From Maribacter spongiicola (lineage in GTDB: Bacteria > Bacteroidota > Bacteroidia > Flavobacteriales > Flavobacteriaceae): a stretch of 64,000 bases of DNA. The number at the start of each line of letters is the position of its first letter. The first letter of the stretch is position 1. Shown piece by piece: positions 1-64,000 of this stretch. Made by a program: the position numbers and the translations under genes. The DNA lies in NCBI RefSeq assembly GCF_004364165.1, contig NZ_SOAY01000014.1, positions 1 to 64,000 on the forward strand. The letters run 5' to 3'. A model generated the notes under the pieces. It saw only the letters and a program-made list of their open reading frames with translations, did no database searches and was not told the origin of the DNA.

Positions 1-95
1 AACAACCAACAACCAACAACCAACAACCAACAACCAACAACCAACAACCAACAACCAACAACCAACAACCAACAACCAACAACCAACAACCAACA
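1..95. repeat. 7-bp tandem repeat (AACAACC)n
   Basis: Thirteen perfect copies of AACAACC run from the window edge to position 91, followed by a partial copy. The array may begin further left. It ends 18 bases before the ATG of the SDR gene at 114, so it lies in that gene's 5' region. Read as protein it would give Asn/Gln/Pro/Thr repeats. One frame stays open to a TAA at 98-100, so the tail of an upstream gene cannot be excluded. A 7-bp unit is prone to slippage and is not a multiple of three. Confidence 0.95.
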
Positions 96-113
96 TCTAA
101 AACTAAAAACAAA

Positions 114-851
114 ATGAGATTAGAAAATAAAGTAGCAGTAATAACTGGTGGATCGAGAGGAATTGGTCAAGCTATATCCGAATTATTTGCTAAAGAAGGC
201 GCAACTGTAATTATAGTAGATCTTTTACCAGAAGGTCAAGATGTTGCCAACGGAATTAATGCGAATGGAGGAAAGGCAGAATTTCATTCCGTTTCCGTAA
301 CCGACAAATCTGCGATAGAAACCTTGTTCGCATCGATAAATCAGAAACATCGTAAGCTAGATATTTTAATAAATAATGCGGGAATTACAAGAGATAGGAC
401 GCTTGAAAAAATGAGCGAAGCAGAATTTGACTCCGTTGTTGAGGTGAACCTGAAAGGAGTCTTTTTATGTACACAAGCGGCAGCAGTATATATGAGAGCA
501 AATAAATATGGAAGAATTGTTAGTGCCGCTTCAAATGTAGGCTTACGAGGTAATTTTGGACAAACAAATTATGCAGCTACTAAGGCAGGCGTTATTGCGA
601 TGGCAAAAACATGGACTATGGAACTTGGTAAATACGGTATAACAGCTAATGCTATTGCACCAGGTTTTACGATGACTAATATGGTAGATAAGATTCCGAA
701 AGAGCATTTCGCAGCTATTGAAGCTAGCATCCCATTAAAAACAGTAGCGCAGCCTATTGATATTGCCTATGGTTATTTGTATTTGGCATCAGACGAAGCG
801 CGCTTTGTTTCGGGTATTTGTTTAACAATCGATGGCGGAACTTCAAGATAA
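114..851 (+). CDS. SDR family oxidoreductase, 3-oxoacyl-ACP/CoA reductase (FabG-like)
   Basis: This 245-residue protein is a classical short-chain dehydrogenase that probably reduces a 3-oxoacyl-ACP or 3-oxoacyl-CoA with NAD(P)H in the cytoplasm. The nucleotide-binding motif TGGSRGIG is at residues 11-18, NNAG at 87-90, the catalytic Ser near 140 and the YxxxK pair at Y153/K157. The length is the usual one for FabG. The MaoC hydratase starts 4 bases after its stop and an acyl-CoA ligase follows, so it belongs to a fatty-acyl operon. It may be an accessory paralogue rather than the housekeeping fabG, because no acpP or fabF is visible next to it. The fold is certain; the exact substrate is inferred. 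Confidence 0.9.
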   Translation: MRLENKVAVITGGSRGIGQAISELFAKEGATVIIVDLLPEGQDVANGINANGGKAEFHSVSVTDKSAIETLFASINQKHRKLDILINNAGITRDRTLEKMSEAEFDSVVEVNLKGVFLCTQAAAVYMRANKYGRIVSAASNVGLRGNFGQTNYAATKAGVIAMAKTWTMELGKYGITANAIAPGFTMTNMVDKIPKEHFAAIEASIPLKTVAQPIDIAYGYLYLASDEARFVSGICLTIDGGTSR

Positions 852-855
852 CAAT

Positions 856-1320
856 ATGACAAAGTTGGAAATCGAAAATTTTGAAGAATTTAAAAAGTTA
901 GAAGGCAAACAGCTTCCAGATGGCGATTGGATGACCGTTACCCAAGAAATGATCAATGATTTCGCTAAAGCCACGGGAGATTTTCAATGGATTCATATAG
1001 ACGTTGAAAAAGCAAAAAAACACTCACCCTTCAAAAAACCAGTAGCTCATGGTTTTATGTCAGTATCACTTCTTTCCAAAATGTTAGAAGGCTCTATTCA
1101 TGTAAAATCGGCACAAATGGGTGTAAACTATGGCTTGAATAAAGTCCGTTTTCCTAGTCCAGTATTAGTAGATAGCCGACTTCGATTAGTAGGAAGTATT
1201 TCAAATATCAAAAATTATGGCGACACTGGGTTAAAGGTGACATGGAACTGTACAATAGAAATAGAAGGCTCAGAAAAACCGGCATGTGTTGCTGAGTTTT
1301 TGAGCCTAATGTTCGAATAA
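856..1320 (+). CDS. MaoC-like (R)-specific enoyl-CoA hydratase
   Basis: A single hot-dog-fold MaoC domain of 154 residues. The hydratase-2 signature is visible as GDFQWIHID, with the catalytic Asp at 42 and His at 47 (D-x4-H). Such proteins add water to trans-2-enoyl-CoA/ACP to give the (R)-3-hydroxyacyl form, the substrate type of the SDR reductase just upstream. The frame is open to an ATG at 832, but that start would overlap the end of the SDR gene by 20 bases. The ATG at 856, 4 bases after the SDR stop, gives the usual family length and was chosen. Translational coupling with the SDR gene is likely. Confidence 0.88.
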   Translation: MTKLEIENFEEFKKLEGKQLPDGDWMTVTQEMINDFAKATGDFQWIHIDVEKAKKHSPFKKPVAHGFMSVSLLSKMLEGSIHVKSAQMGVNYGLNKVRFPSPVLVDSRLRLVGSISNIKNYGDTGLKVTWNCTIEIEGSEKPACVAEFLSLMFE

Positions 1321-1395
1321 CACTTTTTATAATGGGTTTTTCAAGAGATGCCTTTTGTAATTATTAAATGATTAACTTAAACAAAATAACAAACA

Positions 1396-3216
1396 ATGAC
1401 TAGACTGTTCGATCTTCTGTACCATCAACTAGAAAATCATCCACTTGAGAAATCGTTAAGTGGTCGAGATTTAAAAGGAATTTGGCAATCATATAGTTCG
1501 CAGGCGGTCGTTGAAGCAGCCGAGCAAGCCGCTTCCGGTTTGCTAAGTTTAGGTTTACAGCCAGGTGATAAGGTCGGTATTGTAGTGTATAAAAACAGAC
1601 CTGAGTTTGTAATCATGGATTTTGCTATACAGATTGCAGGTATGGTGAGCGTTCCTTTATACCCAACTATTAGCGTAGGTGAGTATGAGTATATATTAAA
1701 TGAGGCAGAAGTAAAAGCAGCGTTTTGTGGTACTGGCGATTTGTTTGATAAATTGACAGAAACCCAAAATAAGGTAAATGGCCTAAAGCATATTTTTACT
1801 TTTGATGAACATTCAAAAGGTACATTTTGGAAAACTATTTTCGATTCAAAACACACCGATAGAATTACGGAAATAAAAAAAGGTATAGAAGGGCAAGATT
1901 TAGCTACTATTATTTATACTTCTGGCACCACAGGGTACCCAAAAGGGGTAATGCTGACACATAATAACATCATGCATGTGGTAAGGGAAACAGAGCCCCA
2001 TATGGCGGCAAAAACAGGAGATCAGGTATTAAGTTTTTTACCGATCTGTCATATTTTTGAAAGAGCCGTTCTGTTCGTCTATATTTTAAAAAGCACAAAT
2101 GTATTTTTTGCGGGAACCGATAATTTAAGTGGACCAGAAGGGGATTTGGCATTTGTAAAACCAGTCACTTTTGCCACAGTACCAAGATTGCTTGAAAAAA
2201 TATATGAAGCTATTTATAATAAAGGACTATCGCTTGAGGGAACCAAGAAAAAACTGTTTTTCTGGGCATTGGCATTAACTGATGAGTGGGAACCAAATCA
2301 AAAATTATCTTTGGTAAAAAAGATTAAGTGGAAAATTGCCGACAAGCTAATTTTTAGCAAATGGCGAGAGGCGATGGGTGGTAATATAAATGCAATTGTT
2401 ACTGGTGCAGCTCCTTGTCCTGTAAAGATTATGCGTGTTTTCTGCGCAGCGGGAATCCCGATTCGTGAAGGCTACGGACTAACCGAAACATCGCCAACGT
2501 TGACCGTAAATACTATGGAAACTGATGGGGTAATGTTAGGTACAGCAGGACCAATTATAGACGGGGTTCAAATATTAATTGATGCAGAAAGTGGAGATTA
2601 CCAAGAGGGTGAAGGTGAAATTTTAGCTCATGGACCAAATGTAATGTTAGGCTACTATAAGAAACCTGAAGTTAATGCAGAGGTTTTTTGTGAAATAGAC
2701 AATAAACGATGGTTTCGAACGGGCGATATCGGTAAGTTGGTAAAAGGACCTACAGGCCGTGAATATTTAAAGATTACGGATAGAAAAAAAGAACTGCTAA
2801 AAACTTCTGGTGGTAAATATGTAGCTCCGGCACCTATAGAAAATAGATTACGAGAAGAGTTCTTGGTAGAGCAAATGATGGTAATTGGAGATAAGCAAAA
2901 ATTCGTGTCGGCATTAATAGTCCCTGCTGAAGAGGCACTTAGAAACTATTGCGGTAAAAAGGATATTTCTTGGACCAGTTTAGAAGAAATTATTCAACAT
3001 GAGAAAGTAATAAGAAAGTATCAAAAAATAATTGACAAATATAATCCGGAGTTTAGTCACGTGGAGCAAATTAAGAAGTTTAAGCTTATTTCGACTCCGT
3101 GGCTACCAATTCATGAAAATGGTTCAGTTGCAGAATTAACCCCTACACTAAAATTAAAGCGTAGAGTTATTAGAGAAAAGTTTCAAAAAGAAATAGCTGA
3201 AATTTATTCAGAATAG
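1396..3216 (+). CDS. AMP-dependent long-chain fatty acid-CoA ligase
   Basis: A 606-residue ANL-superfamily enzyme of the FadD15/long-chain acyl-CoA synthetase type. It activates a fatty acid with ATP and loads it onto CoA. The P-loop-like motif YTSGTTGYPKG starts at Tyr174. EGYGLTETSP, the hinge region WFRTGDIGKL and DRKKELLKTSGGKYVAP follow in the usual order, including the late Lys-containing motif. It follows the MaoC gene by 75 bases and is probably in the same transcript, supplying acyl-CoA to the reductase and hydratase. A strong bidirectional hairpin terminator lies about 80 bases after the stop. The chain length of the substrate cannot be read from the sequence. Confidence 0.93.
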   Translation: MTRLFDLLYHQLENHPLEKSLSGRDLKGIWQSYSSQAVVEAAEQAASGLLSLGLQPGDKVGIVVYKNRPEFVIMDFAIQIAGMVSVPLYPTISVGEYEYILNEAEVKAAFCGTGDLFDKLTETQNKVNGLKHIFTFDEHSKGTFWKTIFDSKHTDRITEIKKGIEGQDLATIIYTSGTTGYPKGVMLTHNNIMHVVRETEPHMAAKTGDQVLSFLPICHIFERAVLFVYILKSTNVFFAGTDNLSGPEGDLAFVKPVTFATVPRLLEKIYEAIYNKGLSLEGTKKKLFFWALALTDEWEPNQKLSLVKKIKWKIADKLIFSKWREAMGGNINAIVTGAAPCPVKIMRVFCAAGIPIREGYGLTETSPTLTVNTMETDGVMLGTAGPIIDGVQILIDAESGDYQEGEGEILAHGPNVMLGYYKKPEVNAEVFCEIDNKRWFRTGDIGKLVKGPTGREYLKITDRKKELLKTSGGKYVAPAPIENRLREEFLVEQMMVIGDKQKFVSALIVPAEEALRNYCGKKDISWTSLEEIIQHEKVIRKYQKIIDKYNPEFSHVEQIKKFKLISTPWLPIHENGSVAELTPTLKLKRRVIREKFQKEIAEIYSE

Positions 3217-3299
3217 GTTGCTAATAATTTTGTTCTAATTGTTGAAATAAAGTTTATGGTTAATACCTTTTGGTTAACATGTAACTAGAAGCAAAAAAA

Positions 3300-3337
3300 G
3301 AGAGAAAAACAATGCATGTTTTTCTCTCTTTTTTTTT
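3300..3337. terminator. Bidirectional intrinsic terminator
   Basis: A 12-bp perfect stem (GAGAGAAAAACA / TGTTTTTCTCTC) with a 5-base loop is followed by nine Ts and preceded by a run of As. It sits between the convergent acyl-CoA ligase and guanine deaminase genes and can serve both. Confidence 0.88.
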
Positions 3338-3366
3338 AAATAGGTAATCTATACGATATGGATGGA

Positions 3367-3843
3367 CTAATATTTCGTTTTATCATGCTTAGAAGCCCAG
3401 TTATTAAAAACTTCAACAGCTTCTTCTTGTAGCATTTGTTTAAAGTGAATTTGTCTGTCTTGCATGCCAACTTCTAATTCATCATAAATAAACTGGTCAT
3501 CAAAATCAATCGCCTTTGCATCGGCTTTATCACAGCCGTAGTACACCGCTTTTGGTCTTGCCCAATAAATTGCACCAAAGCACATAGGGCAAGGCTCACA
3601 GGAGGTGTAGATTATGCAGTCAGTAAGCTGAAAATCATTCAGTTTTTTACAGGCATCTCTAATAACTACCATTTCTGCATGAGCAGTAGGGTCATTGGTT
3701 GAGGTTACTTTATTATGGCCTTCGGCAATAATTTCTCCATCTTTTACTACTACGGCACCAAATGGACCGCCTGCATTTGAGTTCATTCCTTTTGCAGCCA
3801 TTTCAATAGCTCTTCTCATAAAAAACTCGTGATCATTCTTCAT
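3367..3843 (-). CDS. guaD: Guanine deaminase (CDA-fold nucleoside deaminase)
   Basis: A 158-residue cytidine-deaminase-fold enzyme closely resembling Bacillus subtilis GuaD in length and motifs. It hydrolyses guanine to xanthine and ammonia in purine salvage or catabolism. The zinc site is H55-A-E57 and P84-C85-P-M-C88, within TSCEPCPMCFGAIYWARP, a stretch typical of GuaD rather than of TadA. The C-terminal part (GFDD-like IDFDDQFIY and a final KTKY) also fits the domain-swapped GuaD type. It is transcribed alone, converging on the acyl-CoA ligase. A xanthine-dehydrogenase-family pair lies 27 kb away but is periplasmic and probably unrelated. Confidence 0.9.
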   Translation of the reverse strand: MKNDHEFFMRRAIEMAAKGMNSNAGGPFGAVVVKDGEIIAEGHNKVTSTNDPTAHAEMVVIRDACKKLNDFQLTDCIIYTSCEPCPMCFGAIYWARPKAVYYGCDKADAKAIDFDDQFIYDELEVGMQDRQIHFKQMLQEEAVEVFNNWASKHDKTKY

Positions 3844-4087
3844 ATATTCTTTTTATTTTTTAAATAATTGGGATGCAAAATTACGGTTTTTGAAGGCATT
3901 TAGACTGTTTTGTATAAATCATCTTATTTTGATTTTCTCATAATTCTTGGTAGCTTGAAAGAAATCATTACTATTCACGACAAATATTTGATAATTAAGT
4001 CATTTCATTTATTTACGACATAGCTTCATGTTTTTGTAGTCGTACAGAATAATGTTTTTTACATAAATAATCATAAACCAATCTCCC

Positions 4088-5701
4088 ATGAAAAAACCAA
4101 TTGCGATTGCCCAAGTAGACACTTTAGAAAACAAAACACCTGAACATGCCTTAGTTAATGGTTTGGATTTGGTTATTGTGAAATTTGATAACGATATTTC
4201 TGTACTCTACGGTCGTTGTTTACATCGAGGAGCATTAATGTCAGACGGTCATGTAGATGGTCATAATCTTATTTGTGGAGTTCATGGTTGGGATTATCGG
4301 GTAGATACCGGAGTTTCAGAATATAATAACGCAGAGGTGTTACATAAGTTTACTACTAAAATAGAAGACGGAAGTCTTTTCGTTGATGAAGCGGAGATTG
4401 ATGCCTATTTAGTAGATAGTCCGCAACCTTTTAATAGAGATGCTTATTTAGGGGCATATGCCGATACCCACCCTGAAGAAACAGAACCATACACGGGTTA
4501 TATAAAAGAATTGGCAACAAACGGATTAAAAAATCTAGGTCACCATGGTACTTCGGCTTCAATGGGCGTAGATAGAAATACCTTGCCTAAGTGGAGTGAT
4601 ATTCAGTTTTTACCTGCTCAATTAGCAAGCAGACCTTTACTTGATGAAGATGAAGTGGCAACAAAAGTTGTCATTGGTCCTAACGCAAAGAAGCCTTTAC
4701 ATTTAGATATTCCGTTGTTTGTGAGTGATATGAGTTTTGGTGCTTTATCACGCGAAGCAAAAATTGCGTTGTCTAAAGGTGCTGAACTGGCAGGTGCGGG
4801 TATCTGTTCCGGTGAAGGCGGTATGTTACCACATGAGCAAGAAAATAACAGCAAGTATTTTTATGAATTAGCTTCGGCTAAATTCGGATTTTCTTGGGAT
4901 AAATTAGACAAAGTACAAGCCTTCCATTTTAAAGGCGGACAAGGAGCCAAAACAGGAACTGGGGGACATTTACCAGGTGCTAAAGTAAGTAAGGAAATAG
5001 CAGAAGTAAGAGGATTAAAAGAAGGCGAAACGGCAATTTCACCAGCAACCTTTCCGGATTTTCACGGTGTGGATGATTTTAAGTATTTCGCTGCTCAAGT
5101 AAGAGAACGCACAGGCGGTATTCCGATTGGATTCAAAATTGCAGCAAGTCATATAGAAAAAGACATTCAGTTTGCTTTAGATGTAGGCGTAGATTACATT
5201 ATTTTAGATGGTAGAGGAGGAGGAACAGGTTCTGCTCCCACCATATTAAGAGACAATATTAACGTACCTACAATTCCTGCTTTGGCGAGAGCACGAAAGT
5301 ATTTAGATAAAGTTGGAGCAACAGATGTAACCTTGGTCATCACTGGCGGCTTACGTATTGCTGAAGATTTTGGTAAAGCTTTAATGTTAGGTGCAGATGC
5401 TATTGCGGTATCTAACTCCGCCTTACAGGCAATTGGTTGTTTGGGTATGCGTGCTTGCGGCAGTAATAACTGTCCGGTTGGTATTGCAACTCAAAAAGAA
5501 TCGTTGCGTAGTAGATTAATTATAGATTCTTCGGCGAAGCAATTACACAACTATTTTGATGCAACCAATAACCTTATTAAAGTTATTGCTAGGGCTTGTG
5601 GTCATGATGATATTTCTAAATTCAATTTTGAAGACCTATCTACTTTTAATCATGATATGCATCGTTTAACAGGAATTAATTACGGCGGTGTTAACGCTTA
5701 A
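4088..5701 (+). CDS. Rieske-domain / glutamate-synthase-like FMN protein (fusion)
   Basis: A 537-residue fusion. Residues 1-110 form a Rieske 2Fe-2S domain with C44-x-H46 and C63-x2-H66. From about 150 onward it is the FMN-binding domain of glutamate synthase (GltB/Glu_synthase), with GGQGAKTGTGGHLPG, the FMN-binding DGRGGGTGSAP, and a complete 3Fe-4S motif (C-x5-C-x4-C) in CLGMRACGSNNCPVGIATQ. The glutaminase domain of true GltB is missing. It could pass electrons from the Rieske centre to FMN and an iminoglutarate-like substrate, but its real substrate is unknown. It is followed 12 bases later by an uncharacterised gene that probably belongs to the same operon. Confidence 0.85.
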   Translation: MKKPIAIAQVDTLENKTPEHALVNGLDLVIVKFDNDISVLYGRCLHRGALMSDGHVDGHNLICGVHGWDYRVDTGVSEYNNAEVLHKFTTKIEDGSLFVDEAEIDAYLVDSPQPFNRDAYLGAYADTHPEETEPYTGYIKELATNGLKNLGHHGTSASMGVDRNTLPKWSDIQFLPAQLASRPLLDEDEVATKVVIGPNAKKPLHLDIPLFVSDMSFGALSREAKIALSKGAELAGAGICSGEGGMLPHEQENNSKYFYELASAKFGFSWDKLDKVQAFHFKGGQGAKTGTGGHLPGAKVSKEIAEVRGLKEGETAISPATFPDFHGVDDFKYFAAQVRERTGGIPIGFKIAASHIEKDIQFALDVGVDYIILDGRGGGTGSAPTILRDNINVPTIPALARARKYLDKVGATDVTLVITGGLRIAEDFGKALMLGADAIAVSNSALQAIGCLGMRACGSNNCPVGIATQKESLRSRLIIDSSAKQLHNYFDATNNLIKVIARACGHDDISKFNFEDLSTFNHDMHRLTGINYGGVNA

Positions 5702-5713
5702 AAAAATATAAAG

Positions 5714-6870
<1,157 letters not shown>

Positions 6871-6929
6871 TTAGTGTCAAACTTTTTGTAGAATCATTAG
6901 AAAATAGCAATCTTTAACTTTAATTGAGA

Positions 6930-8843
6930 ATGAATATGAAGAAAGCAGTTTTAATTGGTCTAGTGATTGTAGGTTTTGTGACAAATGGATATACACAAGA
7001 AAATCAGTACGGTGATAATCAGCCATATTCTTCCTATTGGTTTGTAGAAGAACTATTGCAATGGTCGCCAGAAAGTGACAAAGACGCTAAATTCAATATT
7101 AGTCAGGTAGCATTGGCAAGTCGTTTTTTAAATGATTCAACTGATTTAAATGATGACGCTCAGAAAATACCTGGTATCATAGCCTTGATGGCACCACATA
7201 CGACTAACTTTCATCCGTCTCAAGGGTTTTCTAGTGTTAAACAATATGCTTTTCCATTTTGGCAATACATAGATTACTTTGTGCAATGGGGTGGTTCAGC
7301 AAATGAGGGAATCATTGTACCACCGACTGCTTTTTGGACAGATGCTGCGCATAAGAATGGAGTAAAGAGTATTGGTACTATATTTTTCCCACCTAATGTA
7401 TATGGTGGCAAAGAAGAATGGGTGTACGAATTTTTGGTACAGAACGAAGATGGCAGTTTTCCTGTAGCAGATAAACTTATTGAAGTTGCCGATACTTATA
7501 ATTTTGACGGTTGGTTCATAAATCAAGAGACGTATGACTTAGTAGGTGAAATGGGGGAGTTGATGCAACAATTCATATCTTATTATAGAACACAATCAAA
7601 TTTAAAACTGGTGTGGTATGATGCTATGATTGATGATTCTAGGGTAATATGGCAAGATGAGCTGAATAACCATAATGCCATGTATTTTCAAAAAGAGGAT
7701 AAAAATATGTCAGATGTTTTCTTTATAAACTTCAGGTATAATGAAGTTAATTTAGAAGATAGTAAAAAGGCGGCTCAAGAGTTGGGCAGAAGTGAGTGGG
7801 AACTATATGCAGGTATCGACGTACAATCTAAAAGTTTTAAAACTCCCGTAAAATGGGATGTCTTATATAAAGAAGGAAAACCAAACAATACATCTATAGG
7901 CTTGTACTGGTCAAATTCGACGTTCGATATATCACAAACCAAAACACCTGAAGATGTTTATAATAACGAACAAAAGTTCTGGAATGGGGGTACAACCGTT
8001 GAAACAAGATTTGGCTCAAGTACTTGGAAGGGTTTTGCAGATTATTTTGAGCCACGTAGTGTAATTAACGACTTACCTTTTAAAACGAATTTCAATTATG
8101 GCTTAGGTCGTTTTTATAATGAGAAGGGTAAGGCCGTTTCTAAAAAAGAGTGGCATAACCTTAGTATTCAAGATGTATTACCTACTTGGCAATTTCAAGT
8201 AGACAGCACTAAAGTTAATACAACTATCAGTTTTAATGAAAGTTATGAGGGTGGCAGTAGTTTGTCTTTTGAGGGATTTGCAGATTCAGAAATTCCGTTA
8301 TACAAAACAGAATTAAGTTTAGATAAAGCGTTAAACCTTCAGGTGGTAATGAAGACATCGGGAAATATGAATATTGAAATTTATTGCCAACTTTCCAACG
8401 GAGAAAACTTGACATTTCCTTTAAAAAAATCTAGTTCATGGTTTACGAATACTATTATTATTCCTGCACAAAAAAACAGCATAGTATCTAAAATAGGAGT
8501 GATCACGAAAGGAAAAGGTACCGCATTTCTAGGCGAATTATCCATCCGTAGTAAAAAAGAGAAAATACCAGTTACTTCATCATTTTCTGTGGAGTCGTTT
8601 GTTAAGGGAAATACCGCAGAGTTATATATTCATTTTAATGAGAAACCAGAAAACGTATATCATACTATTTATTATTTAAATGCAGAAAATGAAAAGATTT
8701 GGTTAGGTAAAACTCCATCACAAGATTTTTATATTTCCAACATTCTTACAAAAAATAACTTAATGAACTTAGAAATTCAATCTGAAAGTTTCGGAGGCAC
8801 AAAGGGTAAAATTCTTCGTAAAAAGGTGATTTTGTCGCACTAG
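6930..8843 (+). CDS. GH85 endo-beta-N-acetylglucosaminidase, secreted
   Basis: A 638-residue secreted glycosidase that would cleave the GlcNAc-beta-1,4-GlcNAc core of N-glycans. An N-terminal signal peptide (MNMKKAVLIGLVIVGF...TQE) is followed by a TIM barrel beginning SSYWFVEELLQW, typical of the Endo-D/Endo-A family. The substrate-assisted catalytic N-x-E pair is seen as N198-Q-E200 in GWFINQETYD. The last 300 residues look like beta-sandwich domains. The frame is open two codons further upstream to a TTG at 6924; the ATG at 6930 (or 6936) is preferred. No SusC/SusD pair is next to it, so it is an orphan glycan-degrading enzyme in this window. Confidence 0.87.
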   Translation: MNMKKAVLIGLVIVGFVTNGYTQENQYGDNQPYSSYWFVEELLQWSPESDKDAKFNISQVALASRFLNDSTDLNDDAQKIPGIIALMAPHTTNFHPSQGFSSVKQYAFPFWQYIDYFVQWGGSANEGIIVPPTAFWTDAAHKNGVKSIGTIFFPPNVYGGKEEWVYEFLVQNEDGSFPVADKLIEVADTYNFDGWFINQETYDLVGEMGELMQQFISYYRTQSNLKLVWYDAMIDDSRVIWQDELNNHNAMYFQKEDKNMSDVFFINFRYNEVNLEDSKKAAQELGRSEWELYAGIDVQSKSFKTPVKWDVLYKEGKPNNTSIGLYWSNSTFDISQTKTPEDVYNNEQKFWNGGTTVETRFGSSTWKGFADYFEPRSVINDLPFKTNFNYGLGRFYNEKGKAVSKKEWHNLSIQDVLPTWQFQVDSTKVNTTISFNESYEGGSSLSFEGFADSEIPLYKTELSLDKALNLQVVMKTSGNMNIEIYCQLSNGENLTFPLKKSSSWFTNTIIIPAQKNSIVSKIGVITKGKGTAFLGELSIRSKKEKIPVTSSFSVESFVKGNTAELYIHFNEKPENVYHTIYYLNAENEKIWLGKTPSQDFYISNILTKNNLMNLEIQSESFGGTKGKILRKKVILSH

Positions 8844-9076
8844 CTAAAGCTACTCTTTAAGTGAAAAATATAATGCATAGGTTGATGTCATTTTAGCTAT
8901 ATAATTGATAAAAAACTACTTAGAGATACACATATTTAATTCTAAAAAATACCTCAAGGTTAATAGTATGTTATCTTGAAAATTTATCTATGAGATATTT
9001 GATAAAAAATAATTTATAAAAGTTTTAGGTAAAGTATTTCTTTAATAAAATTTACTTTTTTTCTTGAGATAATTTA

Positions 9077-9110
9077 TTGTAAGTATTTGTATGTTAGTTT
9101 GTTATGTTTG
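9077..9110 (+). promoter_or_regulatory. Candidate Bacteroidetes-type promoter for nrdBA
   Basis: TATGTTTG at 9103-9110 matches the Bacteroidetes -7 consensus TAnnTTTG. A TTG at 9077-9079 stands 23 bases upstream, at the long end of the accepted spacing. It would give a leader of about 150 bases before nrdB. It is a pattern match only, in a T-rich region. Confidence 0.35.
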
Positions 9111-9196
9111 TTATTGAATAGTAGTCTTAAAAAGTTATTTTGTCTTAAAAATGAAATTGTTGATAACCCTGTTAAAAGCTTAAAGAGGATAATGTG

Positions 9197-9261
9197 AAAT
9201 TAAGGTGATTAATTTTCGACCTTTACATCACTCTTATTAACTACATCATTAACCTTAATTT
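9197..9261 (+). promoter_or_regulatory. Structured leader with RBS-occluding inverted repeat upstream of nrdB
   Basis: AAATTAAGGT (9197-9206) is perfectly complementary to ACCTTAATTT (9252-9261), and the right arm ends 3 bases before the nrdB ATG. Within the 45-base loop, GTGAT (9205-9209) can pair with ATCAC (9227-9231), and AGGT (9203-9206) with ACCT (9219-9222). Both inner pairings compete with the outer stem. This permits alternative folds that would hide or expose the translation start. It matches no riboswitch class I know. Confidence 0.4.
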
Positions 9262-9264
9262 AAC

Positions 9265-10539
9265 ATGAGAATCACAGAAGTCATAAAAAGGGATTTTTCT
9301 ACAAAACCTTTTCATTTACACAAGATTACCAATGCCATTTTAAAGGCTATGACAGCTGTTGAACATGGTGGGCCCGGTGAAGCCGAAATAATATCAAATA
9401 ATGTACATTTAGCACTGCTAGAAAGAAAGCAGGCAGATGAAAGTTATATTCCTACAGTTGAAGAAGTTCAAGATTTCGTTGAGAATAAATTAATGGAAAG
9501 TGGTTATTTCGATGTAGCCAAGGGTTATATCCTGTATCGAAATGAGCAAGCGCAAAAAAGAAAATCCAACATCTTTGAAAAGCGTATAAATCTTAAACCA
9601 TATGAGTACCCAGCTTTAAATGATTATGTATCTGCCATAAGACATTCATATTGGATTCATACCGAATTTAACTTTACAAGTGATATTCAAGATTTCAAAA
9701 CTGGGTTGACCGATATTGAAAGAAATGCAATTAAGAATACCATGTTGGCAATATCTCAAATCGAGGTTGCTGTAAAAGGTTTTTGGGGAGATATTTATCA
9801 CAAAATGCCGAAGCCGGAAATTGGTGCAGTAGGAGCAACATTTGCGGAGAGTGAAGTAAGACACCACGATGCATATTCGCATTTGTTAGAAATATTAGGT
9901 TTAAACGAAGAGTTTAAAAACTTAAAGAAGAAACCTGTTATCATGAAGAGGGTTCATTATTTAGAAACAGCCCTTAAAAATTCTAAAAGCGAAAATAATC
10001 AAGAATATGCCGAGTCGGTTTTATTGTTTTCGTTATTTATAGAGCATGTATCTTTATTTTCTCAGTTCTTGATTATGATGGCTTTCAATAAGCATAAGAA
10101 TATGTTTAAAGGTATCTCTAATGTTGTAGAGGCAACCTCTAAAGAAGAGCAAATTCACGGCGATTTCGGTATCGATATTATAAATATTATTAAGGATGAA
10201 AATCCTAAATGGTTCGATAAAGAATTTCATGGTACCGTTCAAGAAATGTGTAAAGAGGCATTTTTATCGGAAAGTGATGTTATAGATTGGATTTTTGAAG
10301 CCGGTGAAATTGATTTCTTGCCTAAAAAATTAGTAAAGGAATTCATTAAAAAGAGATTTAACGATTCTATAGAAAGTATAGGTATCGATAAAATATTCGA
10401 CGTAGACGAAGAATTACTATCGCAAACAGAATGGTTCGATGATGAAATTATCGGTACCAAGCATGGCGATTTCTTCGTAAAACGCTCTATCAATTACAGC
10501 AAAAGAACACAAAGTATAACCAGTGACGACTTATTTTAA
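9265..10539 (+). CDS. nrdB: Class I ribonucleotide reductase, small subunit with N-terminal ATP-cone
   Basis: A 424-residue radical-generating subunit. Residues 1-95 form an ATP-cone (MRITEVIKRDFSTKPFHLHKI...), the allosteric domain usually found on the large subunit. The ferritin-like domain follows with metal ligands E197 and H200, E260, and E295/H298; Tyr204 occupies the place of the E. coli radical Tyr122. ATP-cones on the beta subunit are known from flavobacterial RNRs (Leeuwenhoekiella blandensis), and the Flavobacterium johnsoniae enzyme is a class Id dimanganese type. By analogy this may be Mn-dependent, which the sequence alone does not prove. It directly abuts nrdA. Confidence 0.95.
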   Translation: MRITEVIKRDFSTKPFHLHKITNAILKAMTAVEHGGPGEAEIISNNVHLALLERKQADESYIPTVEEVQDFVENKLMESGYFDVAKGYILYRNEQAQKRKSNIFEKRINLKPYEYPALNDYVSAIRHSYWIHTEFNFTSDIQDFKTGLTDIERNAIKNTMLAISQIEVAVKGFWGDIYHKMPKPEIGAVGATFAESEVRHHDAYSHLLEILGLNEEFKNLKKKPVIMKRVHYLETALKNSKSENNQEYAESVLLFSLFIEHVSLFSQFLIMMAFNKHKNMFKGISNVVEATSKEEQIHGDFGIDIINIIKDENPKWFDKEFHGTVQEMCKEAFLSESDVIDWIFEAGEIDFLPKKLVKEFIKKRFNDSIESIGIDKIFDVDEELLSQTEWFDDEIIGTKHGDFFVKRSINYSKRTQSITSDDLF

Positions 10540-12336
10540 ATGAACGATTCAAAAATTAATTTAGAGACTAGCATACAACAAGAAGTAAAATTGAATGGTT
10601 CAAATGAACTGGTACAAGCTAGAAAGGAAACCCTTGAAAGCCTAAAAAAGGACAAAAAGCAAGGGTTTGAGTGGTTAAATCAAGATAGCCGTAATTTTTT
10701 AGGTTCTGGTTATTTGACTCCGGGTGTTTCAGCAGAAACACGTATTCGTGAAATTGCAGATAGAGCTGAGAAAATATTGGGTATGCCTGGTTTTTCAGAC
10801 AAATTTTACGGTTACATGAGTGAAGGTTTTTACTCATTGGCGTCACCAGTTTGGTCTAACTTCGGAAAAGAAAGAGGATTACCAATTAGCTGCTTTGGAT
10901 CTAATATATCTGATGACATGGGTAACATTTTGTACACGCAGTCAGAAGTAGGTATGATGTCTAAATTAGGCGGTGGTACATCTGGTTACTTTGGTAACAT
11001 TAGACATAGAGGGGCAGAGGTTAAAAATAATGGTAAAGCTTCAGGAGCGGTGCATATTATGCAACTTTTCGAATCTATGGTAGATGTAGTAAGCCAAGGT
11101 TCTGTTCGTCGTGGTCGTTTTTCTCCATACTTACCGGTAGAGCATGCAGATATTAAAGAATTCTTAGAAATTGGTACCGAAGGTAACCCAATTCAAGAGC
11201 TTACTCATGGTGTTACAGTAACCAATGAGTGGATGCAACAAATGGTAGATGGTGATGATGAAAAGCGTTCTATCTGGGCAAAGGTATTACAGAGAAGAGG
11301 TGAAATGGGGTATCCATATATTTTCTTTAAAGACAACGCTAACAATGGTGCTGCAGATGTGTACAGAGAAAAAGGGCACAAAATTCATGCAAGTAACCTT
11401 TGTACAGAAATCATGTTACCATCAAGTGATGAGTGGTCGTTTGTATGCGTATTATCGTCTGTAAACGTTCTACATTATGATAAATGGAAAAATACCGATG
11501 CAGTAGAAACAATGGTATTCTTTTTAGATGCTGTTATTACGGAGTTCTGTGAAAAATTAGAAGTTTACCGTGATTCTGAAAGTCGTGAAGACCGCCAGAC
11601 TTTTATGTTTATGGAGCGTGCATACAACTTCGCAAAAGATAACCGTGCCTTAGGATTAGGTGTTTTAGGATGGCATTCATTGTTACAATCTAAAATGTTG
11701 CCTTTTAACAGTCAAGAAGCATATAATTTGAATAGTGAAATATTCAAAACAATAAAAGAAAAGTCATACAGTGCTTCAGAAGAATTAGCCGATAAATTCG
11801 GTGAGCCAGCAGTATTAAAAGGCTATGGTAGAAGAAATGCAACGTTGAATGCAATTGCACCAACAACATCTTCCGCGTTTATTTTAGGTCAGGTATCTCA
11901 AGGTATTGAGCCAATATGGTCTAATACGTATGTTAAGGATATTGCTAAAGTGAAGACTACGATTAGAAATCCTTTCTTGGTAGAACTTTTAGAGGATAAA
12001 GGAATGAATACAACAGAAGTGTGGCATAGCATCCGTGATTTTGACGGTTCTGTACAGCATTTAGATTTCCTTTCAGACTTAGAGAAAGACGTGTTTAAAA
12101 CATATTCTGAGATTGACCAGATGGATATTATCTATCAGGCAGCGAACAGACAAAACCATATTGATCAAGGTCAGTCGGTTAATATTATTGTTCACCCAGA
12201 TATGCCAGTTAAAGAAATCAATAAGATTCACGTAACTGCATGGAAATTAGGTTTGAAGTCATTGTACTACCAACATAGTATGAACGCGGCACAAAAATTC
12301 AAGCAAAAGAAAGATTGTGCTAGTTGTGAAGCTTAA
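10540..12336 (+). CDS. nrdA: Class I ribonucleotide reductase, minimal large subunit
   Basis: The 598-residue catalytic subunit reduces ribonucleoside diphosphates to deoxy forms. Active-site residues are visible: C118 in ISCFGSN, N286-L-C288-T-E290 in the NxCxE radical site, C303 in VCVLSS, the paired Tyr of SLYYQHSMN for radical transfer, and the C-terminal C593-A-S-C596 pair for re-reduction. At under 600 residues it lacks the N-terminal ATP-cone of E. coli NrdA (about 760 residues), which complements the cone on NrdB. The ATG follows the nrdB stop with no gap, implying translational coupling. A hairpin terminator follows. Confidence 0.96.
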   Translation: MNDSKINLETSIQQEVKLNGSNELVQARKETLESLKKDKKQGFEWLNQDSRNFLGSGYLTPGVSAETRIREIADRAEKILGMPGFSDKFYGYMSEGFYSLASPVWSNFGKERGLPISCFGSNISDDMGNILYTQSEVGMMSKLGGGTSGYFGNIRHRGAEVKNNGKASGAVHIMQLFESMVDVVSQGSVRRGRFSPYLPVEHADIKEFLEIGTEGNPIQELTHGVTVTNEWMQQMVDGDDEKRSIWAKVLQRRGEMGYPYIFFKDNANNGAADVYREKGHKIHASNLCTEIMLPSSDEWSFVCVLSSVNVLHYDKWKNTDAVETMVFFLDAVITEFCEKLEVYRDSESREDRQTFMFMERAYNFAKDNRALGLGVLGWHSLLQSKMLPFNSQEAYNLNSEIFKTIKEKSYSASEELADKFGEPAVLKGYGRRNATLNAIAPTTSSAFILGQVSQGIEPIWSNTYVKDIAKVKTTIRNPFLVELLEDKGMNTTEVWHSIRDFDGSVQHLDFLSDLEKDVFKTYSEIDQMDIIYQAANRQNHIDQGQSVNIIVHPDMPVKEINKIHVTAWKLGLKSLYYQHSMNAAQKFKQKKDCASCEA

Positions 12337-12369
12337 GTCTTAAATAGACTAGAATAGTATTAAGAATTT

Positions 12370-12422
12370 AATCTGGTGTTTTAGCAAGCAAGTAATGTTT
12401 GTTTAAAGCACCAGATTTTTTT
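12370..12422 (+). terminator. Intrinsic terminator after nrdA
   Basis: AATCTGGTG pairs with CACCAGATT across a 30-base loop, and a run of seven Ts follows. It ends the nrdBA transcript 34 bases after the nrdA stop. Confidence 0.75.
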
Positions 12423-12555
12423 ATGCCAAAGTGGTTTACTATTCGAACATTTAGAAACGTCTAGACATAAAAAAATATTTTAACAGGCAGTTGAATTGAT
12501 TACTTAAGGAGAGATAACTATGACCAAGAAACTAATAGTTTAGCTGCAAACAATT

Positions 12556-12819
12556 TTAAGAAAGGTCTCTATTTCTAGATTTACGTTTACTTTTTATAAA
12601 ATCGAGTAGTTTGCTAGAAAGGAAGGTGATCACTAAGCTTTTAATAGTCCCTTTTTGGCTAAAAGTAGCTCCTAACCCCTGTCTTAGTTGTTGCGGTACT
12701 AAATCTGTTTTAGTGCTATTAAACTGCAGTTTAATACTTTCTTGGGCGATTAGGCGTTGAAGATTAAGGACTTTCAAGCGCTCATCTATTTCTTCAAAAG
12801 AATGGTATTGCTTGCTCAT
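12556..12819 (-). CDS. Small conserved protein (DUF6327-like)
   Basis: An 87-residue protein, last gene of a three-gene minus-strand operon behind the YtxH and holin-like genes. The N-terminal half (HSFEEIDERLKVLNLQRLIAQESIKLQF) is helical and probably coiled-coil. The C-terminal half is basic, with a short hydrophobic patch (SLVITFLSSKLLDFI). The composition and position match the small DUF6327-type proteins that accompany such genes in Flavobacteria. No biochemical role is known to me. It starts 2 bases after the stop of the holin-like gene. Confidence 0.72.
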   Translation of the reverse strand: MSKQYHSFEEIDERLKVLNLQRLIAQESIKLQFNSTKTDLVPQQLRQGLGATFSQKGTIKSLVITFLSSKLLDFIKSKRKSRNRDLS

Positions 12820-12821
12820 AA

Positions 12822-13166
12822 TCAGTCAAAATAATATTTAGATAATTTTTTAAGTACAGGTTTGTTTAGTTGTTCTCTAAATATATAGAGCATAATGGCT
12901 AAAAGAATATAAAACCCGGCTACGATAATAAAACCAATAAAGTAACTATTCATTAGTTCAGATAGCCACAAACAGGCTGCGAATGACAGAAACAATAAAG
13001 CAAACAGACTACTAATAGCTATTAAAAGAAGCTTTAATATACCGGTAGCATTTTTTGAAAGGACTTTAAATATCTTCAGTCTATAATATTCGTCGCTATG
13101 CTCTAAATATGACCCCATTTCAGTTTTTAGCCCCATGAGGTCATTTTTTAATTCTTCAAAAGCCAT
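12822..13166 (-). CDS. Phage-holin-superfamily-like membrane protein (YqjE-type)
   Basis: A 114-residue integral membrane protein with a helical cytoplasmic N-terminus and two adjacent membrane segments (about residues 38-65 and 70-95), ending in a charged tail. The arrangement fits the PF07332 'putative holin' family. In chromosomal stress operons these proteins partner YtxH-like proteins and are not phage lysis genes. It lies 5 bases after the YtxH gene and 2 before the small DUF6327-like gene. A role in membrane stress is inferred from the company it keeps. Confidence 0.78.
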   Translation of the reverse strand: MAFEELKNDLMGLKTEMGSYLEHSDEYYRLKIFKVLSKNATGILKLLLIAISSLFALLFLSFAACLWLSELMNSYFIGFIIVAGFYILLAIMLYIFREQLNKPVLKKLSKYYFD

Positions 13167-13171
13167 AGCTG

Positions 13172-13501
13172 CTATTTATGTAGTTGAGCGTTTTGTGCTT
13201 TTAATTCTTCTAGTTTTTGTTCTAACTTATCAATGATATCATCTGCCTTGTAACTCATCGTTGAAATAGCCTCATCTAATTTTCTGTCAAAAGCATCTTT
13301 CTGTGCATTGGCAGATTTAGTTAACTCATCTTTTGCGTGAGAAACTCTTTCAGCTATTTCATGACTGGTATCTTCAACCTTTCTTTTGATTCTATGACGT
13401 GTTTCAATTCCTTTATCAGGTGCGTATAAAATACCTATTCCGGCACCAATAGCAGCCCCAGTTAATATTGCTAATAAAGTGTTTCCATTATCGTTTTGCA
13501 T
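13172..13501 (-). CDS. YtxH domain-containing stress protein
   Basis: A 109-residue protein starting with a Gly-rich membrane segment (TLLAILTGAAIGAGIGILYAP), followed by DKGIETR and a long amphipathic helix rich in Lys, Glu and Ala, the classic YtxH layout. It is the first gene of the three-gene operon. YtxH proteins are linked to general or envelope stress in Firmicutes and Bacteroidetes, but their molecular action is unknown. A palindromic site (13572-13585) lies about 70 bases upstream and may control it. Confidence 0.85.
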   Translation of the reverse strand: MQNDNGNTLLAILTGAAIGAGIGILYAPDKGIETRHRIKRKVEDTSHEIAERVSHAKDELTKSANAQKDAFDRKLDEAISTMSYKADDIIDKLEQKLEELKAQNAQLHK

Positions 13502-13571
13502 AATATTGAATTTTAGTAGTTATGAAATTTATATTTCAAGATAAAATTAAACACTTAAAAATACTTGGCAT

Positions 13572-13585
13572 ATGATTTACGTCAT
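13572..13585. promoter_or_regulatory. Palindromic CRP/FNR-like site upstream of the YtxH operon
   Basis: ATGATTTACGTCAT resembles the FNR layout TGAT-N4-ATCA, matching seven of the eight fixed bases. It lies between the end of ackA and the start of the YtxH operon, 71 bases upstream of the latter. It shares ATGA/GTCAT half-sites with the cluster at 17085-17140 on the other side of ackA-pta. No regulator gene is adjacent, so this is a pattern observation only. Confidence 0.3.
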
Positions 13586-13612
13586 ATATGATATAATAGC
13601 TAGAATAGAAAA

Positions 13613-14797
13613 CTAGTGAAGTAGCTCATAAACTTGCTTTGCAATTTCTAATTCTTCATTTGTAGGGATGACTAAAATTTTAACCTTAGAATCTGTGGTA
13701 TTTACTTCTCTAACATTTTTTGATCTTAGGTCATTTTTTGAATCATCTAATTGAAAATTAAAATAATCCATATCCTTACAAACCAGCTGGCGCATCAGGC
13801 TAGAATTTTCACCAATACCTGCAGTAAATATGATAGCATCAAGTCCGTTCATGGTAGCGGTATATGCCCCTATATATTTACGAATTCGGTATGCATTCAT
13901 TTCTAAAGCTAAAATACAATTTGCATTACCATTGCTGGCTTCCTCTTCAATATCGCGTAAATCATTAAAGCCGGTAAGACCAAGCATACCACTTTTTTTG
14001 TTCAATAATTCGTTGACATCATCTAAGCTATATCCTAACGTATTCACCATATAATAAATGATAGAATGATCAATATCACCACTACGGGTACCCATTATTA
14101 GTCCGTTTGAAGGCGTGAAACCCATACTGTGGTCCATACTTTTACCATCTTTAATGGCGGTAATACTGCATCCGTTTCCTAAATGAATAGAAATAAGCTT
14201 AGTGTTTTCTTTATGCAGATACTCATTTGCTATTTCAGAAACATATTTATGACTGGTACCATGAAATCCGTATGCTTGAATTCCGTCGTTCTCATATAAT
14301 TCATTAGGTAAAGCATATTTTTTTGCTTTAACAGGAACGGTACCATGATAGGCGGTATCAAAAACAACCACTTGTGTGGCAGTAGTAAATACTTCTTCGG
14401 CCATAACTATACCAAGCAAATTTGCAGGGTTGTGCAATGGAGCTAAAGTCGAGAGTTTTTTAATCTTACTTTTAACTTCTTCATCAATTAGAGTAGTCTC
14501 TGTATAATAAGCACCACCATGAACAACACGGTGACCAATGGCATCAATATCTTCAGTACTATCGATAACACCAATTTCAGCATCTAACAATAGCGAAGTA
14601 ATTCGTTCTAGTCCGGCTTTATGGCTAGCTATCTCATAAATTTTTTCAACCTTATTGGCATCGGTTTTATAATTAGAGATGGCATCTGTACTACCAATAC
14701 GCTCTATGGCGCCAACGCAAATAACCTTTTTTGAAGGCATTTTTATAAGTTGGTATTTAATGGATGAGCTACCGGAATTGATAATTAAAATATTCAT
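13613..14797 (-). CDS. ackA: Acetate kinase
   Basis: A 394-residue enzyme of normal family length that interconverts acetyl phosphate + ADP and acetate + ATP. It opens with the phosphate-binding N-terminus MNILIINSGSSSIKYQL. The family motifs GHRVVHGG, FDTAYHGTVP, YGFHGTSHKYVS, HLGNGCSITAI, the DTSMGFTPLEG-equivalent DHSMGFTPSNGLIMGTRSGDID and GIGENS are all present. It is the second gene of the pta-ackA operon, starting 10 bases after pta. Together they run acetyl-CoA to acetate with ATP formation, or acetate assimilation in reverse. Confidence 0.97.
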   Translation of the reverse strand: MNILIINSGSSSIKYQLIKMPSKKVICVGAIERIGSTDAISNYKTDANKVEKIYEIASHKAGLERITSLLLDAEIGVIDSTEDIDAIGHRVVHGGAYYTETTLIDEEVKSKIKKLSTLAPLHNPANLLGIVMAEEVFTTATQVVVFDTAYHGTVPVKAKKYALPNELYENDGIQAYGFHGTSHKYVSEIANEYLHKENTKLISIHLGNGCSITAIKDGKSMDHSMGFTPSNGLIMGTRSGDIDHSIIYYMVNTLGYSLDDVNELLNKKSGMLGLTGFNDLRDIEEEASNGNANCILALEMNAYRIRKYIGAYTATMNGLDAIIFTAGIGENSSLMRQLVCKDMDYFNFQLDDSKNDLRSKNVREVNTTDSKVKILVIPTNEELEIAKQVYELLH

Positions 14798-14807
14798 AAA
14801 AATTGGT

Positions 14808-16901
14808 TTAAAATCCTTCTGCTTGAATAGCAGTTATGATTACGGTATTAAAAATATCATCTACAGTACAGCCGCGGCTTAAATCGTTAACAGGTTTATT
14901 TAACCCCTGTAACATTGGTCCGATAGCCAAGGCACCAGTTTCACGTTGTACCGCTTTGTACGTGTTGTTTCCGGTATTTAAATCAGGAAATATAAACACA
15001 CTAGCTTGCCCTGCAACTTCAGAATCTGGCAATTTACTGAGTCCGACTTTAGCATCTACCGCAGCGTCATATTGAATAGGACCTTCCACTTTAAGGTCGG
15101 GTCTTTTTTCTTTAATAATTTCAGTAGCTTTTCTAACTCTGTCAACATCTTCACCTACACCAGAAGCTCCCGAAGAATAAGAAAGCATGGCTATTTTTGG
15201 TTCAATACCAAAAGCTGCGCTCGTAGCAGCAGATGAAATGGCAATTTCAGATAACTGCTCAGAATTAGGATTTGGGTTAATGGCACAATCTCCAAAAACG
15301 GTTACCCTGTTCGGTAAACACATGAAAAATATAGAAGATACTATAGATACACCTGGTTTAGTTTTGATAAACTGTAATGCAGGCCTTATGGTATGCTGAG
15401 TAGTATGTATAGCACCCGATACCATACCATCGGCATGACCTTTATGTACCATCATTGTACCAAAATAAGATACATCTTCCATTAAATCTTTAGCCATTGC
15501 CAAGTTTACATTTTTATGTTTACGCAATTCGAATAGAGTGGTGGCGTAATCTAAAAAATGATCAGATGCAGTTGGGTCGATAATATTGATATCGTTGATG
15601 TTCAAATCGATATCTAATTCTTTAATTTTAGAAATGATCTGTTCTTTATTACCTAAAAGAGTAATAGAAACAGCATCGGCATCGATTAGTTTTTTGGTTG
15701 CCAATAGAATACGTTCATCTAAACCTTCAGGTAAAACGATATGCTTTTTCGAAGCTTTTGCCTTTTGAAGAAGGTTATACTGAAACATTCTAGGGGTGAT
15801 ACCTTTCGCTTTAAACGTAATTAACTTTTCAGCCAATTCTTCGGTAGGTACATACTTTTCGAACTCTTGAATAGATGTTTGTATTTTTTCTGTGTTTTCG
15901 GCGTAAATACGTGGTCTAATAGTACCAATTTTATTGGTGACATAGAATGTACCACGAGCAACAGAAAGTATTGGTATGATATCAGAAAGACCTTCGATTA
16001 ACTTAATAATAGAATCTTCGGGTATAAGACCACCAGTTAAAACAATACCAGATAGGCTAGGGTAATTTGTTGATATATTTGCCTGTAATGCTCCTAAAAT
16101 AATATCTGCGCGATCACCAGGAGTAATTACTAGACTATCATCTTTTAAATGCGTGATGTAATTACGTAATTGCATGGCGCCAACACTGAAACTGCCTACT
16201 TGGTTGTTAATATAATCTTCACCAAAAAGAACCTTAGCATCAAGCTCTTGTGCTATTTCTTTTAGTGTAGGGCTACCTAAAACAGCGTTTACGGGTATAG
16301 TACCGACCAAAACATCATCAGGCAGCTTTTCTTTTAATCCGTTAGAAACAAGAGTTACATTCTCTGGTTGCACTTTGTTAGCTACTATAAGAAGTACTTC
16401 AACACCTTTCTCTTTAAATGAGTCGTATGCCATGTAAAGATTACCGACCAATTCATCTAAGGTCTTATTCTTTCCGCTTGCGAGAATTACTGCCGGTATA
16501 CCTAAGTTTTTAGCAATAAGTACATTAATGTCCCATTCAATAATAGCACCTTCTCCAGAAAAATCGGTTCCTTCAACTAAAACGAAGTCGAACTTGTTTT
16601 CAATAGTTTTGTACTTGTGTATAATATGGCCTACAATTTCATCGTCTTTATCTTGATTTTTTAATTGTACTACTTGGCTACGTGTATATGCAAAAGCCTC
16701 CTCAGGTTTCATATCTACATTGAAATAGCTTAAAACAGTGTCAATGTGGTTATCGGTTTTACCATTGGGAACTCCATCAATAATAGGTCTGAAATAGCCA
16801 ACTTTGGCAGTTCTGCCTAAAAGAAGTTGCATAAGGCCAAGTGAAACAATAGATTTTCCACTATTGGGCTCTGTAGTAACAATATATATAGCTTTACTCA
16901 C
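14808..16901 (-). CDS. pta: Phosphate acetyltransferase (long, DRTGG-containing form)
   Basis: The 697-residue long-form Pta converts acetyl-CoA and phosphate to acetyl phosphate. Residues 1-200 are a P-loop dethiobiotin-synthetase-like domain (TTEPNSGKSIVSLGL). Residues 210-330 are a DRTGG regulatory domain, and from about 375 the catalytic PTA_PTB domain follows (KHIVLPEGLDERIL, GMVSGAIHTTQHTIRPALQ, SSIFFMCLP, the YSSGASGVGEDVD region). The size is close to the E. coli enzyme (714), so the regulatory N-terminus is intact. It is the first gene of the minus-strand operon with ackA. Palindromic ATGAC/GTCAT elements lie 184-239 bases upstream. Confidence 0.97.
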   Translation of the reverse strand: MSKAIYIVTTEPNSGKSIVSLGLMQLLLGRTAKVGYFRPIIDGVPNGKTDNHIDTVLSYFNVDMKPEEAFAYTRSQVVQLKNQDKDDEIVGHIIHKYKTIENKFDFVLVEGTDFSGEGAIIEWDINVLIAKNLGIPAVILASGKNKTLDELVGNLYMAYDSFKEKGVEVLLIVANKVQPENVTLVSNGLKEKLPDDVLVGTIPVNAVLGSPTLKEIAQELDAKVLFGEDYINNQVGSFSVGAMQLRNYITHLKDDSLVITPGDRADIILGALQANISTNYPSLSGIVLTGGLIPEDSIIKLIEGLSDIIPILSVARGTFYVTNKIGTIRPRIYAENTEKIQTSIQEFEKYVPTEELAEKLITFKAKGITPRMFQYNLLQKAKASKKHIVLPEGLDERILLATKKLIDADAVSITLLGNKEQIISKIKELDIDLNINDINIIDPTASDHFLDYATTLFELRKHKNVNLAMAKDLMEDVSYFGTMMVHKGHADGMVSGAIHTTQHTIRPALQFIKTKPGVSIVSSIFFMCLPNRVTVFGDCAINPNPNSEQLSEIAISSAATSAAFGIEPKIAMLSYSSGASGVGEDVDRVRKATEIIKEKRPDLKVEGPIQYDAAVDAKVGLSKLPDSEVAGQASVFIFPDLNTGNNTYKAVQRETGALAIGPMLQGLNKPVNDLSRGCTVDDIFNTVIITAIQAEGF

Positions 16902-17084
16902 GTGTAAAAGGGATTGGTGTTTAACAAATTTATAGGATTCTTGATGGATTACGGCTTACAATGTAAAAATCTGACACTTTAGTTTAAAGTTGATAATAAT
17001 AAAGTTGTATTTGAAGTCATGGTTTCTACAATATTAAATGTATAAGTAAGCTTAGGTACCGTATTTGAAGCGTCAAAAATACTT

Positions 17085-17140
17085 ATGACAGTCATGCTTT
17101 AAAATGACATATCTCATATTATAAACATGAGATAAGTCAT
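17085..17140. promoter_or_regulatory. Cluster of ATGAC/GTCAT inverted repeats in the pta-LOG divergent region
   Basis: ATGACAGTCAT (17085-17095) is a perfect 5-bp palindrome around one base. Next, ATGAC (17104-17108) plus ATCTCAT (17111-17117) are mirrored by ATGAGAT (17127-17133) plus GTCAT (17136-17140), a two-block inverted repeat around a 9-base AT-rich centre. The cluster is 184-239 bases upstream of pta and about 57 bases before the LOG-family gene, so it could be an operator for either. The second repeat could also form a hairpin in RNA. Confidence 0.42.
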
Positions 17141-17196
17141 TTTCACCTTTGTCGGTAACAACTACTTTTGGTTCTGATATTAAATCAGATTACCAA

Positions 17197-17964
17197 ATGC
17201 CGAACGAAACAAAAACGAATACTAATTCTTTCTTTTTAAGTGAAGAACGTGCTTTTCTTGACGGACCACGAAGTCGGTTTAAAGAACTGTGGTTTACGTT
17301 TAAGGTACAATATCAGTTTATTCGAGCGTTTAGAAAACTACATTTTATTGGTCCGTGTGTTACCGTATTTGGATCTGCCCGTTTTAAAGAAGATAATCCA
17401 TATTATAAACAAGCAGAAGAAGTAGGTAAAGCTTTGTCTGAAATGGGCTTTACGGTAATGACAGGCGGCGGACCTGGTATTATGGAGGCAGCAAATAAAG
17501 GAGCTTACCTTAATAATGGCTATTCAATAGGATGTAATATAATACTGCCACATGAGCAAAAACCGAATCCGTATTTACATAAATGGATAAATATTCCCTA
17601 TTTCTTTATTAGAAAATTTTTACTACTTAAGTACTCCTTCGCATTTGTGGTATTGCCTGGTGGCATAGGTACTTTAGATGAGCTTTTTGAAGCGGTTACC
17701 CTAATACAGACAAAAATGATACAAGATTTTCCGGTGGTTATTTTCGGAAAAGAATATCATAAAGAGTTATACCATCATATACAAACGATGGCAGAAAATG
17801 AAAGTATTTCTAAAAAAGATATGGACTTAATGTTCTTGACCGACTCTGTTGATGAAATGGAAGAACACCTTAGAGAACATGCGGTCAAAAGATTTAAACT
17901 CATTAATAAACCAATGCGAACCAAGTGGTGGTTTGGCGAGAAAAAGTCAGTTCGAACTACTTAA
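17197..17964 (+). CDS. LOG-family TIGR00730 Rossmann protein (nucleoside-5'-monophosphate phosphoribohydrolase-like)
   Basis: A 255-residue lysine-decarboxylase-like/LOG protein. The two signature motifs are GGGPGIMEAANKGA and PGGIGTLDE, which form the AMP-ribosyl binding and hydrolysis site of cytokinin-activating LOG enzymes. In bacteria outside plant associations these proteins probably cleave AMP or other NMPs to base and ribose-5-phosphate. The frame stays open upstream to a TTG at 17149. The ATG at 17197 (MPNETKTNT) is preferred because the residues before it look non-conserved. It stands alone, divergent from pta, behind a palindrome-rich region. Confidence 0.85.
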   Translation: MPNETKTNTNSFFLSEERAFLDGPRSRFKELWFTFKVQYQFIRAFRKLHFIGPCVTVFGSARFKEDNPYYKQAEEVGKALSEMGFTVMTGGGPGIMEAANKGAYLNNGYSIGCNIILPHEQKPNPYLHKWINIPYFFIRKFLLLKYSFAFVVLPGGIGTLDELFEAVTLIQTKMIQDFPVVIFGKEYHKELYHHIQTMAENESISKKDMDLMFLTDSVDEMEEHLREHAVKRFKLINKPMRTKWWFGEKKSVRTT

Positions 17965-18021
17965 AAGCACTCTTTAAATCTCAATTCTAATTTTATAGGA
18001 ATTATATAATAGGAATATAAT

Positions 18022-18975
18022 ATGTTTAAAATCAATAGTATAAAAATAGCTTTAATCATTTTCACCTCAGTAGTGTTTATGTCTTGCCAGTCTAAGAAAC
18101 AGAAGGATATCGGAGCTATACAGATAGATAGTACAGCAGTACTATTACTCACTAAAGAAGCTATAAAAAAGATTGGGAGCATAAAAATTTCGAAGGACAT
18201 TAAGGTCGGTGGCTATTTTCAATTCATGGATTCAGTAGTTGAAAAATATGATACGCTAGTGCCATATGCGTTATCTGAACATTTGTTAGTACGAAATAAC
18301 CCGTGGATAATTGATACTTTGGCGAATACAGATTATTACAGAATGATGGCGCGTGATTCTTTTGTTTATGATCAAAAACAAATGATAGTATTGCCAAAAG
18401 ATAGCGAGTTGATACTGCCAGATTCAATTACAGCTTGTAGAATTCTGGAAGAATTTGCAACTACTGAAATTGATGTTAACATACCAGAATACAAATTACG
18501 CATTTTTCAAGATTCTGTTTTATTAGAAACTTTTCCGGTTAGGGTGGGGCAGTATCGAGAGCGCTATTTAAAGTTTGGAGATCGTGTAACAGATTTAAGA
18601 ACAAAAACAGGAGAAGGAACTATTGTAAGGCATGCAAAGCATCCAGATTTTTATAATCCGGTAAACGGAAAACGTTTTTATGTAACCAGACGAGATGATG
18701 GTAAAACAACCATGATGCCTCAAATACCTTGGATCGAAACTGAAATAAATAATATTAGAAATGGACAGATGATTCATCCGACTACAAATCCTAAAACACT
18801 AGGTAAGGCATATTCAAATGGCTGTATCGGTCTTGGTGAAGGCGATGCTTGGCGGGTATATTATTATGCGCCATTAGGTACAAAGCTTAAAATTAGGTAT
18901 GATTTAGAAACATATGATGAAGGCATGGTTATTTCTGTACTTCGAGATGTATATCACTTATCTGATAATCAATAA
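18022..18975 (+). CDS. L,D-transpeptidase (YkuD) lipoprotein
   Basis: A 317-residue putative lipoprotein. The N-terminal hydrophobic stretch ends in VFMSC, a plausible lipobox, so it is probably anchored in the outer or inner membrane facing the periplasm. The C-terminal half is a YkuD domain with MIHPTTNPKTLGKAYSNGCIGL, where the Cys is the catalytic nucleophile that forms L,D cross-links in peptidoglycan or attaches proteins to it. The family motif is usually SHGC; here the His is Asn (SNGC), a variation worth noting. It stands alone upstream of the metal-efflux operon. Confidence 0.85.
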   Translation: MFKINSIKIALIIFTSVVFMSCQSKKQKDIGAIQIDSTAVLLLTKEAIKKIGSIKISKDIKVGGYFQFMDSVVEKYDTLVPYALSEHLLVRNNPWIIDTLANTDYYRMMARDSFVYDQKQMIVLPKDSELILPDSITACRILEEFATTEIDVNIPEYKLRIFQDSVLLETFPVRVGQYRERYLKFGDRVTDLRTKTGEGTIVRHAKHPDFYNPVNGKRFYVTRRDDGKTTMMPQIPWIETEINNIRNGQMIHPTTNPKTLGKAYSNGCIGLGEGDAWRVYYYAPLGTKLKIRYDLETYDEGMVISVLRDVYHLSDNQ

Positions 18976-19060
18976 AATGGAAGTATATTAAAGCTAAATC
19001 CGATTTAGTTTAAACTGAATTTAAATAATAGGTATTTATAATTTTACTAATTTTACTAAC

Positions 19061-19462
19061 GTGAACAAACTGTTTTCCATATTGTTATCATCGCTCATCA
19101 TGCTGCAAAGCTTTGGTGTGCATTATGATGATATTGTTCAGTTAGATGAATTGATCGAACACGCTCAATTTCATAGTGAGCAATATGGCGATAATGTAAT
19201 TGTTTTTCTTTCTAAGCATTATGGTGAGTTAAAGGCAGACCATCAACGCGATCATCAAGAAGAAAAGAAAGATCACGAAAAATTACCTTTTAATCATAGT
19301 GGTGCATCGCATATTTCTGTTGCCGATGTGTTTATCAATAGCTATAAGTCAGAATTAAATGTATTAGAATTTTCAGATTATACTGCCTCAAATTTCTATT
19401 ACCAAGCACCTTCTTCTTCATTGCATTCAGAGGGTATTTTACAGCCGCCCCGCATTTCATAA
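19061..19462 (+). CDS. Small His-rich exported protein upstream of czcA
   Basis: A 133-residue protein that starts with GTG, because no ATG precedes the signal-like segment NKLFSILLSSLIMLQSFGVHY. The mature part is rich in His, Asp and Glu (HYDDIVQLDELIEHAQFHSEQYGD, DHQRDHQEEKKDHEKLPFNHSG), as expected for a periplasmic protein that binds divalent metals. It lies 77 bases upstream of the CzcA-type pump and is presumably the first gene of the operon. It may act as a metal buffer or sensor for the pump. The function is inferred from composition and position. Confidence 0.72.
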   Translation: MNKLFSILLSSLIMLQSFGVHYDDIVQLDELIEHAQFHSEQYGDNVIVFLSKHYGELKADHQRDHQEEKKDHEKLPFNHSGASHISVADVFINSYKSELNVLEFSDYTASNFYYQAPSSSLHSEGILQPPRIS

Positions 19463-19539
19463 TACAATCGATTTTTTAATTTTTTAGTTCAGATTCATGT
19501 TTATGAATTTGAGCGATTCACATTGATTTATATGAAAAG

Positions 19540-22500
19540 ATGCTATCACATATCATTAATTTTAGTTTAAAGAATAAGCTTATTATTCTTTTGTTTACCG
19601 TATTTATTATTGGGTACGGTTTATTTGCACTTTCTCAAATACCTATTGGGGCTGTGCCAGATGTTACCAATAATCAGGTTCAGGTAATTACAACATCACG
19701 TAATTTATCTACTCAAGATATGGAGCAATTCATAACTTATCCCGTAGAGCTTGAAATGGCGAATTTACCGGGAGTAAAAGAAATTCGCTCGGTATCTAAA
19801 TTTGGTTTGTCTGTTGTCACCATTGTGTTTGACGATGATTTAGGAACATATTTGCCGAGGCAACTTATAGCCGAGAAAATAGCTTCGGCTTCAGAGAAAA
19901 TACCTGCCGGTTTTGGTACGCCACAAATGGGACCGATAACTACAGGGTTAGGTGAAATCTACCAATATGTTTTAGAAGTAGAACCAGAATATAAAAATGA
20001 ATATACCACGACCGAACTAAGAACCATACAAGATTGGATCGTAAAACGCCAATTGTCAGGTATACCCGGTGTGGTTGAGGTCAACACCTGGGGCGGATTT
20101 CTAAAGCAATACGAAGTTGCTATAAATACGCAGAAGTTAAATGCCATGAACATTACCGCCAGTGATGTTTTTAAAGCGCTGGAAACTAACAATAGTGTTT
20201 CGGGTGGCGGCTATATCGAAAAGGTAAATCAGGCTTTCTTTATTAGAGGAGAAGGATTGGTTTCATCTCTAGAGGATATTCGAAATATTGTAATTAGCAC
20301 TAAAGACGGATTACCAATTTATATTAAAGATGTCGCTACAGTTGATTTCGGTAGCGCAGTTCGTTTTGGTGCTATTACTGGTAATGGCGAAGGCGAGAAG
20401 GTACTGGGGCAAGTAATGATGTTGAAAGATGCGAACTCTAAAAAAGTAATCGAAGCCGTAAAAGAACGCGTTGCCGAAATTTCAACTTCGTTGCCAAAAG
20501 GAGTTTATATTAATCCGTTTTTAGAGCGGAGCGAACTTATTGCCAAAACAACCTTCACCGTTAGCGAGAACTTAATATTAGGATGTTTAATTGTCATTTT
20601 TGTAGTGGTATTACTGCTAGGTAATTTTAGATCCGGTTTGGTGGTCGCATCTGTAATTCCTTTGTGTTTATTATTTGCCTTATCGCTCATGTATATATTT
20701 GGTGTCGATGCAAATTTAATGAGTTTGGGAGCGATAGATTTTGGTATTATCATAGACGGTGCGGTAATAATTGTAGAATTTATTGCCTTTGAAATTACAA
20801 GAAAGCAACACGAGATTAATAGTTTAGCCAAAACAGATCAGCAGCATTTAAAAGATGAGATAACTTTTGACGGAGCATCTAAAATGATGAATTCTGCCAT
20901 TTTCGGGCAGTTGATTATTTTAATTGTTTTTATTCCGATTCTATCATTAAGCGGAGTAGAAGGTAAAATGTTCAAACCTATGGCATTGACCTTTAGTTTT
21001 GCATTAATTGGGGCGATGATTTTATGTTTTACCTATGTGCCTGTGGCTGCGTCGATATTTTTAAAACCATCAAAAGAGTCGGACAAAAACATATCTGTTC
21101 GTTTAATGAAATGGTTGAATAAAAAATATGAACCTATTATAAATTGGGCTTTACAAAGCAAGAAATTGGTTTTGGGCATTGCGGCGATACTACTTATAGG
21201 GGCAACTATTTTATATACGACTATGGGCGGGGAGTTTGTACCGACTTTAGATGAAGGCGATTTTGTTATTCAGCCTGTGTTAAAAACAGGAACTTCATTA
21301 AGTAAAACGGTAGAGATTACTACGGAGATTGAGAAGATTTTACTTGAGAATTTTCCAGAGGTTCAGCAGGTAGTTACCAGAATTGGAGCTGCTGAAGTAC
21401 CCACCGATCCTATGTCTATGGAAGAAAGTGATGTCATCATAAAACTGGCTCCAAAAGGGGAGTGGACAAGTGCAAAATCTAAAGATGAGCTAGCTGATAA
21501 ATTTAAAGAAGCGTTATCAATAATTCCCGGTATGGAAGTAGAGTTTACGCAGCCCATAGAAATGCGTTTTAATGAATTGATTACAGGAGTTCGTGCAGAT
21601 ATTGCCATAAAGATTTTTGGTCCCGATTTAGATGTTTTGGCTAAAAAAGGAAATGAAATCGGAGCGTTGATTAAAGATGTTGAAGGTGCTGCAGATGTTA
21701 GTGTAGAGAAAATAGCAGGTTTACCCGAAATGAGTGTTGATTATGACCGCGCCAAAATTGCCCGCTTCGGATTAAATATTCAAGAACTGAACGATATGGT
21801 TTCTATGGGCTTTGCCGGTAAAACTGCCGGTAATGTTTTTGAGGGTGAAAAGCGGTTCGATTTAGTCGTGCGCTTAGATAAAGCAAAACGAAAAGATATT
21901 GACGACCTTAAAAACCTTTATGTTGATTTGCCCGATGGAGGAAAGATTCCCTTAAGCGAGTTGGCAGATATTACGTATAAAAAAGGCGCTGCAAAAATCT
22001 CTAGAGATGATACTAAAAGAAGAACTGTAGTGGGCGTGAATGTCCGTAATCGAGATTTGCAATCGGTGGTAGATGATGTTCAAAAACTGATAAATGAAAA
22101 TGTAAAATTACCGGCAGGGTATACTATTACCTATGGCGGTCAATTTGAAAACTTACAAAGTGCCCGAGACCGGCTATTAGTGGCAGTACCTATAGCACTT
22201 GTTCTTATTTTTGTATTGCTATATTTTGCGTTTAAATCGGTAAAAGAAGCCCTTATGATATATTCTGCAATTCCGCTGGCAGCTGTTGGTGGTGTGCTGT
22301 TATTATGGATGAGAGGTTTACCTTTTAGTATTTCTGCAGGAGTAGGTTTTATAGCACTGTTCGGTATAGCGGTATTAAATGGAATTGTTTTGATAGAGCA
22401 TTTTAAGGAGTTGAAAAAGTATTCTTTTGATAGTTTAGATGATTTAGTAAAACAAGGCACAAAAGACCGCTTACGAGCAGTGTTATTAACAGCATCTGCA

Positions 22501-23877
22501 GCTGCACTTGGTTTCTTGCCTATGGCAATATCTACCAATGCAGGCGCAGAAGTTCAGCGACCTTTGGCAACAGTGGTTATAGGCGGGCTGTTTACGGCAA
22601 CCATATTGACCTTAGTGGTATTACCGGTGTTATATTCCATTTTCGATAAACATGAAAATTCAAAAAAGCCAATACCAAAAACAACGTTACAAAATGGTAT
22701 TGCTTTTCTAGCTGTACTTGTATCCATTGGGGCTTCGGCACAAGAATCGAATAGCCAAAATCTCGATGAATTAATACCACTAGCTATTGAAAATAACATG
22801 GGTTTAAAAGCAGGCAGCCTTAAAGTCGATGAATCGCAATCTTTGGTCAACAGTGCTTTTAGTTTTGACAAAACACATGTGTATTACCAATACGATGAAA
22901 ACAATTTAGCCATTAATAATGTGCCATTAAAGGTATTTGGCGTTCAGCAAGATTTTCGTTTTCCGACTGCCTATTTTTCTGAAAAAAAGGTAAACAAAGT
23001 ACAGGTTAATTTAGCGCAAAGTGAATATGATATTCAGCGTAAGGCATTAACGAAAGAAGTTACAAAAGGCTATTATGCATATCAAATTGCACGAGAAAAA
23101 GTTAGGGTCTTTAAAAAGCTCGATAGTTTGTATGCCAATTTTTCACAGGTAGCAGCTAGAAGGTTTGAACTGGGGGAAACCAACTATTTAGAGAAAATAA
23201 CCGCAGCTTCTAAGCAACGAAAAATCAATTTAGACTATCAACAAGCTATTCAACATGTAGCCGCGTCATATGCCAATTTACTGCAATTAATTCAGTTAGA
23301 AGACAGTTTGGTGATTTCAGAAGAAATGAATTTGAAAATTGACATTCAAGATGTAAATGTAGATGCTTCTCCTGAGTCCGTATATTATGAGAATAATATG
23401 CAATTAATGGCTGCAGAGCGTAAACTAGAAAAGCAACAGCTACTGCCAGATATTAGTTTAGCCTATTTTCAAGGATCAAACTCAGAATTGAACGATAATC
23501 TTTTAGGCTATCAATTAGGACTTAAGATTCCGCTATTATTTAGTGGTAACGCTTCTAGAATTAAAGCATCAAAAATTGCAAAAGAAAGGGCAGTGGCCGA
23601 GTCTGTTGCGTATAAAATTCAAATAAAATCGAAGCAAGAAATTTTGAGGCAACAAATCGTTCAAATTCAAAATTCACTGAATTATTATGAGAATGAAGGC
23701 GCTGAGCTATCCGATGAAATATTGAAGACCGCAAATATTAGCTTTAGAAATGGTGAAATTGATTTCTATCAATTTATACAGAGTTTAGAAAGTGCTTATG
23801 ATGTAAAATTGGGCTATCTAGATAAGTTGAAAGAGTACAATGAAACCGCAACAGACATTAATTTCTTAACATTATAA
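19540..23877 (+). CDS. czcA: CzcA-type RND metal efflux pump fused to an outer-membrane factor (TolC-like) domain
   Basis: A 1445-residue protein. Residues 1-1040 are a complete heavy-metal RND transporter, with TM4 carrying DFGIIIDGAVIIVE, the Asp/Asp/Glu signature of divalent-cation pumps (Zn, Co, Cd, Ni) and not of Cu/Ag CusA. After the last RND membrane segment there is a second hydrophobic stretch (residues 1053-1064, GIAFLAVLVSIG) ending in ASAQ, just like a signal peptide with cleavage after A1067. Residues 1075-1445 are then a coiled-coil outer-membrane efflux domain (CzcC/TolC type). The frame is continuous, with no sign of an error at the junction. The adaptor gene follows by 10 bases, completing the tripartite pump. 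Confidence 0.93.
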   Translation: MLSHIINFSLKNKLIILLFTVFIIGYGLFALSQIPIGAVPDVTNNQVQVITTSRNLSTQDMEQFITYPVELEMANLPGVKEIRSVSKFGLSVVTIVFDDDLGTYLPRQLIAEKIASASEKIPAGFGTPQMGPITTGLGEIYQYVLEVEPEYKNEYTTTELRTIQDWIVKRQLSGIPGVVEVNTWGGFLKQYEVAINTQKLNAMNITASDVFKALETNNSVSGGGYIEKVNQAFFIRGEGLVSSLEDIRNIVISTKDGLPIYIKDVATVDFGSAVRFGAITGNGEGEKVLGQVMMLKDANSKKVIEAVKERVAEISTSLPKGVYINPFLERSELIAKTTFTVSENLILGCLIVIFVVVLLLGNFRSGLVVASVIPLCLLFALSLMYIFGVDANLMSLGAIDFGIIIDGAVIIVEFIAFEITRKQHEINSLAKTDQQHLKDEITFDGASKMMNSAIFGQLIILIVFIPILSLSGVEGKMFKPMALTFSFALIGAMILCFTYVPVAASIFLKPSKESDKNISVRLMKWLNKKYEPIINWALQSKKLVLGIAAILLIGATILYTTMGGEFVPTLDEGDFVIQPVLKTGTSLSKTVEITTEIEKILLENFPEVQQVVTRIGAAEVPTDPMSMEESDVIIKLAPKGEWTSAKSKDELADKFKEALSIIPGMEVEFTQPIEMRFNELITGVRADIAIKIFGPDLDVLAKKGNEIGALIKDVEGAADVSVEKIAGLPEMSVDYDRAKIARFGLNIQELNDMVSMGFAGKTAGNVFEGEKRFDLVVRLDKAKRKDIDDLKNLYVDLPDGGKIPLSELADITYKKGAAKISRDDTKRRTVVGVNVRNRDLQSVVDDVQKLINENVKLPAGYTITYGGQFENLQSARDRLLVAVPIALVLIFVLLYFAFKSVKEALMIYSAIPLAAVGGVLLLWMRGLPFSISAGVGFIALFGIAVLNGIVLIEHFKELKKYSFDSLDDLVKQGTKDRLRAVLLTASAAALGFLPMAISTNAGAEVQRPLATVVIGGLFTATILTLVVLPVLYSIFDKHENSKKPIPKTTLQNGIAFLAVLVSIGASAQESNSQNLDELIPLAIENNMGLKAGSLKVDESQSLVNSAFSFDKTHVYYQYDENNLAINNVPLKVFGVQQDFRFPTAYFSEKKVNKVQVNLAQSEYDIQRKALTKEVTKGYYAYQIAREKVRVFKKLDSLYANFSQVAARRFELGETNYLEKITAASKQRKINLDYQQAIQHVAASYANLLQLIQLEDSLVISEEMNLKIDIQDVNVDASPESVYYENNMQLMAAERKLEKQQLLPDISLAYFQGSNSELNDNLLGYQLGLKIPLLFSGNASRIKASKIAKERAVAESVAYKIQIKSKQEILRQQIVQIQNSLNYYENEGAELSDEILKTANISFRNGEIDFYQFIQSLESAYDVKLGYLDKLKEYNETATDINFLTL

Positions 23878-23887
23878 ATAGGGCATC

Positions 23888-25030
23888 ATGCAAAAATATA
23901 TATACAAAATAGTAACACTTTTCATACTCGGCATAATTATAAGTTGTGGAGACAAGGCAAGCAAATCTAGTGAGAATGGCGCATCTGAAGTACAAGCAGA
24001 TGATCGAATTCAAATTACGCAAGCACAATTCGACCAAAATAATATGGAGATCACTAGTATGACTGAAAGTGATTTTCCGGTAATGGTAACGACCTCGGGT
24101 ATGATAGATGTTCCACCAGAAAATAGGGCTGTAGTAAGTGCAACAATGGGCGGTTATATAAAAACGACCCCTTTATTGATTGGAGATAAAGTCCGCAAAG
24201 GGCAGTTGTTGGTTACTATTGAGAATCCGGAGTTTGTATCCTTACAACAACAATACATGGAAGTCAACGGGCAGTTGGGCTATTTGAAGTCAGAATACGA
24301 ACGTCAGCAAACCATGGTAGCCGAAAACATAACATCTAAGAAAAGCTTTTTAAAAGCAGAGAGTGATTATAAAACTGGGGTCGCAAAATACAACGGACTA
24401 CGTAAGCAACTAGGTATGCTGAACATATCCGCAGAACAAGTAGAAAAAGGAAATATAAGTTCGGTAGCAACGATTTATGCACCAATTGCTGGTAGTATTA
24501 CAAGCGTAAATGTTTCAAAAGGTACATATGTTTCTCCTGCTACTTCGATTATGGAAATCATTAATAATGACCATATTCATTTAGAACTTTCGGTTTTCGA
24601 AAAGGATATTATGAAAGTAAAAAAGGATCAGGTGGTAGAATTTAGAATACCAGAAGCTTCAAAAGAGGTGTATAAGGCAGAAGTACATTTGGTAGGTACC
24701 TCAATAGGTGAAAATAGAACGATAAAGGTTCATGCACATATAGAAAATGAAGATGACGCTAACTTTCTTACTGGTATGTTCGTAGAGGCGAATATTATTA
24801 CAGAAACGTCAAAACAAATGTCGCTGCCTTCTGATGCTATTGCCGTGGTTGAAAACGAATCGTTTGTGTTGCTTTTAGACGAGAAGAAAGGCGATACGTA
24901 TTATTTTAAGCAAGTACCTGTCATGACCTTAGGTAGTTATGAAAATAGGACATCGCTCAGTAATTCATCGACTTTTAAACAAGATGCACAATTTTTATCA
25001 AAAGGTGCGTTTAGCCTGATAGGAGAATAA
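23888..25030 (+). CDS. czcB: RND efflux periplasmic adaptor (CzcB/CusB type)
   Basis: A 380-residue membrane-fusion protein. The lipobox IIISCGDKAS indicates a lipoprotein anchored in the inner membrane. The barrel-sandwich/lipoyl halves are visible as AVVSATMGGYIKTTPLLIGDKVRKGQLLVTIENPEF and IYAPIAGSITSVNVSKGTYVSP, with the alpha-helical hairpin between them and the beta-barrel domain afterwards. It links the RND pump and the outer-membrane factor, which here are both encoded by the preceding gene. The gap of 10 bases implies one transcript. Confidence 0.92.
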   Translation: MQKYIYKIVTLFILGIIISCGDKASKSSENGASEVQADDRIQITQAQFDQNNMEITSMTESDFPVMVTTSGMIDVPPENRAVVSATMGGYIKTTPLLIGDKVRKGQLLVTIENPEFVSLQQQYMEVNGQLGYLKSEYERQQTMVAENITSKKSFLKAESDYKTGVAKYNGLRKQLGMLNISAEQVEKGNISSVATIYAPIAGSITSVNVSKGTYVSPATSIMEIINNDHIHLELSVFEKDIMKVKKDQVVEFRIPEASKEVYKAEVHLVGTSIGENRTIKVHAHIENEDDANFLTGMFVEANIITETSKQMSLPSDAIAVVENESFVLLLDEKKGDTYYFKQVPVMTLGSYENRTSLSNSSTFKQDAQFLSKGAFSLIGE

Positions 25031-25107
25031 AGTAAAAATAGCGCTCAAAAAATGTTAGGTATTGGTATAATAGTTGACATAGTATGAGTTCGTTTAATAA
25101 ATAGATT

Positions 25108-25548
25108 ATGAAGAAATATATAGTGTTATTGTTATTTGCAGTAGCAAGTGTGAGTTCAATAACAGCGCAAGACTGGAATACAGATTTTACTACAGCAAAG
25201 AAGCTTGCTAAAACAAATGATTTACCAATAATACTTGTTTTTCAAGGCTCAGATTGGTGTGCTCCGTGTATAAAATTAGATAGAGCAGTATGGTCTACTG
25301 ATGAGTTTAAAGACTATGCAGAAGAACATTATGTAATGTTACAAGCAGATTTTCCTCGTAGAAAGAATAATGCATTGCCAGAAGAGCAATTGAGCAAGAA
25401 TAAGGCATTGGCTGAAAGTTATAATAGACAGGGAATTTTCCCTTTTGTGGTGGTTATGAATGCCAATGGTGAAGTATATGGCGAAACCAGTTACAAGAAA
25501 CTCTCACCAAAAGAATATATCGAAGAATTGAATTCATTCATAAAATAG
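25108..25548 (+). CDS. Periplasmic thioredoxin-family protein
   Basis: A 146-residue exported protein: signal peptide MKKYIVLLLFAVASVSSITAQ, then a thioredoxin fold (Thioredoxin_7/DsbD-gamma-like) with the redox motif C-A-P-C in SDWCAPCIKLD. The cis-Pro region is GIFPFVVV. It probably reduces or oxidises cysteines of a periplasmic client. It starts a tight operon with apbE, a DUF4266 lipoprotein rich in C-terminal Cys and a DUF3570 barrel. The Cys of the DUF4266 protein is a possible client. Confidence 0.88.
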   Translation: MKKYIVLLLFAVASVSSITAQDWNTDFTTAKKLAKTNDLPIILVFQGSDWCAPCIKLDRAVWSTDEFKDYAEEHYVMLQADFPRRKNNALPEEQLSKNKALAESYNRQGIFPFVVVMNANGEVYGETSYKKLSPKEYIEELNSFIK

Positions 25549-25549
25549 A

Positions 25550-26530
25550 TTGAAAAAGCTAACGCTCATAATATTATTTTTTGCTGTTGGTATACTGTAT
25601 GCTCAAGAGCCCTATAAGCGCACCGTTAAATTAATGGGCAGCCGTTTTGACATTACTGTTGTGGCTAAAGATCCTGTTGAAGGAGATGTGTTTATTGATA
25701 TGGCTATCAGCGAAATAACAAGAATAGAAAAGCTGATTAGTTCTTGGGATGAAAACTCGCAGACATCAGAAATTAATAGAAATGCAGGTATAAAGCCGGT
25801 AAAAGTAGATGCAGAATTATTTAATTTAATACAGCGGGCGATTGGTATTTCACAATTGACTGATGGGGCTTTTGATATTAGTTATGCCTCGATGGATAAA
25901 ATTTGGAAGTTCGATGGTAGCATGACCGTTATGCCTTCAGAAGAGTCCATTAGGGCATCTGTGGCTAAAGTAGGTTATCATAATATAATTTTAGATAAAG
26001 AGAACCAAACCGTTTTTCTGAAGTTAGAAGGAATGAAAATTGGTTTCGGAGCCATAGGTAAAGGATATGCAGCAGATAAAGCAAAAGATCTGTTGAAATC
26101 TAAAGGCGTGGTTGCAGGTATTATAAATGCATCTGGCGACATGAATACCTGGGGAAAACACCCCGATGGTAAAGAGTGGAAAGTTGCCATTACCAACCCT
26201 ATGGATAAGAACAAGGTTTTTGCTTTGTTACCTATAACCAATGGGGCAGTGGTAACATCTGGTAATTACGAGAAGTATGTAAATTTTAATGATGTAAGAT
26301 ATACCCATATTATTGACCCTAGAAGTGGTTATCCGGCAACGGGTATTATTAGTGTTACTGTATTTGCTCCCAAAGCAGAACTGGCAGATGCTTTGGCAAC
26401 ATCGGTATTTGTTATGGGCATTGAGGTCGGCTTAAATAGAATAGAGCAACTACCACAAGTAGAATGTATCATTATAGACGATAAAGGAAATATTATCACA
26501 TCAAAGAATATAGAAATAGAGAAATCATGA
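25550..26530 (+). CDS. apbE: FAD:protein FMN transferase (ApbE)
   Basis: A 326-residue exported ApbE-family protein that attaches FMN covalently to Thr/Ser of target proteins in the periplasm. It starts with TTG; only this start keeps the signal peptide MKKLTLIILFFAVGILYAQ, and the next in-frame Met is about 28 residues inside. Family features are LTDGAFDISYASMDKIW, GAIGKGYAADKA, NASGDMNTWG and the late THIIDPRSGYP. The gene begins 1 base after the thioredoxin-like stop and ends overlapping the DUF4266 start by 4 bases. The expected flavinylated partner is therefore likely to be encoded in the same operon. Confidence 0.93.
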   Translation: MKKLTLIILFFAVGILYAQEPYKRTVKLMGSRFDITVVAKDPVEGDVFIDMAISEITRIEKLISSWDENSQTSEINRNAGIKPVKVDAELFNLIQRAIGISQLTDGAFDISYASMDKIWKFDGSMTVMPSEESIRASVAKVGYHNIILDKENQTVFLKLEGMKIGFGAIGKGYAADKAKDLLKSKGVVAGIINASGDMNTWGKHPDGKEWKVAITNPMDKNKVFALLPITNGAVVTSGNYEKYVNFNDVRYTHIIDPRSGYPATGIISVTVFAPKAELADALATSVFVMGIEVGLNRIEQLPQVECIIIDDKGNIITSKNIEIEKS

Positions 26531-26739
26531 AGAAGAAGATTTTAATTTTTGCCTTAATAGCGGGCTCATTTAGTAGCTGTACGGTGTTGAAAGAGTACGA
26601 GAAAATAAATATTAATGATCCAGATATGGTTTTGCAAGATAAAAAGGTAGATCGCAATTTAACTACGGCGCATTCATACAGAGAAGCTGCTGCAGGTGCA
26701 AACGGAGGTAAAACTGGTGGCGGCTGCGGCTGTAATTAA
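26527..26739 (+). CDS. DUF4266 small lipoprotein
   Basis: A 70-residue lipoprotein with lipobox SFSSC (Cys18) and a mature part containing NDPDMVLQDKKVDRNL and a Gly/Cys tail (GGKTGGGCGCN). This is the DUF4266 layout. The start codon overlaps the apbE stop by 4 bases (ATGA). The two terminal cysteines could be handled by the thioredoxin-like protein three genes upstream. The function of DUF4266 is unknown; it occurs with DUF3570 barrels and ApbE. Confidence 0.88.
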   Translation: MKKKILIFALIAGSFSSCTVLKEYEKININDPDMVLQDKKVDRNLTTAHSYREAAAGANGGKTGGGCGCN

Positions 26740-26762
26740 TATAGAATTCAATTATTTACAAA

Positions 26763-28088
26763 ATGAAAATATTCAGAATAACAGTTTCTATAGCAGCATT
26801 ATTCGTGTTCACGATAAATTATGCCCAGCAAACGCAAGACTCTGTAAAGACCTATAAAAAGCGTGTTTTAGAAACTACCGAGGTAGATTTTTTAACAAGT
26901 TATTATTCACAAGATGGTGATAATGCTGCGGTAAGTGGCGGTTTAGGGACCGAAGAGTTAACCGATTTTACGGGTACGTTTGTAGTTGCGATTCCTTTAA
27001 ACGATGATGATGTTCTTACCATAGATGCAGGCGTTTCCGCATATACCTCAGCTTCTTCTAGTAATGTAGGTCCGTTTGATGGTGATCAACCCGCAGATCC
27101 GTTTGTAGCAAGTTCTGGTGCTTCTAGTTCAGATACATGGGCAAGTATATCTGGTTCTTATAGTCATAGTTCAGACGATAGAAATACCATAGTTTCAGGT
27201 AAAGTATCCGCTTCCAGAGAATATGATTATACCTCTTTAGGTTTTGGTGGTGGATTGACAAAATTATTCAATGAAAAGAATACAGAGGTCAGTGTAAATG
27301 CAAATGTTTATTTGGATAAATGGAATGCTTTATATCCAACAGAATTAAGACCTTTCGCGAGTGGAGCAAATGGTTTAGCGAATGGGCTTTTTAGTAATAA
27401 TACAATTACGGGCAATACCAATTATGCCCCTATATTCAATGAGTTTTCAAATGAATCAAGAAATTCTTATTCCGTCGGATTCGGATTTTCTCAAATTCTG
27501 AGCAAGAATCTACAAGGTTCATTGGCATTAGATTTTATTCAGCAAGATGGCTTGTTGTCTACTCCTTTTCAACGTGTGTACTTCAGCGATGTAGCAGATT
27601 CGTTTATTGATAATTTTCAATTGGCAGATGCTATAGAACAGTTACCAGATAGTCGATTTAAAGTAGCTGCAGGCGGTCGTTTAAATTGGTATATCAATGA
27701 AACATTTGTGGTAAGAACTTTCTATCGATATTACTATGATGATTGGGGTATAGACTCACATACGGCAAGTGTAGAGGTACCTATTAAGCTTACCGATAAG
27801 TTTACGGTTTACCCATCTTACAGATACTATCAGCAATCTGCTGCAGATTATTTCTTTGGTTATGAAGAAGCAGTTTCTACTGATACTTTCTACACCTCAG
27901 ATTATGATTTGTCGAAATACTCAGCAAACCAATTTGGAATGGGAGTATCTTACACAGATATTTTTACTAAGATGCATATCTGGAAACTCGGTCTTAAAAG
28001 TATAGATCTAAAGTTCTACAAATATGATAGAGATACTACCTTTAGTTCTAGTATCATCACCGCGGGCTTTAAGTTTGTGATGGATTAA
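26763..28088 (+). CDS. DUF3570 outer-membrane beta-barrel protein
   Basis: A 441-residue protein with a signal peptide (MKIFRITVSIAALFVFTINYAQQ) and many alternating hydrophobic strands with Tyr/Phe ends, finishing in FKFVMD, typical of an outer-membrane barrel. It is the last gene of the thioredoxin-ApbE-DUF4266 operon and is followed by a hairpin terminator. An S118-G-A-S121 motif in an extracellular or periplasmic loop resembles the (S/T)GA(S/T) site that ApbE modifies with FMN. Whether it is used is not known. The cluster suggests an envelope redox function. Confidence 0.86.
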   Translation: MKIFRITVSIAALFVFTINYAQQTQDSVKTYKKRVLETTEVDFLTSYYSQDGDNAAVSGGLGTEELTDFTGTFVVAIPLNDDDVLTIDAGVSAYTSASSSNVGPFDGDQPADPFVASSGASSSDTWASISGSYSHSSDDRNTIVSGKVSASREYDYTSLGFGGGLTKLFNEKNTEVSVNANVYLDKWNALYPTELRPFASGANGLANGLFSNNTITGNTNYAPIFNEFSNESRNSYSVGFGFSQILSKNLQGSLALDFIQQDGLLSTPFQRVYFSDVADSFIDNFQLADAIEQLPDSRFKVAAGGRLNWYINETFVVRTFYRYYYDDWGIDSHTASVEVPIKLTDKFTVYPSYRYYQQSAADYFFGYEEAVSTDTFYTSDYDLSKYSANQFGMGVSYTDIFTKMHIWKLGLKSIDLKFYKYDRDTTFSSSIITAGFKFVMD

Positions 28089-28110
28089 AATTTACGATTA
28101 AAAAGAAATG

Positions 28111-28137
28111 AAAAGCAGGTCTATTGACCTGCTTTTT
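28111..28137 (+). terminator. Intrinsic terminator after DUF3570 gene
   Basis: AAAAGCAGGTC and GACCTGCTTTT form an 11-bp perfect stem with a 4-base loop, and the transcript ends in Ts. Confidence 0.9.
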
Positions 28138-28236
28138 GTCTTCGGTATATGGTTTTAATTTCTGGCTGATTCCTAATTTGCCAAAAGAAATAGCTAACTT
28201 TTCAAGCATATTAAGCAGTACTAAAATTTGATTTTG

Positions 28237-29712
28237 ATGGAGTTGAGAAAAGAATATGACCTTATTTGTGTAGGTGCAGGTATCATGAGTGCTACGTTGG
28301 CTTTATTGGTAAAACAGTTAAAGCCAGATCTTAAAGTACTGATCGTTGAACGATTAGATAAAGTGGCAAAAGAAAGTTCTGCAGCTTGGAACAATGCCGG
28401 TACAGGTCATTCTGCCTTATGTGAATTAAATTATACTCCAGAAAATGAAGATGGTCTTGTCAATATTAAAAAGGCAATAGACATTTGTACGCAATTTGAA
28501 ACCTCTAAACAATATTGGTCTTTTTTAGTGGCTGAAGGATTAATCAAAGATCCAAAATCATTTATTACTCCCGTACCACATCACAGCTGGGTAAAAGGGA
28601 AAGACAATGCCGACTATCTTGAAAATCGATATCAAGCTTTTAAAGAGCATTTCATGTTCGATACCATCGAGTATACTAGAGCGATAGATAAAATGGAGGA
28701 GTGGTTTCCGTTGATGATGCACGGTAGAACTGAAGATGAGGTTATGGCAGCTTCTAGAATTGATAGAGGAACAGAAATGAACTACGGCTCGCTAACGGAG
28801 CAATTATTCGAAATTTTGGATAAAGAGTATGATACTCAGGTGCTGTTTAATACCGAAGTAGATGATATTGATCCCGATCATGATGAAGAGTGGTTGGTGA
28901 AAATGGAAAATCTTACAACGGGAGAGAAAAGTACGATAGATTCAGAACATGTTTTTATAGGTGCCGGTGGTGGTAGTTTATTACTGTTGCAAAAAGTAGA
29001 GATTGAGGAAAAGGATGGTTATGGAGGTTTCCCGGTAAGCGGGGAGTGGCTGGTATGTAAAAATCAAGATATTATAAATCAGCATAATGCCAAGGTATAT
29101 AGCAAAGCAGGAATTGGCGATCCGCCAATGTCGGTACCGCATTTAGATACGCGGTATATCAATGGAAAAAGAGAATTATTATTCGGTCCGTTTGCAGGGT
29201 TTAGTCCCAAGTTTTTAAAAGAAGGGTCGTATTTAGATTTATTAAAATCCATCAATTTTGACAATATACCATCTATGTGGGGAGTGTTTTGGCATAATTT
29301 ACCGTTAACCAAATATTTATTAGAACAGGTAGCCATGAGTTTTGAAGACAGAATGGATTCTCTAAGAGAATTCGTTAAAGATGCCAAAAACGAAGATTGG
29401 GAAATAATGGTTGCCGGTCAACGTGTGCAGACGATTAAAAAAGATGATTTTGAAGGAGGTTCCCTAGAATTTGGAACACAGCTGGTGAGCAGTAAAGACG
29501 GTAGAATTACGTGTTTGTTGGGCGCATCTCCTGGTGCATCTACCTCTGTAAAAATTATGTTAGACGTTCTTGAAAAAGCATTTCCAGAATTAACCACATC
29601 AGAAGAAGGGAAAATAAAATTGGACAAAATGGTTCCTTTTTATAAAAAGGAGGTCACTAAAGATTTGTTCGATAAAGAACTTGCAAGAGTTACCAAAAGT
29701 CTTGAATTATAA
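28237..29712 (+). CDS. mqo: Malate:quinone oxidoreductase
   Basis: A 491-residue FAD-dependent peripheral membrane enzyme that oxidises L-malate to oxaloacetate and passes electrons to quinone, bypassing NAD-malate dehydrogenase. The FAD motif DLICVGAGIMSATLA is at the N-terminus, followed by SSAAWNNAGTGHSALCELNYTP, the Mqo-specific substrate/FAD region, and GQRVQTIKKD and LLGASPGASTS near the end. The frame is open to a TTG at 28228, but the ATG at 28237 (MELRKEYDL) is the natural start. It is monocistronic. Confidence 0.96.
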   Translation: MELRKEYDLICVGAGIMSATLALLVKQLKPDLKVLIVERLDKVAKESSAAWNNAGTGHSALCELNYTPENEDGLVNIKKAIDICTQFETSKQYWSFLVAEGLIKDPKSFITPVPHHSWVKGKDNADYLENRYQAFKEHFMFDTIEYTRAIDKMEEWFPLMMHGRTEDEVMAASRIDRGTEMNYGSLTEQLFEILDKEYDTQVLFNTEVDDIDPDHDEEWLVKMENLTTGEKSTIDSEHVFIGAGGGSLLLLQKVEIEEKDGYGGFPVSGEWLVCKNQDIINQHNAKVYSKAGIGDPPMSVPHLDTRYINGKRELLFGPFAGFSPKFLKEGSYLDLLKSINFDNIPSMWGVFWHNLPLTKYLLEQVAMSFEDRMDSLREFVKDAKNEDWEIMVAGQRVQTIKKDDFEGGSLEFGTQLVSSKDGRITCLLGASPGASTSVKIMLDVLEKAFPELTTSEEGKIKLDKMVPFYKKEVTKDLFDKELARVTKSLEL

Positions 29713-29819
29713 ACATTCCTTTTTTTTAAGATAGTTTTATGCTTAATAGCACTAAATCAATACAATAAAAAGATGGTACTTGCATTATCATTATTCAGTA
29801 CAATTAGTACCAAAATTAA

Positions 29820-30698
29820 ATGCGGTTTAAATTACCTTTATTCTTTCTTTTCATAATTAGCTTTAATACGCAAGCGCAGTTGAGCGATTTAGCACGTTTA
29901 GATTTTACATTTATCCCTAATAAAGGATCAGATGTAGAGTATACACGCTCAAGATTTCTTGTTAATTATCCAGTAAAACTCATAAAAGAAGGGCAGTATT
30001 TATTATTAGGAGTTGATTATAGCAATGTTCATCTTCGCTTTAAAGATGATAATCTACCCTTTGATCGAAATATACTGAATGACTTTAAAATTTTAGATTT
30101 CACCATTGGGTATACAAAACCGTTAAAAAATGATTGGCGCTTAGGTGTTCGTTTTCAACCAGGTATTAGTACTAACCTTACTGCTAAAAGTTTAAATGCC
30201 AATGACTTGGTTTTTTCAGGAGATGTTGTATTTATAAAAAAGTTTGAAAATGATATCGATAAACCATCTCGTTTAATTGTCGGATTATCGTATTCTCAAA
30301 ATAGAGGATATGTTTTCCCGTTACCTTTTATAAGTTATTATAAAAAATTCAGTCCAGATTGGTCTTATAATATTGGTATTCCAAGAACCAATTTACAATA
30401 TCACCTATCAGAAAATCACCGTTTTAAATTATTTGGTCAATTAGACGGTTTTACATCTAACATACAAAATGGAGCATTGGTTAATGGTACCGATACTGCT
30501 GAGATTATAAATATGTCTTTGATTAATGGTGGTCTACAATACGAGTATCACTTTACAGACCATTTACAATTAGATGTACGTGCAGCCTATAATTTCAGCT
30601 TAAATAACAAGCTTAAAGATGGTAGTAACAACACATTGTTTACTATAGATAATGATTCAAGAAGTTATTTTAGAGCAGTGCTAAGGTTTAAGATATAA
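29820..30698 (+). CDS. Outer-membrane beta-barrel protein (DUF6268-like)
   Basis: A 292-residue exported protein with signal peptide MRFKLPLFFLFIISFNTQAQ and a series of amphipathic strands ending in the C-terminal aromatic-type RAVLRFKI. The overall pattern fits the DUF6268 family of barrel proteins common in Bacteroidetes. No substrate can be named. It stands alone between mqo and the molybdenum hydroxylase, with a strong bidirectional terminator immediately behind it. Confidence 0.78.
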   Translation: MRFKLPLFFLFIISFNTQAQLSDLARLDFTFIPNKGSDVEYTRSRFLVNYPVKLIKEGQYLLLGVDYSNVHLRFKDDNLPFDRNILNDFKILDFTIGYTKPLKNDWRLGVRFQPGISTNLTAKSLNANDLVFSGDVVFIKKFENDIDKPSRLIVGLSYSQNRGYVFPLPFISYYKKFSPDWSYNIGIPRTNLQYHLSENHRFKLFGQLDGFTSNIQNGALVNGTDTAEIINMSLINGGLQYEYHFTDHLQLDVRAAYNFSLNNKLKDGSNNTLFTIDNDSRSYFRAVLRFKI

Positions 30699-30716
30699 TA
30701 AACTTATAGAAATAAA

Positions 30717-30746
30717 AAACGCCGAAATCTAAGATTTCGGCGTTTT
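30717..30746. terminator. Bidirectional intrinsic terminator
   Basis: AAACGCCGAAATC / GATTTCGGCGTTT is a 13-bp perfect stem with a 3-base loop, flanked by As on the left and Ts on the right. It separates the barrel gene from the convergent molybdenum hydroxylase gene. Confidence 0.92.
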
Positions 30747-30769
30747 CATTTTACAATAGCATAAGGGCA

Positions 30770-32974
30770 TTAGCCAATTACCGATTTTTCAGTAATAAAT
30801 GGTTGATTATAATGTCTTTGACCGGTAGCTTTATAAAGGGCATTTGCCAAAGCTCCGATAATAGGCGGCAATGAAGGCTCTCCTAATCCGGTAGGGTCTA
30901 TTCCATTATCCACAAAAAAGCTTTCAATTTCTTTCGGCGCTTCTTTATGTCGTATTAAGCGATAGGTGTCAAAATTCTTATGTTGAGGTTGTCCATTTTC
31001 AAAAGTCATTTCGCTATAGGTAGCGTGACCGATGCCATCAATGATTCCTCCTTCAATTTGATTTTTAGCAGCCATAGGGTTAATCACGATTCCGCAATCT
31101 ACGGCACACCATACTTTAGTAACTTTTGGTGATTTTGTATCGGTAGACATGTCTAAAACCTGGGCAACATAAGAGTTGTGGCAATAATAAGCCGAAACAC
31201 CTCTTGCAGCTCCGTTTTTCTGATTCCCGTCCCAACCAGCTTTTTCTCTTACCAATTTAAGAACACCTGCATAACGAACAGGGTCGTAGTCGTTACTTTC
31301 TGGTTCACCAACTGGGTTTTTAATAACTCTGTCAAATAACTCCAATCTAAATTCAATAGGGTCTTTACCTGCAGCTTCGGCAACTTCATCTAAGAATGCC
31401 TGTTCGGCTCCGGCAACAAAATTAGAACGTGGAGCACGCCATGCACCTGTAGTCACATTTGTTTCTAGACTAAATTTTTCAGCTAGGTAATTATCTACTG
31501 CACCTGCCGGAAATCTATTTTCAAATAGTAAATCATCATTAGATCCTGCACCTTTAACGTGCCATGCAATTAAATTACCTTCTTTATCTAAACCTGCTTT
31601 ATACTTTACTTTGTATGTTGGGCGGTAGGTACCTTGGGTCATATCATCTTCACGGGTGTACACCAATTTAATAGGTGCTTGTATGTGTTGAGAAATGACT
31701 GCGGCCTCCACACCGAATGTTCCATATAGACGACGACCAAAACCGCCACCCATACGACTCATCTCAATATCGATTTTTTCCACTGGCATGCCTAATCGAG
31801 AAGCCAGTGTCTTTTCTAAAAACTCAGGAGTTTGTATTGGTCCGTTGAACAAAGCTATTTCAGCAGTAACATCTGCATAAAAGTTCATAGGTTCCATGGT
31901 ATTATGCGCTAAAAAAGGAGCACTATAAGTACGTTCTATAATTTTATCTGCTTTTTTAAATGCACTAGCTACATTACCATCGTTACGAGCTGGTTGTTTG
32001 GAAGAAGTGTTCAATAATTTTGTCAAAGCCTCATCATGCCCTTTGGTACTTTCTAAAGCCGAAGATTCTTCCCATTCAACATTCAATGCTTTTTTAGCCT
32101 GCATACATTGCCAAGTACTTTCACCAACAATTGCTACAAGTTTATTAATGGCGCCGCCATCTGACCATTGTTTTTCAGTATCATCTTTGTAGACCTCAAT
32201 TGGGAAAACGTCTTTAATACCTGGCATAGATTTTACAGCATCCGCATTCATTGATTTATAGGTCAACCCAAAAGCAGGTGGATGCACAATCATGGCAATC
32301 ATCATTCCTTCTTGTTGAATATCTATACCGAATAAAGGTTTGCCAGTTATAATATTTGGACCATCAACATTTCGTCTATCCGTTCCGATAATATCGAAAT
32401 CCTTAGTTTCCTTCAAAGAAACTTCTTCAGGAACAGGCATCGTTGCAGCTTTTGAAGCCATCTCGCCAAAACTAGCAGATTTGTCAGAACCGGTATGGCT
32501 AATTATACCTGCATCTGTAGTAATTTCAGAAGCATCAACTTGCCATGCCTCGGCAGCTGCGGCAACTAACATATGTCTAGCAGTAGCACCTGCCATTCTT
32601 AATCCAGACCAACCAACACGAATAGACTGGCTACCACCTGCCAATTGTCTTTGAAAAATATCGGTATTTAAAGGCGCTTGTTCAACGATTACATTTTTCC
32701 AATCGACATCTAATTCATCTGCCACGATCATGGGCATAGAGGTCTTTACATTCTGTCCTATTTCTGGGTTAGGCGACATAATAGTTACCATGCCATTATC
32801 TCCAATTTTAAGAAAGCTATTAATATCGAACCATTCTTTTGGTATGTTACTTACTTGCTCAGGGGTTGGTTTACATGATGCTAGCCAACTGAAGCCTAAA
32901 ATCATACCGCCACCGGCAAGAGAACCGCTTTTTAAGAAAGAACGTCTGTTATATGTTGTTTTAATAAGTGTCAT
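30770..32974 (-). CDS. Molybdopterin-binding aldehyde/isoquinoline oxidoreductase large subunit (TAT-exported)
   Basis: A 734-residue xanthine-dehydrogenase-family large subunit of the IorB type. It has a twin-arginine signal (YNRRSFLKSGSLAGGG), so it is exported folded with its molybdenum cofactor. Cofactor motifs include MGGGFGRRLYG and GAWRAPRSN, and the C-terminal GLGEPSLPP carries the catalytic Glu of molybdenum hydroxylases. It oxidises an unknown aldehyde or N-heterocycle in the periplasm. The 2Fe-2S subunit gene is directly upstream (46-base gap), and electrons probably leave via a cytochrome not encoded here. Confidence 0.93.
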   Translation of the reverse strand: MTLIKTTYNRRSFLKSGSLAGGGMILGFSWLASCKPTPEQVSNIPKEWFDINSFLKIGDNGMVTIMSPNPEIGQNVKTSMPMIVADELDVDWKNVIVEQAPLNTDIFQRQLAGGSQSIRVGWSGLRMAGATARHMLVAAAAEAWQVDASEITTDAGIISHTGSDKSASFGEMASKAATMPVPEEVSLKETKDFDIIGTDRRNVDGPNIITGKPLFGIDIQQEGMMIAMIVHPPAFGLTYKSMNADAVKSMPGIKDVFPIEVYKDDTEKQWSDGGAINKLVAIVGESTWQCMQAKKALNVEWEESSALESTKGHDEALTKLLNTSSKQPARNDGNVASAFKKADKIIERTYSAPFLAHNTMEPMNFYADVTAEIALFNGPIQTPEFLEKTLASRLGMPVEKIDIEMSRMGGGFGRRLYGTFGVEAAVISQHIQAPIKLVYTREDDMTQGTYRPTYKVKYKAGLDKEGNLIAWHVKGAGSNDDLLFENRFPAGAVDNYLAEKFSLETNVTTGAWRAPRSNFVAGAEQAFLDEVAEAAGKDPIEFRLELFDRVIKNPVGEPESNDYDPVRYAGVLKLVREKAGWDGNQKNGAARGVSAYYCHNSYVAQVLDMSTDTKSPKVTKVWCAVDCGIVINPMAAKNQIEGGIIDGIGHATYSEMTFENGQPQHKNFDTYRLIRHKEAPKEIESFFVDNGIDPTGLGEPSLPPIIGALANALYKATGQRHYNQPFITEKSVIG

Positions 32975-33020
32975 TTGTATTTTTTTTGAAGGTTAAAATC
33001 CCAAAATTGTGGGCTTATAA

Positions 33021-33485
33021 TTACGCGTTAGAAATACTTGAAGCAATTTTAATTGCTTTCTTAATTCGCGTATACGTACCACAACGACAGATATTACCGT
33101 TCATAGCATCTTCAATTTCAGTATCAGTAGGGTTAGGATTTCGTTTTAAAAACGCACTGGCATTCATAATCTGTCCAGCCTGGCAATAACCGCATTGGTA
33201 CACATCTTCTTCTAACCAAGCCTTTTGAACCGGATGATCTCCGTTTTCAGAAAGTCCCTCAATAGTTGTTATTGATTGTTCACCAACCGCAGAAACTGGT
33301 AGTTGGCAAGAACGTACTGCATTATCGCCCAAGTGAACGGTACATGCACCACATTGTGCTATACCACAACCAAATTTTGTGCCTACCAATTTTAAATGAT
33401 CTCGTAATACCCAAAGCATTGGTGTAGTGGGATCTACATCTACTTCTTGGGTTTGTCCATTAATTTTTAAACTGAAATTTGCCAT
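33021..33485 (-). CDS. (2Fe-2S)-binding small subunit of molybdenum hydroxylase (IorA-like)
   Basis: A 154-residue protein with two 2Fe-2S centres: the plant-ferredoxin type (C-x4-C-x2-C in [19 protein letters not shown], with the fourth Cys in RSCQ) and the helical [10 protein letters not shown] / CRCGTYTRI pair. It carries electrons from the molybdenum site of the large subunit encoded just downstream. It has no signal peptide and is presumably exported through the TAT pathway bound to its partner. It is the first gene of the two-gene operon. Confidence 0.95.
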
Positions 33486-33806
33486 TCGTTTTTCCTATTT
33501 GTTTGAGTCCCATGAAATTAGGTATTTTTTTGGATAAATGAATGTGATTTAAGAACAAATAATCTTAAAGTTTCATTTGAATATTAAAAGGTGTTGCGAT
33601 ATAAAAGGTGTTTTAAATAAGAACAATCGTCCGCATGAAAAGGTTTTTTGTATGCAAGTAAAAAATGTCGTTTTCGATTTTCTTTTTTGACTTAAAACCG
33701 AAAGAGTTATTTAATTATTGAATAGTGGTATCTAAAAATTATCTATCCAAGTATTTTTATGGTAATGAACAATCCATACTTTTTTTTGGATATTAATCGA
33801 TTGAAA
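33486..33806. other. 321-bp divergent intergenic region
   Basis: AT-rich space between the IorA-like gene and the SbnA-like gene. I see no ORF, no convincing promoter match and no Fur-box-like palindrome. An open frame reaches back from the SbnA-like gene to 33759, but it codes for an implausible extension. Confidence 0.5.
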
Positions 33807-34820
33807 ATGATTACTCAAAATATAACACATACAATTTCAGAATCTATAGTAGATACCGTTGGTAACACACCTTTGGTTAAGCTGAACAAAATTAATAGGC
33901 AGGCAAATTTCAATTTGTACGGTAAGCTAGAAGCAGCTAATCCTGCAGGAAGCATTAAGGACAGAACCTCTCTTTTTATATTGCAACAAGCACTTGCAGA
34001 TGGCAGAATTAAAAAAGGAGATACGGTAATAGAATCTAGCTCAGGAAACATGGCAGTGGGTTTGGCTCAAGCCTGTTTATATTATGGTCTTAAATTAATA
34101 GTTGTAGTAGATCCTAAATTAAATTCACACACCGAAAAAATTCTGAATACTTATGGTGCTCGTATTGAAAAAGTTACCAAACCGAAAGAGAACGGAGGTT
34201 TTTTAGCAGCCAGATTAGAAAGGGTTCAATACTTATTAATCAGTATTCCTAATAGTTTTTGGTCTAATCAGTATGGCAATCAAGACAATCCGCTAACGCA
34301 TCATAAAACGATGACCGAGATGATGGATTCTCTACATGGAAAGTTAGATTACCTATTTGTAGCAACTAGTACTTGCGGAACCTTAATGGGCTGTGCGGAT
34401 TATATTTATGAAAACAATTTTGACACGAAAATCATTGCGGTAGATGCTGTTGGTAGTGTTCTTTTTGGTGGTCCGCCATTGAAAAGATTAATTCCTGGTC
34501 ATGGGGCAGGCGTGCCTTCTCAATTTTTAGATACGAATAAGATACACGATCATGTATATGTAGATGATGTTGACTGTGCTAAAGGTTGTTGGTCGTTGTT
34601 AGAAAATGAATCTATTTTATGTGGAGGTTCTTCTGGTGGTATGATCAGTGCCGTAAAAAAGTATAGTAAGCATATTGAAGAAGGTAGTAATTGTGCCTTG
34701 TTTTTATGCGATCGTGGAGAGCGCTATTTAGATACTATTTACAACAAAGAGTGGTTGTTGCATAAACTTCCAGAAAGTAGAAACGCTTTTACTCCGTTAG
34801 GAGGATGGCAGGTAGCATAA
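33807..34820 (+). CDS. sbnA: SbnA-like PLP enzyme (O-phosphoserine/glutamate condensing, diaminopropionate pathway)
   Basis: A 337-residue fold-type II PLP enzyme of the cysteine-synthase family that resembles SbnA along its whole length. The PLP Lys is K51 in NPAGSIKDRTS. SSGNMAVGLA, VVDPKLNSHTEKILNTYGA, AVDAVGSVLFGGPP and LCDRGERYLDTIYN track Staphylococcus aureus SbnA. SbnA condenses O-phospho-L-serine with glutamate to give ACEGA, the precursor of 2,3-diaminopropionate. The frame is open to 33759, but the Met at 33807 gives SbnA's N-terminal length. The FAD protein gene follows after 3 bases. A separate SbnB is absent from this window. Confidence 0.87.
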   Translation: MITQNITHTISESIVDTVGNTPLVKLNKINRQANFNLYGKLEAANPAGSIKDRTSLFILQQALADGRIKKGDTVIESSSGNMAVGLAQACLYYGLKLIVVVDPKLNSHTEKILNTYGARIEKVTKPKENGGFLAARLERVQYLLISIPNSFWSNQYGNQDNPLTHHKTMTEMMDSLHGKLDYLFVATSTCGTLMGCADYIYENNFDTKIIAVDAVGSVLFGGPPLKRLIPGHGAGVPSQFLDTNKIHDHVYVDDVDCAKGCWSLLENESILCGGSSGGMISAVKKYSKHIEEGSNCALFLCDRGERYLDTIYNKEWLLHKLPESRNAFTPLGGWQVA

Positions 34821-34823
34821 TCT

Positions 34824-36632
34824 ATGAATGACAACAACACATTTAAAATCGGCATTATAGGTTTTGGACCTAAAGGATTTTACGGTTTTGAAAGATTGGT
34901 GGCTTACTTGAATGAAGCTAAAATTTCCAAAACTACAGAAGTTCATATTTTCAACAACACAGCATTTCTAGCATCTGGCGATGTATATAGAACAGATCAG
35001 CCAGATTATTTAATAATGAATTATGCTAACCGTAATATTAATAGTTGGGTATTGAAAGAACCTTTTTCAATGGCTAGTGCAACTCCAGATTTTGTAACAT
35101 GGTTGACGGCGAAGGGTCACACCGATGCCGCTCAGGGAGAATATGCGCCTAGAGCTGTTGTAGGTAGCTATTTGGCAGATTGTTATCAGTTGGTATTAGA
35201 ACAATTACCAACGAATATAAAGGTAATTACCCATATTGGTAAGGTTACCGATATGATAAAACAAAACGAAAATTATCAAGTATTTTATACGGATAGGAAA
35301 AGTGGCGAACAAGATGTTGTAGCTTGTAATAATATTCTTTTTACAACCGGTCACCATTCCTTTAAAGCTCAAAAACCTGAAAGCGTAATTTCAAATCATA
35401 AGATTGATTTTATTTACCCTACGGATGAAAAGTTGAGTCCGGTTACACCACAATCACTAGTGGCTATAAAAGGATTCGGACTAACCGCTATTGATGCCAT
35501 TTTAGCATTGACCGAGGGTAGGGGAGCTATTTTTAAGAAGAATGACAAGGGCGTTTTAAGATATATCTCTTCAGAAAAAGAGCCTTATAAAATATATACC
35601 TTTTCAAGAACGGGATTGCCTATGGTACCCAGAAATGGTTCGCCAACTTCAGAAACAACACTTCAATTTTTCACAAAAGAAGTGGTTCAACACTTGAAAG
35701 CGAATACACCTATTAATTTTAATAGTACTCTTTTGCCATTAATAAAAAAGGAGTTTTACTACGCATTCTATAGTGTTCTGTTCAATAACAACGGGCATCA
35801 GTTTTACTACGATGATGATTTTACGGTGATGCAAAATCAGGTTCAATATTTTCACGAAGATTACCCTGAGAGTCCGGTTTTCAATTGGGAAACTATTGTA
35901 AATCCGTTTAAAGACGAGCATATTTTATCATCTGTTGTACTACAAGTTTATATTGGGTTTTTAATCGACGAAGCAAAATTGGGTGAAGATAAAAGTCCGT
36001 TTATGGCAGCAGTCGCCACATGGCGAAAAATTAGTCCGATATTCAATGAACTCTATAGTTTTGGAGGTTTAGATGCAGAATCGCATAAGGAGTTCGATAC
36101 CTATTATTTCGGACTCTTCAATAGATTGTCTTACGGACCACCGGTTAAGAATATGCAAAAAATACTGGCATTATGCAAAGCAGGAATTTTAGATTTCTCT
36201 TATGCAAAATCGGCAAGTATTACGCCAAATAGTGAGAACAATAATTTTACTATACAGGTAGAAAAGGGGCAGGCAACTGAAATAAATTACCTGATAAATG
36301 CCACCATAGCAAGAGCAAAAGAAAGTGGCTTTGGAAACGAATTATATCAAAATTTAAGTAAAAACGGACTTATACGAGAGTTTGAGAATACAGGCTATAT
36401 ACCGGGCTGTTTAGAGATAAATGACAAGGGGAATCCAATTTCAAAAATAGGAATAGTGAATAACGATATAACTTTTTATGGTACGCCAACAGAAGGTATA
36501 ACTTGCGATAATGACACCTTGTCAAGAACTAGAAATGATTTTGCAACAAATTGGGCAAAATCTACCACTGAAGCAATTAAAGAGAAAGATGGAAGAACAG
36601 AAGATTATGATAGAACAGAAAATGTACTATAA
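34824..36632 (+). CDS. FAD/NAD(P)-binding protein (NAD_binding_9 family)
   Basis: A 602-residue flavoprotein with the dinucleotide motif GIIGFGPKGFYGFERL at residues 9-24 and a second Rossmann-like region (VAIKGFGLTAIDAIL) near 215, matching the PF13454 FAD-NAD(P)-binding family. Such proteins are found beside SbnA- and Y4yA-like genes and are poorly characterised. It sits in the middle of the three-gene operon, where it may take the oxidative step done by SbnB in other diaminopropionate pathways (inference). Its 3' end overlaps the start of the Y4yA-like gene by up to 44 bases. There is no signal peptide, so it should be cytoplasmic. Confidence 0.82.
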   Translation: MNDNNTFKIGIIGFGPKGFYGFERLVAYLNEAKISKTTEVHIFNNTAFLASGDVYRTDQPDYLIMNYANRNINSWVLKEPFSMASATPDFVTWLTAKGHTDAAQGEYAPRAVVGSYLADCYQLVLEQLPTNIKVITHIGKVTDMIKQNENYQVFYTDRKSGEQDVVACNNILFTTGHHSFKAQKPESVISNHKIDFIYPTDEKLSPVTPQSLVAIKGFGLTAIDAILALTEGRGAIFKKNDKGVLRYISSEKEPYKIYTFSRTGLPMVPRNGSPTSETTLQFFTKEVVQHLKANTPINFNSTLLPLIKKEFYYAFYSVLFNNNGHQFYYDDDFTVMQNQVQYFHEDYPESPVFNWETIVNPFKDEHILSSVVLQVYIGFLIDEAKLGEDKSPFMAAVATWRKISPIFNELYSFGGLDAESHKEFDTYYFGLFNRLSYGPPVKNMQKILALCKAGILDFSYAKSASITPNSENNNFTIQVEKGQATEINYLINATIARAKESGFGNELYQNLSKNGLIREFENTGYIPGCLEINDKGNPISKIGIVNNDITFYGTPTEGITCDNDTLSRTRNDFATNWAKSTTEAIKEKDGRTEDYDRTENVL

Positions 36633-38076
36633 AGGAAAACCTAAGAATGAACTAAAACCGATTACTTCGAATTGGATGCATGAATTGTTCAATGATCATG
36701 CAGTGTTACGAGGTTTGGTTGAACGTTATGGTTCGCCAATAAATGTTCATCATTTACCGTCTTTCAATCAAAATTGCGAAAGCTACAAGCAGGTTTTTGA
36801 ATCGTACGGATTAAAATATAGAATTTTCTACGCTAGAAAGGCGAATAAATCTAAAGGTTTGGTAAAGCAAGCATTTGCATCAGGTATAGGTGTAGATACT
36901 GCCAGTTTTAAAGAATTGGAACAGTCATTATCGTTGGGCGGAAATGCTGAAAATTTGGTATTGACAGCAGCGATAAAAACAGAACCACAAATAGAATTGG
37001 CCATTAACAACGGTGTGCCTATTATCTTAGATAATGAAGATGAATGTAGGTTAACGCAAGCCGTTGCTACAAAATTGAATAAAAAGGCAAATGTAGGTTT
37101 CCGAATTAGCGGATTTGAAGTTGATGGCGAGAAGCTATATAGTCGTTTTGGTTTTGATGTAGATGAGGTTGTTGATTTTATTGGTTCTTATGTTGGTGAG
37201 GGCAAAACTTTCGATTTATTGGAAGTAACGGGACTTCATTTTCATTTAGATAGTTATTCTACTTATCAGCGAAGTGTAAGTTTAATAGCTAGTATAAAAA
37301 TTGTTTCAACCTTAAAAGAAAAAGGATATCCTGTTTCGTTTATAGACATAGGTGGTGGAATTCTAATGAACTATTTAGAAGATGAAAATGAATGGACGAG
37401 TTTTAATAAGAATTTAAAAGAAGCTGTATTAACGCAGCATAATGATATTACTTTCAATGATAATGGACTAGGTTTTAGATTAGAAGATGGTGAGTTGAGA
37501 GGTAAACTGAATACCTATCCGTTTTTCAATAAAATAAATAAAGGTTCTTTTATTGGAGAAGTACTAGATTTTATTGATGATGCATCCGGATCATCGGTGG
37601 CTTCGTTATTGCTTCAAAATGAGATTGAAATCCGCATTGAACCAGGTCGTTCATTATTGGACCAAGTAGGTATGACGGTAGCGAAAGTCATCCACCGAAA
37701 AAAAGATGCAAAAGGACAATGGTTGGTCGGTCTAGAAATGAATATGAGTCAGATGATGAGTTCTAGCGCAGATTTTTTATTAGACCCCTATATGCTGTAT
37801 TCAGAAGAAGTAAAGGAAGATGAATCTGTTGATGTATTTTTTACCGGAGCCTATTGCTTAGAAAGGGATGTGTTGTTAAAACGAAAAATCACCCTACCAA
37901 GATTACCTGCAATAGGAGAGTATGTAGCTTTTGTAAACACAGCTGGTTACATGATGCACTTTTTTGAAACCGAAGCACACCTTTTTGAATTATCTACTAA
38001 TTTAATATTTACGGGTGCTAACGAAAAGCTATCATTTTTTCAATTTATCGATGATAAAAAGATAGTGCTAGAATAA
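36589..38076 (+). CDS. Y4yA-family PLP-dependent decarboxylase-like enzyme
   Basis: A protein of about 495 residues with a fold-type III (alanine racemase/DAP decarboxylase) barrel. The PLP Lys is in FYARKANKS, followed by GIGVDTASFKELEQSL, GLHFHLDSY, FIDIGGGI, RIEPGRSLLDQVG and CLERDVL, all group-IV decarboxylase features. It resembles Y4yA of rhizobia, a lone LysA-like protein of siderophore-type gene clusters. The start is uncertain: ATGs at 36589, 36607 and 36622 all lie inside the end of the preceding gene, and 36589 has a purine-rich AAAGAGAAAG just before it. It probably decarboxylates the product of the two upstream enzymes. Confidence 0.84.
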   Translation: MEEQKIMIEQKMYYKGKPKNELKPITSNWMHELFNDHAVLRGLVERYGSPINVHHLPSFNQNCESYKQVFESYGLKYRIFYARKANKSKGLVKQAFASGIGVDTASFKELEQSLSLGGNAENLVLTAAIKTEPQIELAINNGVPIILDNEDECRLTQAVATKLNKKANVGFRISGFEVDGEKLYSRFGFDVDEVVDFIGSYVGEGKTFDLLEVTGLHFHLDSYSTYQRSVSLIASIKIVSTLKEKGYPVSFIDIGGGILMNYLEDENEWTSFNKNLKEAVLTQHNDITFNDNGLGFRLEDGELRGKLNTYPFFNKINKGSFIGEVLDFIDDASGSSVASLLLQNEIEIRIEPGRSLLDQVGMTVAKVIHRKKDAKGQWLVGLEMNMSQMMSSSADFLLDPYMLYSEEVKEDESVDVFFTGAYCLERDVLLKRKITLPRLPAIGEYVAFVNTAGYMMHFFETEAHLFELSTNLIFTGANEKLSFFQFIDDKKIVLE

Positions 38077-38169
38077 ATTTATATAGCATTTTTAAATGCA
38101 TCAATAACTAAGTTTTTTACGACAAGGCAAAGTCGAGGTATTGGGTAAATTGTATAAAAACAATATATC

Positions 38170-38568
38170 ATGAAAATACAAGCATATTTAGCCTTCAACG
38201 GCAATTGTCAAGAAGCATTAAACTTCTACGCAAATCTGTTCAACGCAGAAATCAAAAACAAACAGACATATGAGGATAAGAAGATTGATGTCCCGTCATC
38301 ATTCCGTCAAAAATTACAACACGCAGAGTTAAAAGGTAAAGGAGTGCACTTTATGGCATACGATGCCTCACCAGATACGCCATTGAACAATGGTAACCAG
38401 ATTAATATGAGTGTTGATACGAATGACTTGGATGAAGGAAAGCAATTGTTTAGCGATTTATCTAGTGGCGGACAAATACATCACGAATTTAGAGAACGAG
38501 AATGGGGACATTTTGGTAGATGCACAGATCGCTTCGGAATTGGGTGGATGGTAAACGTAGATAAGTAA
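38170..38568 (+). CDS. VOC family protein (PhnB-like)
   Basis: A 132-residue glyoxalase/bleomycin-resistance-fold protein of the PhnB/3-demethylubiquinone-methyltransferase-like group. It opens with IQAYLAFNGNCQEALNFYANLF and ends RWGHFGRCTDRFGIGWMVN-like. The family covers metal-dependent enzymes and binding proteins, and most PhnB-like members have no known substrate. It is monocistronic, about 90 bases after the Y4yA-like gene, and may be read from the same transcript. Confidence 0.87.
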   Translation: MKIQAYLAFNGNCQEALNFYANLFNAEIKNKQTYEDKKIDVPSSFRQKLQHAELKGKGVHFMAYDASPDTPLNNGNQINMSVDTNDLDEGKQLFSDLSSGGQIHHEFREREWGHFGRCTDRFGIGWMVNVDK

Positions 38569-38617
38569 ACCATTTACAAATAAGCCTTTAAGGCAGTTTA
38601 AGAATTAAGTAAAAACT

Positions 38618-38652
38618 ATCGAGATGAACCTCATTTAGAGGTTTATCTCGAT
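38618..38652 (+). promoter_or_regulatory. Long hairpin just upstream of the ribosome hibernation factor gene
   Basis: ATCGAGATGAACCTC pairs with GAGGTTTATCTCGAT as a 15-bp stem (one G-U) around a 5-base loop. It ends 20 bases before the hpf ATG and is not followed by a clear T-run. It may be a weak terminator for the VOC gene or a leader structure controlling hpf. Confidence 0.55.
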
Positions 38653-38672
38653 TATTATATAGAAAGAAAATT

Positions 38673-38975
38673 ATGGATATTATTTATGAATATGACGGCG
38701 TAACCGCTAGTCAAAGATTAGAGAGTTTTGCAGAAGAGAAGTTGAATAAGCTTCACCAAAAGTTTGATGATATTATTAGAGCAGATGTATTCTTGAAACA
38801 AGAAAACACATCATCAGATGAAACAGGCATGATTTGCAACATACGTTTAAGCTTACCAGGACCACGAATTTTTGTTGAAGCCAGTAATCAGAATTTTGAA
38901 GAGTCTGTCATTGAATCAGTTAGTGAGCTAGAAAGACAATTAAAAAAGCGAAAAGATAAAATGAGAGCTTATTAA
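38673..38975 (+). CDS. hpf: Ribosome hibernation-promoting factor (HPF/RaiA, short form)
   Basis: A 100-residue short-form HPF/YfiA protein that binds the 30S decoding region and silences ribosomes in stationary phase. Typical features are the opening strand (MDIIYEYDGVTASQRLESFAEEKLNKLHQKFDDIIRA, then an acidic loop), VEASNQNFEESV and the basic C-terminal helix LERQLKKRKDK. It lacks the dimerising C-terminal domain of long HPF. A 15-bp hairpin lies directly upstream of its start. Confidence 0.92.
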   Translation: MDIIYEYDGVTASQRLESFAEEKLNKLHQKFDDIIRADVFLKQENTSSDETGMICNIRLSLPGPRIFVEASNQNFEESVIESVSELERQLKKRKDKMRAY

Positions 38976-38984
38976 CATACGATT

Positions 38985-39080
38985 ATGAAAAAGGCATTAA
39001 TACTATATTTTGGTAAAAAGTTCTATAAAAACTGGTTAAAACGAAAACGTGCTAAACAATCTAATAAAGCAATGAGATAA
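38985..39080 (+). CDS. Very small basic ORF (31 aa)
   Basis: ATG at 38985, 10 bases after the hpf stop, opens a 31-codon frame giving a strongly basic peptide (MKKALILYFGKKFYKNWLK, then KRKRAKQ). It is followed by a good terminator at 39104. Its place between hpf and the terminator and its non-random basic composition suggest a real co-transcribed small protein. I recognise no family, and coding potential cannot be judged on this length alone. Confidence 0.4.
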   Translation: MKKALILYFGKKFYKNWLKRKRAKQSNKAMR

Positions 39081-39103
39081 CTCATTTAATTAGGACATAA
39101 AAA

Positions 39104-39130
39104 AATCCCTTGCCATTGCAAGGGATTTTT
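39104..39130. terminator. Bidirectional intrinsic terminator
   Basis: AATCCCTTGC / GCAAGGGATT, a 10-bp stem with a 4-base loop, has As before and Ts after it. It lies between the hpf transcript and the convergent DUF2383 gene. Confidence 0.9.
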
Positions 39131-39147
39131 ACTTTTTAGATGTTCTA

Positions 39148-39600
39148 TTATCTGTGGTGCTCTAAAATTTCGGTAGTTTCTAAATCATTCTGCAAGAATT
39201 CTTTTTGCGCTCTAATAATTTCTTTTAAGCGGTGTGGCATCATAACTTCTGCAAGTGCATTATCATAATCATTAATTGCAGCTTTATCACCTCTAACAGC
39301 TTCTTCTAACATTGCTTCATCATTGTCCTCTGCAAAAAATGCTTTTACATCCATCCAAGTTCTATGTAATGTACCGGCTGCACTACCTTCAATTTCTACG
39401 CTACCTAAATCTAGTTCTGGCACAGATGCTCTAAGTTCTCTTAAAAACTGCATGCGGTCAACTACTTTCTTTTCAAAGTAACTTTTAATTCCTACTTGTT
39501 TAGAATTTTCAGATGCTTTTTCAAATCCTTTGATGGCATCTTCATTTTTACTTACCAAGTCTTTTAAATGGTCTTCAATTTTTGCTATATCAGTATTCAT
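39148..39600 (-). CDS. DUF2383 / PA2169 family four-helix-bundle protein
   Basis: A 150-residue all-helical protein of the ferritin-like PA2169 (DUF2383) family, with DIAKIEDHLKDLVSKNEDAIKGFEKA at the start and TLHRTWMDVKAFF and ALAEVMMPH later. Its role is unknown; members are often stress-induced. It is transcribed alone, convergent with hpf, in a neighbourhood of stress-type genes. Confidence 0.87.
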   Translation of the reverse strand: MNTDIAKIEDHLKDLVSKNEDAIKGFEKASENSKQVGIKSYFEKKVVDRMQFLRELRASVPELDLGSVEIEGSAAGTLHRTWMDVKAFFAEDNDEAMLEEAVRGDKAAINDYDNALAEVMMPHRLKEIIRAQKEFLQNDLETTEILEHHR

Positions 39601-39830
39601 ATTTTAAATTTTATAAGGCGGTTACGCCTTTGATTAATTAAATTTTCTATCACTAATATACAGGCATATCAGCAGTTAGCTTAGCTATAAAAAATAGATG
39701 TTTTGCTCTATTCAATAATCTGTAAACTACTGTTATCATTAGTGTTATTTGTACTTATTAGAATATATTTTCTACGGATAGAGTTAAGGGTAGGTATGGT
39801 TAAACGCTACTTTGGACAGGAATAATAAAA

Positions 39831-39983
39831 ATGAAAATTATGGGATTATCACCACTATTTGGAGTAGCGAAAATGTTAGTAAGAAGTAGAAAATTGAAAA
39901 TGGCAGCTGTAGGTTTACAATTGGCATATTTAGGGTATACCTACATTTCTGATAAAAGAAAAAATAAACAGGTTCGAAAATAA
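39831..39983 (+). CDS. Small hydrophobic/basic ORF (50 aa)
   Basis: ATG at 39831 opens a 50-codon frame (MKIMGLSPLFGVAKMLVRSR, then a hydrophobic stretch AAVGLQLAYLGYTYIS and a basic tail). The arrangement, a short amphipathic start, one weak membrane-like segment and a Lys/Arg-rich end, looks like a small membrane-associated protein. It has its own intergenic space. I recognise no family, and it may be a chance frame. Confidence 0.4.
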   Translation: MKIMGLSPLFGVAKMLVRSRKLKMAAVGLQLAYLGYTYISDKRKNKQVRK

Positions 39984-40138
39984 ATCAATTTTTTATTTAA
40001 ACAATTGATTTTAAGTAGGTTATAATGGTTTATCGATTTAATAGTTCATTAAATTTTTAAAAACCTATGAATTTTTATTAATAACCAATTGAATGAGTTG
40101 CAAGACCTTTGGAGTATTAATCCCCAAAATCTAGTAAC

Positions 40139-41365
40139 ATGAACAATTCAATTAAAATCAGCCTTTTGTTTGCTTGTATGGCGACCATGGGCTATGGCCA
40201 AGATTTGGCCTACAATGACAACTGTAGCAGTTTTCAACAAAGAAAGGTTGAAGAAGTAACCAACCGAACAGAAAATTATAATAAACTAAAGACACTTGGT
40301 TTTTCTGATGCAGAAATCTTTGAAGATTTAGGTAATGCCAATTTCCTGACCAAAAAATATGCGAATGCATTATACTGGTATGGTAGATTGATGGAAATTT
40401 CTGAAGATGGTACTTTAAAAAAAAGCTACCAGAAAAGATTTGACCACGCCGTTTCTCAATTAGGTAAAGAAGTTCAGAATGAATTGGCAGATGAAAACTG
40501 GACGGAGTTAGTTAAAGACGATTACAAAATGACACGAACAGTTGTGCCATCTCGTCTTACTTCTAATAACAGAAGAAACTTTTTACCTTGGGATAATCAA
40601 GGTACTACCAAAGAGTTCGCGTCAAACAATGCAGCCCCTGTAAAAACTACTGGTGAATATGCCCCACCGGTAGCATTGACAAATGGCGGAAATACTGCCT
40701 ACTATAGTAAAACAACATACCGAAAACCTACAACTGGTATGTTCTCAAAAAAGAAAGAAATACACAAAATTTACAAAGCCGATAAAGTTGGTGGTGAGTG
40801 GAAAAAAATCACTGAAGTAGCTGTTTGCCCTGGTGATTATTCGGCAAAGCATCCGGCAATTTCGCCAGATGGTAGTCGATTGTTTTTCGCATCTAATATG
40901 CCAGGTACATTTGGTGAGTATGATATATATGTAGCGACAATTCAAAAAAACGGAATGCTGGGTCAAGCGAAAAACTTGGGTTCAAAAGTAAATACAGCAA
41001 AGAATGATGTTCTTCCAAATCCCGTTTCTAATGGTAGTTTAGTATTCGCATCAGACGGTAGAGATGGTTATGGTGGCTTAGATGTTTATATGGTTGAAAT
41101 TGGTCAACGTAGTGTTGGGCTTGCCGTAAACATGGGCAACACCATCAATAGTTCATATGACGAGTACTCGGTAAATCTTTTACAAAGCGATGGTTCTGGT
41201 TATGTAGTGTCTAATAGAATGGCACAAGGCAAGCATACACAAAATGTAGCTTTCAATTTAAGTGATAAGCCTATAAATGATAAAGATAGAGATGATCGCT
41301 TCTTAGAAGCCTTTAACTCAGATAGACGAACGCAGTATTCAAGTTCTGTATTCGAAGATGAATAA
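40139..41365 (+). CDS. Exported TPR/PD40 beta-propeller protein
   Basis: A 408-residue secreted protein with signal peptide MNNSIKISLLFACMATMGYGQ. Residues 40-100 look like a TPR pair (FSDAEIFEDLGNANFLTKKYANALYWYGRLMEI). Around 250-340 there are PD40/WD40-like propeller strands (HPAISPDGSRLFFASNMPGTFGEYDIYVA, SLVFASDGRDGYGGLDVYMVE). The same domains are found in OmpA-family partners of PorP/SprF proteins, but here the C-terminal OmpA domain is missing. It is probably co-transcribed with the PorP/SprF gene 65 bases downstream. Confidence 0.85.
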   Translation: MNNSIKISLLFACMATMGYGQDLAYNDNCSSFQQRKVEEVTNRTENYNKLKTLGFSDAEIFEDLGNANFLTKKYANALYWYGRLMEISEDGTLKKSYQKRFDHAVSQLGKEVQNELADENWTELVKDDYKMTRTVVPSRLTSNNRRNFLPWDNQGTTKEFASNNAAPVKTTGEYAPPVALTNGGNTAYYSKTTYRKPTTGMFSKKKEIHKIYKADKVGGEWKKITEVAVCPGDYSAKHPAISPDGSRLFFASNMPGTFGEYDIYVATIQKNGMLGQAKNLGSKVNTAKNDVLPNPVSNGSLVFASDGRDGYGGLDVYMVEIGQRSVGLAVNMGNTINSSYDEYSVNLLQSDGSGYVVSNRMAQGKHTQNVAFNLSDKPINDKDRDDRFLEAFNSDRRTQYSSSVFEDE

Positions 41366-41430
41366 CTACCCATTATTCATTTCCCCCAATTCATTTGACA
41401 AATTCAATTCTAATCACAAAATCAATCGTT

Positions 41431-43209
41431 ATGGAAAGTCCGTATAAAATCAATAGTTTTCTTATTGCTTTATTCTTATTGGCTCTTGTCCAAACAGTAA
41501 AAGGTCAAGAAACCAATGCAAACTTAGGATCAAGCAGTACGTACCACAACCAATTATTCTTCAACAGGTTTTTTATAAATCCAACGTTCTCTTTGGTACG
41601 TGAGAACAAATCTTATTTAAACATTCTACATAGAAATCAATATGCAACCTTCGATGATAATAGTCAAAACTATTTTCTAGGATTCAGCAACAAATTAAAT
41701 GACCATACTGCAGTAGGTATTGGTGTTTACAGCCAATGGTCTGGCGTTGTACAAGAATTCGGTTTTAATGCCAACTACGCATCGGCAGTAAGATTAGGAG
41801 AAAAATCTGTTTTGACCTTTGGTACGAACGTAACTTATTTTAATCAAGGTTTAGATAAAAACAGGATTGTAGTAGGTGAAGACGATCCAAAATTGGCAGA
41901 TGCAAGAAAAGAAAGTAAAATTGCCATACAACCAGGTATGAACTTGTCGTTAGGTAAATTCGATTTCGGATTCTACGCAGAAGACCTTTTTAAATACAAT
42001 CAAACAACGAACGAATTTTTAACCGAATTGTCTACAAAGAGTGTAAAGGCATCGGTACAGTATACCCATTCATTTGAACATTCTAGAGGTCTTTTTACAG
42101 ATGCCCGTTTAATGCCTATGGCGCAAGTAGGTCAGAATTATGACGGTAGCCTGTATTACTTTGGGTCGTTATTATTAGACATGCCAAACTACGGATGGTT
42201 ACAAACAACGGTAGATGAAGAGTATGGAGTAGCGGCAGGTGTTGGTTTTAACTTAAGTGATAAAATGTCTTTAGGTTATTTAATGGAGAAAGACTTATCA
42301 AGTGATGATGCCAATTTAGGATGGAATCATGAAATCACTTTAGCCTACAAATTTAAAGATGATGATTTGGCTATCTCAGTTGCAGATAACTCATCAGACA
42401 ATCAAATTGATAACATAGTGCGTAATTACGAAGAGCAAATCGCTCATTTAATAGAAGAAAGAGATAACGCAAGAAAATCGGGTCGTAAGAGACAAGATGC
42501 ATCTGCAAATACTACTTCCACAGCTGTTTCAGAAAGTAGCTTGGCTTATGAGAATAAAATTATTTTAGATGAGCTTATACTTCGTCAAGACTCTATTGAA
42601 GAACAACGAATAGCGGCTTTTGAAGAACGATTTGAATTAATCGTAAGAATGTTACGTAATGATATTGATACGACGATTAAAAGCTCGTTACAAGACTTTA
42701 GTGTAGAAGAAAACACATCTTATGCATCTAATGATTTAAAAAAGGATGAAATGGATTTTGTAACAGAACCTGCAAATGCTTTTGCTGCTAAAACTACATC
42801 ATCAACAGTAGCAGTAACCACTTCTTCAAGAAGAGCGAATTTTAAGGAATTTCCGTCAACAAGAGATAATTTTAAAGAGTTACCGGTGAAAATGATGGTA
42901 GATGCTGATGTTATAGATATGAACTCTGGCTACTATGTAATTGCCAATGTATACAGCCAAACAAAGTATATGAATGCTTTTATGAAAGATTTGCGCGAAA
43001 AAGGGTTAGATCCAAAGCAATTCTACAATAAAGAAAACGGACTGTATTATGTGTACTTAGCAGATTACGATTATAAGAACGATGCACAAATGGCAGCAAG
43101 TACAGATTTAAATGGAAAATACAATCAAGAGAAATGGATTATGCAAGTAAGCGAAACAACAGCTACAGCATCTAATACTTTTGAAGACGATGATATAAGT
43201 ATAAAATAA
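41431..43209 (+). CDS. PorP/SprF-type membrane protein with C-terminal SPOR-like domain
   Basis: A 592-residue protein. The frame is open to a TTG at 41395, but the ATG at 41431 starts a clean signal peptide (SFLIALFLLALVQTVKGQ). Residues 30-335 are a PorP/SprF-type outer-membrane barrel linked to type IX secretion and gliding adhesins (SSTYHNQLFFNRFFINPTFSLVRENKS). Then come a coiled-coil helix (NYEEQIAHLIEERDNA), a Ser/Thr-rich linker and a C-terminal SPOR-like domain (GYYVIANVYSQTKYMNAF). SPOR domains bind denuded peptidoglycan, so it may tie the barrel to the cell wall. Ordinary PorP/SprF proteins are only about 300-330 residues. Confidence 0.87.
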   Translation: MESPYKINSFLIALFLLALVQTVKGQETNANLGSSSTYHNQLFFNRFFINPTFSLVRENKSYLNILHRNQYATFDDNSQNYFLGFSNKLNDHTAVGIGVYSQWSGVVQEFGFNANYASAVRLGEKSVLTFGTNVTYFNQGLDKNRIVVGEDDPKLADARKESKIAIQPGMNLSLGKFDFGFYAEDLFKYNQTTNEFLTELSTKSVKASVQYTHSFEHSRGLFTDARLMPMAQVGQNYDGSLYYFGSLLLDMPNYGWLQTTVDEEYGVAAGVGFNLSDKMSLGYLMEKDLSSDDANLGWNHEITLAYKFKDDDLAISVADNSSDNQIDNIVRNYEEQIAHLIEERDNARKSGRKRQDASANTTSTAVSESSLAYENKIILDELILRQDSIEEQRIAAFEERFELIVRMLRNDIDTTIKSSLQDFSVEENTSYASNDLKKDEMDFVTEPANAFAAKTTSSTVAVTTSSRRANFKEFPSTRDNFKELPVKMMVDADVIDMNSGYYVIANVYSQTKYMNAFMKDLREKGLDPKQFYNKENGLYYVYLADYDYKNDAQMAASTDLNGKYNQEKWIMQVSETTATASNTFEDDDISIK

Positions 43210-43889
43210 TATTTTAAAATATATAAACCGTAACGGTTATATGGTTGATTTGAATTGTCAATAAAAGGAGGGGTGTTGTCCGGGGGGATAACAGGGTTCC
43301 CTCCTTTATTTTTTGGTTTACAATTGTGGTGATTCTCGGTTTTAACTTTATGTTAACTATCGACGAATTACCTTATTTTTTATGAAAAGTTGGTATTTGA
43401 ACGAAAATTCTGATGTTTTCAACGGGTATATTGTATTAATATATATATTTCGATCATCAATAAGATTCAAACCCAATTGTATAACCCCAAATCCCCCCAC
43501 AACCATGAATGAATTTTACCTACTAAATTCCGGTTTCAAAACACATTTTTTTCTTCACAAGATTTCTATCATTTTAGAGCTCCGAAATTTCATTAATCCA
43601 AAGTTTGGCAAACGCCTCAGTTTTCAGAATTGACTCACTAGCGGTAATCCGTTTTTTGATTTAATTTTTAACTGAATAATAGCGAAGTACGGTCTATTTT
43701 CTGGCTATACTTCTAGGCAATATTTGTCGATTTTTGATGTAAAAATGAACATATAGCATACACTATTGGTTCATTATACATGGCTATTGTTTAGTTGTTC
43801 AATCCTTGTAAAAGTGGATTGAAATTACTCAAAACTAACTGTAGTTATTGTTCTTTTTTAGAATGATAGCTTCAAAAACTATGGAGATT
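43210..43889. other. 680-bp region without a credible gene
   Basis: Apart from the terminator at 43264-43314, I see nothing firmly supportable here. An 83-codon frame (43382-43633) has no signal, motif or neighbour and looks spurious. The long upstream region may hold promoters of the response-regulator gene, but no clear consensus is visible. Confidence 0.5.
43264..43314 (+). terminator. Intrinsic terminator after the PorP/SprF gene
   Basis: AAAGGAGGG pairs with CCCTCCTTT across a G-rich 26-base loop, followed by a T-rich tract (ATTTTTT). Confidence 0.75.
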
Positions 43890-44531
43890 ATGAAAAATTC
43901 AAGCATTAGAATAATAGTATTAGAAAAAGATAGTTCATTACACGCTGTGTACAAAAATCACTTCGAAGAAATTGATGGCTATGAAGTGGTTGGCAGCTAT
44001 ACATCTGCCAAAGATGCCATTAAAGATTACAAGTTTACCAAGCCTCATATTGTACTTTCAGAAATTGATTTGGATGATATGAATGGTGTAGATGCGATTA
44101 AACTTTTCAAGAAAAAAGATTGGGAAGTAAAAATCATCATGTTCAGTGAAATCAATGATTTCGATATTATTAAAAATGCATTCAAGAAAGGAGCAAACGG
44201 TTATTTGACAAAACCATTGACTTTAGATAAATTAGAACATGCTTTACGTAGTATAGAAACAGAAGGTGCCGCTATGAGCAATGATATCGTAAAGAAAATC
44301 ATTAGCAATTTTCATAGAAAGACATTTGCATTTTTCTCTGAAAGAGAGAATCAAATTGTAGACTTTCTATGTCAAGGAGCGACTTATAAAATGATTGCGC
44401 AAAAATTATTTGTGACACCTAGTGCCGTAAATTTTCATATTCAGAATATCTATTTAAAGTTAGATGTAAACTCAAAATCAGAGGCACTTTCAAAGTTAGA
44501 ACAATTACAAAATCAGCTAGAACAGTATTAA
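43890..44531 (+). CDS. LuxR/NarL-type response regulator with Glu in place of the phospho-acceptor Asp
   Basis: A 213-residue regulator (the frame is open to 43848; ATGs at 43863, 43881 and 43890 are possible, and 43890 has GGAG just upstream). Residues 5-125 are a receiver domain and 150-207 a LuxR helix-turn-helix (SERENQIVDFLCQGATYKMIAQKLFVTPSAVNFHIQNIYLKL). The switch Ser86 and Lys108 (YLTKPL) are in place and acidic residues E12/D14 are present. The usual phospho-acceptor Asp is Glu58 (IVLSEIDLDDMNG), as in constitutively active or phosphorylation-independent receivers. No histidine kinase is adjacent. Confidence 0.87.
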   Translation: MKNSSIRIIVLEKDSSLHAVYKNHFEEIDGYEVVGSYTSAKDAIKDYKFTKPHIVLSEIDLDDMNGVDAIKLFKKKDWEVKIIMFSEINDFDIIKNAFKKGANGYLTKPLTLDKLEHALRSIETEGAAMSNDIVKKIISNFHRKTFAFFSERENQIVDFLCQGATYKMIAQKLFVTPSAVNFHIQNIYLKLDVNSKSEALSKLEQLQNQLEQY

Positions 44532-44765
44532 AAAACAAATTCTTATGTATTGATTTTAAGGGTAATACGAAAACCCTTTCGAAAATAAATCACTTTTAAT
44601 TTTATTTTTATTGGCTTGGTTATCAGTACTTTATAAATATATTTTTACGCTTTTCGATTTTGTAAAAATCTATTTACGATATTATTTCGTGACGCAAATA
44701 TCGAATGGTCGGTATAGTAACTATTTTTGGTTTAACTTATTACAGCAAACCAATTTATACTATTT

Positions 44766-46253
44766 ATGTACCATTTAGGATTAGATATCGGCAGTTCATC
44801 TATTAAGATTGCTTTGGTAAATGCTTCGACCGGAAAAAGTGTTGGAGTAGTTACAGAGCCCGAGACAGAAATGTCTATGGAAGCTGTAAAAAACGGCTGG
44901 GCAGAACAAAGTCCGGAAGATTGGTGGCGCTACGTTTGTAGTGGTATCGAGAAATTATGTGTACAACAAAATATTAGCAAATCTGATATTTCAGGTATCG
45001 GTATATCATATCAAATGCACGGTCTAGTGCTTATTGATAAAGAAGGAAATACGCTTAGAAAATCTATAATTTGGTGCGATAGTAGGGCGGTAGGCATTGG
45101 TCAACAAGCCTATGAAGAAATAGGTGCAGAAACCTGTGATACCCATCTATTAAATTCACCTTCAAATTTTACGGCATCTAAGCTAAAATGGGTCAAAGAA
45201 AACGAACCAGAAATTTACGCGCAGATTTATAAGATGATGCTCCCGGGCGATTATATTGCATATAAATTATCGGGTGTTGCGAATACTACAGTCTCTGGTC
45301 TATCAGAAGGTATTTTTTGGGATTTCAAGAAAGATGCAATTGCTGATTTGGTATTAGATCAATACGGATTAGCTAAAGACATGATTCCTGATATCGTTGA
45401 TACCTTTTCTGTTCAATCTAAAGTAAATGAAAAAGGGGCAGCCGAAAGCGGACTTTCCATAGATACTCCAATACTATACAGAGCTGGTGATCAGCCAAAT
45501 AACGCATTGACTTTGAATGTTTTTAACCCTGGTGAAGTTGCTGCAACCGGTGGCACCTCTGGTGTCGTATATGCCGTAACCGATAACCTTTCGGTAAAAG
45601 AAAGTTCTCGTGTAAACAACTTTGCACATGTAAATTATTCTCCTGGTAAACCAGCTCGAATTGGTAAGCTTCTTTGCATAAATGGTGCGGGAATTCAATA
45701 CCGTTGGCTATTGAATAACCTCGATGTAGCTTCTTATGAAGAGATGAATACGTTAGCAGATGAGGTGCCAATTGGATCAGATGGTGTAGCTATGATACCG
45801 TTTGGTAACGGAGCCGAAAGAATGCTACAAAGTAAAGAAGTAGGTACAAGAATTCTCAACTTAAATTTAAATAACCACGGTAAAGGTCATTTATGTCGGG
45901 CAGCGTTAGAAGGCATTGCTTTTTCATTTGTTTACGGAATGGAAATCATGGAATCTGACGGAATAAAAGTGAACGTAATGCGTACAGGTAATGACAACCT
46001 ATTTCGCTCAGAAATTTTCTCAAACACAGTATCCACCTTAATCGGGTATGACATTGAAATCTATGATACTACCGGGGCAATTGGCGCGGCAAGAGCTGCG
46101 AATCTTCATAAAGGCGATTATGAAGCATTCGGAAAGGCAATTTTAGATAATGATTACGTAAAGACTTTTAGTCCGAAGAAAGATAAAAAAGCATACCAAG
46201 AAGCTTATGCAACTTGGAAAAAAGAATTAGAATTGATATTGAACAACTTATAA
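44766..46253 (+). CDS. xylB: Xylulokinase
   Basis: A 495-residue FGGY-family carbohydrate kinase that phosphorylates D-xylulose. The N-terminal ATP-binding motif is [15 protein letters not shown], with [13 protein letters not shown], the substrate region [11 protein letters not shown] and the late GGGARSP-equivalent [10 protein letters not shown] following. It starts 10 bases upstream of xylA, with which it forms the xylose operon. A LacI-type regulator three genes downstream is a likely controller. The final steps feed the pentose phosphate pathway. Confidence 0.94.
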
Positions 46254-46263
46254 AATCAACATA

Positions 46264-47580
46264 ATGGCAAACAAAGAATATTTTAAAGGAATAGACAAAA
46301 TTAAATTTGAGGGTAAGGAATCTGATAATCCGTTAGCTTTTAAATACTACAATCCAGATCAAGTTGTTGCGGGTAAAACTATGAAGGAGCACTTTAAGTT
46401 TTCAACGGCATACTGGCATACATTCTGTGGTCAAGGTTCAGATCCATTTGGTCCTGGTACGCAGAGTTTTGAGTGGGATAAATCTTCTGATGCTGTACAA
46501 GCAGCTAAAGATAAGGCAGATGCAGCTTTTGAATTTTTTGACAAAATAGGATTTGACTACTACTGTTTTCATGATTTCGATTTAATTCAAGAAGCACCAA
46601 CCTTTGCAGAATCTGAAAAAAGATTGGCAACGATTACAGATTACTTAAAAGAGAAGCAAAAAGAATCTGGTAAGAAATTACTTTGGGGAACAGCTAACTG
46701 CTTCTCAAACCCAAGATATATGAACGGTGCGGCTACCAACCCTGATTTTAATGTATTGGCAAGAGCAGGTGGTCAAATTAAATTAGCTCTAGATGCTACA
46801 ATCGCTTTAGGTGGCGAGAATTATGTGTTCTGGGGCGGTAGAGAAGGTTACATGTCTTTATTGAATACAGATTTAGGTCGTGAGGTAGATCATATGGGTC
46901 AGTTTTTGACTATGGCGAGAGATTATGCTCGTAGTCAAGGGTTCAAAGGAAACTTCTTTATTGAACCAAAACCAATGGAGCCAATGAAGCATCAGTATGA
47001 TTTTGATTGTGCCACAGCAATTGGGTTTTTAAAAGAGTACGGTTTGGAGAACGATTTTAAAATGAATATCGAAGTAAACCATGCCACGTTGGCACAACAC
47101 ACTTTTCAGCACGAAATTACTGTAGCCGCCAAAGCTGGTATGTTAGGTAGTATGGATGCGAACCGTGGAGATTATCAAAATGGTTGGGATACCGACCAAT
47201 TCCCTAATAACATTCAAGAAACTACCGAAGCCATGTTGGTATTTTTAGCTGCTGGCGGATTACAAGGTGGTGGAGTAAATTTTGATGCCAAAATAAGAAG
47301 AAATAGTACGGACTTAGAAGATGTGTTCCACGCACATATTGGTGGTGCAGATACCTTTGCAAGAGCATTGATCACTGCAGATAAAATTATAGAATCATCT
47401 TCATATAATAAGTTACGTGAAAACAGATACAGTTCTTTTGATTCTGGTAAAGGAAAAGATTTTGAAAACGGTAAGTTAGATATGAAAGATCTTTACAATA
47501 TCGCCAAAGAAAATGGTGAGTTGGAATTACAGAGTGGTAAGCAAGAACTGTTCGAGAATATCATCAACCAATACATATAA
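46264..47580 (+). CDS. xylA: Xylose isomerase
   Basis: The 438-residue class II xylose isomerase converts D-xylose to D-xylulose. Metal- and substrate-binding motifs are intact: [34 protein letters not shown] and GSMDANRGD. The length is typical of the longer class II enzymes. It follows xylB in the same operon. The operon encodes no xylose transporter within this window. Confidence 0.97.
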
Positions 47581-47625
47581 ATAATATAGCTAATCAACAA
47601 CCTATATTTTTTTGACTTAGGTCAA

Positions 47626-47662
47626 CTAAGCTATCATTAGAAATTAGATAATGATAGCTTAG
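47626..47662. terminator. 14-bp inverted repeat between convergent genes
   Basis: CTAAGCTATCATTA and TAATGATAGCTTAG are perfect complements around a 9-base centre. The right arm covers the stop codon of the minus-strand LRR gene. It has no long T-run, so it is either a weak bidirectional terminator or a transcript-end stabilising hairpin. A second hairpin (TTGACTTAGGTCAA) lies just to its left. Confidence 0.55.
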
Positions 47663-49002
47663 TGATATGTTTTATTATTTACTTTAAAAACAGTATTTGG
47701 TAAAGCTTCTTTTAGTTCTTGAATACTGATAAATGTCTCATCAATATCATAACTATGCAGCCAAACTTCTTGTAATTTGGTCAATTTAGTCAAAACAGAA
47801 AAATCCTTTATTTTTAAATTATTAAGTTCCAAATATTCTAGATCAAGTAAATTCTCTAATACGGTTATATCTGTAATTTTATTTTTACTGATATTTAACT
47901 TGGTCAATTTATTCATACCAGTTAAAAAAGAAATATCGGCTATACTATCGTTAGAATACATTGATAAATCTCTCATCTCTGTCAAATTTTCCAAAAAAGA
48001 AAAATCTGATATATTGTCGTTTGAAGTAAAACTCAATTTTTTAAGGTTAGTTAGCTCACCAATAACCGTTGCATCTTCTACATAACGTGCAGTAGTCATT
48101 AATAGAGAATCTAATTGAGGCAATGAAGCCAAAGGTGTTAAGTCTCGTAATCCGTAAGTATACGTGAGATTTAATGTTTTTAACTTCTTTAAATTTGTTA
48201 GGTAGCTAATGTCATTAATGCCTGTATTCCAACCAAGATGTAAATAAGTCAACTCAGTTAAACCTCCAATTGATTGAACTTCCGTTATTTGATTATTCGC
48301 TAAATTCAAATAGGTAATATCTTTTAAATTACTGAGTGCTTTAATGTTTGTTAATGGCACTTGAAAACCTTTTCCATAAAAATTTACATAATGAAGATTT
48401 GTGCAGTACTCTAGACCGGTCAGCGTTTCAGGAAGGTCATAAGGTTCCATTGCGTCATAAAATGGAATAGATTCATCTAATGGCAGGCTTGTTATTGACT
48501 CAAGTTCTTCCCTAGTAAATTTACCTTCAGGCTTTAAAAGGGCATCACGTACTATTTGTTCTATTGCAGGGTCTTCAATTTTGATTGTATCAGAAGTAAA
48601 TCGATATATCGGGCTCAACGTTTCACCTTTATCTCTATTTGTTAATACTATTTGCCAAAAATAAGTGGTTTCTGGATCCAGTAAAAAGTCAATTTGAAAA
48701 TCAGTTTCGGTATGGTCGGTTGCAATCGTTTCTAAATTATTTTCAGAGGTACCTAAACGAACAGAGTATTTTATAATCTCGCCTTCTAAAGCATTTTTAA
48801 CATTCCATTCAAGTATAGGGACAGGTAATAGTTTAACTTCTAATGACTTGTCAATGGGAGTAGTTAAAGTATTAAATTCTAATACAGGTAATTCTTGTTG
48901 AGGTTCTTCTACAGTCGGTGTGGTTGAGGTTTCTTTGCTACAAGAAGCAACTAAAAGAATTGTAAAGAAAATGAAGCAAAAGGTCGATTTTATAGTTTTC
49001 AT
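47659..49002 (-). CDS. Leucine-rich-repeat lipoprotein
   Basis: A 447-residue lipoprotein (lipobox VASC, Cys21) probably displayed on the cell surface. After the signal there is a fibronectin-III-like segment (about 40-130: LEWNVKNALEGEIIKYSVRLGTS and later TYFWQIVLTNRDKGE). From about residue 180 there are internalin-type LRRs (NLKDITYLNLANNQITEV, KLTKLNISKNKITDITVLENLLDLEYLELNN). It likely binds a protein or polysaccharide outside the cell. It lies on the opposite strand between xylA and the LacI regulator, which it may have separated by insertion. The function is unknown. Confidence 0.87.
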   Translation of the reverse strand: MKTIKSTFCFIFFTILLVASCSKETSTTPTVEEPQQELPVLEFNTLTTPIDKSLEVKLLPVPILEWNVKNALEGEIIKYSVRLGTSENNLETIATDHTETDFQIDFLLDPETTYFWQIVLTNRDKGETLSPIYRFTSDTIKIEDPAIEQIVRDALLKPEGKFTREELESITSLPLDESIPFYDAMEPYDLPETLTGLEYCTNLHYVNFYGKGFQVPLTNIKALSNLKDITYLNLANNQITEVQSIGGLTELTYLHLGWNTGINDISYLTNLKKLKTLNLTYTYGLRDLTPLASLPQLDSLLMTTARYVEDATVIGELTNLKKLSFTSNDNISDFSFLENLTEMRDLSMYSNDSIADISFLTGMNKLTKLNISKNKITDITVLENLLDLEYLELNNLKIKDFSVLTKLTKLQEVWLHSYDIDETFISIQELKEALPNTVFKVNNKTYH

Positions 49003-49185
49003 TTAAATTTGATATACAAATAAGAGATTATAAAACGCAATTACTATTTTTTTAGTGCTTAAAAATGAATATGTTTTAGAAGCTAACTTACAAATTAAAT
49101 AAACTGTTCAACTGTTAAAAGCTTTGATACCGTTTTAGTTTTCTATATTCGAAGTAAAAAAGGCGATTGTCAATTAAATTGATGC

Positions 49186-50202
49186 ATGAAAAAAGTAACT
49201 CTAAAGGATATTGCCGGACATTTTGGTGTTTCTATCTCTACCGTTTCAAAAGCGATAAATGATAGTCACGAAATCAGTAATGACCTTAAGGTAAAAATTC
49301 AGGCCTACGCAAAAGAAAAACATTATAAACCCAATAGGCTTGCGCTTAATTTATTAAATAGAAGTACGAAGACCATTGGGGTGGTGGTGCCAAATATTTT
49401 AAATTATTTTTTCGTTCAGGTACTCTATGGTATCGAAAAGGTGGCTAATGAAAGCGGATATAACATTATTAGTTGCATTAGTAACGAGTCCAAAGCTAAA
49501 GAAACAAAGACGCTAGAGTTTTTTGATGCCGGTACGGTAGATGGTGTTATTATGTCCCTTGCGGAAGAAAGTCAGAATGAGGATAAGCACGATGCGTTAA
49601 TAGATGTTATTAATAATGATATACCAGTAGTTCTTTTTGATAGGGTTTCAGATAATGTGCAATGCGATAAAGTAGTCGTAGATGATCTTGAAGCAGGTTA
49701 TAAAATCACGAAGTACTTAATAAATATCGGCTGTAAAAATATTGCGGTAGTAAACCCTATTTCTAGCTCAAGCGTTGGGAAATTGAGACTACAAGGATAC
49801 AAAAAGGCGTTGGAAGAATTAGATATTCCGTTTGATCCTAAGCTAGTTATCAACCTTACCGTAAAAGATGATTTAGATTTATTGATGTCTTTTCTACTGA
49901 ATTATAAAACGATAGATGGTATCATAGGTATTGATGAATTAATTGCCGTTCAAGTTTTAGAAGTGGTTAAAGCAAGAGGGTATAACGTACCAAATGATAT
50001 TTCAATAATTGGCTTTACAAACGGTCAGTTATCTAAATACGTAACACCGTCACTAACGATGGTAAGTCAGCATGGTAAATATATAGGGGAGCAAACCGCT
50101 AAATTATTGATTAGCAGAATTAAAAATCCTGGTTTACCTTATGAGACTATGGTTGTGAAAACCAGCTTGCTGGTAAGAGATTCCACCAAAAAATTACAAT
50201 AA
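49186..50202 (+). CDS. LacI-family transcriptional regulator
   Basis: A 338-residue regulator with an N-terminal LacI helix-turn-helix (VTLKDIAGHFGVSISTVSKAINDSHEIS) and a periplasmic-binding-protein-like effector domain (RSTKTIGVVVPNILNYFFVQVL...). Its position near xylBA suggests control of xylose use, though the LRR gene lies between and the Gfo/Idh and esterase genes on the other side are also candidates. The last base of its stop codon is one base from the stop of the convergent Gfo/Idh gene. I could not identify its operator. Confidence 0.92.
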   Translation: MKKVTLKDIAGHFGVSISTVSKAINDSHEISNDLKVKIQAYAKEKHYKPNRLALNLLNRSTKTIGVVVPNILNYFFVQVLYGIEKVANESGYNIISCISNESKAKETKTLEFFDAGTVDGVIMSLAEESQNEDKHDALIDVINNDIPVVLFDRVSDNVQCDKVVVDDLEAGYKITKYLINIGCKNIAVVNPISSSSVGKLRLQGYKKALEELDIPFDPKLVINLTVKDDLDLLMSFLLNYKTIDGIIGIDELIAVQVLEVVKARGYNVPNDISIIGFTNGQLSKYVTPSLTMVSQHGKYIGEQTAKLLISRIKNPGLPYETMVVKTSLLVRDSTKKLQ

Positions 50203-50203
50203 A

Positions 50204-51577
50204 CTAGACCGAATCTGGGTGTGGGTGTTTCCATTCGCCACGGTAGTCACGTTGCAATAATGCAGTAGCTTCAGGGTCATTTAAAACCGTTCTACTTTCT
50301 GGCTCATATATTAAAGGTCTTTTCAGATCCATCGATAAATTTGCCAAAATACAACTAGCGGTAGAAATGTGTCCATTTTCAATATCAGCAACAGGCTTGG
50401 TATTATTTTGAATCGCATTCAAGAAATCTATCATATGCCTACGAGTAGCAGGTGCAGCATGCAATTCTATGTCTTTTTCAGTAAGATCTTCAGGGTATTT
50501 CTCTTTCTCATAAACAACATCAAAGCGAATAGTTTCACTACCGTCTACAGGTATAAATTCCGCTTTCATTACATCGCCCTTTAGAACACCTTTTTCTCCG
50601 TATACTTTAAAAGCCCAGGGATAATCTTTGTCATCTGGGTTTCCCCATGTTCTATGCTGCCAATTACAATTATGTTCGTCATATTCGAATACGGCAGATT
50701 GGGTGTCAGATATGTTCGATTTTCCATCTTTTTGAACAAAAATTCCGCCTTCAGAACTAATACGTTTGGGCCAACCTAAGTCAAGCATCCAACGAATGGT
50801 ATCTAGCATGTGTACACACATATCACCTGTAATTCCGTTTCCATATTCTCGAAATGTACGCCACCATCTTTTGTGCGGTAATCCGTCATAAGGTCTCATA
50901 GGTGCGGGACCTGTCCACATTTCATAGTCAAAGAAATCGGGAACTTCTTGCTCTGGCGGATTACCATTTGCGCGCATGTGGTAATAGCAACTCATATCTA
51001 CATGACCAATGGTGCCTAGCAAACCGGCATCAATAATTTGCTTTTTAGCATCTATAAGGTGCGGAGTACTTTTTCGCTGTGTACCCACTTGAACCACCCT
51101 GTTGTATTTTCTAGCAGCAGTGACCATTGCTTCACCCTCCATAACATCTACGCTAATCGGTTTTTGAACATAAACGTGAGCTCCAGATTTTAAGGCGGCG
51201 ATACAAGTTAAAGCATGCCAATGGTCTGGTGTACCTATTAAAACAATATCTAATTTGTCGCTTTTCAGCATGGTTCTGTAATCGGTAAATAGCTTTGGTT
51301 TTTTGCCATTTTTTTGCCGCTCAGAAACTAATTGTGCTGCAGTATTTAATTGATTGGTATCAACATCACAAAGCGAAACCACTTCTACATTTGCTACCTG
51401 AATAAGACGTAATAAGTCGCCTGTACCATACCAACCAGTACCGATAAGTGCTACTTTTTTTGGCTTTTCGTCTGCGAAAAATTCAAAAGAGTAAGAAGGT
51501 AAAGAAGTAAATAGTAGCGATGCCGATGCAGCTTTAATAAAATTTCTTCGCTTTAATGATTGAGGTTGGTTAGGCAT
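50204..51577 (-). CDS. Gfo/Idh/MocA family oxidoreductase, exported
   Basis: A 457-residue NAD(P)-binding oxidoreductase with an N-terminal twin-arginine-like signal (KRRNFIKAASASLLFTSLPSYS), which is common in the exported members of this family in Bacteroidetes. The Rossmann motif is ALIGTGWYGTGDLLR and the catalytic Lys is in VYVQKPIS. It may reduce or oxidise a sugar, or act as a GH109-type glycosidase through a bound NAD. It is divergent from the sialate O-acetylesterase, in a region of secreted sugar-modifying enzymes. Confidence 0.9.
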   Translation of the reverse strand: MPNQPQSLKRRNFIKAASASLLFTSLPSYSFEFFADEKPKKVALIGTGWYGTGDLLRLIQVANVEVVSLCDVDTNQLNTAAQLVSERQKNGKKPKLFTDYRTMLKSDKLDIVLIGTPDHWHALTCIAALKSGAHVYVQKPISVDVMEGEAMVTAARKYNRVVQVGTQRKSTPHLIDAKKQIIDAGLLGTIGHVDMSCYYHMRANGNPPEQEVPDFFDYEMWTGPAPMRPYDGLPHKRWWRTFREYGNGITGDMCVHMLDTIRWMLDLGWPKRISSEGGIFVQKDGKSNISDTQSAVFEYDEHNCNWQHRTWGNPDDKDYPWAFKVYGEKGVLKGDVMKAEFIPVDGSETIRFDVVYEKEKYPEDLTEKDIELHAAPATRRHMIDFLNAIQNNTKPVADIENGHISTASCILANLSMDLKRPLIYEPESRTVLNDPEATALLQRDYRGEWKHPHPDSV

Positions 51578-51721
51578 GACAAGTTGAGTTTAAGTAGAAT
51601 ATGAACATCACAAATAAAGTAGTTAAGATAGCAAATACTTCAAAAATAATATTGAATGATTATGAATTTGTTAATATGATACATAATTAGGTATATTTAA
51701 ATCAAAATTTTATCACATATA

Positions 51722-53101
51722 ATGAATTTGCGTTTTATCCTGATGATGCTGTGCCTGGTGGTTACCACTTTTGCCAAGGCTGAAATTACACTACCTAAAA
51801 TATTCTCTAATGAAATGGTCTTGCAGCGAGAAAGCGACGTTTTGTTGTATGGCTGGGCAGACCCTAATGAAGAGTTTACGATTTACACAAGTTGGAACGA
51901 TGAGGCTGTTGCCGTTAAAACAGGTAATGATGCAAAATGGGAAATGAATGTAAAAACACCAATAGCAGGCGGACCGTTTCAACTAACATTTAAGGGTAGT
52001 AAAAACGAAATTACTTTGAAAAATGTATTGATAGGCGAGGTGTGGCTTTGCTCTGGGCAAAGTAATATGGAGTGGAGTGCAAACAGTAAAATCGCGAATA
52101 GAGATTTTGAAGTCGAGAATGCAAATTATCCGAATATTCGATTGTTTACAGTAGCGAAGAGAACTGCTGATTATCCACAAGAAGATACGGCAGGTACATG
52201 GGTAGCTTGTTCGCCTGAAACCATGCAAGATTTTAGTGCAGTTGCCTATTTTTTTGCAAGAAAGGTACAAGAAGAATTAAACATTCCGGTCGGATTGATA
52301 GATAACGCATGGGGAGCATCTAGCGCAGAAGTCTGGACTCCTGCGTCTGTTTTTAAAGCATACCCTGGATTGGTAGAAGCGCACAAAAAAGTAGAACCAA
52401 ATAAATGGGTAACGGTAGAGAAATCTACTTTGTATAATGGAATGATTGCACCGTTGACCAAGTTTAAAATTGCTGGTACACTTTGGTGTCAAGGCGAAGC
52501 TAATACGGTAAACGCAGAAAGCTACCAAAAGCTTTTTAGTGAAATGATTACTTCTTGGCGTACAGAATGGAATAACGATTTTCCATTTTACTATGTGCAA
52601 ATAGCGCCATTTAAATATGATCAAGAGTTTGCGGGTGGTATGGTACGCGACCAGCAACGAAGAACTTTAGCGTTGAAAAATACGGGTATGGCTATGACCA
52701 GTGATATTTGTACGACCGAAAACATTCACCCTTTAAACAAACAAGATGTAGGTTTACGATTGGCGAATATCGCGTTGAAAAATCACTACGGTTTATTAGC
52801 CGATCAAGAAGTTTATGGTCCGCTTTACGAGTCTTTTGAAGTAGAGGGCAATCAATTAAAAGTGAAGTTCACTCACGCTGACGGATTATATAATAAAGGA
52901 AAGAAAATAACTTTGTTTGAAGTTTCAAATGCTGCGGGAGAATGGTTTTCTGCGAAGGCAAAATTGAAGAATAATGAAGTAGTGGTAAGCTCAAAAGAAG
53001 TGAAAAATCCGACAGGGGTGAGGTATGCTTTTAATAGTACAGACATAGGTACCTTGTTCAATAAAGAGGGTTTGCCGGCTTCTACATTTATAAGTGAATA
53101 A
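51722..53101 (+). CDS. Secreted sialate O-acetylesterase (SGNH-type)
   Basis: A 459-residue exported esterase. After the signal peptide (ILMMLCLVVTTFAKA) it carries GEVWLCSGQSNMEW with the catalytic Ser, WGASSAEVW, WCQGEANT and the late catalytic D-x-x-H pattern near ENIHPLNK. The family removes O-acetyl groups from sialic acids or from acetylated polysaccharides such as xylan. Next to xylose genes, a xylan deacetylase role is equally plausible. It stands first in a plus-strand run with the GMC dehydrogenase. Confidence 0.92.
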   Translation: MNLRFILMMLCLVVTTFAKAEITLPKIFSNEMVLQRESDVLLYGWADPNEEFTIYTSWNDEAVAVKTGNDAKWEMNVKTPIAGGPFQLTFKGSKNEITLKNVLIGEVWLCSGQSNMEWSANSKIANRDFEVENANYPNIRLFTVAKRTADYPQEDTAGTWVACSPETMQDFSAVAYFFARKVQEELNIPVGLIDNAWGASSAEVWTPASVFKAYPGLVEAHKKVEPNKWVTVEKSTLYNGMIAPLTKFKIAGTLWCQGEANTVNAESYQKLFSEMITSWRTEWNNDFPFYYVQIAPFKYDQEFAGGMVRDQQRRTLALKNTGMAMTSDICTTENIHPLNKQDVGLRLANIALKNHYGLLADQEVYGPLYESFEVEGNQLKVKFTHADGLYNKGKKITLFEVSNAAGEWFSAKAKLKNNEVVVSSKEVKNPTGVRYAFNSTDIGTLFNKEGLPASTFISE

Positions 53102-53232
53102 CAACGTTGCCATAAACTGACTAATGTGCTTAAAAAATATCCGTCCGTCCAGTAACGAATGTTATTCAGCTAAAAACACAGGTTTTTATTTTATTAAATA
53201 GTTAAATTGTAATCAATAACTAATTTCAAATT

Positions 53233-54954
53233 ATGCAGATAAAAGAATCCTCAGAAATCTTTGATGTTATCATCGTAGGTTCAGGAGCTGGTGGTGGTAT
53301 GGCTACCAAACAATTGGCAGATGCAGGTTTAAATGTAGCTGTTGTAGAAGCGGGTCCATTTTTTGACCCTGCTGATCCAAAGACTATGACGCAATTAAAA
53401 CAACCATATGATTCACCACGAAGAGGAGCAGGAACAACACGTGCTTTTGGTGAGTGGGATATGTCTTGGGGAGACTGGGAAGTAGAAGGAGAGCCATATA
53501 CACACGCAGAAGGTACTGAATTTAAGTGGTGGCGTGCAAGAATGCTAGGAGGACGAACCAATCACTGGGGACGTATTTCTTTACGTTTCGGACCTAAAGA
53601 TTTTAAAGGGAAAACCCGTGATGGCCATGGCGATGACTGGCCAATAGGATATGAAGATGTTAAACCATATTACGATAAATTAGACAAGTTAATTGGTGTT
53701 TTTGGCACCAATGAAGGTAGAGAAAATGATCCTGACGGATTTTTTCTTCCTCCCCCGAAACCAAGATTGCACGAGTTATTTTATATCAATGGAGCAAAGA
53801 AGTCGAACATACCGGTGATACCGGGTAGACTTTCAATGCTGACCAAAAGAATTAATGAAGACCGTGGCGTTTGTTTCTATTGCGGACAATGTGGAAGATC
53901 ATGTCAAATTTATGCCGATTTCTCAGCAGGTAGTTGTTTGATCTTTCCGGCTCAAAAGAGTGGTGGTCAAGTTAAACTATTTGTGAATTCAATGGTACGT
54001 GAGGTACTGACCAATGAAGAAGGTAAGGCAACAGGTGTATCGTACATTAACAAAGAAGATAGAAAAGAATATACACTTAGAGGTAAAGTGGTCGTTTTAG
54101 CTGCATCTGCATGTAGTTCTGCACGTATACTTTTAAACTCTAAGAGTAAGCAGCACCCTAACGGATTAGGAAACAGTAGTAATCTTGTTGGTAGATATTT
54201 ACATGATTCTACCGGATCAGGTGCAGCAGGTGTTATACCAGGATTAATGAATAGAAAGACATCTTACAATGAAGATGGTGTAGGTGGTATGCACGTATAC
54301 TCACCATGGTGGGGCGATAACTCAAAACTAAATTTCCCAAGAGGATATCATATTGAAGTTTGGGGAGGCATGAGTCAACCTAACTACGGTTTTGGTTGGG
54401 ATCCAAATGCCTTGAACCAATACTTCGGATTAAAATCTGGAGGATATGGTGAGAGTTTGCGTGATGATGTAAAGAAATACTACGGATCTGTAATAGGATT
54501 TGGTGGTCGTGGAGAAGCAATTGCTTACAAAGACAATTACTGTGAAATCGATCCTACGACAGTAGATCAATTTGGTATACCTGTTTTAAAGTTTAACTAT
54601 AAGCATTCAGAGTACGAGGTAAACCAGGCAAAACACATGCAAGATACCTTTGAAGAGATTATTCATAATATGGGTGGTCATTACTTAGGAGACAAGCCAG
54701 GTAAGGATAAAGATTACGGATTGAACAAACCAGGTGAGATTATTCACGAGGTAGGTACGACAAGAATGGGAGATGATCCTAAAACATCGGTGACCAATAA
54801 ATATCAGCAGTTACATGATGCAGACAATGTATTTATAGTAGATGCAGGGGTATTTGTATCTCAAGCAGATAAGAACTGTACTTGGACGATTATGGCGCTT
54901 TCTTGGAGAGCTTCAGATTATATCATTGAACAATTAAAGGCACAAAATATTTAG
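53233..54954 (+). CDS. GMC-family FAD sugar dehydrogenase with Fe-S-type Cys cluster
   Basis: A 573-residue GMC oxidoreductase. The FAD motif is DVIIVGSGAGGGMATKQLADAG. The C-terminal GMC_C part is HEVGTTRMG and later VDAGVFVSQADKNCTWTIMALSWRA. A Cys group at C214, C217, C220, C224 (CFYCGQCGRSC) plus C235 lies at the place where the bacterial FAD-glucose dehydrogenase binds a 3Fe-4S cluster. The next gene encodes the matching small subunit with a TAT-like signal, so the pair is probably exported as a complex. It likely oxidises a sugar or glycoside in the periplasm. A sugar 3-dehydrogenase activity is inferred. Confidence 0.9.
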   Translation: MQIKESSEIFDVIIVGSGAGGGMATKQLADAGLNVAVVEAGPFFDPADPKTMTQLKQPYDSPRRGAGTTRAFGEWDMSWGDWEVEGEPYTHAEGTEFKWWRARMLGGRTNHWGRISLRFGPKDFKGKTRDGHGDDWPIGYEDVKPYYDKLDKLIGVFGTNEGRENDPDGFFLPPPKPRLHELFYINGAKKSNIPVIPGRLSMLTKRINEDRGVCFYCGQCGRSCQIYADFSAGSCLIFPAQKSGGQVKLFVNSMVREVLTNEEGKATGVSYINKEDRKEYTLRGKVVVLAASACSSARILLNSKSKQHPNGLGNSSNLVGRYLHDSTGSGAAGVIPGLMNRKTSYNEDGVGGMHVYSPWWGDNSKLNFPRGYHIEVWGGMSQPNYGFGWDPNALNQYFGLKSGGYGESLRDDVKKYYGSVIGFGGRGEAIAYKDNYCEIDPTTVDQFGIPVLKFNYKHSEYEVNQAKHMQDTFEEIIHNMGGHYLGDKPGKDKDYGLNKPGEIIHEVGTTRMGDDPKTSVTNKYQQLHDADNVFIVDAGVFVSQADKNCTWTIMALSWRASDYIIEQLKAQNI

Positions 54955-54955
54955 G

Positions 54956-55681
54956 ATGATGGATAGAAGAAAGAGTTTACAAACTTTAATACTTGGTGGT
55001 GCTGCGGCAACCTCTGGGCTAGTCTTCAATTCATGTAAGACTGAGAATGGCGAATCTGTAGATGAGGTAATTTCAACCAGCAGTGAGAAGTTTTTTGGTA
55101 GAACACCAGAAGAATTGGATCGCATTGAGAAACTGAACGCAGAGCAGTTGTTCAATGAGCATGAGATGGAAACTATCGCAGCTTTAAGTGTGGTAATACT
55201 TCCTCCAAAAGAACCACATGGTGGCCCTATAGAGGCGGAAGTACCGGCACTTGTAGAATTTATGGGTAAAGATATTCCAGAAATGGCGCCTACACTGTTA
55301 GGTGGTTTAATGTGGTTAGATCATAAAAGTAATACGGAGTTCGGTACCGAATTTAAGTCGGCCACCTTAGAGCAGAAAAAACAGATTTGTGATGAAATCT
55401 GCTGGCATGATACTGAGAAACCATTAAGCGAGCAACCATTAGAAATTCAATTTTTCTATACCATGCGTGGCCTAACCGTAACAGGTTACTACACCTCTAA
55501 AGTTGGTATTGCTGATTTAGGATATAAAGGAAATTCACCTAATGTTTGGGATGGTGTACCACAAGATGTACTTGACCAGCACGGTGTAGCTTATGATCCA
55601 GCTTGGATTGCAAAATGTGTAGACCAAAGTCAACGTAACGTTATGGCTGAATGGGATGACGAAGGAAATTTACTTACGTAA
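54956..55681 (+). CDS. Gluconate 2-dehydrogenase subunit 3 family protein
   Basis: A 241-residue partner of the GMC dehydrogenase, starting 1 base after it. The signal (MMDRRKSLQTLILGGAAATSGLVFNSC) has the twin-arginine-like DRRKSL and a Cys that might be lipid-modified. The rest is the Gluconate_2-dh3 fold. In characterised complexes this subunit exports the FAD subunit and shields its cluster. Its presence indicates that the GMC enzyme works on the far side of the inner membrane. Confidence 0.92.
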   Translation: MMDRRKSLQTLILGGAAATSGLVFNSCKTENGESVDEVISTSSEKFFGRTPEELDRIEKLNAEQLFNEHEMETIAALSVVILPPKEPHGGPIEAEVPALVEFMGKDIPEMAPTLLGGLMWLDHKSNTEFGTEFKSATLEQKKQICDEICWHDTEKPLSEQPLEIQFFYTMRGLTVTGYYTSKVGIADLGYKGNSPNVWDGVPQDVLDQHGVAYDPAWIAKCVDQSQRNVMAEWDDEGNLLT

Positions 55682-55692
55682 TAGATAGTAAG

Positions 55693-56514
55693 ATGATAAA
55701 AAAAGTAATGATTGCCACTATCCTTTTGGGTAGTGGTTTTTTAGCGCAAGGTCAAGAGGTAGGATTACAGTTATATAGCCTTAGAAATCAGTTTAAAATG
55801 GATGTTTCTAACACCCTAGGATTGATTAATGAATGGGGAATCACCAAAATCGAAGGTGGCGAAACTTATGATATGCCATTAGAAGATTTTAAAGCTCTGC
55901 TAGCTGAAAATGATCTTGATATGGTTAGTATTAATGGTAGTTTTGGTGACTTGGAAAATGATATAGAAAAGGTCGTAAAAAATGCTAAAGATTTCGGCGC
56001 TTCATATGTAATGTGTGCATGGGTACCTCACGATGATAATAAATGGGATTTAGAAGAAACTAAACATGCTACAGAAGTATTCAATAAGGCAGGTAAGATT
56101 TTAAAGAAGAACGGACTCGTATTGGCTTATCACCCGCATGGGTATGAATTTAGACCTTATAAAAGCGGGACATTGTTTGACTATATGGCACAGAATGCAA
56201 AAGACTTTACTTTTGAATTAGATGTGTTCTGGGCGCAACATGGCGGTGCTGATCCGTTGGCATTGATGAAAAAATATCCGAAGAAATTTACCCTTTTACA
56301 TTTAAAAGATATGGAAAAAGGTATTGAAGGTAATAATACCGGTCATGAAGAAGATGATACCAATGTTGTTTTAGGAACAGGGCAAATAGATATTGCTGGC
56401 GTAGTTGCTGAAGCTAAAAAATTAGGCATTGAATATATGTTCATAGAAGATGAATCTAAGAATGTTGTTACGCAAGTACCAAAGAGCTTAGTCTATCTAA
56501 AAAGTTTGAAGTAA
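55693..56514 (+). CDS. Secreted sugar phosphate isomerase/epimerase (AP-endonuclease-2-fold)
   Basis: A 273-residue exported TIM-barrel protein with signal peptide MIKKVMIATILLGSGFLAQG. Metal-site motifs of the family are visible: AYHPHGYEF, FELDVFWAQHGG, LHLKDM and EDES. It starts 11 bases after the subunit-3 gene and closes the operon before a terminator. Because it is exported, a sugar-phosphate substrate is unlikely. In Bacteroidetes such proteins act in the 3-keto-sugar branch (eliminase or epimerase), which matches the upstream dehydrogenase. This link is inference. Confidence 0.88.
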   Translation: MIKKVMIATILLGSGFLAQGQEVGLQLYSLRNQFKMDVSNTLGLINEWGITKIEGGETYDMPLEDFKALLAENDLDMVSINGSFGDLENDIEKVVKNAKDFGASYVMCAWVPHDDNKWDLEETKHATEVFNKAGKILKKNGLVLAYHPHGYEFRPYKSGTLFDYMAQNAKDFTFELDVFWAQHGGADPLALMKKYPKKFTLLHLKDMEKGIEGNNTGHEEDDTNVVLGTGQIDIAGVVAEAKKLGIEYMFIEDESKNVVTQVPKSLVYLKSLK

Positions 56515-56537
56515 ACCAACAACCAAAAGTGCAATGC

Positions 56538-56571
56538 AACCTTCTATTTTTAATTAAATAGGAGGTTTTTT
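56538..56571 (+). terminator. Intrinsic terminator after isomerase gene
   Basis: AACCTTCTATTT pairs with AAATAGGAGGTT (one G-U) and is followed by Ts, ending the GMC operon. Confidence 0.85.
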
Positions 56572-56706
56572 GTGGCTCGATATCTCATGAATATAGGGTT
56601 TCTTATGTAATTGTTTATTATAAAACTTTAGAGTGTTATTTTTACTTTATTTATCATTAAACACTCTTGCAAAAAATATAAGTTTCTTACTTATAACTAA
56701 TTATAA

Positions 56707-57447
56707 ATGAAAAAGACATTAATTCTACGAATGACGATTTCAATTATATTTTTAAATATAATTGCACTTGTTGGCTGTAAAACTGAAACTTCAAAAAAAG
56801 AGACCATAACAGAAAAAGAGCCCGTAGGTCAGATTGAGGTTGATTCCATAATAGAACCTAAAGTAGAGAAACCTGTATTTAAAAGTTTGGAAGGGGTTGC
56901 AGATACTACCTTCGTTCGATTAGCAGACTATAGCGATGGCTTTGCGTATGACTTAAGATACGCTACGGATAATAACTTTTTAAAAGAGCAGGTATATGAT
57001 TGTGGTGAATGCTATACTAGGGCAAAAACTGTAAAGGCATTATTAAAAGCAAATGAAGAATTTAAAAAGCACGGCGTAAAAATAAAATTCTATGATTGCT
57101 ACAGACCTAATTCTGTACAGTATAAAATGTGGAAAATAGTCCCTAATCCGCAATACGTAGCCAATCCTGTTAAAGGTTCTATTCACAATAAGGGTGGGGC
57201 AGTAGATATAACTTTGGTTACTTTAGATGGAGACGAAGTAAAAATGCCATCTGATTTTGATTTCTTCGGAAAACGTGCTTATCATGACAATTTTGACTTA
57301 CCACAAGAGATTTTAGATAATAGAAAGCTGCTTAAAGAAACCATGGAAAAATTTGGATTCTGGTCTACCAGAACCGAATGGTGGCATTATAATTTACAAG
57401 GCGCATCACATGACCCAATAGCCAACTTTAAATGGGATTGTGAATAG
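56707..57447 (+). CDS. D-alanyl-D-alanine dipeptidase, VanX family (lipoprotein)
   Basis: A 246-residue peptidase M15D with an N-terminal lipobox (ALVGC). The zinc site is SIHNKGGAVDI (H and D of the SxHxxGxAxD motif) plus the EWWHYN His. SDGFAYDLRYATDNNF and FYDCYRPNSVQYKMW complete the VanX-type fold. It cleaves D-Ala-D-Ala released from peptidoglycan, more probably for cell-wall recycling than vancomycin resistance, since no vanH/vanA is nearby. It shares a 15-base gap with the following esterase. Confidence 0.88.
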   Translation: MKKTLILRMTISIIFLNIIALVGCKTETSKKETITEKEPVGQIEVDSIIEPKVEKPVFKSLEGVADTTFVRLADYSDGFAYDLRYATDNNFLKEQVYDCGECYTRAKTVKALLKANEEFKKHGVKIKFYDCYRPNSVQYKMWKIVPNPQYVANPVKGSIHNKGGAVDITLVTLDGDEVKMPSDFDFFGKRAYHDNFDLPQEILDNRKLLKETMEKFGFWSTRTEWWHYNLQGASHDPIANFKWDCE

Positions 57448-57462
57448 CCTAAAAGACCACAT

Positions 57463-58374
57463 ATGAAAAACAAACTATTATTGTTATTGTTAGTTTTGGT
57501 AAACAATGTTACCGCTCAAGATACCATAATTTCTTTATGGCCAAAGGGTAAAATTCCCAATCATATAGAAAGTCAAGAAAAAGAACTCCATGAGCAAAAT
57601 GAGATTTTACGAATTAGTAAAGTTCAGGTACCTACGATAGAAGTCTATTTGCCATCAAAACGAGATGCAACAGGCGAAGCGGTTTTAATTTTTCCGGGAG
57701 GAGGATATGGTATCTTAGCTTATGATTGGGAAGGAACAGATATTGCAAAATTCTTCAATAGTAAGGGTATTGCCGGTATAGTGGTGAAGTATCGTTTACC
57801 TTCAGATGTTTCTCAGAAAGATAAAAAATATGTACCGTTAATAGATGCTCAAAGAGCGATACGCTTAGTTCGTAGTAATGCTGAGCAGTTTAATTTAAAA
57901 TCAAATAAAATAGGAATAATTGGTTTCTCTGCTGGCGGACATTTAGCATCTACTTTAGGAACACATTTTAATGAAAAAGTGTATAAAGCTGTTGATGATA
58001 TTGATAATGAAAGTGCTCGACCAGATTTTATGGCATTGGGGTACCCTGTAATATCATTTGGAGAATTGACACACCAAGGATCAAAAAGGAATTTAATAGG
58101 GAAGAACGCATCGATTCATATAGTCGATTACTTTTCGAATGAAAAACAGGTTACAGAACAAACACCACCAACATTTTTACTTCATGCCACCGATGATACG
58201 GTAGTACCTGTAGAAAATAGCTTGTTATTTTATAAGGCAGTAAAGGAAAAAGGGGTTTCGGCAACCATGCATATTTACCCAAAAGGTGGTCACGGATTCG
58301 GATTAGGTTTGCATGATGAGCATTTGAAGGATTGGAGTGATCTACTGATAGATTGGATGGTTTCCTTGAGATAG
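57463..58374 (+). CDS. Exported alpha/beta hydrolase (acetylxylan-esterase-like)
   Basis: A 303-residue exported serine hydrolase. The nucleophile elbow is GFSAGGHLAS, preceded by the oxyanion stretch LIFPGGGYGILAYDWEG and closed by the catalytic Asp and His in HATDDTVVPVENS and YPKGGHGFGLG. This is the BD-FAE/acetylxylan-esterase-like arrangement. The signal peptide is MKNKLLLLLLVLVNNVTAQ. With the secreted sialate/xylan O-acetylesterase 6 kb away and xylAB, it may serve in xylan deacetylation. It could equally act on another ester. Confidence 0.87.
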   Translation: MKNKLLLLLLVLVNNVTAQDTIISLWPKGKIPNHIESQEKELHEQNEILRISKVQVPTIEVYLPSKRDATGEAVLIFPGGGYGILAYDWEGTDIAKFFNSKGIAGIVVKYRLPSDVSQKDKKYVPLIDAQRAIRLVRSNAEQFNLKSNKIGIIGFSAGGHLASTLGTHFNEKVYKAVDDIDNESARPDFMALGYPVISFGELTHQGSKRNLIGKNASIHIVDYFSNEKQVTEQTPPTFLLHATDDTVVPVENSLLFYKAVKEKGVSATMHIYPKGGHGFGLGLHDEHLKDWSDLLIDWMVSLR

Positions 58375-58439
58375 TATTTCAAATTTTGATAAAAGATAGA
58401 ATCTAATTAATAGAACTTCTCTATTTTTGCAATCGGAAT

Positions 58440-58453
58440 TTTCGGGATGTAGC
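58440..58453 (+). repeat. 14-base copy of the tRNA-Pro 5' end
   Basis: TTTCGGGATGTAGC here is identical to 58545-58558, which is the start of the tRNA-Pro gene and its leader. The rest of the tRNA is not repeated at this copy. It may be a decayed duplicate or remnant of recombination at the tRNA. Confidence 0.6.
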
Positions 58454-58547
58454 CCTTCAACTACGCTTAAGCTAAACTTCATTGCAGGGAATCTTAAGTA
58501 GCTGAAAAACTATATAAAATTAGGGAGATATTATTCCATTAATATTT

Positions 58548-58621
58548 CGGGATGTAGCGCAGTCCGGTAGCGCACTCGGCTGGGGGTCGAGTGGTCGCAG
58601 GTTCAAATCCTGTCATCCCGA
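58548..58621 (+). tRNA. tRNA-Pro (anticodon GGG)
   Basis: A 74-nt tRNA in cloverleaf form: acceptor stem CGGGATG/CATCCCG with discriminator A, D-stem GCGC/GCGC, anticodon stem CTCGG/TCGAG with loop CTGGGGG, and T-arm with the TTCAAAT loop. The anticodon GGG (58582-58584) reads Pro codons CCC and CCT. The CCA end is not encoded. A hairpin terminator follows at 58632. Confidence 0.93.
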
Positions 58622-58631
58622 CTGAATAAGA

Positions 58632-58660
58632 AAATGAACTGTGAGAACAGTTCATTTTTT
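58632..58660 (+). terminator. Intrinsic terminator after tRNA-Pro
   Basis: AAATGAACTGT pairs with ACAGTTCATTT around a 4-base loop, followed by a run of Ts, 11 bases after the tRNA. Confidence 0.85.
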
Positions 58661-58698
58661 GTTTCCAAAAGCGTCATAAACATAGTTTATGAAAGCAG

Positions 58699-58776
58699 TT
58701 GGGAACAAAAAATGAGAAGGCGTTAGCCTTCATTTAGTTATTTGCACCGAGGGTTCATTAGGATTATCCAAATCCC
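58699..58776. repeat. Imperfect tandem repeat, copy 1
   Basis: First of two copies about 78-80 bases long (second at 58801-58880, about 102 bases downstream). Both contain TTGGGAA, an AAGGCG-TAGCCTT hairpin, TTTAGTTATTTGCAC and AGGATTATCCAAATCCC. Confidence 0.8.
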
Positions 58777-58800
58777 TTTTTGTCTTGCTTTTGTAAGTGA

Positions 58801-58880
58801 TTGGGAATCAAAAAAGTTAAAAGGCGATAGCCTTAATTTAGTTATTTGCACTGAGCGTTCATAAGGATTATCCAAATCCC
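58801..58880. repeat. Imperfect tandem repeat, copy 2
   Basis: Second copy of the repeat listed at 58699, with about a dozen base differences and a 2-base length change. The shared hairpin is AAGGCGATAGCCTT. The last 17 bases are identical in both copies. Confidence 0.8.
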
Positions 58881-58969
58881 ACTTTAATTCATGAAAGCCT
58901 TAAAAAGGGAGTATTTGTCTTGAATAGTATTTTATTTCCCTACTAGTTGCTATAATTTTATTTTAAAAA

Positions 58970-59143
58970 ATGACTTTTTGAGACTTTGAAGATAAAATAT
59001 TTTTAAACGGAACGTATTTTGAGGCGAAAGTTGAATTTTGTTTGGCTGCCGAAAAGTACTCTCGTGTTTCTGGAAAAGAAAAGGTTTTAGCATTCAAAAT
59101 AAGACGTTTTTACAATTATTTCGTAAGGAAAGATAAAATCTAA
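58970..59143 (+). pseudogene. Remnant of a short gene with an in-frame stop at codon 4
   Basis: ATG ACT TTT TGA opens at 58970; the fourth codon is a stop, but the same frame then runs open for 53 codons to a TAA at 59141. The downstream part begins DFEDKIFLNGTYFEAKVEFC and ends RRFYNYFVRKDKI. Reading the TGA as Trp would give a 57-residue peptide. The composition is protein-like and is not a shadow of any gene. I do not recognise the family. Confidence 0.45.
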
Positions 59144-59263
59144 AACAACGAACAGCCTTTGCACTCCTGCAATTTTATTATGTTAAGAAGTTATAATTCT
59201 GATTATCAATACAAATAATTTTTTTAGGGTTGATATATATGTGATCTTCAAGTACCTGATTTT

Positions 59264-59296
59264 ATAAAAAAACCCCCAGGTTTTAACTGAGGGTTT
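59264..59296 (-). terminator. Intrinsic terminator of the minus-strand beta-propeller gene
   Basis: AAACCCTCAG and CTGGGGGTTT (one mismatch), read on the minus strand, form a 10-bp stem followed by a T-run (As at 59266-59272 on the plus strand). Confidence 0.8.
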
Positions 59297-59320
59297 GCTT
59301 AATTTGCTAAAACACTATTT

Positions 59321-60163
59321 TTAATTTGCTCTAAAAATTTGAACTTGATTCTTGTTGCTGTAATAAATATCTTCATTAACACCATCAATATCATATACAG
59401 GTTTATTATTGACCATTAAAATATTGTCAACTTCTTCACCTGTTTGTTTGTTAACCTTTACTAGTTGTTTTTCTCCTGATTCACTTTTAGAAAAGATGAT
59501 AGAAAAGTCATCAGTTTCTTGCATTGCCAAATAACGATCTTTAACAAACTGAGAACCTATAGTTCCTGTTAAATAACCAGCTTCGCCTATAGCCTGTGCC
59601 TTTTTACCAAAAACGGCAACATTACCTACTTCTTGCTCCTTTAAATTACCTTCACTATCTCGGTATTGAGTATAAACAGTAACTTGTGCAGCAGCAACTG
59701 CACCACCAATTTGCGACGCAATTGCCGCTCCCTTAAGCATTTTTCTACCAAACTCGCCAGGTTGCTTATAGGTATTATGAAATTTTAACTCACCAGCTCT
59801 ACTTACCCCTAACACTTCATTTTGTCCGGTTATAGAAATAACTTCTGGGTATAATTGCATAGAACTTATAGTTTTTTCATCCTTTAATTTCAGCTTAGCA
59901 AAATACTCTGGACGCTCATTATCATTTTCGTTGAATTTGTATAATTTTTCGTCATTATAGATAACAAAATTACCCGATTTTTCGTCGTAATCTGACATGG
60001 TAGGGCGTTTTTCGTTTAATTTCAAATTCTTTTTCCAAATTTTTTCACCGGTACTATAATCTACTAAATTGGCGTAAGTTGCAGTAATATAAAGTACACG
60101 ACCGTTGTTAGTTTTTTCTAAAAAGAAAATTGGGTCTTCGTCGTTATCAGAAATCTCAACATC
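59321..60163 (-). pseudogene. C-terminal part of a frameshifted PQQ-like beta-propeller protein
   Basis: This frame carries the second half of the exported beta-propeller protein whose first half is at 60164-61206. Read from the A-run at 60164-60169, the frame runs on with KKDVEISDNDEDPIFFLEKT, then NNGRVLYITATYANLV, then YSTGEKIWKKNLKLNEKR, which are PQQ-like propeller strands that fit the first half. The open part from 60025 onward (234 residues from a TTG codon) ends VFFSKSESGEKQ-like and NKNQVQIFRAN. The alternative is that it is expressed as a separate protein, but no convincing start is present. Confidence 0.8.
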
Positions 60164-61206
60164 TTTTTTCCAAGTTTTTCACCATTTTTGTCAAGCAACA
60201 TCATTTCATTATCATATACATATAAAAAGTCCTTACCAATAGGAATAACAGATTTAATACCTTTACCTTTAGGGTCTTTAGACCATAATTTTTCGCCTGT
60301 TTTATAGCTATAAAAATTAAATCCTTTATAATGGGCTAATAACATTTTATCTTCCCAGTCCTCAAAAAGAACTAAGTATTTTGTTACTAATGCTTTATCC
60401 CAAACTTTTTTACCATTTGCAGCTTCAAATAAATCAAATTCACTTTTTGTTCCTAAAAAACCTCCAGAAGTAATACTTACTACATAATCGCCATTTAACG
60501 ATCGTCTAAAGTCTTTAATATTTTCCTCTTCTAATTTCCATAATAATTCACCACTATCCTTGTTTAAGGCGTAAAATTTATTTTTAATAAGTGCAAATAT
60601 TTTGTCATCAGAATATTCTAATTTATCATATACACCTTCTTTACCAGCACCGGCTAATTTACCTAAACTTGACATAAAATCACCAAATGTGGTAGAAACG
60701 GTTGTTTTCCATACCATTTCTTTACTTCCAAGACTGTATTTTGCTATGATTAAATTTTTATCTTCTTTACCTCGTAATAAAAAAGCATTCTCGTCAAATA
60801 AATACGATGCTTCAAAAAACCGCTCTTTACCCTCGTTTGTAAAAAGTAACTCTCCGTTTGTACTATTAAAAACATACATACTATCGTCAAAAAACTTCTG
60901 AACAAATGGCGTATCCTCAATAGCCATAAAATCAGCAGTTGCACCTGGTATTCCTCCCGTCATATTAATTTCGGATATTACATTAAGAGAAGTACGCTTT
61001 GGAGCGTCTGCAGACCAAATAATTTTGTTGTCTAATGGACTATAACCGTGAATTTTATCACCTTCAGTGATTACGGCAATACCTGTTGTCGGTACTACCA
61101 ACAGATCCTTTACAGGATTATCAAATGTCAATACCTCGTCCGCTTCTCTTTGAGCTACTGTCGAAAAAGTTATAGTCAAAGCAAATGCTAATAAAATAAT
61201 TTTCAT
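60118..61206 (-). pseudogene. N-terminal part of a frameshifted PQQ-like beta-propeller protein
   Basis: The 362-residue frame starts with signal peptide MKIILLAFALTITFSTVAQ and repeats like VLVVPTTGIAVITEGDKIHGYSPLDNKIIWSADA, LIIAKYSLGSKEMVWKTTV and YALNKDSGELLWKLEEE, typical of BamB/PQQ-like propellers. After residue 345 (DKNGEKLGKK) it runs into a spurious tail and a stop at 60118. Inserting one base in the A-run at 60164-60169 joins it to the C-terminal half, giving about 629 residues. It could be a real pseudogene, a slippage-dependent gene, or a sequencing error. Confidence 0.8.
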
Positions 61207-61328
61207 AAAAATAAATTAAGGGTTTGTAAAACTTATGTATCCTTAACTATTAAAAGTTCATTTTAGTACTTACACGAAGCAATAAGTATTGAAAATGATT
61301 AACTAATTGAGCTCTAAGAAATGAAAAA

Positions 61329-61470
61329 TTAGTTAAGAATTATACAGCTGATTTTAAATTCCCCTATTGTTTTATAGACTAAGGTAAAGTGCATTTTTTT
61401 CTAGTATTCCAAGTTTCTATCCATTTAATACATGGATAATTTGGATTCTCCCCAAAGGTTTAAATTATAG
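61329..61470 (-). mobile_element. Remnant of an IS3-family transposase C-terminus
   Basis: Minus-strand reading gives CIKWIETWNTRKK in one frame and, after one slip in the run of seven As at 61394-61400, MHFTLVYKTIGEFK. This follows the IS3 OrfB C-terminal pattern (WIE-x-W/FYNxKRxHSTLGYKTIxEF). Two stops and one frameshift show decay. The 5' parts of the transposase and both IS ends are not recognisable. Confidence 0.55.
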
Positions 61471-61516
61471 CTTTATACCCAAGACTTATAAATTTAATAT
61501 CAATAGCATTTTTTAA

Positions 61517-61651
61517 TCAATGCGAGCTAAAACTAACATGACCATTGTCGATAAGTAGTAAATCTTTAGTGTTGCCAGAAAGTATAAATTTACTTTTAAG
61601 GGTAACAAAACGTCTTAAGTCTTGCAGCCATCTCACTTTGGTGTCTTTCAT
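61517..61651 (-). pseudogene. Truncated N-terminal fragment of a possible AAA+ ATPase
   Basis: ATG at 61651 (minus strand) opens 44 codons starting MKDTKVRWLQDLRRFVTLKS, then FILSGNTKDLL, ending in a TGA. The WLQDLRRFV..KSKFILSGN stretch is like the N-terminus of some AAA+ proteins. The frame goes on with more plausible coding after the TGA. Just upstream, in another frame, ELKAITKLYKYSSPK ends 2 bases before this ATG, as if a neighbouring gene had once preceded it. The assignment is tentative. Confidence 0.4.
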
Positions 61652-61782
61652 TTATTTTGGACTTGAATATTTATAAAGCTTAGTAATAGCTTTTAATTCA
61701 GCGATACCAGTCGTTTAATATTTTAAATAGAAAGCATTTTGGGTACTCAAATATAATTGATTCTATTTGAAAATAGTTTGAG

Positions 61783-61806
61783 TAGTGTAATATTTAGGTT
61801 ACACTA
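61783..61806. repeat. 8-bp inverted repeat
   Basis: TAGTGTAA and TTACACTA are perfect complements around 8 bases (TATTTAGG). It lies downstream of the MgtC-like gene's stop and may be its terminator, though there is no T-run. Confidence 0.4.
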
Positions 61807-61885
61807 TTAGGAATAAAATGGCATAGATAAAAATTAAGCTTACTTTACATCAATGGCAGATAAATATGGATGTAATTTGACTACC

Positions 61886-63157
61886 TCAATTCGAAATCAC
61901 AGCATATAGCACACCAATTATAATAATACCCGCAAAAGTATAGCCTACTAATTTACCGGTGACTTTAGAACCTTTAAATACCGTAATACCTAATTTAACC
62001 AGCATATTACTCATGACTGCGGTAACAATTACCGACGATGCAAGCTTTATTTTTTCTGTGTCCGTAGCTAATTTTGCTAGGCTAATAGTAATAGCATCGG
62101 TATCTGCCAAACCGGCAATGAGCGCTGAATAATATAATCCGCTTTCTCCAAAGAATTGATTGCTGTAAAAAACAGCAAAAAGAATAGCTACATAAATAAC
62201 ACCGAACCCAATGGCATTAAGAAGGTTCATAGGGTTGCCAAGGTTAATATTGGTGTCCGGTTTATTGGTATCTTCTTTAATTAGGGTAAGAGATACAATA
62301 AGGCATATAACAGAGAATACAGCAAAAGGTATGGCTACGTACGTGAACAGCTCACTATTAAATATAAAAGTCAATAATGCGAGTCGCGGAAACATAATCG
62401 CCGAGGCAATGATAATACCGGCGGCATATTTTCTAGATAATTCTGGCGATTCAATGCTGCGCGATGCATAGCTCCAGGTTACCGCGGTACTTGAAATGAG
62501 TCCGCCAAGAATTGCTGTTAATAGAATTCCTTTTTTAGAGCCTACAAATTTGACCAAGAAATAACCAATGAAGTTTAAGAAAGATACAATGACAATGATT
62601 GATCCTATCTCAAACGGATTAATTAATTCATTTGGACCAAAATTTTTATTGGGTAAAAAGGGTAAAATCAGTAAAGCGATAATAGAAAATTTTATCAATG
62701 CAAAAAGCTCGTCAGAAGTAATGTTTCTAATAACAGTATGAAAACGAGTCTTTAGCGAAAGTAAGGTCACAATAATTACTGCTGTAGCAACAGCATTTCT
62801 ATACTGTTCTGCAGAAACCATTAAGCCCAATATTAGGGTAGCAATTAAAGCTATGTTAGTTGTAAAGCTTCGTTCATATTCAACAGTCTCTTTATACAAA
62901 TGATTGAAGCCTAAAAAGAAAATGAAGGCACCTAAGCCAATAATTGTCAACCAGGTCGAGTAGGTTTCGGTAAGTCTACCCAAGGTAAAACCTAAAATAG
63001 CCACAATAGGGAAAGCGCGTATACCTGCAAACCCTTTATCTTCTTTTAAGTTGTTATATTCTCGCTCAAGTCCGAGAATAAGACCAATGCCCAAACTAAT
63101 AAGCACCCCTAAAATATAAGGGTCCAATACTTTTATTATTTTATCAACTTCGTCCAT
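61886..63157 (-). CDS. MgtC/SapB family membrane protein with DUF4010 domain
   Basis: A 423-residue polytopic membrane protein. The N-terminal part carries the MgtC-like region (LGIGLILGLEREYNNLKEDKGFAGIRAFPIVAILGFTLG). The remaining helices form DUF4010, including AGLADTDAITISLAKLAT. About eleven or twelve membrane segments are visible. The family is related to magnesium homeostasis, but for this long form the transported species is unknown. It is the second gene after the UbiB-like kinase on the minus strand (11-base gap). Confidence 0.88.
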   Translation of the reverse strand: MDEVDKIIKVLDPYILGVLISLGIGLILGLEREYNNLKEDKGFAGIRAFPIVAILGFTLGRLTETYSTWLTIIGLGAFIFFLGFNHLYKETVEYERSFTTNIALIATLILGLMVSAEQYRNAVATAVIIVTLLSLKTRFHTVIRNITSDELFALIKFSIIALLILPFLPNKNFGPNELINPFEIGSIIVIVSFLNFIGYFLVKFVGSKKGILLTAILGGLISSTAVTWSYASRSIESPELSRKYAAGIIIASAIMFPRLALLTFIFNSELFTYVAIPFAVFSVICLIVSLTLIKEDTNKPDTNINLGNPMNLLNAIGFGVIYVAILFAVFYSNQFFGESGLYYSALIAGLADTDAITISLAKLATDTEKIKLASSVIVTAVMSNMLVKLGITVFKGSKVTGKLVGYTFAGIIIIGVLYAVISN

Positions 63158-63168
63158 GTATTTACCGT

Positions 63169-64000
63169 TTAAAATTGATCATTTCTGAAGATAGAAATGA
63201 TAATATAAAAACCTAAAATAGCAGAAAGTACAAACCCAATAGCACCCAAAAGAGGTATGCCATTTATTAACGGTGGCATTTTTGCCATTACCAATAATGA
63301 CGATCCTATTGAAAGCGTAGCGATGATCACTGCGAAAACCAAACGGTTTACAGCCTTGCTCGTAGCAGTCTGAAACTCTTTAAGACCTTTGTGTTCGTGT
63401 ATAATTTCTAACTTGCCATCTTTTATTTTTTTTACGATGGTGTTTATATCATCGGGTAGGGTATCTGCTAAGGCATTGATATCTTTTAAACGGTTTAGGT
63501 TCTTTTTAAACAGGTATTTTAAACTAAATCTCTTTCGTAAAATCTTTGCTGTATACGGTTCTAAATTTTTGGTAATATTAAATTCGGAATCAAGTTTAAG
63601 ACCGACACCTTCAATAAGAACAATACCTCTTATGAGCATGTATAGGTAATGCGGAATTATAATTTTATTCTCATATAACACAATTTTAAACTGCGATAAG
63701 GTATCGCCAAGTTTTATGTTTTGAATAGCAGTATTGCTAATACCTTCCAATAATTGATAAAGGTCTTGTTCTAGTTTTTTATAATCGGGTATGTTCGTTC
63801 TAATGGCGATTTTCTCTAGTAAAGTGATTATTTTTTTAACGTCTTTACTTAAAAAATAGAGTAATAAATCATTTATAGATTCTTTTTCATTGGGTAGAAT
63901 AGTACCCATCATTCCGAAATCTAAAAAACATATTTTTCCGCTTTCCGGAAGTATAAAAATGTTACCAGGATGCGGGTCTGCATGAAAAAAACCAAAATCT
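63169..64000 (-). CDS. ubiB: UbiB/ABC1-family kinase-like protein, C-terminal part (runs off the window)
   Basis: Partial gene; the N-terminus lies beyond the right edge. The last visible part reads FHADPHPGNIFILPESGKICFLDFGMMG, which holds the atypical-kinase motif HxDxHPGN and the DFG Mg-binding loop, then a long helical region and two C-terminal membrane segments (FAVIIATLSIGSSLLVMA and GFVLSAILGFYIIISIF). The family acts in quinone biosynthesis or membrane lipid control in Bacteroidetes. It is probably co-transcribed with the MgtC-like gene. Confidence 0.9.
   Translation of the reverse strand, partial: DFGFFHADPHPGNIFILPESGKICFLDFGMMGTILPNEKESINDLLLYFLSKDVKKIITLLEKIAIRTNIPDYKKLEQDLYQLLEGISNTAIQNIKLGDTLSQFKIVLYENKIIIPHYLYMLIRGIVLIEGVGLKLDSEFNITKNLEPYTAKILRKRFSLKYLFKKNLNRLKDINALADTLPDDINTIVKKIKDGKLEIIHEHKGLKEFQTATSKAVNRLVFAVIIATLSIGSSLLVMAKMPPLINGIPLLGAIGFVLSAILGFYIIISIFRNDQF

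What the first reader, a model, noticed from the sequence alone, without database searches (positions are those of the whole stretch)
33807..38076. Three-gene SbnA / FAD protein / Y4yA decarboxylase cluster: candidate unknown diaminopropionate-derived metabolite
Seen: an SbnA-like synthase (K51 PLP Lys), a PF13454-like FAD/NAD(P)-binding protein and a Y4yA-type group-IV PLP decarboxylase, with gaps or overlaps of 3 and about -44 bases. Known: SbnA makes the ACEGA precursor of 2,3-diaminopropionate, normally split by the NAD enzyme SbnB. Inference: no SbnB is present here, so the FAD protein may do that step and Y4yA may decarboxylate the product. No IucA/IucC or NRPS gene is adjacent in the window, so the product might be a small amine or amino acid, not a classic siderophore. 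Expression control is not visible.
Basis: partly seen in the sequence, partly recalled or inferred. Interest (0 to 1): 0.72.

Follow-up and report, generated by a model that had tools for sequence, protein, structure and literature searches.

The report
Three-gene orphan amine pathway in Maribacter
A marine bacterium carries three neighbouring genes, kept together in the same order in many other bacteria and often beside stress-response genes, that look like a complete pathway making a small, still unknown nitrogen-containing molecule, probably from serine phosphate and glutamate.

Summary
SbnA, an FAD protein and a Y4yA-type decarboxylase form one tight run in a Maribacter-like genome. Of 78 loci fetched by Y4yA similarity alone, 74 carry all three in the same order; SbnA and the FAD protein are fused in 8 of the 74. 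SbnA keeps the O-phosphoserine-selecting residues and is not a plain cysteine synthase. No SbnB passes its cut-off in the window's genome or in 50 triad genomes tested; IucA/IucC is absent from 49 of the 50. The FAD protein's only full-length sequence relative in the PDB, and by far its best fold match, is the aspartate N-hydroxylase FzmM, not an SbnB-like dehydrogenase; most aspartate-binding residues are changed, so its substrate probably differs. DUF421 lies near the triad in 19 of 50 loci against 0.24 expected, beside other stress-type genes. Best reading: a free-standing three-enzyme pathway in which an N-oxygenase stands in for SbnB, ending in a decarboxylated 2-aminoethyl (hydroxyl)amine. 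Substrates and product are unproven.

The parts
33759..34820 (+). SbnA-type PLP synthase (start 33759 or 33807); predicted O-phosphoserine + L-Glu -> ACEGA
   Evidence: TIGR03945 402.6 bits, cut-off 349.95; closest solved relative S. aureus SbnA 5d84, E 3.3e-73; R132/Y152/S185 equivalents kept
34824..36632 (+). FAD/NADP-binding N-hydroxylase-like flavoprotein (PF13454), FzmM/CreE fold
   Evidence: phmmer to 8cp2 E 7e-28 over residues 8-560; AF2 model mean pLDDT 91.8; VIA Z 37.2 to 8cp5, next entry after 8cp5/8cp2 Z 20.0
36589..38076 (+). Y4yA-type group IV (fold type III) PLP decarboxylase; start 36589 or 36607
   Evidence: PF02784; K82, H215, H217, G253-G255, E349, G351, R352, C421, E423 (A2 numbering, residue 1 = base 36595) invariant in 46 of 46; best fold DAP decarboxylase 4xg1 Z 32.5

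Best explanation
A free-standing three-step pathway to a small amine, read in gene order. (1) SbnA joins O-phospho-L-serine and L-glutamate to ACEGA, N-(2-amino-2-carboxyethyl)-L-glutamate (inferred from curated score and residues). (2) The FAD/NADPH enzyme, an FzmM/CreE-fold N-monooxygenase, acts on ACEGA in place of SbnB: it oxygenates the bridging nitrogen, and a hydroxylamine/nitrone intermediate hydrolyses to 2-oxoglutarate plus N3-hydroxy-2,3-diaminopropionate (family shown; substrate and product inferred). (3) The Y4yA decarboxylase removes the alpha carboxyl, giving 2-(hydroxyamino)ethylamine or, if the flavoenzyme only releases Dap, ethylenediamine (inferred). No ligase, transporter or receptor family is constant beside the triad, so the product is probably small and intracellular or freely diffusing (inferred). 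The recurring neighbours suggest use under general stress (association shown, role inferred). My odds by part: one conserved pathway 0.9; SbnA chemistry 0.75; FAD protein is an NADPH/O2 N-oxygenase 0.65; it acts directly on ACEGA 0.4; Y4yA acts last 0.55.
For: Same-order triad in 74 of 78 loci; 8 of 74 have SbnA and FAD in one open frame, arguing that the FAD enzyme handles SbnA's product. SbnA over cut-off in 3 of 198 phylum genomes (the window's own and two others); all 3 have the contiguous triad. SbnA residues R132 74/74, Y152 74/74, S185 73/74 in triad loci, against Y/Y/G in two own-genome paralogues (so R132 and S185 discriminate, Y152 does not). FAD protein: 8cp2/8cp5 first by sequence and fold with a wide margin; catalytic N62 kept in 79/79, R266 as R/K in 79/79; G217, G219, L220, D224 of the second dinucleotide motif invariant in A1. 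No SbnB over cut-off in 50 triad genomes. The third gene beside more distant SbnA-like + Y4yA pairs is annotated OCD or octopine-DH. DUF421 near the triad in 19 of 50 against 0.24 expected.
Against: No product or activity is known. The FAD enzyme's substrate is unresolved: 22-23% identity to FzmM, most of the aspartate chamber altered. FzmM/CreE/PcxL substrates are primary amines (PMC10404684, parts 1-3 of 6 read), not secondary amines such as the ACEGA nitrogen. Below 8cp2/8cp5, FAD/NADP reductases (YpdA, Z 20.0) score as high as other N-hydroxylases (PvdA, Z 18.7), so the shared core alone does not prove oxygenase activity. Decarboxylation before oxygenation fits the operon too. One triad genome (Chloroflexi) has a sub-cut-off SbnB-like gene (148 bits). 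DUF421 is not within 10 kb in the 11 Maribacter loci, so the stress link is indirect for the window itself. Loci were found with patterns from the window's own Y4yA and lean to relatives of 42% identity or more. The distance correlations (r 0.89-0.92) have no control for shared species history.
Confidence: 0.35

Rival explanations
1. One reading: the FAD protein is an oxidase/dehydrogenase substitute for SbnB that splits ACEGA to plain L-Dap + 2-oxoglutarate, and Y4yA decarboxylates Dap to ethylenediamine.
For: No SbnB over cut-off in 50 triad genomes; the same slot is annotated OCD or octopine-DH in distant clusters; flavin amine oxidation to an imine is ordinary chemistry (knowledge); NADP reductases also match the core fold.
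Against: The only full-length sequence relative in the PDB is a class B N-hydroxylase, and its helical substrate domain and Asn62 are kept, a design for O2 activation.
Confidence: 0.2
2. Chelator route: Y4yA first decarboxylates ACEGA to N-(2-aminoethyl)-L-glutamate, and the FAD enzyme then N-hydroxylates it to a small hydroxylamine-aminocarboxylate metal ligand, in the manner of EDDS-type aminopolycarboxylates.
For: Distant Y4yA + SbnA-like clusters with OCD, MATE exporter and iron-type ABC importer exist (M. avium plasmid with OCD and MATE), resembling an EDDS-type layout (EDDS gene content recalled). DfoA and putrescine hydroxylase, which N-hydroxylate terminal amines, are among the fold matches.
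Against: None of the tested OCD, octopine-DH, IucA/C, MATE, MFS or TonB references matched a triad locus at E 1e-6 (positive controls). SbnA-FAD fusions (8 of 74) suggest FAD acts before Y4yA.
Confidence: 0.2
3. The FAD enzyme is an aspartate N-hydroxylase (CreE/FzmM) supplying nitrite or nitrosuccinate for N-N bond chemistry on Dap, as debated for alanosine.
For: Best homologue is FzmM-type; alanosine clusters pair Dap with CreE/CreD homologues (PMC7347517 and PMC11705231, passages).
Against: R412 is not Arg in any of 79 sequences, N413 is Asn in 4 of 79, R416 is mostly Asn (59 of 79), R276 is Arg in 6 of 79. No neighbour family beyond the triad is in more than 21 of the 84 loci clustered, so no lyase partner is constant; a CreD model was not searched.
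Confidence: 0.07
4. Ordinary chromosomal genes that happen to be adjacent; SbnA is a plain cysteine synthase.
For: Shared fold and sub-cut-off scores with cysteine synthase families.
Against: Order kept in 74 of 78 loci, fusions, SbnA-type residues, score over the equivalog cut-off.
Confidence: 0.03

Closest known systems
Staphyloferrin B / SbnA-SbnB 2,3-diaminopropionate pathway (with SbnH decarboxylase)
   Same: True SbnA by curated score and OPS residues; a group IV PLP decarboxylase is present (SbnH 6knh at Z 28.4, rank 44).
   Different: No SbnB over cut-off and no IucA/IucC in the own genome; a flavoprotein sits in the second position.
FzmM/CreE aspartate N-hydroxylase (8cp2)
   Same: Full-length sequence and fold match, FAD + NADP domains, catalytic Asn62.
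   Different: Most aspartate-binding residues replaced; Trp51 is Tyr (77) or Phe (2) in 79 sequences; no constant neighbour that could be the lyase partner.
Rhizobial y4x/y4yA-type clusters (Y4yA + SbnA-like + octopine-DH + IucA/IucC + MFS)
   Same: Y4yA-family decarboxylase next to an SbnA-like enzyme.
   Different: Octopine-DH instead of the FAD protein, siderophore synthetase present, SbnA-like enzyme has Ser at 152 and Gly at 185.
OCD + SbnA-like + Y4yA-type + MATE clusters (Rhizobium, Aureimonas, M. avium plasmid)
   Same: SbnA-like enzyme + third enzyme + Y4yA-type decarboxylase core.
   Different: OCD instead of the FAD protein; exporter (and, in two of three, an ABC importer) present; SbnA-like enzyme has Gly at 185.

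Membership tests
SbnA (TIGR03945) | Score over curated equivalog cut-off | tested here: met
   402.6 bits against 349.95
SbnA (TIGR03945) | OPS-selecting residues Arg132, Tyr152, Ser185 (named in PMC12414870, passages) | tested here: met
   R152, Y172, S204 in the window; R 74/74, Y 74/74, S 73/74 in triad loci; own paralogues Y/Y/G, so Tyr152 does not discriminate
SbnA (TIGR03945) | Makes ACEGA from O-phosphoserine + L-Glu | not testable with these tools
   needs purified enzyme
FzmM/CreE L-aspartate N-hydroxylase | Three-domain FAD/NADP/helical fold over the whole length | tested here: met
   VIA Z 37.2, rmsd 2.5, 559 residues to 8cp5; next entry after 8cp5/8cp2 Z 20.0
FzmM/CreE L-aspartate N-hydroxylase | Catalytic Asn62 over flavin C4a | tested here: met
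   N in 79/79
FzmM/CreE L-aspartate N-hydroxylase | Aspartate/sulfate chamber residues Arg276, Arg412, Asn413, Arg416 | tested here: not met
   window S, P, N at 412, 413, 416 in both alignments; at 276 E or T depending on the alignment. Kept: Arg266 (R/K 79/79), Arg409 (R 62/79); Arg13 is Lys in 76/79
FzmM/CreE L-aspartate N-hydroxylase | Arg577 and the tunnel-mouth Arg593/Arg597 | not tested
   outside the printed alignment used (residues 4-569)
Group IV (fold type III) PLP decarboxylase | PLP Lys, HxH, GGG, E(P)GR and catalytic Cys positions (motif roles recalled) | tested here: met
   K82, H215, H217, G253-255, E349, G351, R352, C421 invariant in 46 of 46; P350 in 90% or more; fold Z 32.5 to DAP decarboxylase
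SbnA-SbnB Dap pathway | SbnB (TIGR03944) present | tested here: not met
   own genome best 28.7 bits against 326.9; 0 of 50 triad genomes over cut-off, one with a 148-bit hit
NIS siderophore cluster | IucA/IucC synthetase with the core genes | tested here: not met
   0 in own genome; 1 of 50 triad genomes has it, about 15 kb from its triad in what looks, from sequence starts only, like a separate hydroxamate-type cluster
EDDS-type chelator cluster | OCD-type enzyme and exporter beside the SbnA-like and decarboxylase genes (layout recalled) | tested here: not met
   no OCD or MATE homologue of the references in the triad loci at E 1e-6; positive controls found

The most novel reading that the evidence does not exclude
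A widespread, patchily distributed stress metabolite pathway in which an NADPH/O2 N-oxygenase, sometimes fused to SbnA, breaks ACEGA oxidatively and so makes N-hydroxy-diaminopropionate. Y4yA turns this into 2-(hydroxyamino)ethylamine, a small intracellular hydroxylamine used by marine Bacteroidota and others in general stress.
Probability: 0.2. Interest if true: 0.8.

Novelty: new variant of a known kind. Interest (0 to 1): 0.6.

Why it matters
It would be a compact three-enzyme pathway built on the siderophore enzyme SbnA but with neither SbnB nor a dedicated assembly enzyme, found in Bacteroidota, on Sulfitobacter plasmids, on a Tsukamurella plasmid, and in single records titled Chloroflexi and Kiritimatiellaeota. 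It offers a directly testable route to a new N-oxygenated small amine and a chemical lead on gene islands with DUF421, catalase, Ku and LigD. It also shows that Y4yA-type decarboxylases pair with three different enzyme types in the same slot (OCD, octopine-DH, flavin N-oxygenase), which helps to decode related metallophore clusters.

Tried and rejected
Plain cysteine synthase: rejected by curated score and residues. Defence function: no PADLOC match for the three proteins. Classic siderophore: no IucA/C in the own genome; none of the tested OCD, octopine-DH, IucA/C, MATE, MFS or TonB references matched the triad loci at E 1e-6. The TonB test used one siderophore receptor; a family of large SusC/TonB-like proteins (named from sequence only) occurs in 16 loci and was not pursued. 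Aspartate N-hydroxylase proper: residues changed. Thallusin link (known from Maribacter): one paper search, four papers listed, not opened; presence of the triad in unrelated bacteria makes it unlikely. Print search for this triad: 'Y4yA' gave 4 papers, by listing on rhizobial or other T3SS topics (not opened); y4x gene names gave 6 (not opened); others (6 papers; 7 papers; 12 listed of 422, none of those 12 holding SbnA) showed no title or opening abstract line that describes it; subscription journals are not held. PMC9248904 (passages) says SbnA/SbnB subclusters are abundant in Bacteroidetes gene clusters, a different arrangement. EDDS papers were seen as passages only and did not give the gene functions, so the EDDS layout is recalled. 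Outlying homologues: FAD relatives in G002 (28%) and G103 have no SbnA or Y4yA homologue in the fetched stretch; a Y4yA relative in G045 sits with an SbnA-like gene in another cluster. A Bacteroidetes-type promoter pattern upstream of SbnA was not found by a simple search. Adenylation-type motif hits: L055, L071 and Sulfitobacter L081 (annotated AMP-binding protein); not constant.
Full report
OBSERVATION. The window lies in G000, a 4.46 Mb genome with 35 others held in its genus; the genus name is inferred, as the eleven most similar Y4yA loci are all Maribacter. Three genes run on the + strand: SbnA 33759-34820, an FAD protein 34824-36632 and a Y4yA-type decarboxylase ending at 38076. Family scores confirm the calls.

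CONSERVATION. A pattern scan of the species-genome collection with the Y4yA protein alone gave 78 loci. In 74 of the 78 the SbnA-FAD-Y4yA order is complete. L046 and L055 are cut by the contig end before SbnA, L013 is a broken remnant, and L063 holds Y4yA alone. Eight of the 74 have SbnA and the FAD protein as one open frame: Zunongwangia, Mesonia and Salegentibacter loci L024-L029, L038, L043. Pairwise distances of the three proteins correlate at r 0.91, 0.92 and 0.89; shared species history was not controlled for. As a second test, the same 198 phylum genomes were searched for each gene. SbnA exceeds its curated cut-off in 3, one of them the window's own genome, and these 3 have the FAD and Y4yA genes contiguous with it. 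Two genomes had only a weaker FAD relative, two only a weaker Y4yA relative, and 189 of 198 had sub-cut-off cysteine-synthase-like matches or better to the SbnA model. In the genus, 16 of 36 genomes match the FAD protein, one of them weakly at 26% identity, so the triad is patchy. Outside Bacteroidota it occurs on Sulfitobacter plasmids, on a Tsukamurella plasmid with a divergent FAD gene, and in single records titled Chloroflexi (MAG), Kiritimatiellaeota and Thalassovita (MAG, may be misbinned).

SBNA. The closest solved relative is S. aureus SbnA. PMC12414870 (passages) names Arg132, Tyr152 and Ser185 as the residues for selective O-phosphoserine binding. All three are kept in the window, with R 74/74, Y 74/74 and S 73/74 (L033 has Gly) in the triad loci. 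The two paralogues of the same genome have Y, Y and G, so Arg132 and Ser185 discriminate and Tyr152 does not. SbnA-like enzymes of the OCD and octopine-DH clusters have Gly at 185. The second substrate (Glu) is inferred from family knowledge.

FAD PROTEIN. A PDB sequence search up to E 1 finds one distinct relative, 8cp2, over residues 8-560. A profile of 47 family members again puts 8cp2 first (E 2.9e-59), followed by weak partial hits to flavin monooxygenases (best E 0.0005) and ferredoxin-NADP reductases. 8cp2 is the L-aspartate N-hydroxylase of PMC10404684 (parts 1-3 of 6 read). The AlphaFold model has mean pLDDT 91.8. Its best solved fold is again 8cp2/8cp5 (Foldseek E 3.1e-42; VIA Z 37.2, rmsd 2.5, 559 aligned). 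The next entries are the reductase YpdA at Z 20.0 and the N-hydroxylase PvdA at 18.7, so it is the full-length match to FzmM, with its helical domain, that points to an N-hydroxylase. Catalytic Asn62 is kept in 79 of 79 sequences, Arg266 is R or K in 79 of 79, and Arg409 is R in 62 of 79. Trp51 is Tyr or Phe in 79 of 79. The aspartate chamber residues Arg412, Asn413 and Arg416 are S, P and N in the window and mostly replaced throughout. So it is built like an N-monooxygenase but probably does not take aspartate.

DECARBOXYLASE. PLP Lys, HxH, GGG, the E, G and R of EPGR, and the catalytic Cys are invariant in 46 of 46 (motif roles recalled). The AlphaFold model has mean pLDDT 88.1. Its best folds are diaminopimelate decarboxylases, with SbnH at Z 28.4. 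It should be active; the substrate is open.

WHAT IS MISSING. SbnB: best own-genome hit 28.7 bits against a cut-off of 326.9; 0 of 50 triad genomes over cut-off, one (G233, the Chloroflexi genome of L060) with a 148-bit hit. IucA/IucC: none in the own genome and 1 of 50 triad genomes, an uncultured Aquimarina where two such genes lie about 15 kb from the triad, in what looks from sequence starts like a separate hydroxamate-type cluster. None of the OCD, octopine-DH, IucA/C, MATE, MFS or TonB references matched a triad locus at E 1e-6, while each was found in its own source cluster or that of a relative. NRPS condensation domains exist in the own genome, on another contig.

THE SLOT. In more distant clusters a Y4yA-type decarboxylase pairs with an SbnA-like enzyme and either a gene annotated ornithine cyclodeaminase (Rhizobium, M. 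avium plasmid, Aureimonas) or an octopine/nopaline dehydrogenase plus IucA/IucC (S. meliloti, Bradyrhizobium). Both enzyme types can make or break a C-N bond of the ACEGA type (knowledge). In the triad the flavin enzyme holds this place, and in 8 loci it is fused to SbnA.

CONTEXT. No other gene is constant beside the triad. The commonest neighbour family is DUF421/YetF (Pfam on one member), in 21 loci (one of them, L063, without the triad) of 10 named genera plus two unnamed MAGs, upstream or downstream. For 50 genomes, the number of DUF421 genes and the genome sizes predict 0.24 loci with DUF421 in the flanks; 19 were seen, and the maximum of 100,000 simulations was 4. The 12 of 62 loci left out hold one more (L036). 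Related species inflate this (6 loci are Leeuwenhoekiella), but genera and arrangements differ. SDR (15 loci), catalase (14), LigD (8) and Ku (7) families recur too (Pfam on single members); their enrichment was not tested. The Maribacter loci lack DUF421 within 10 kb. The window has a ribosome hibernation factor and a DUF2383 gene just downstream.

MECHANISM AND NOVELTY. I commit to OPS + Glu -> ACEGA -> N-oxygenation and cleavage -> decarboxylation, ending in a 2-aminoethyl (hydroxyl)amine, at 0.35 for the whole chain. The Dap/ethylenediamine version and the 'decarboxylate first' chelator version are the serious rivals. I found no paper describing the triad in the searches, within their listings. 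It is a new variant of the SbnA-type pathways, not a categorically new kind.

Noticed in passing
window 30770-33485 (-): Divergent two-subunit molybdenum aldehyde/xanthine oxidoreductase-type pair (large subunit and 2Fe-2S small subunit, sub-cut-off matches only), kept beside the triad in 11 Maribacter loci.
   Followed up: no
window 38673-39600: Ribosome hibernation promoting factor (TIGR00741 over cut-off) and a DUF2383 gene just downstream of the triad, both stationary-phase or stress type by recall.
   Followed up: partly
L094 5259-10750; L083 9012-13816; L098 6997-11793: OCD + SbnA-like + Y4yA-type + MATE exporter clusters on Mycobacterium avium, Rhizobium and Aureimonas plasmids, two with an iron-type ABC importer: candidate EDDS-like chelator loci.
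   Followed up: partly
L087 3880-9520: Unnamed Bacteroidota genome with Y4yA-like (31%), SbnA-like (26%), an aminotransferase-like and an FAD-protein-like gene in a row (last two named from sequence starts only): another unexplained cluster around the same pair.
   Followed up: no
L013 9346-11464: Decayed triad in Maribacter sp. ACAM166: SbnA and Y4yA in fragments, no FAD match.
   Followed up: no
L063 10013-11470: Mesonia algae has a second, solitary Y4yA gene with DUF421, catalase-type and SDR-type family members in the same locus.
   Followed up: no
L082 10385-11905: The Tsukamurella plasmid FAD relative is an open frame of about 507 aa but only a short hypothetical protein is annotated there.
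   Followed up: no
L089 6270-7811: The genome's second PF13454 flavoprotein (513 aa), without SbnA or Y4yA homologues in the fetched stretch.
   Followed up: partly
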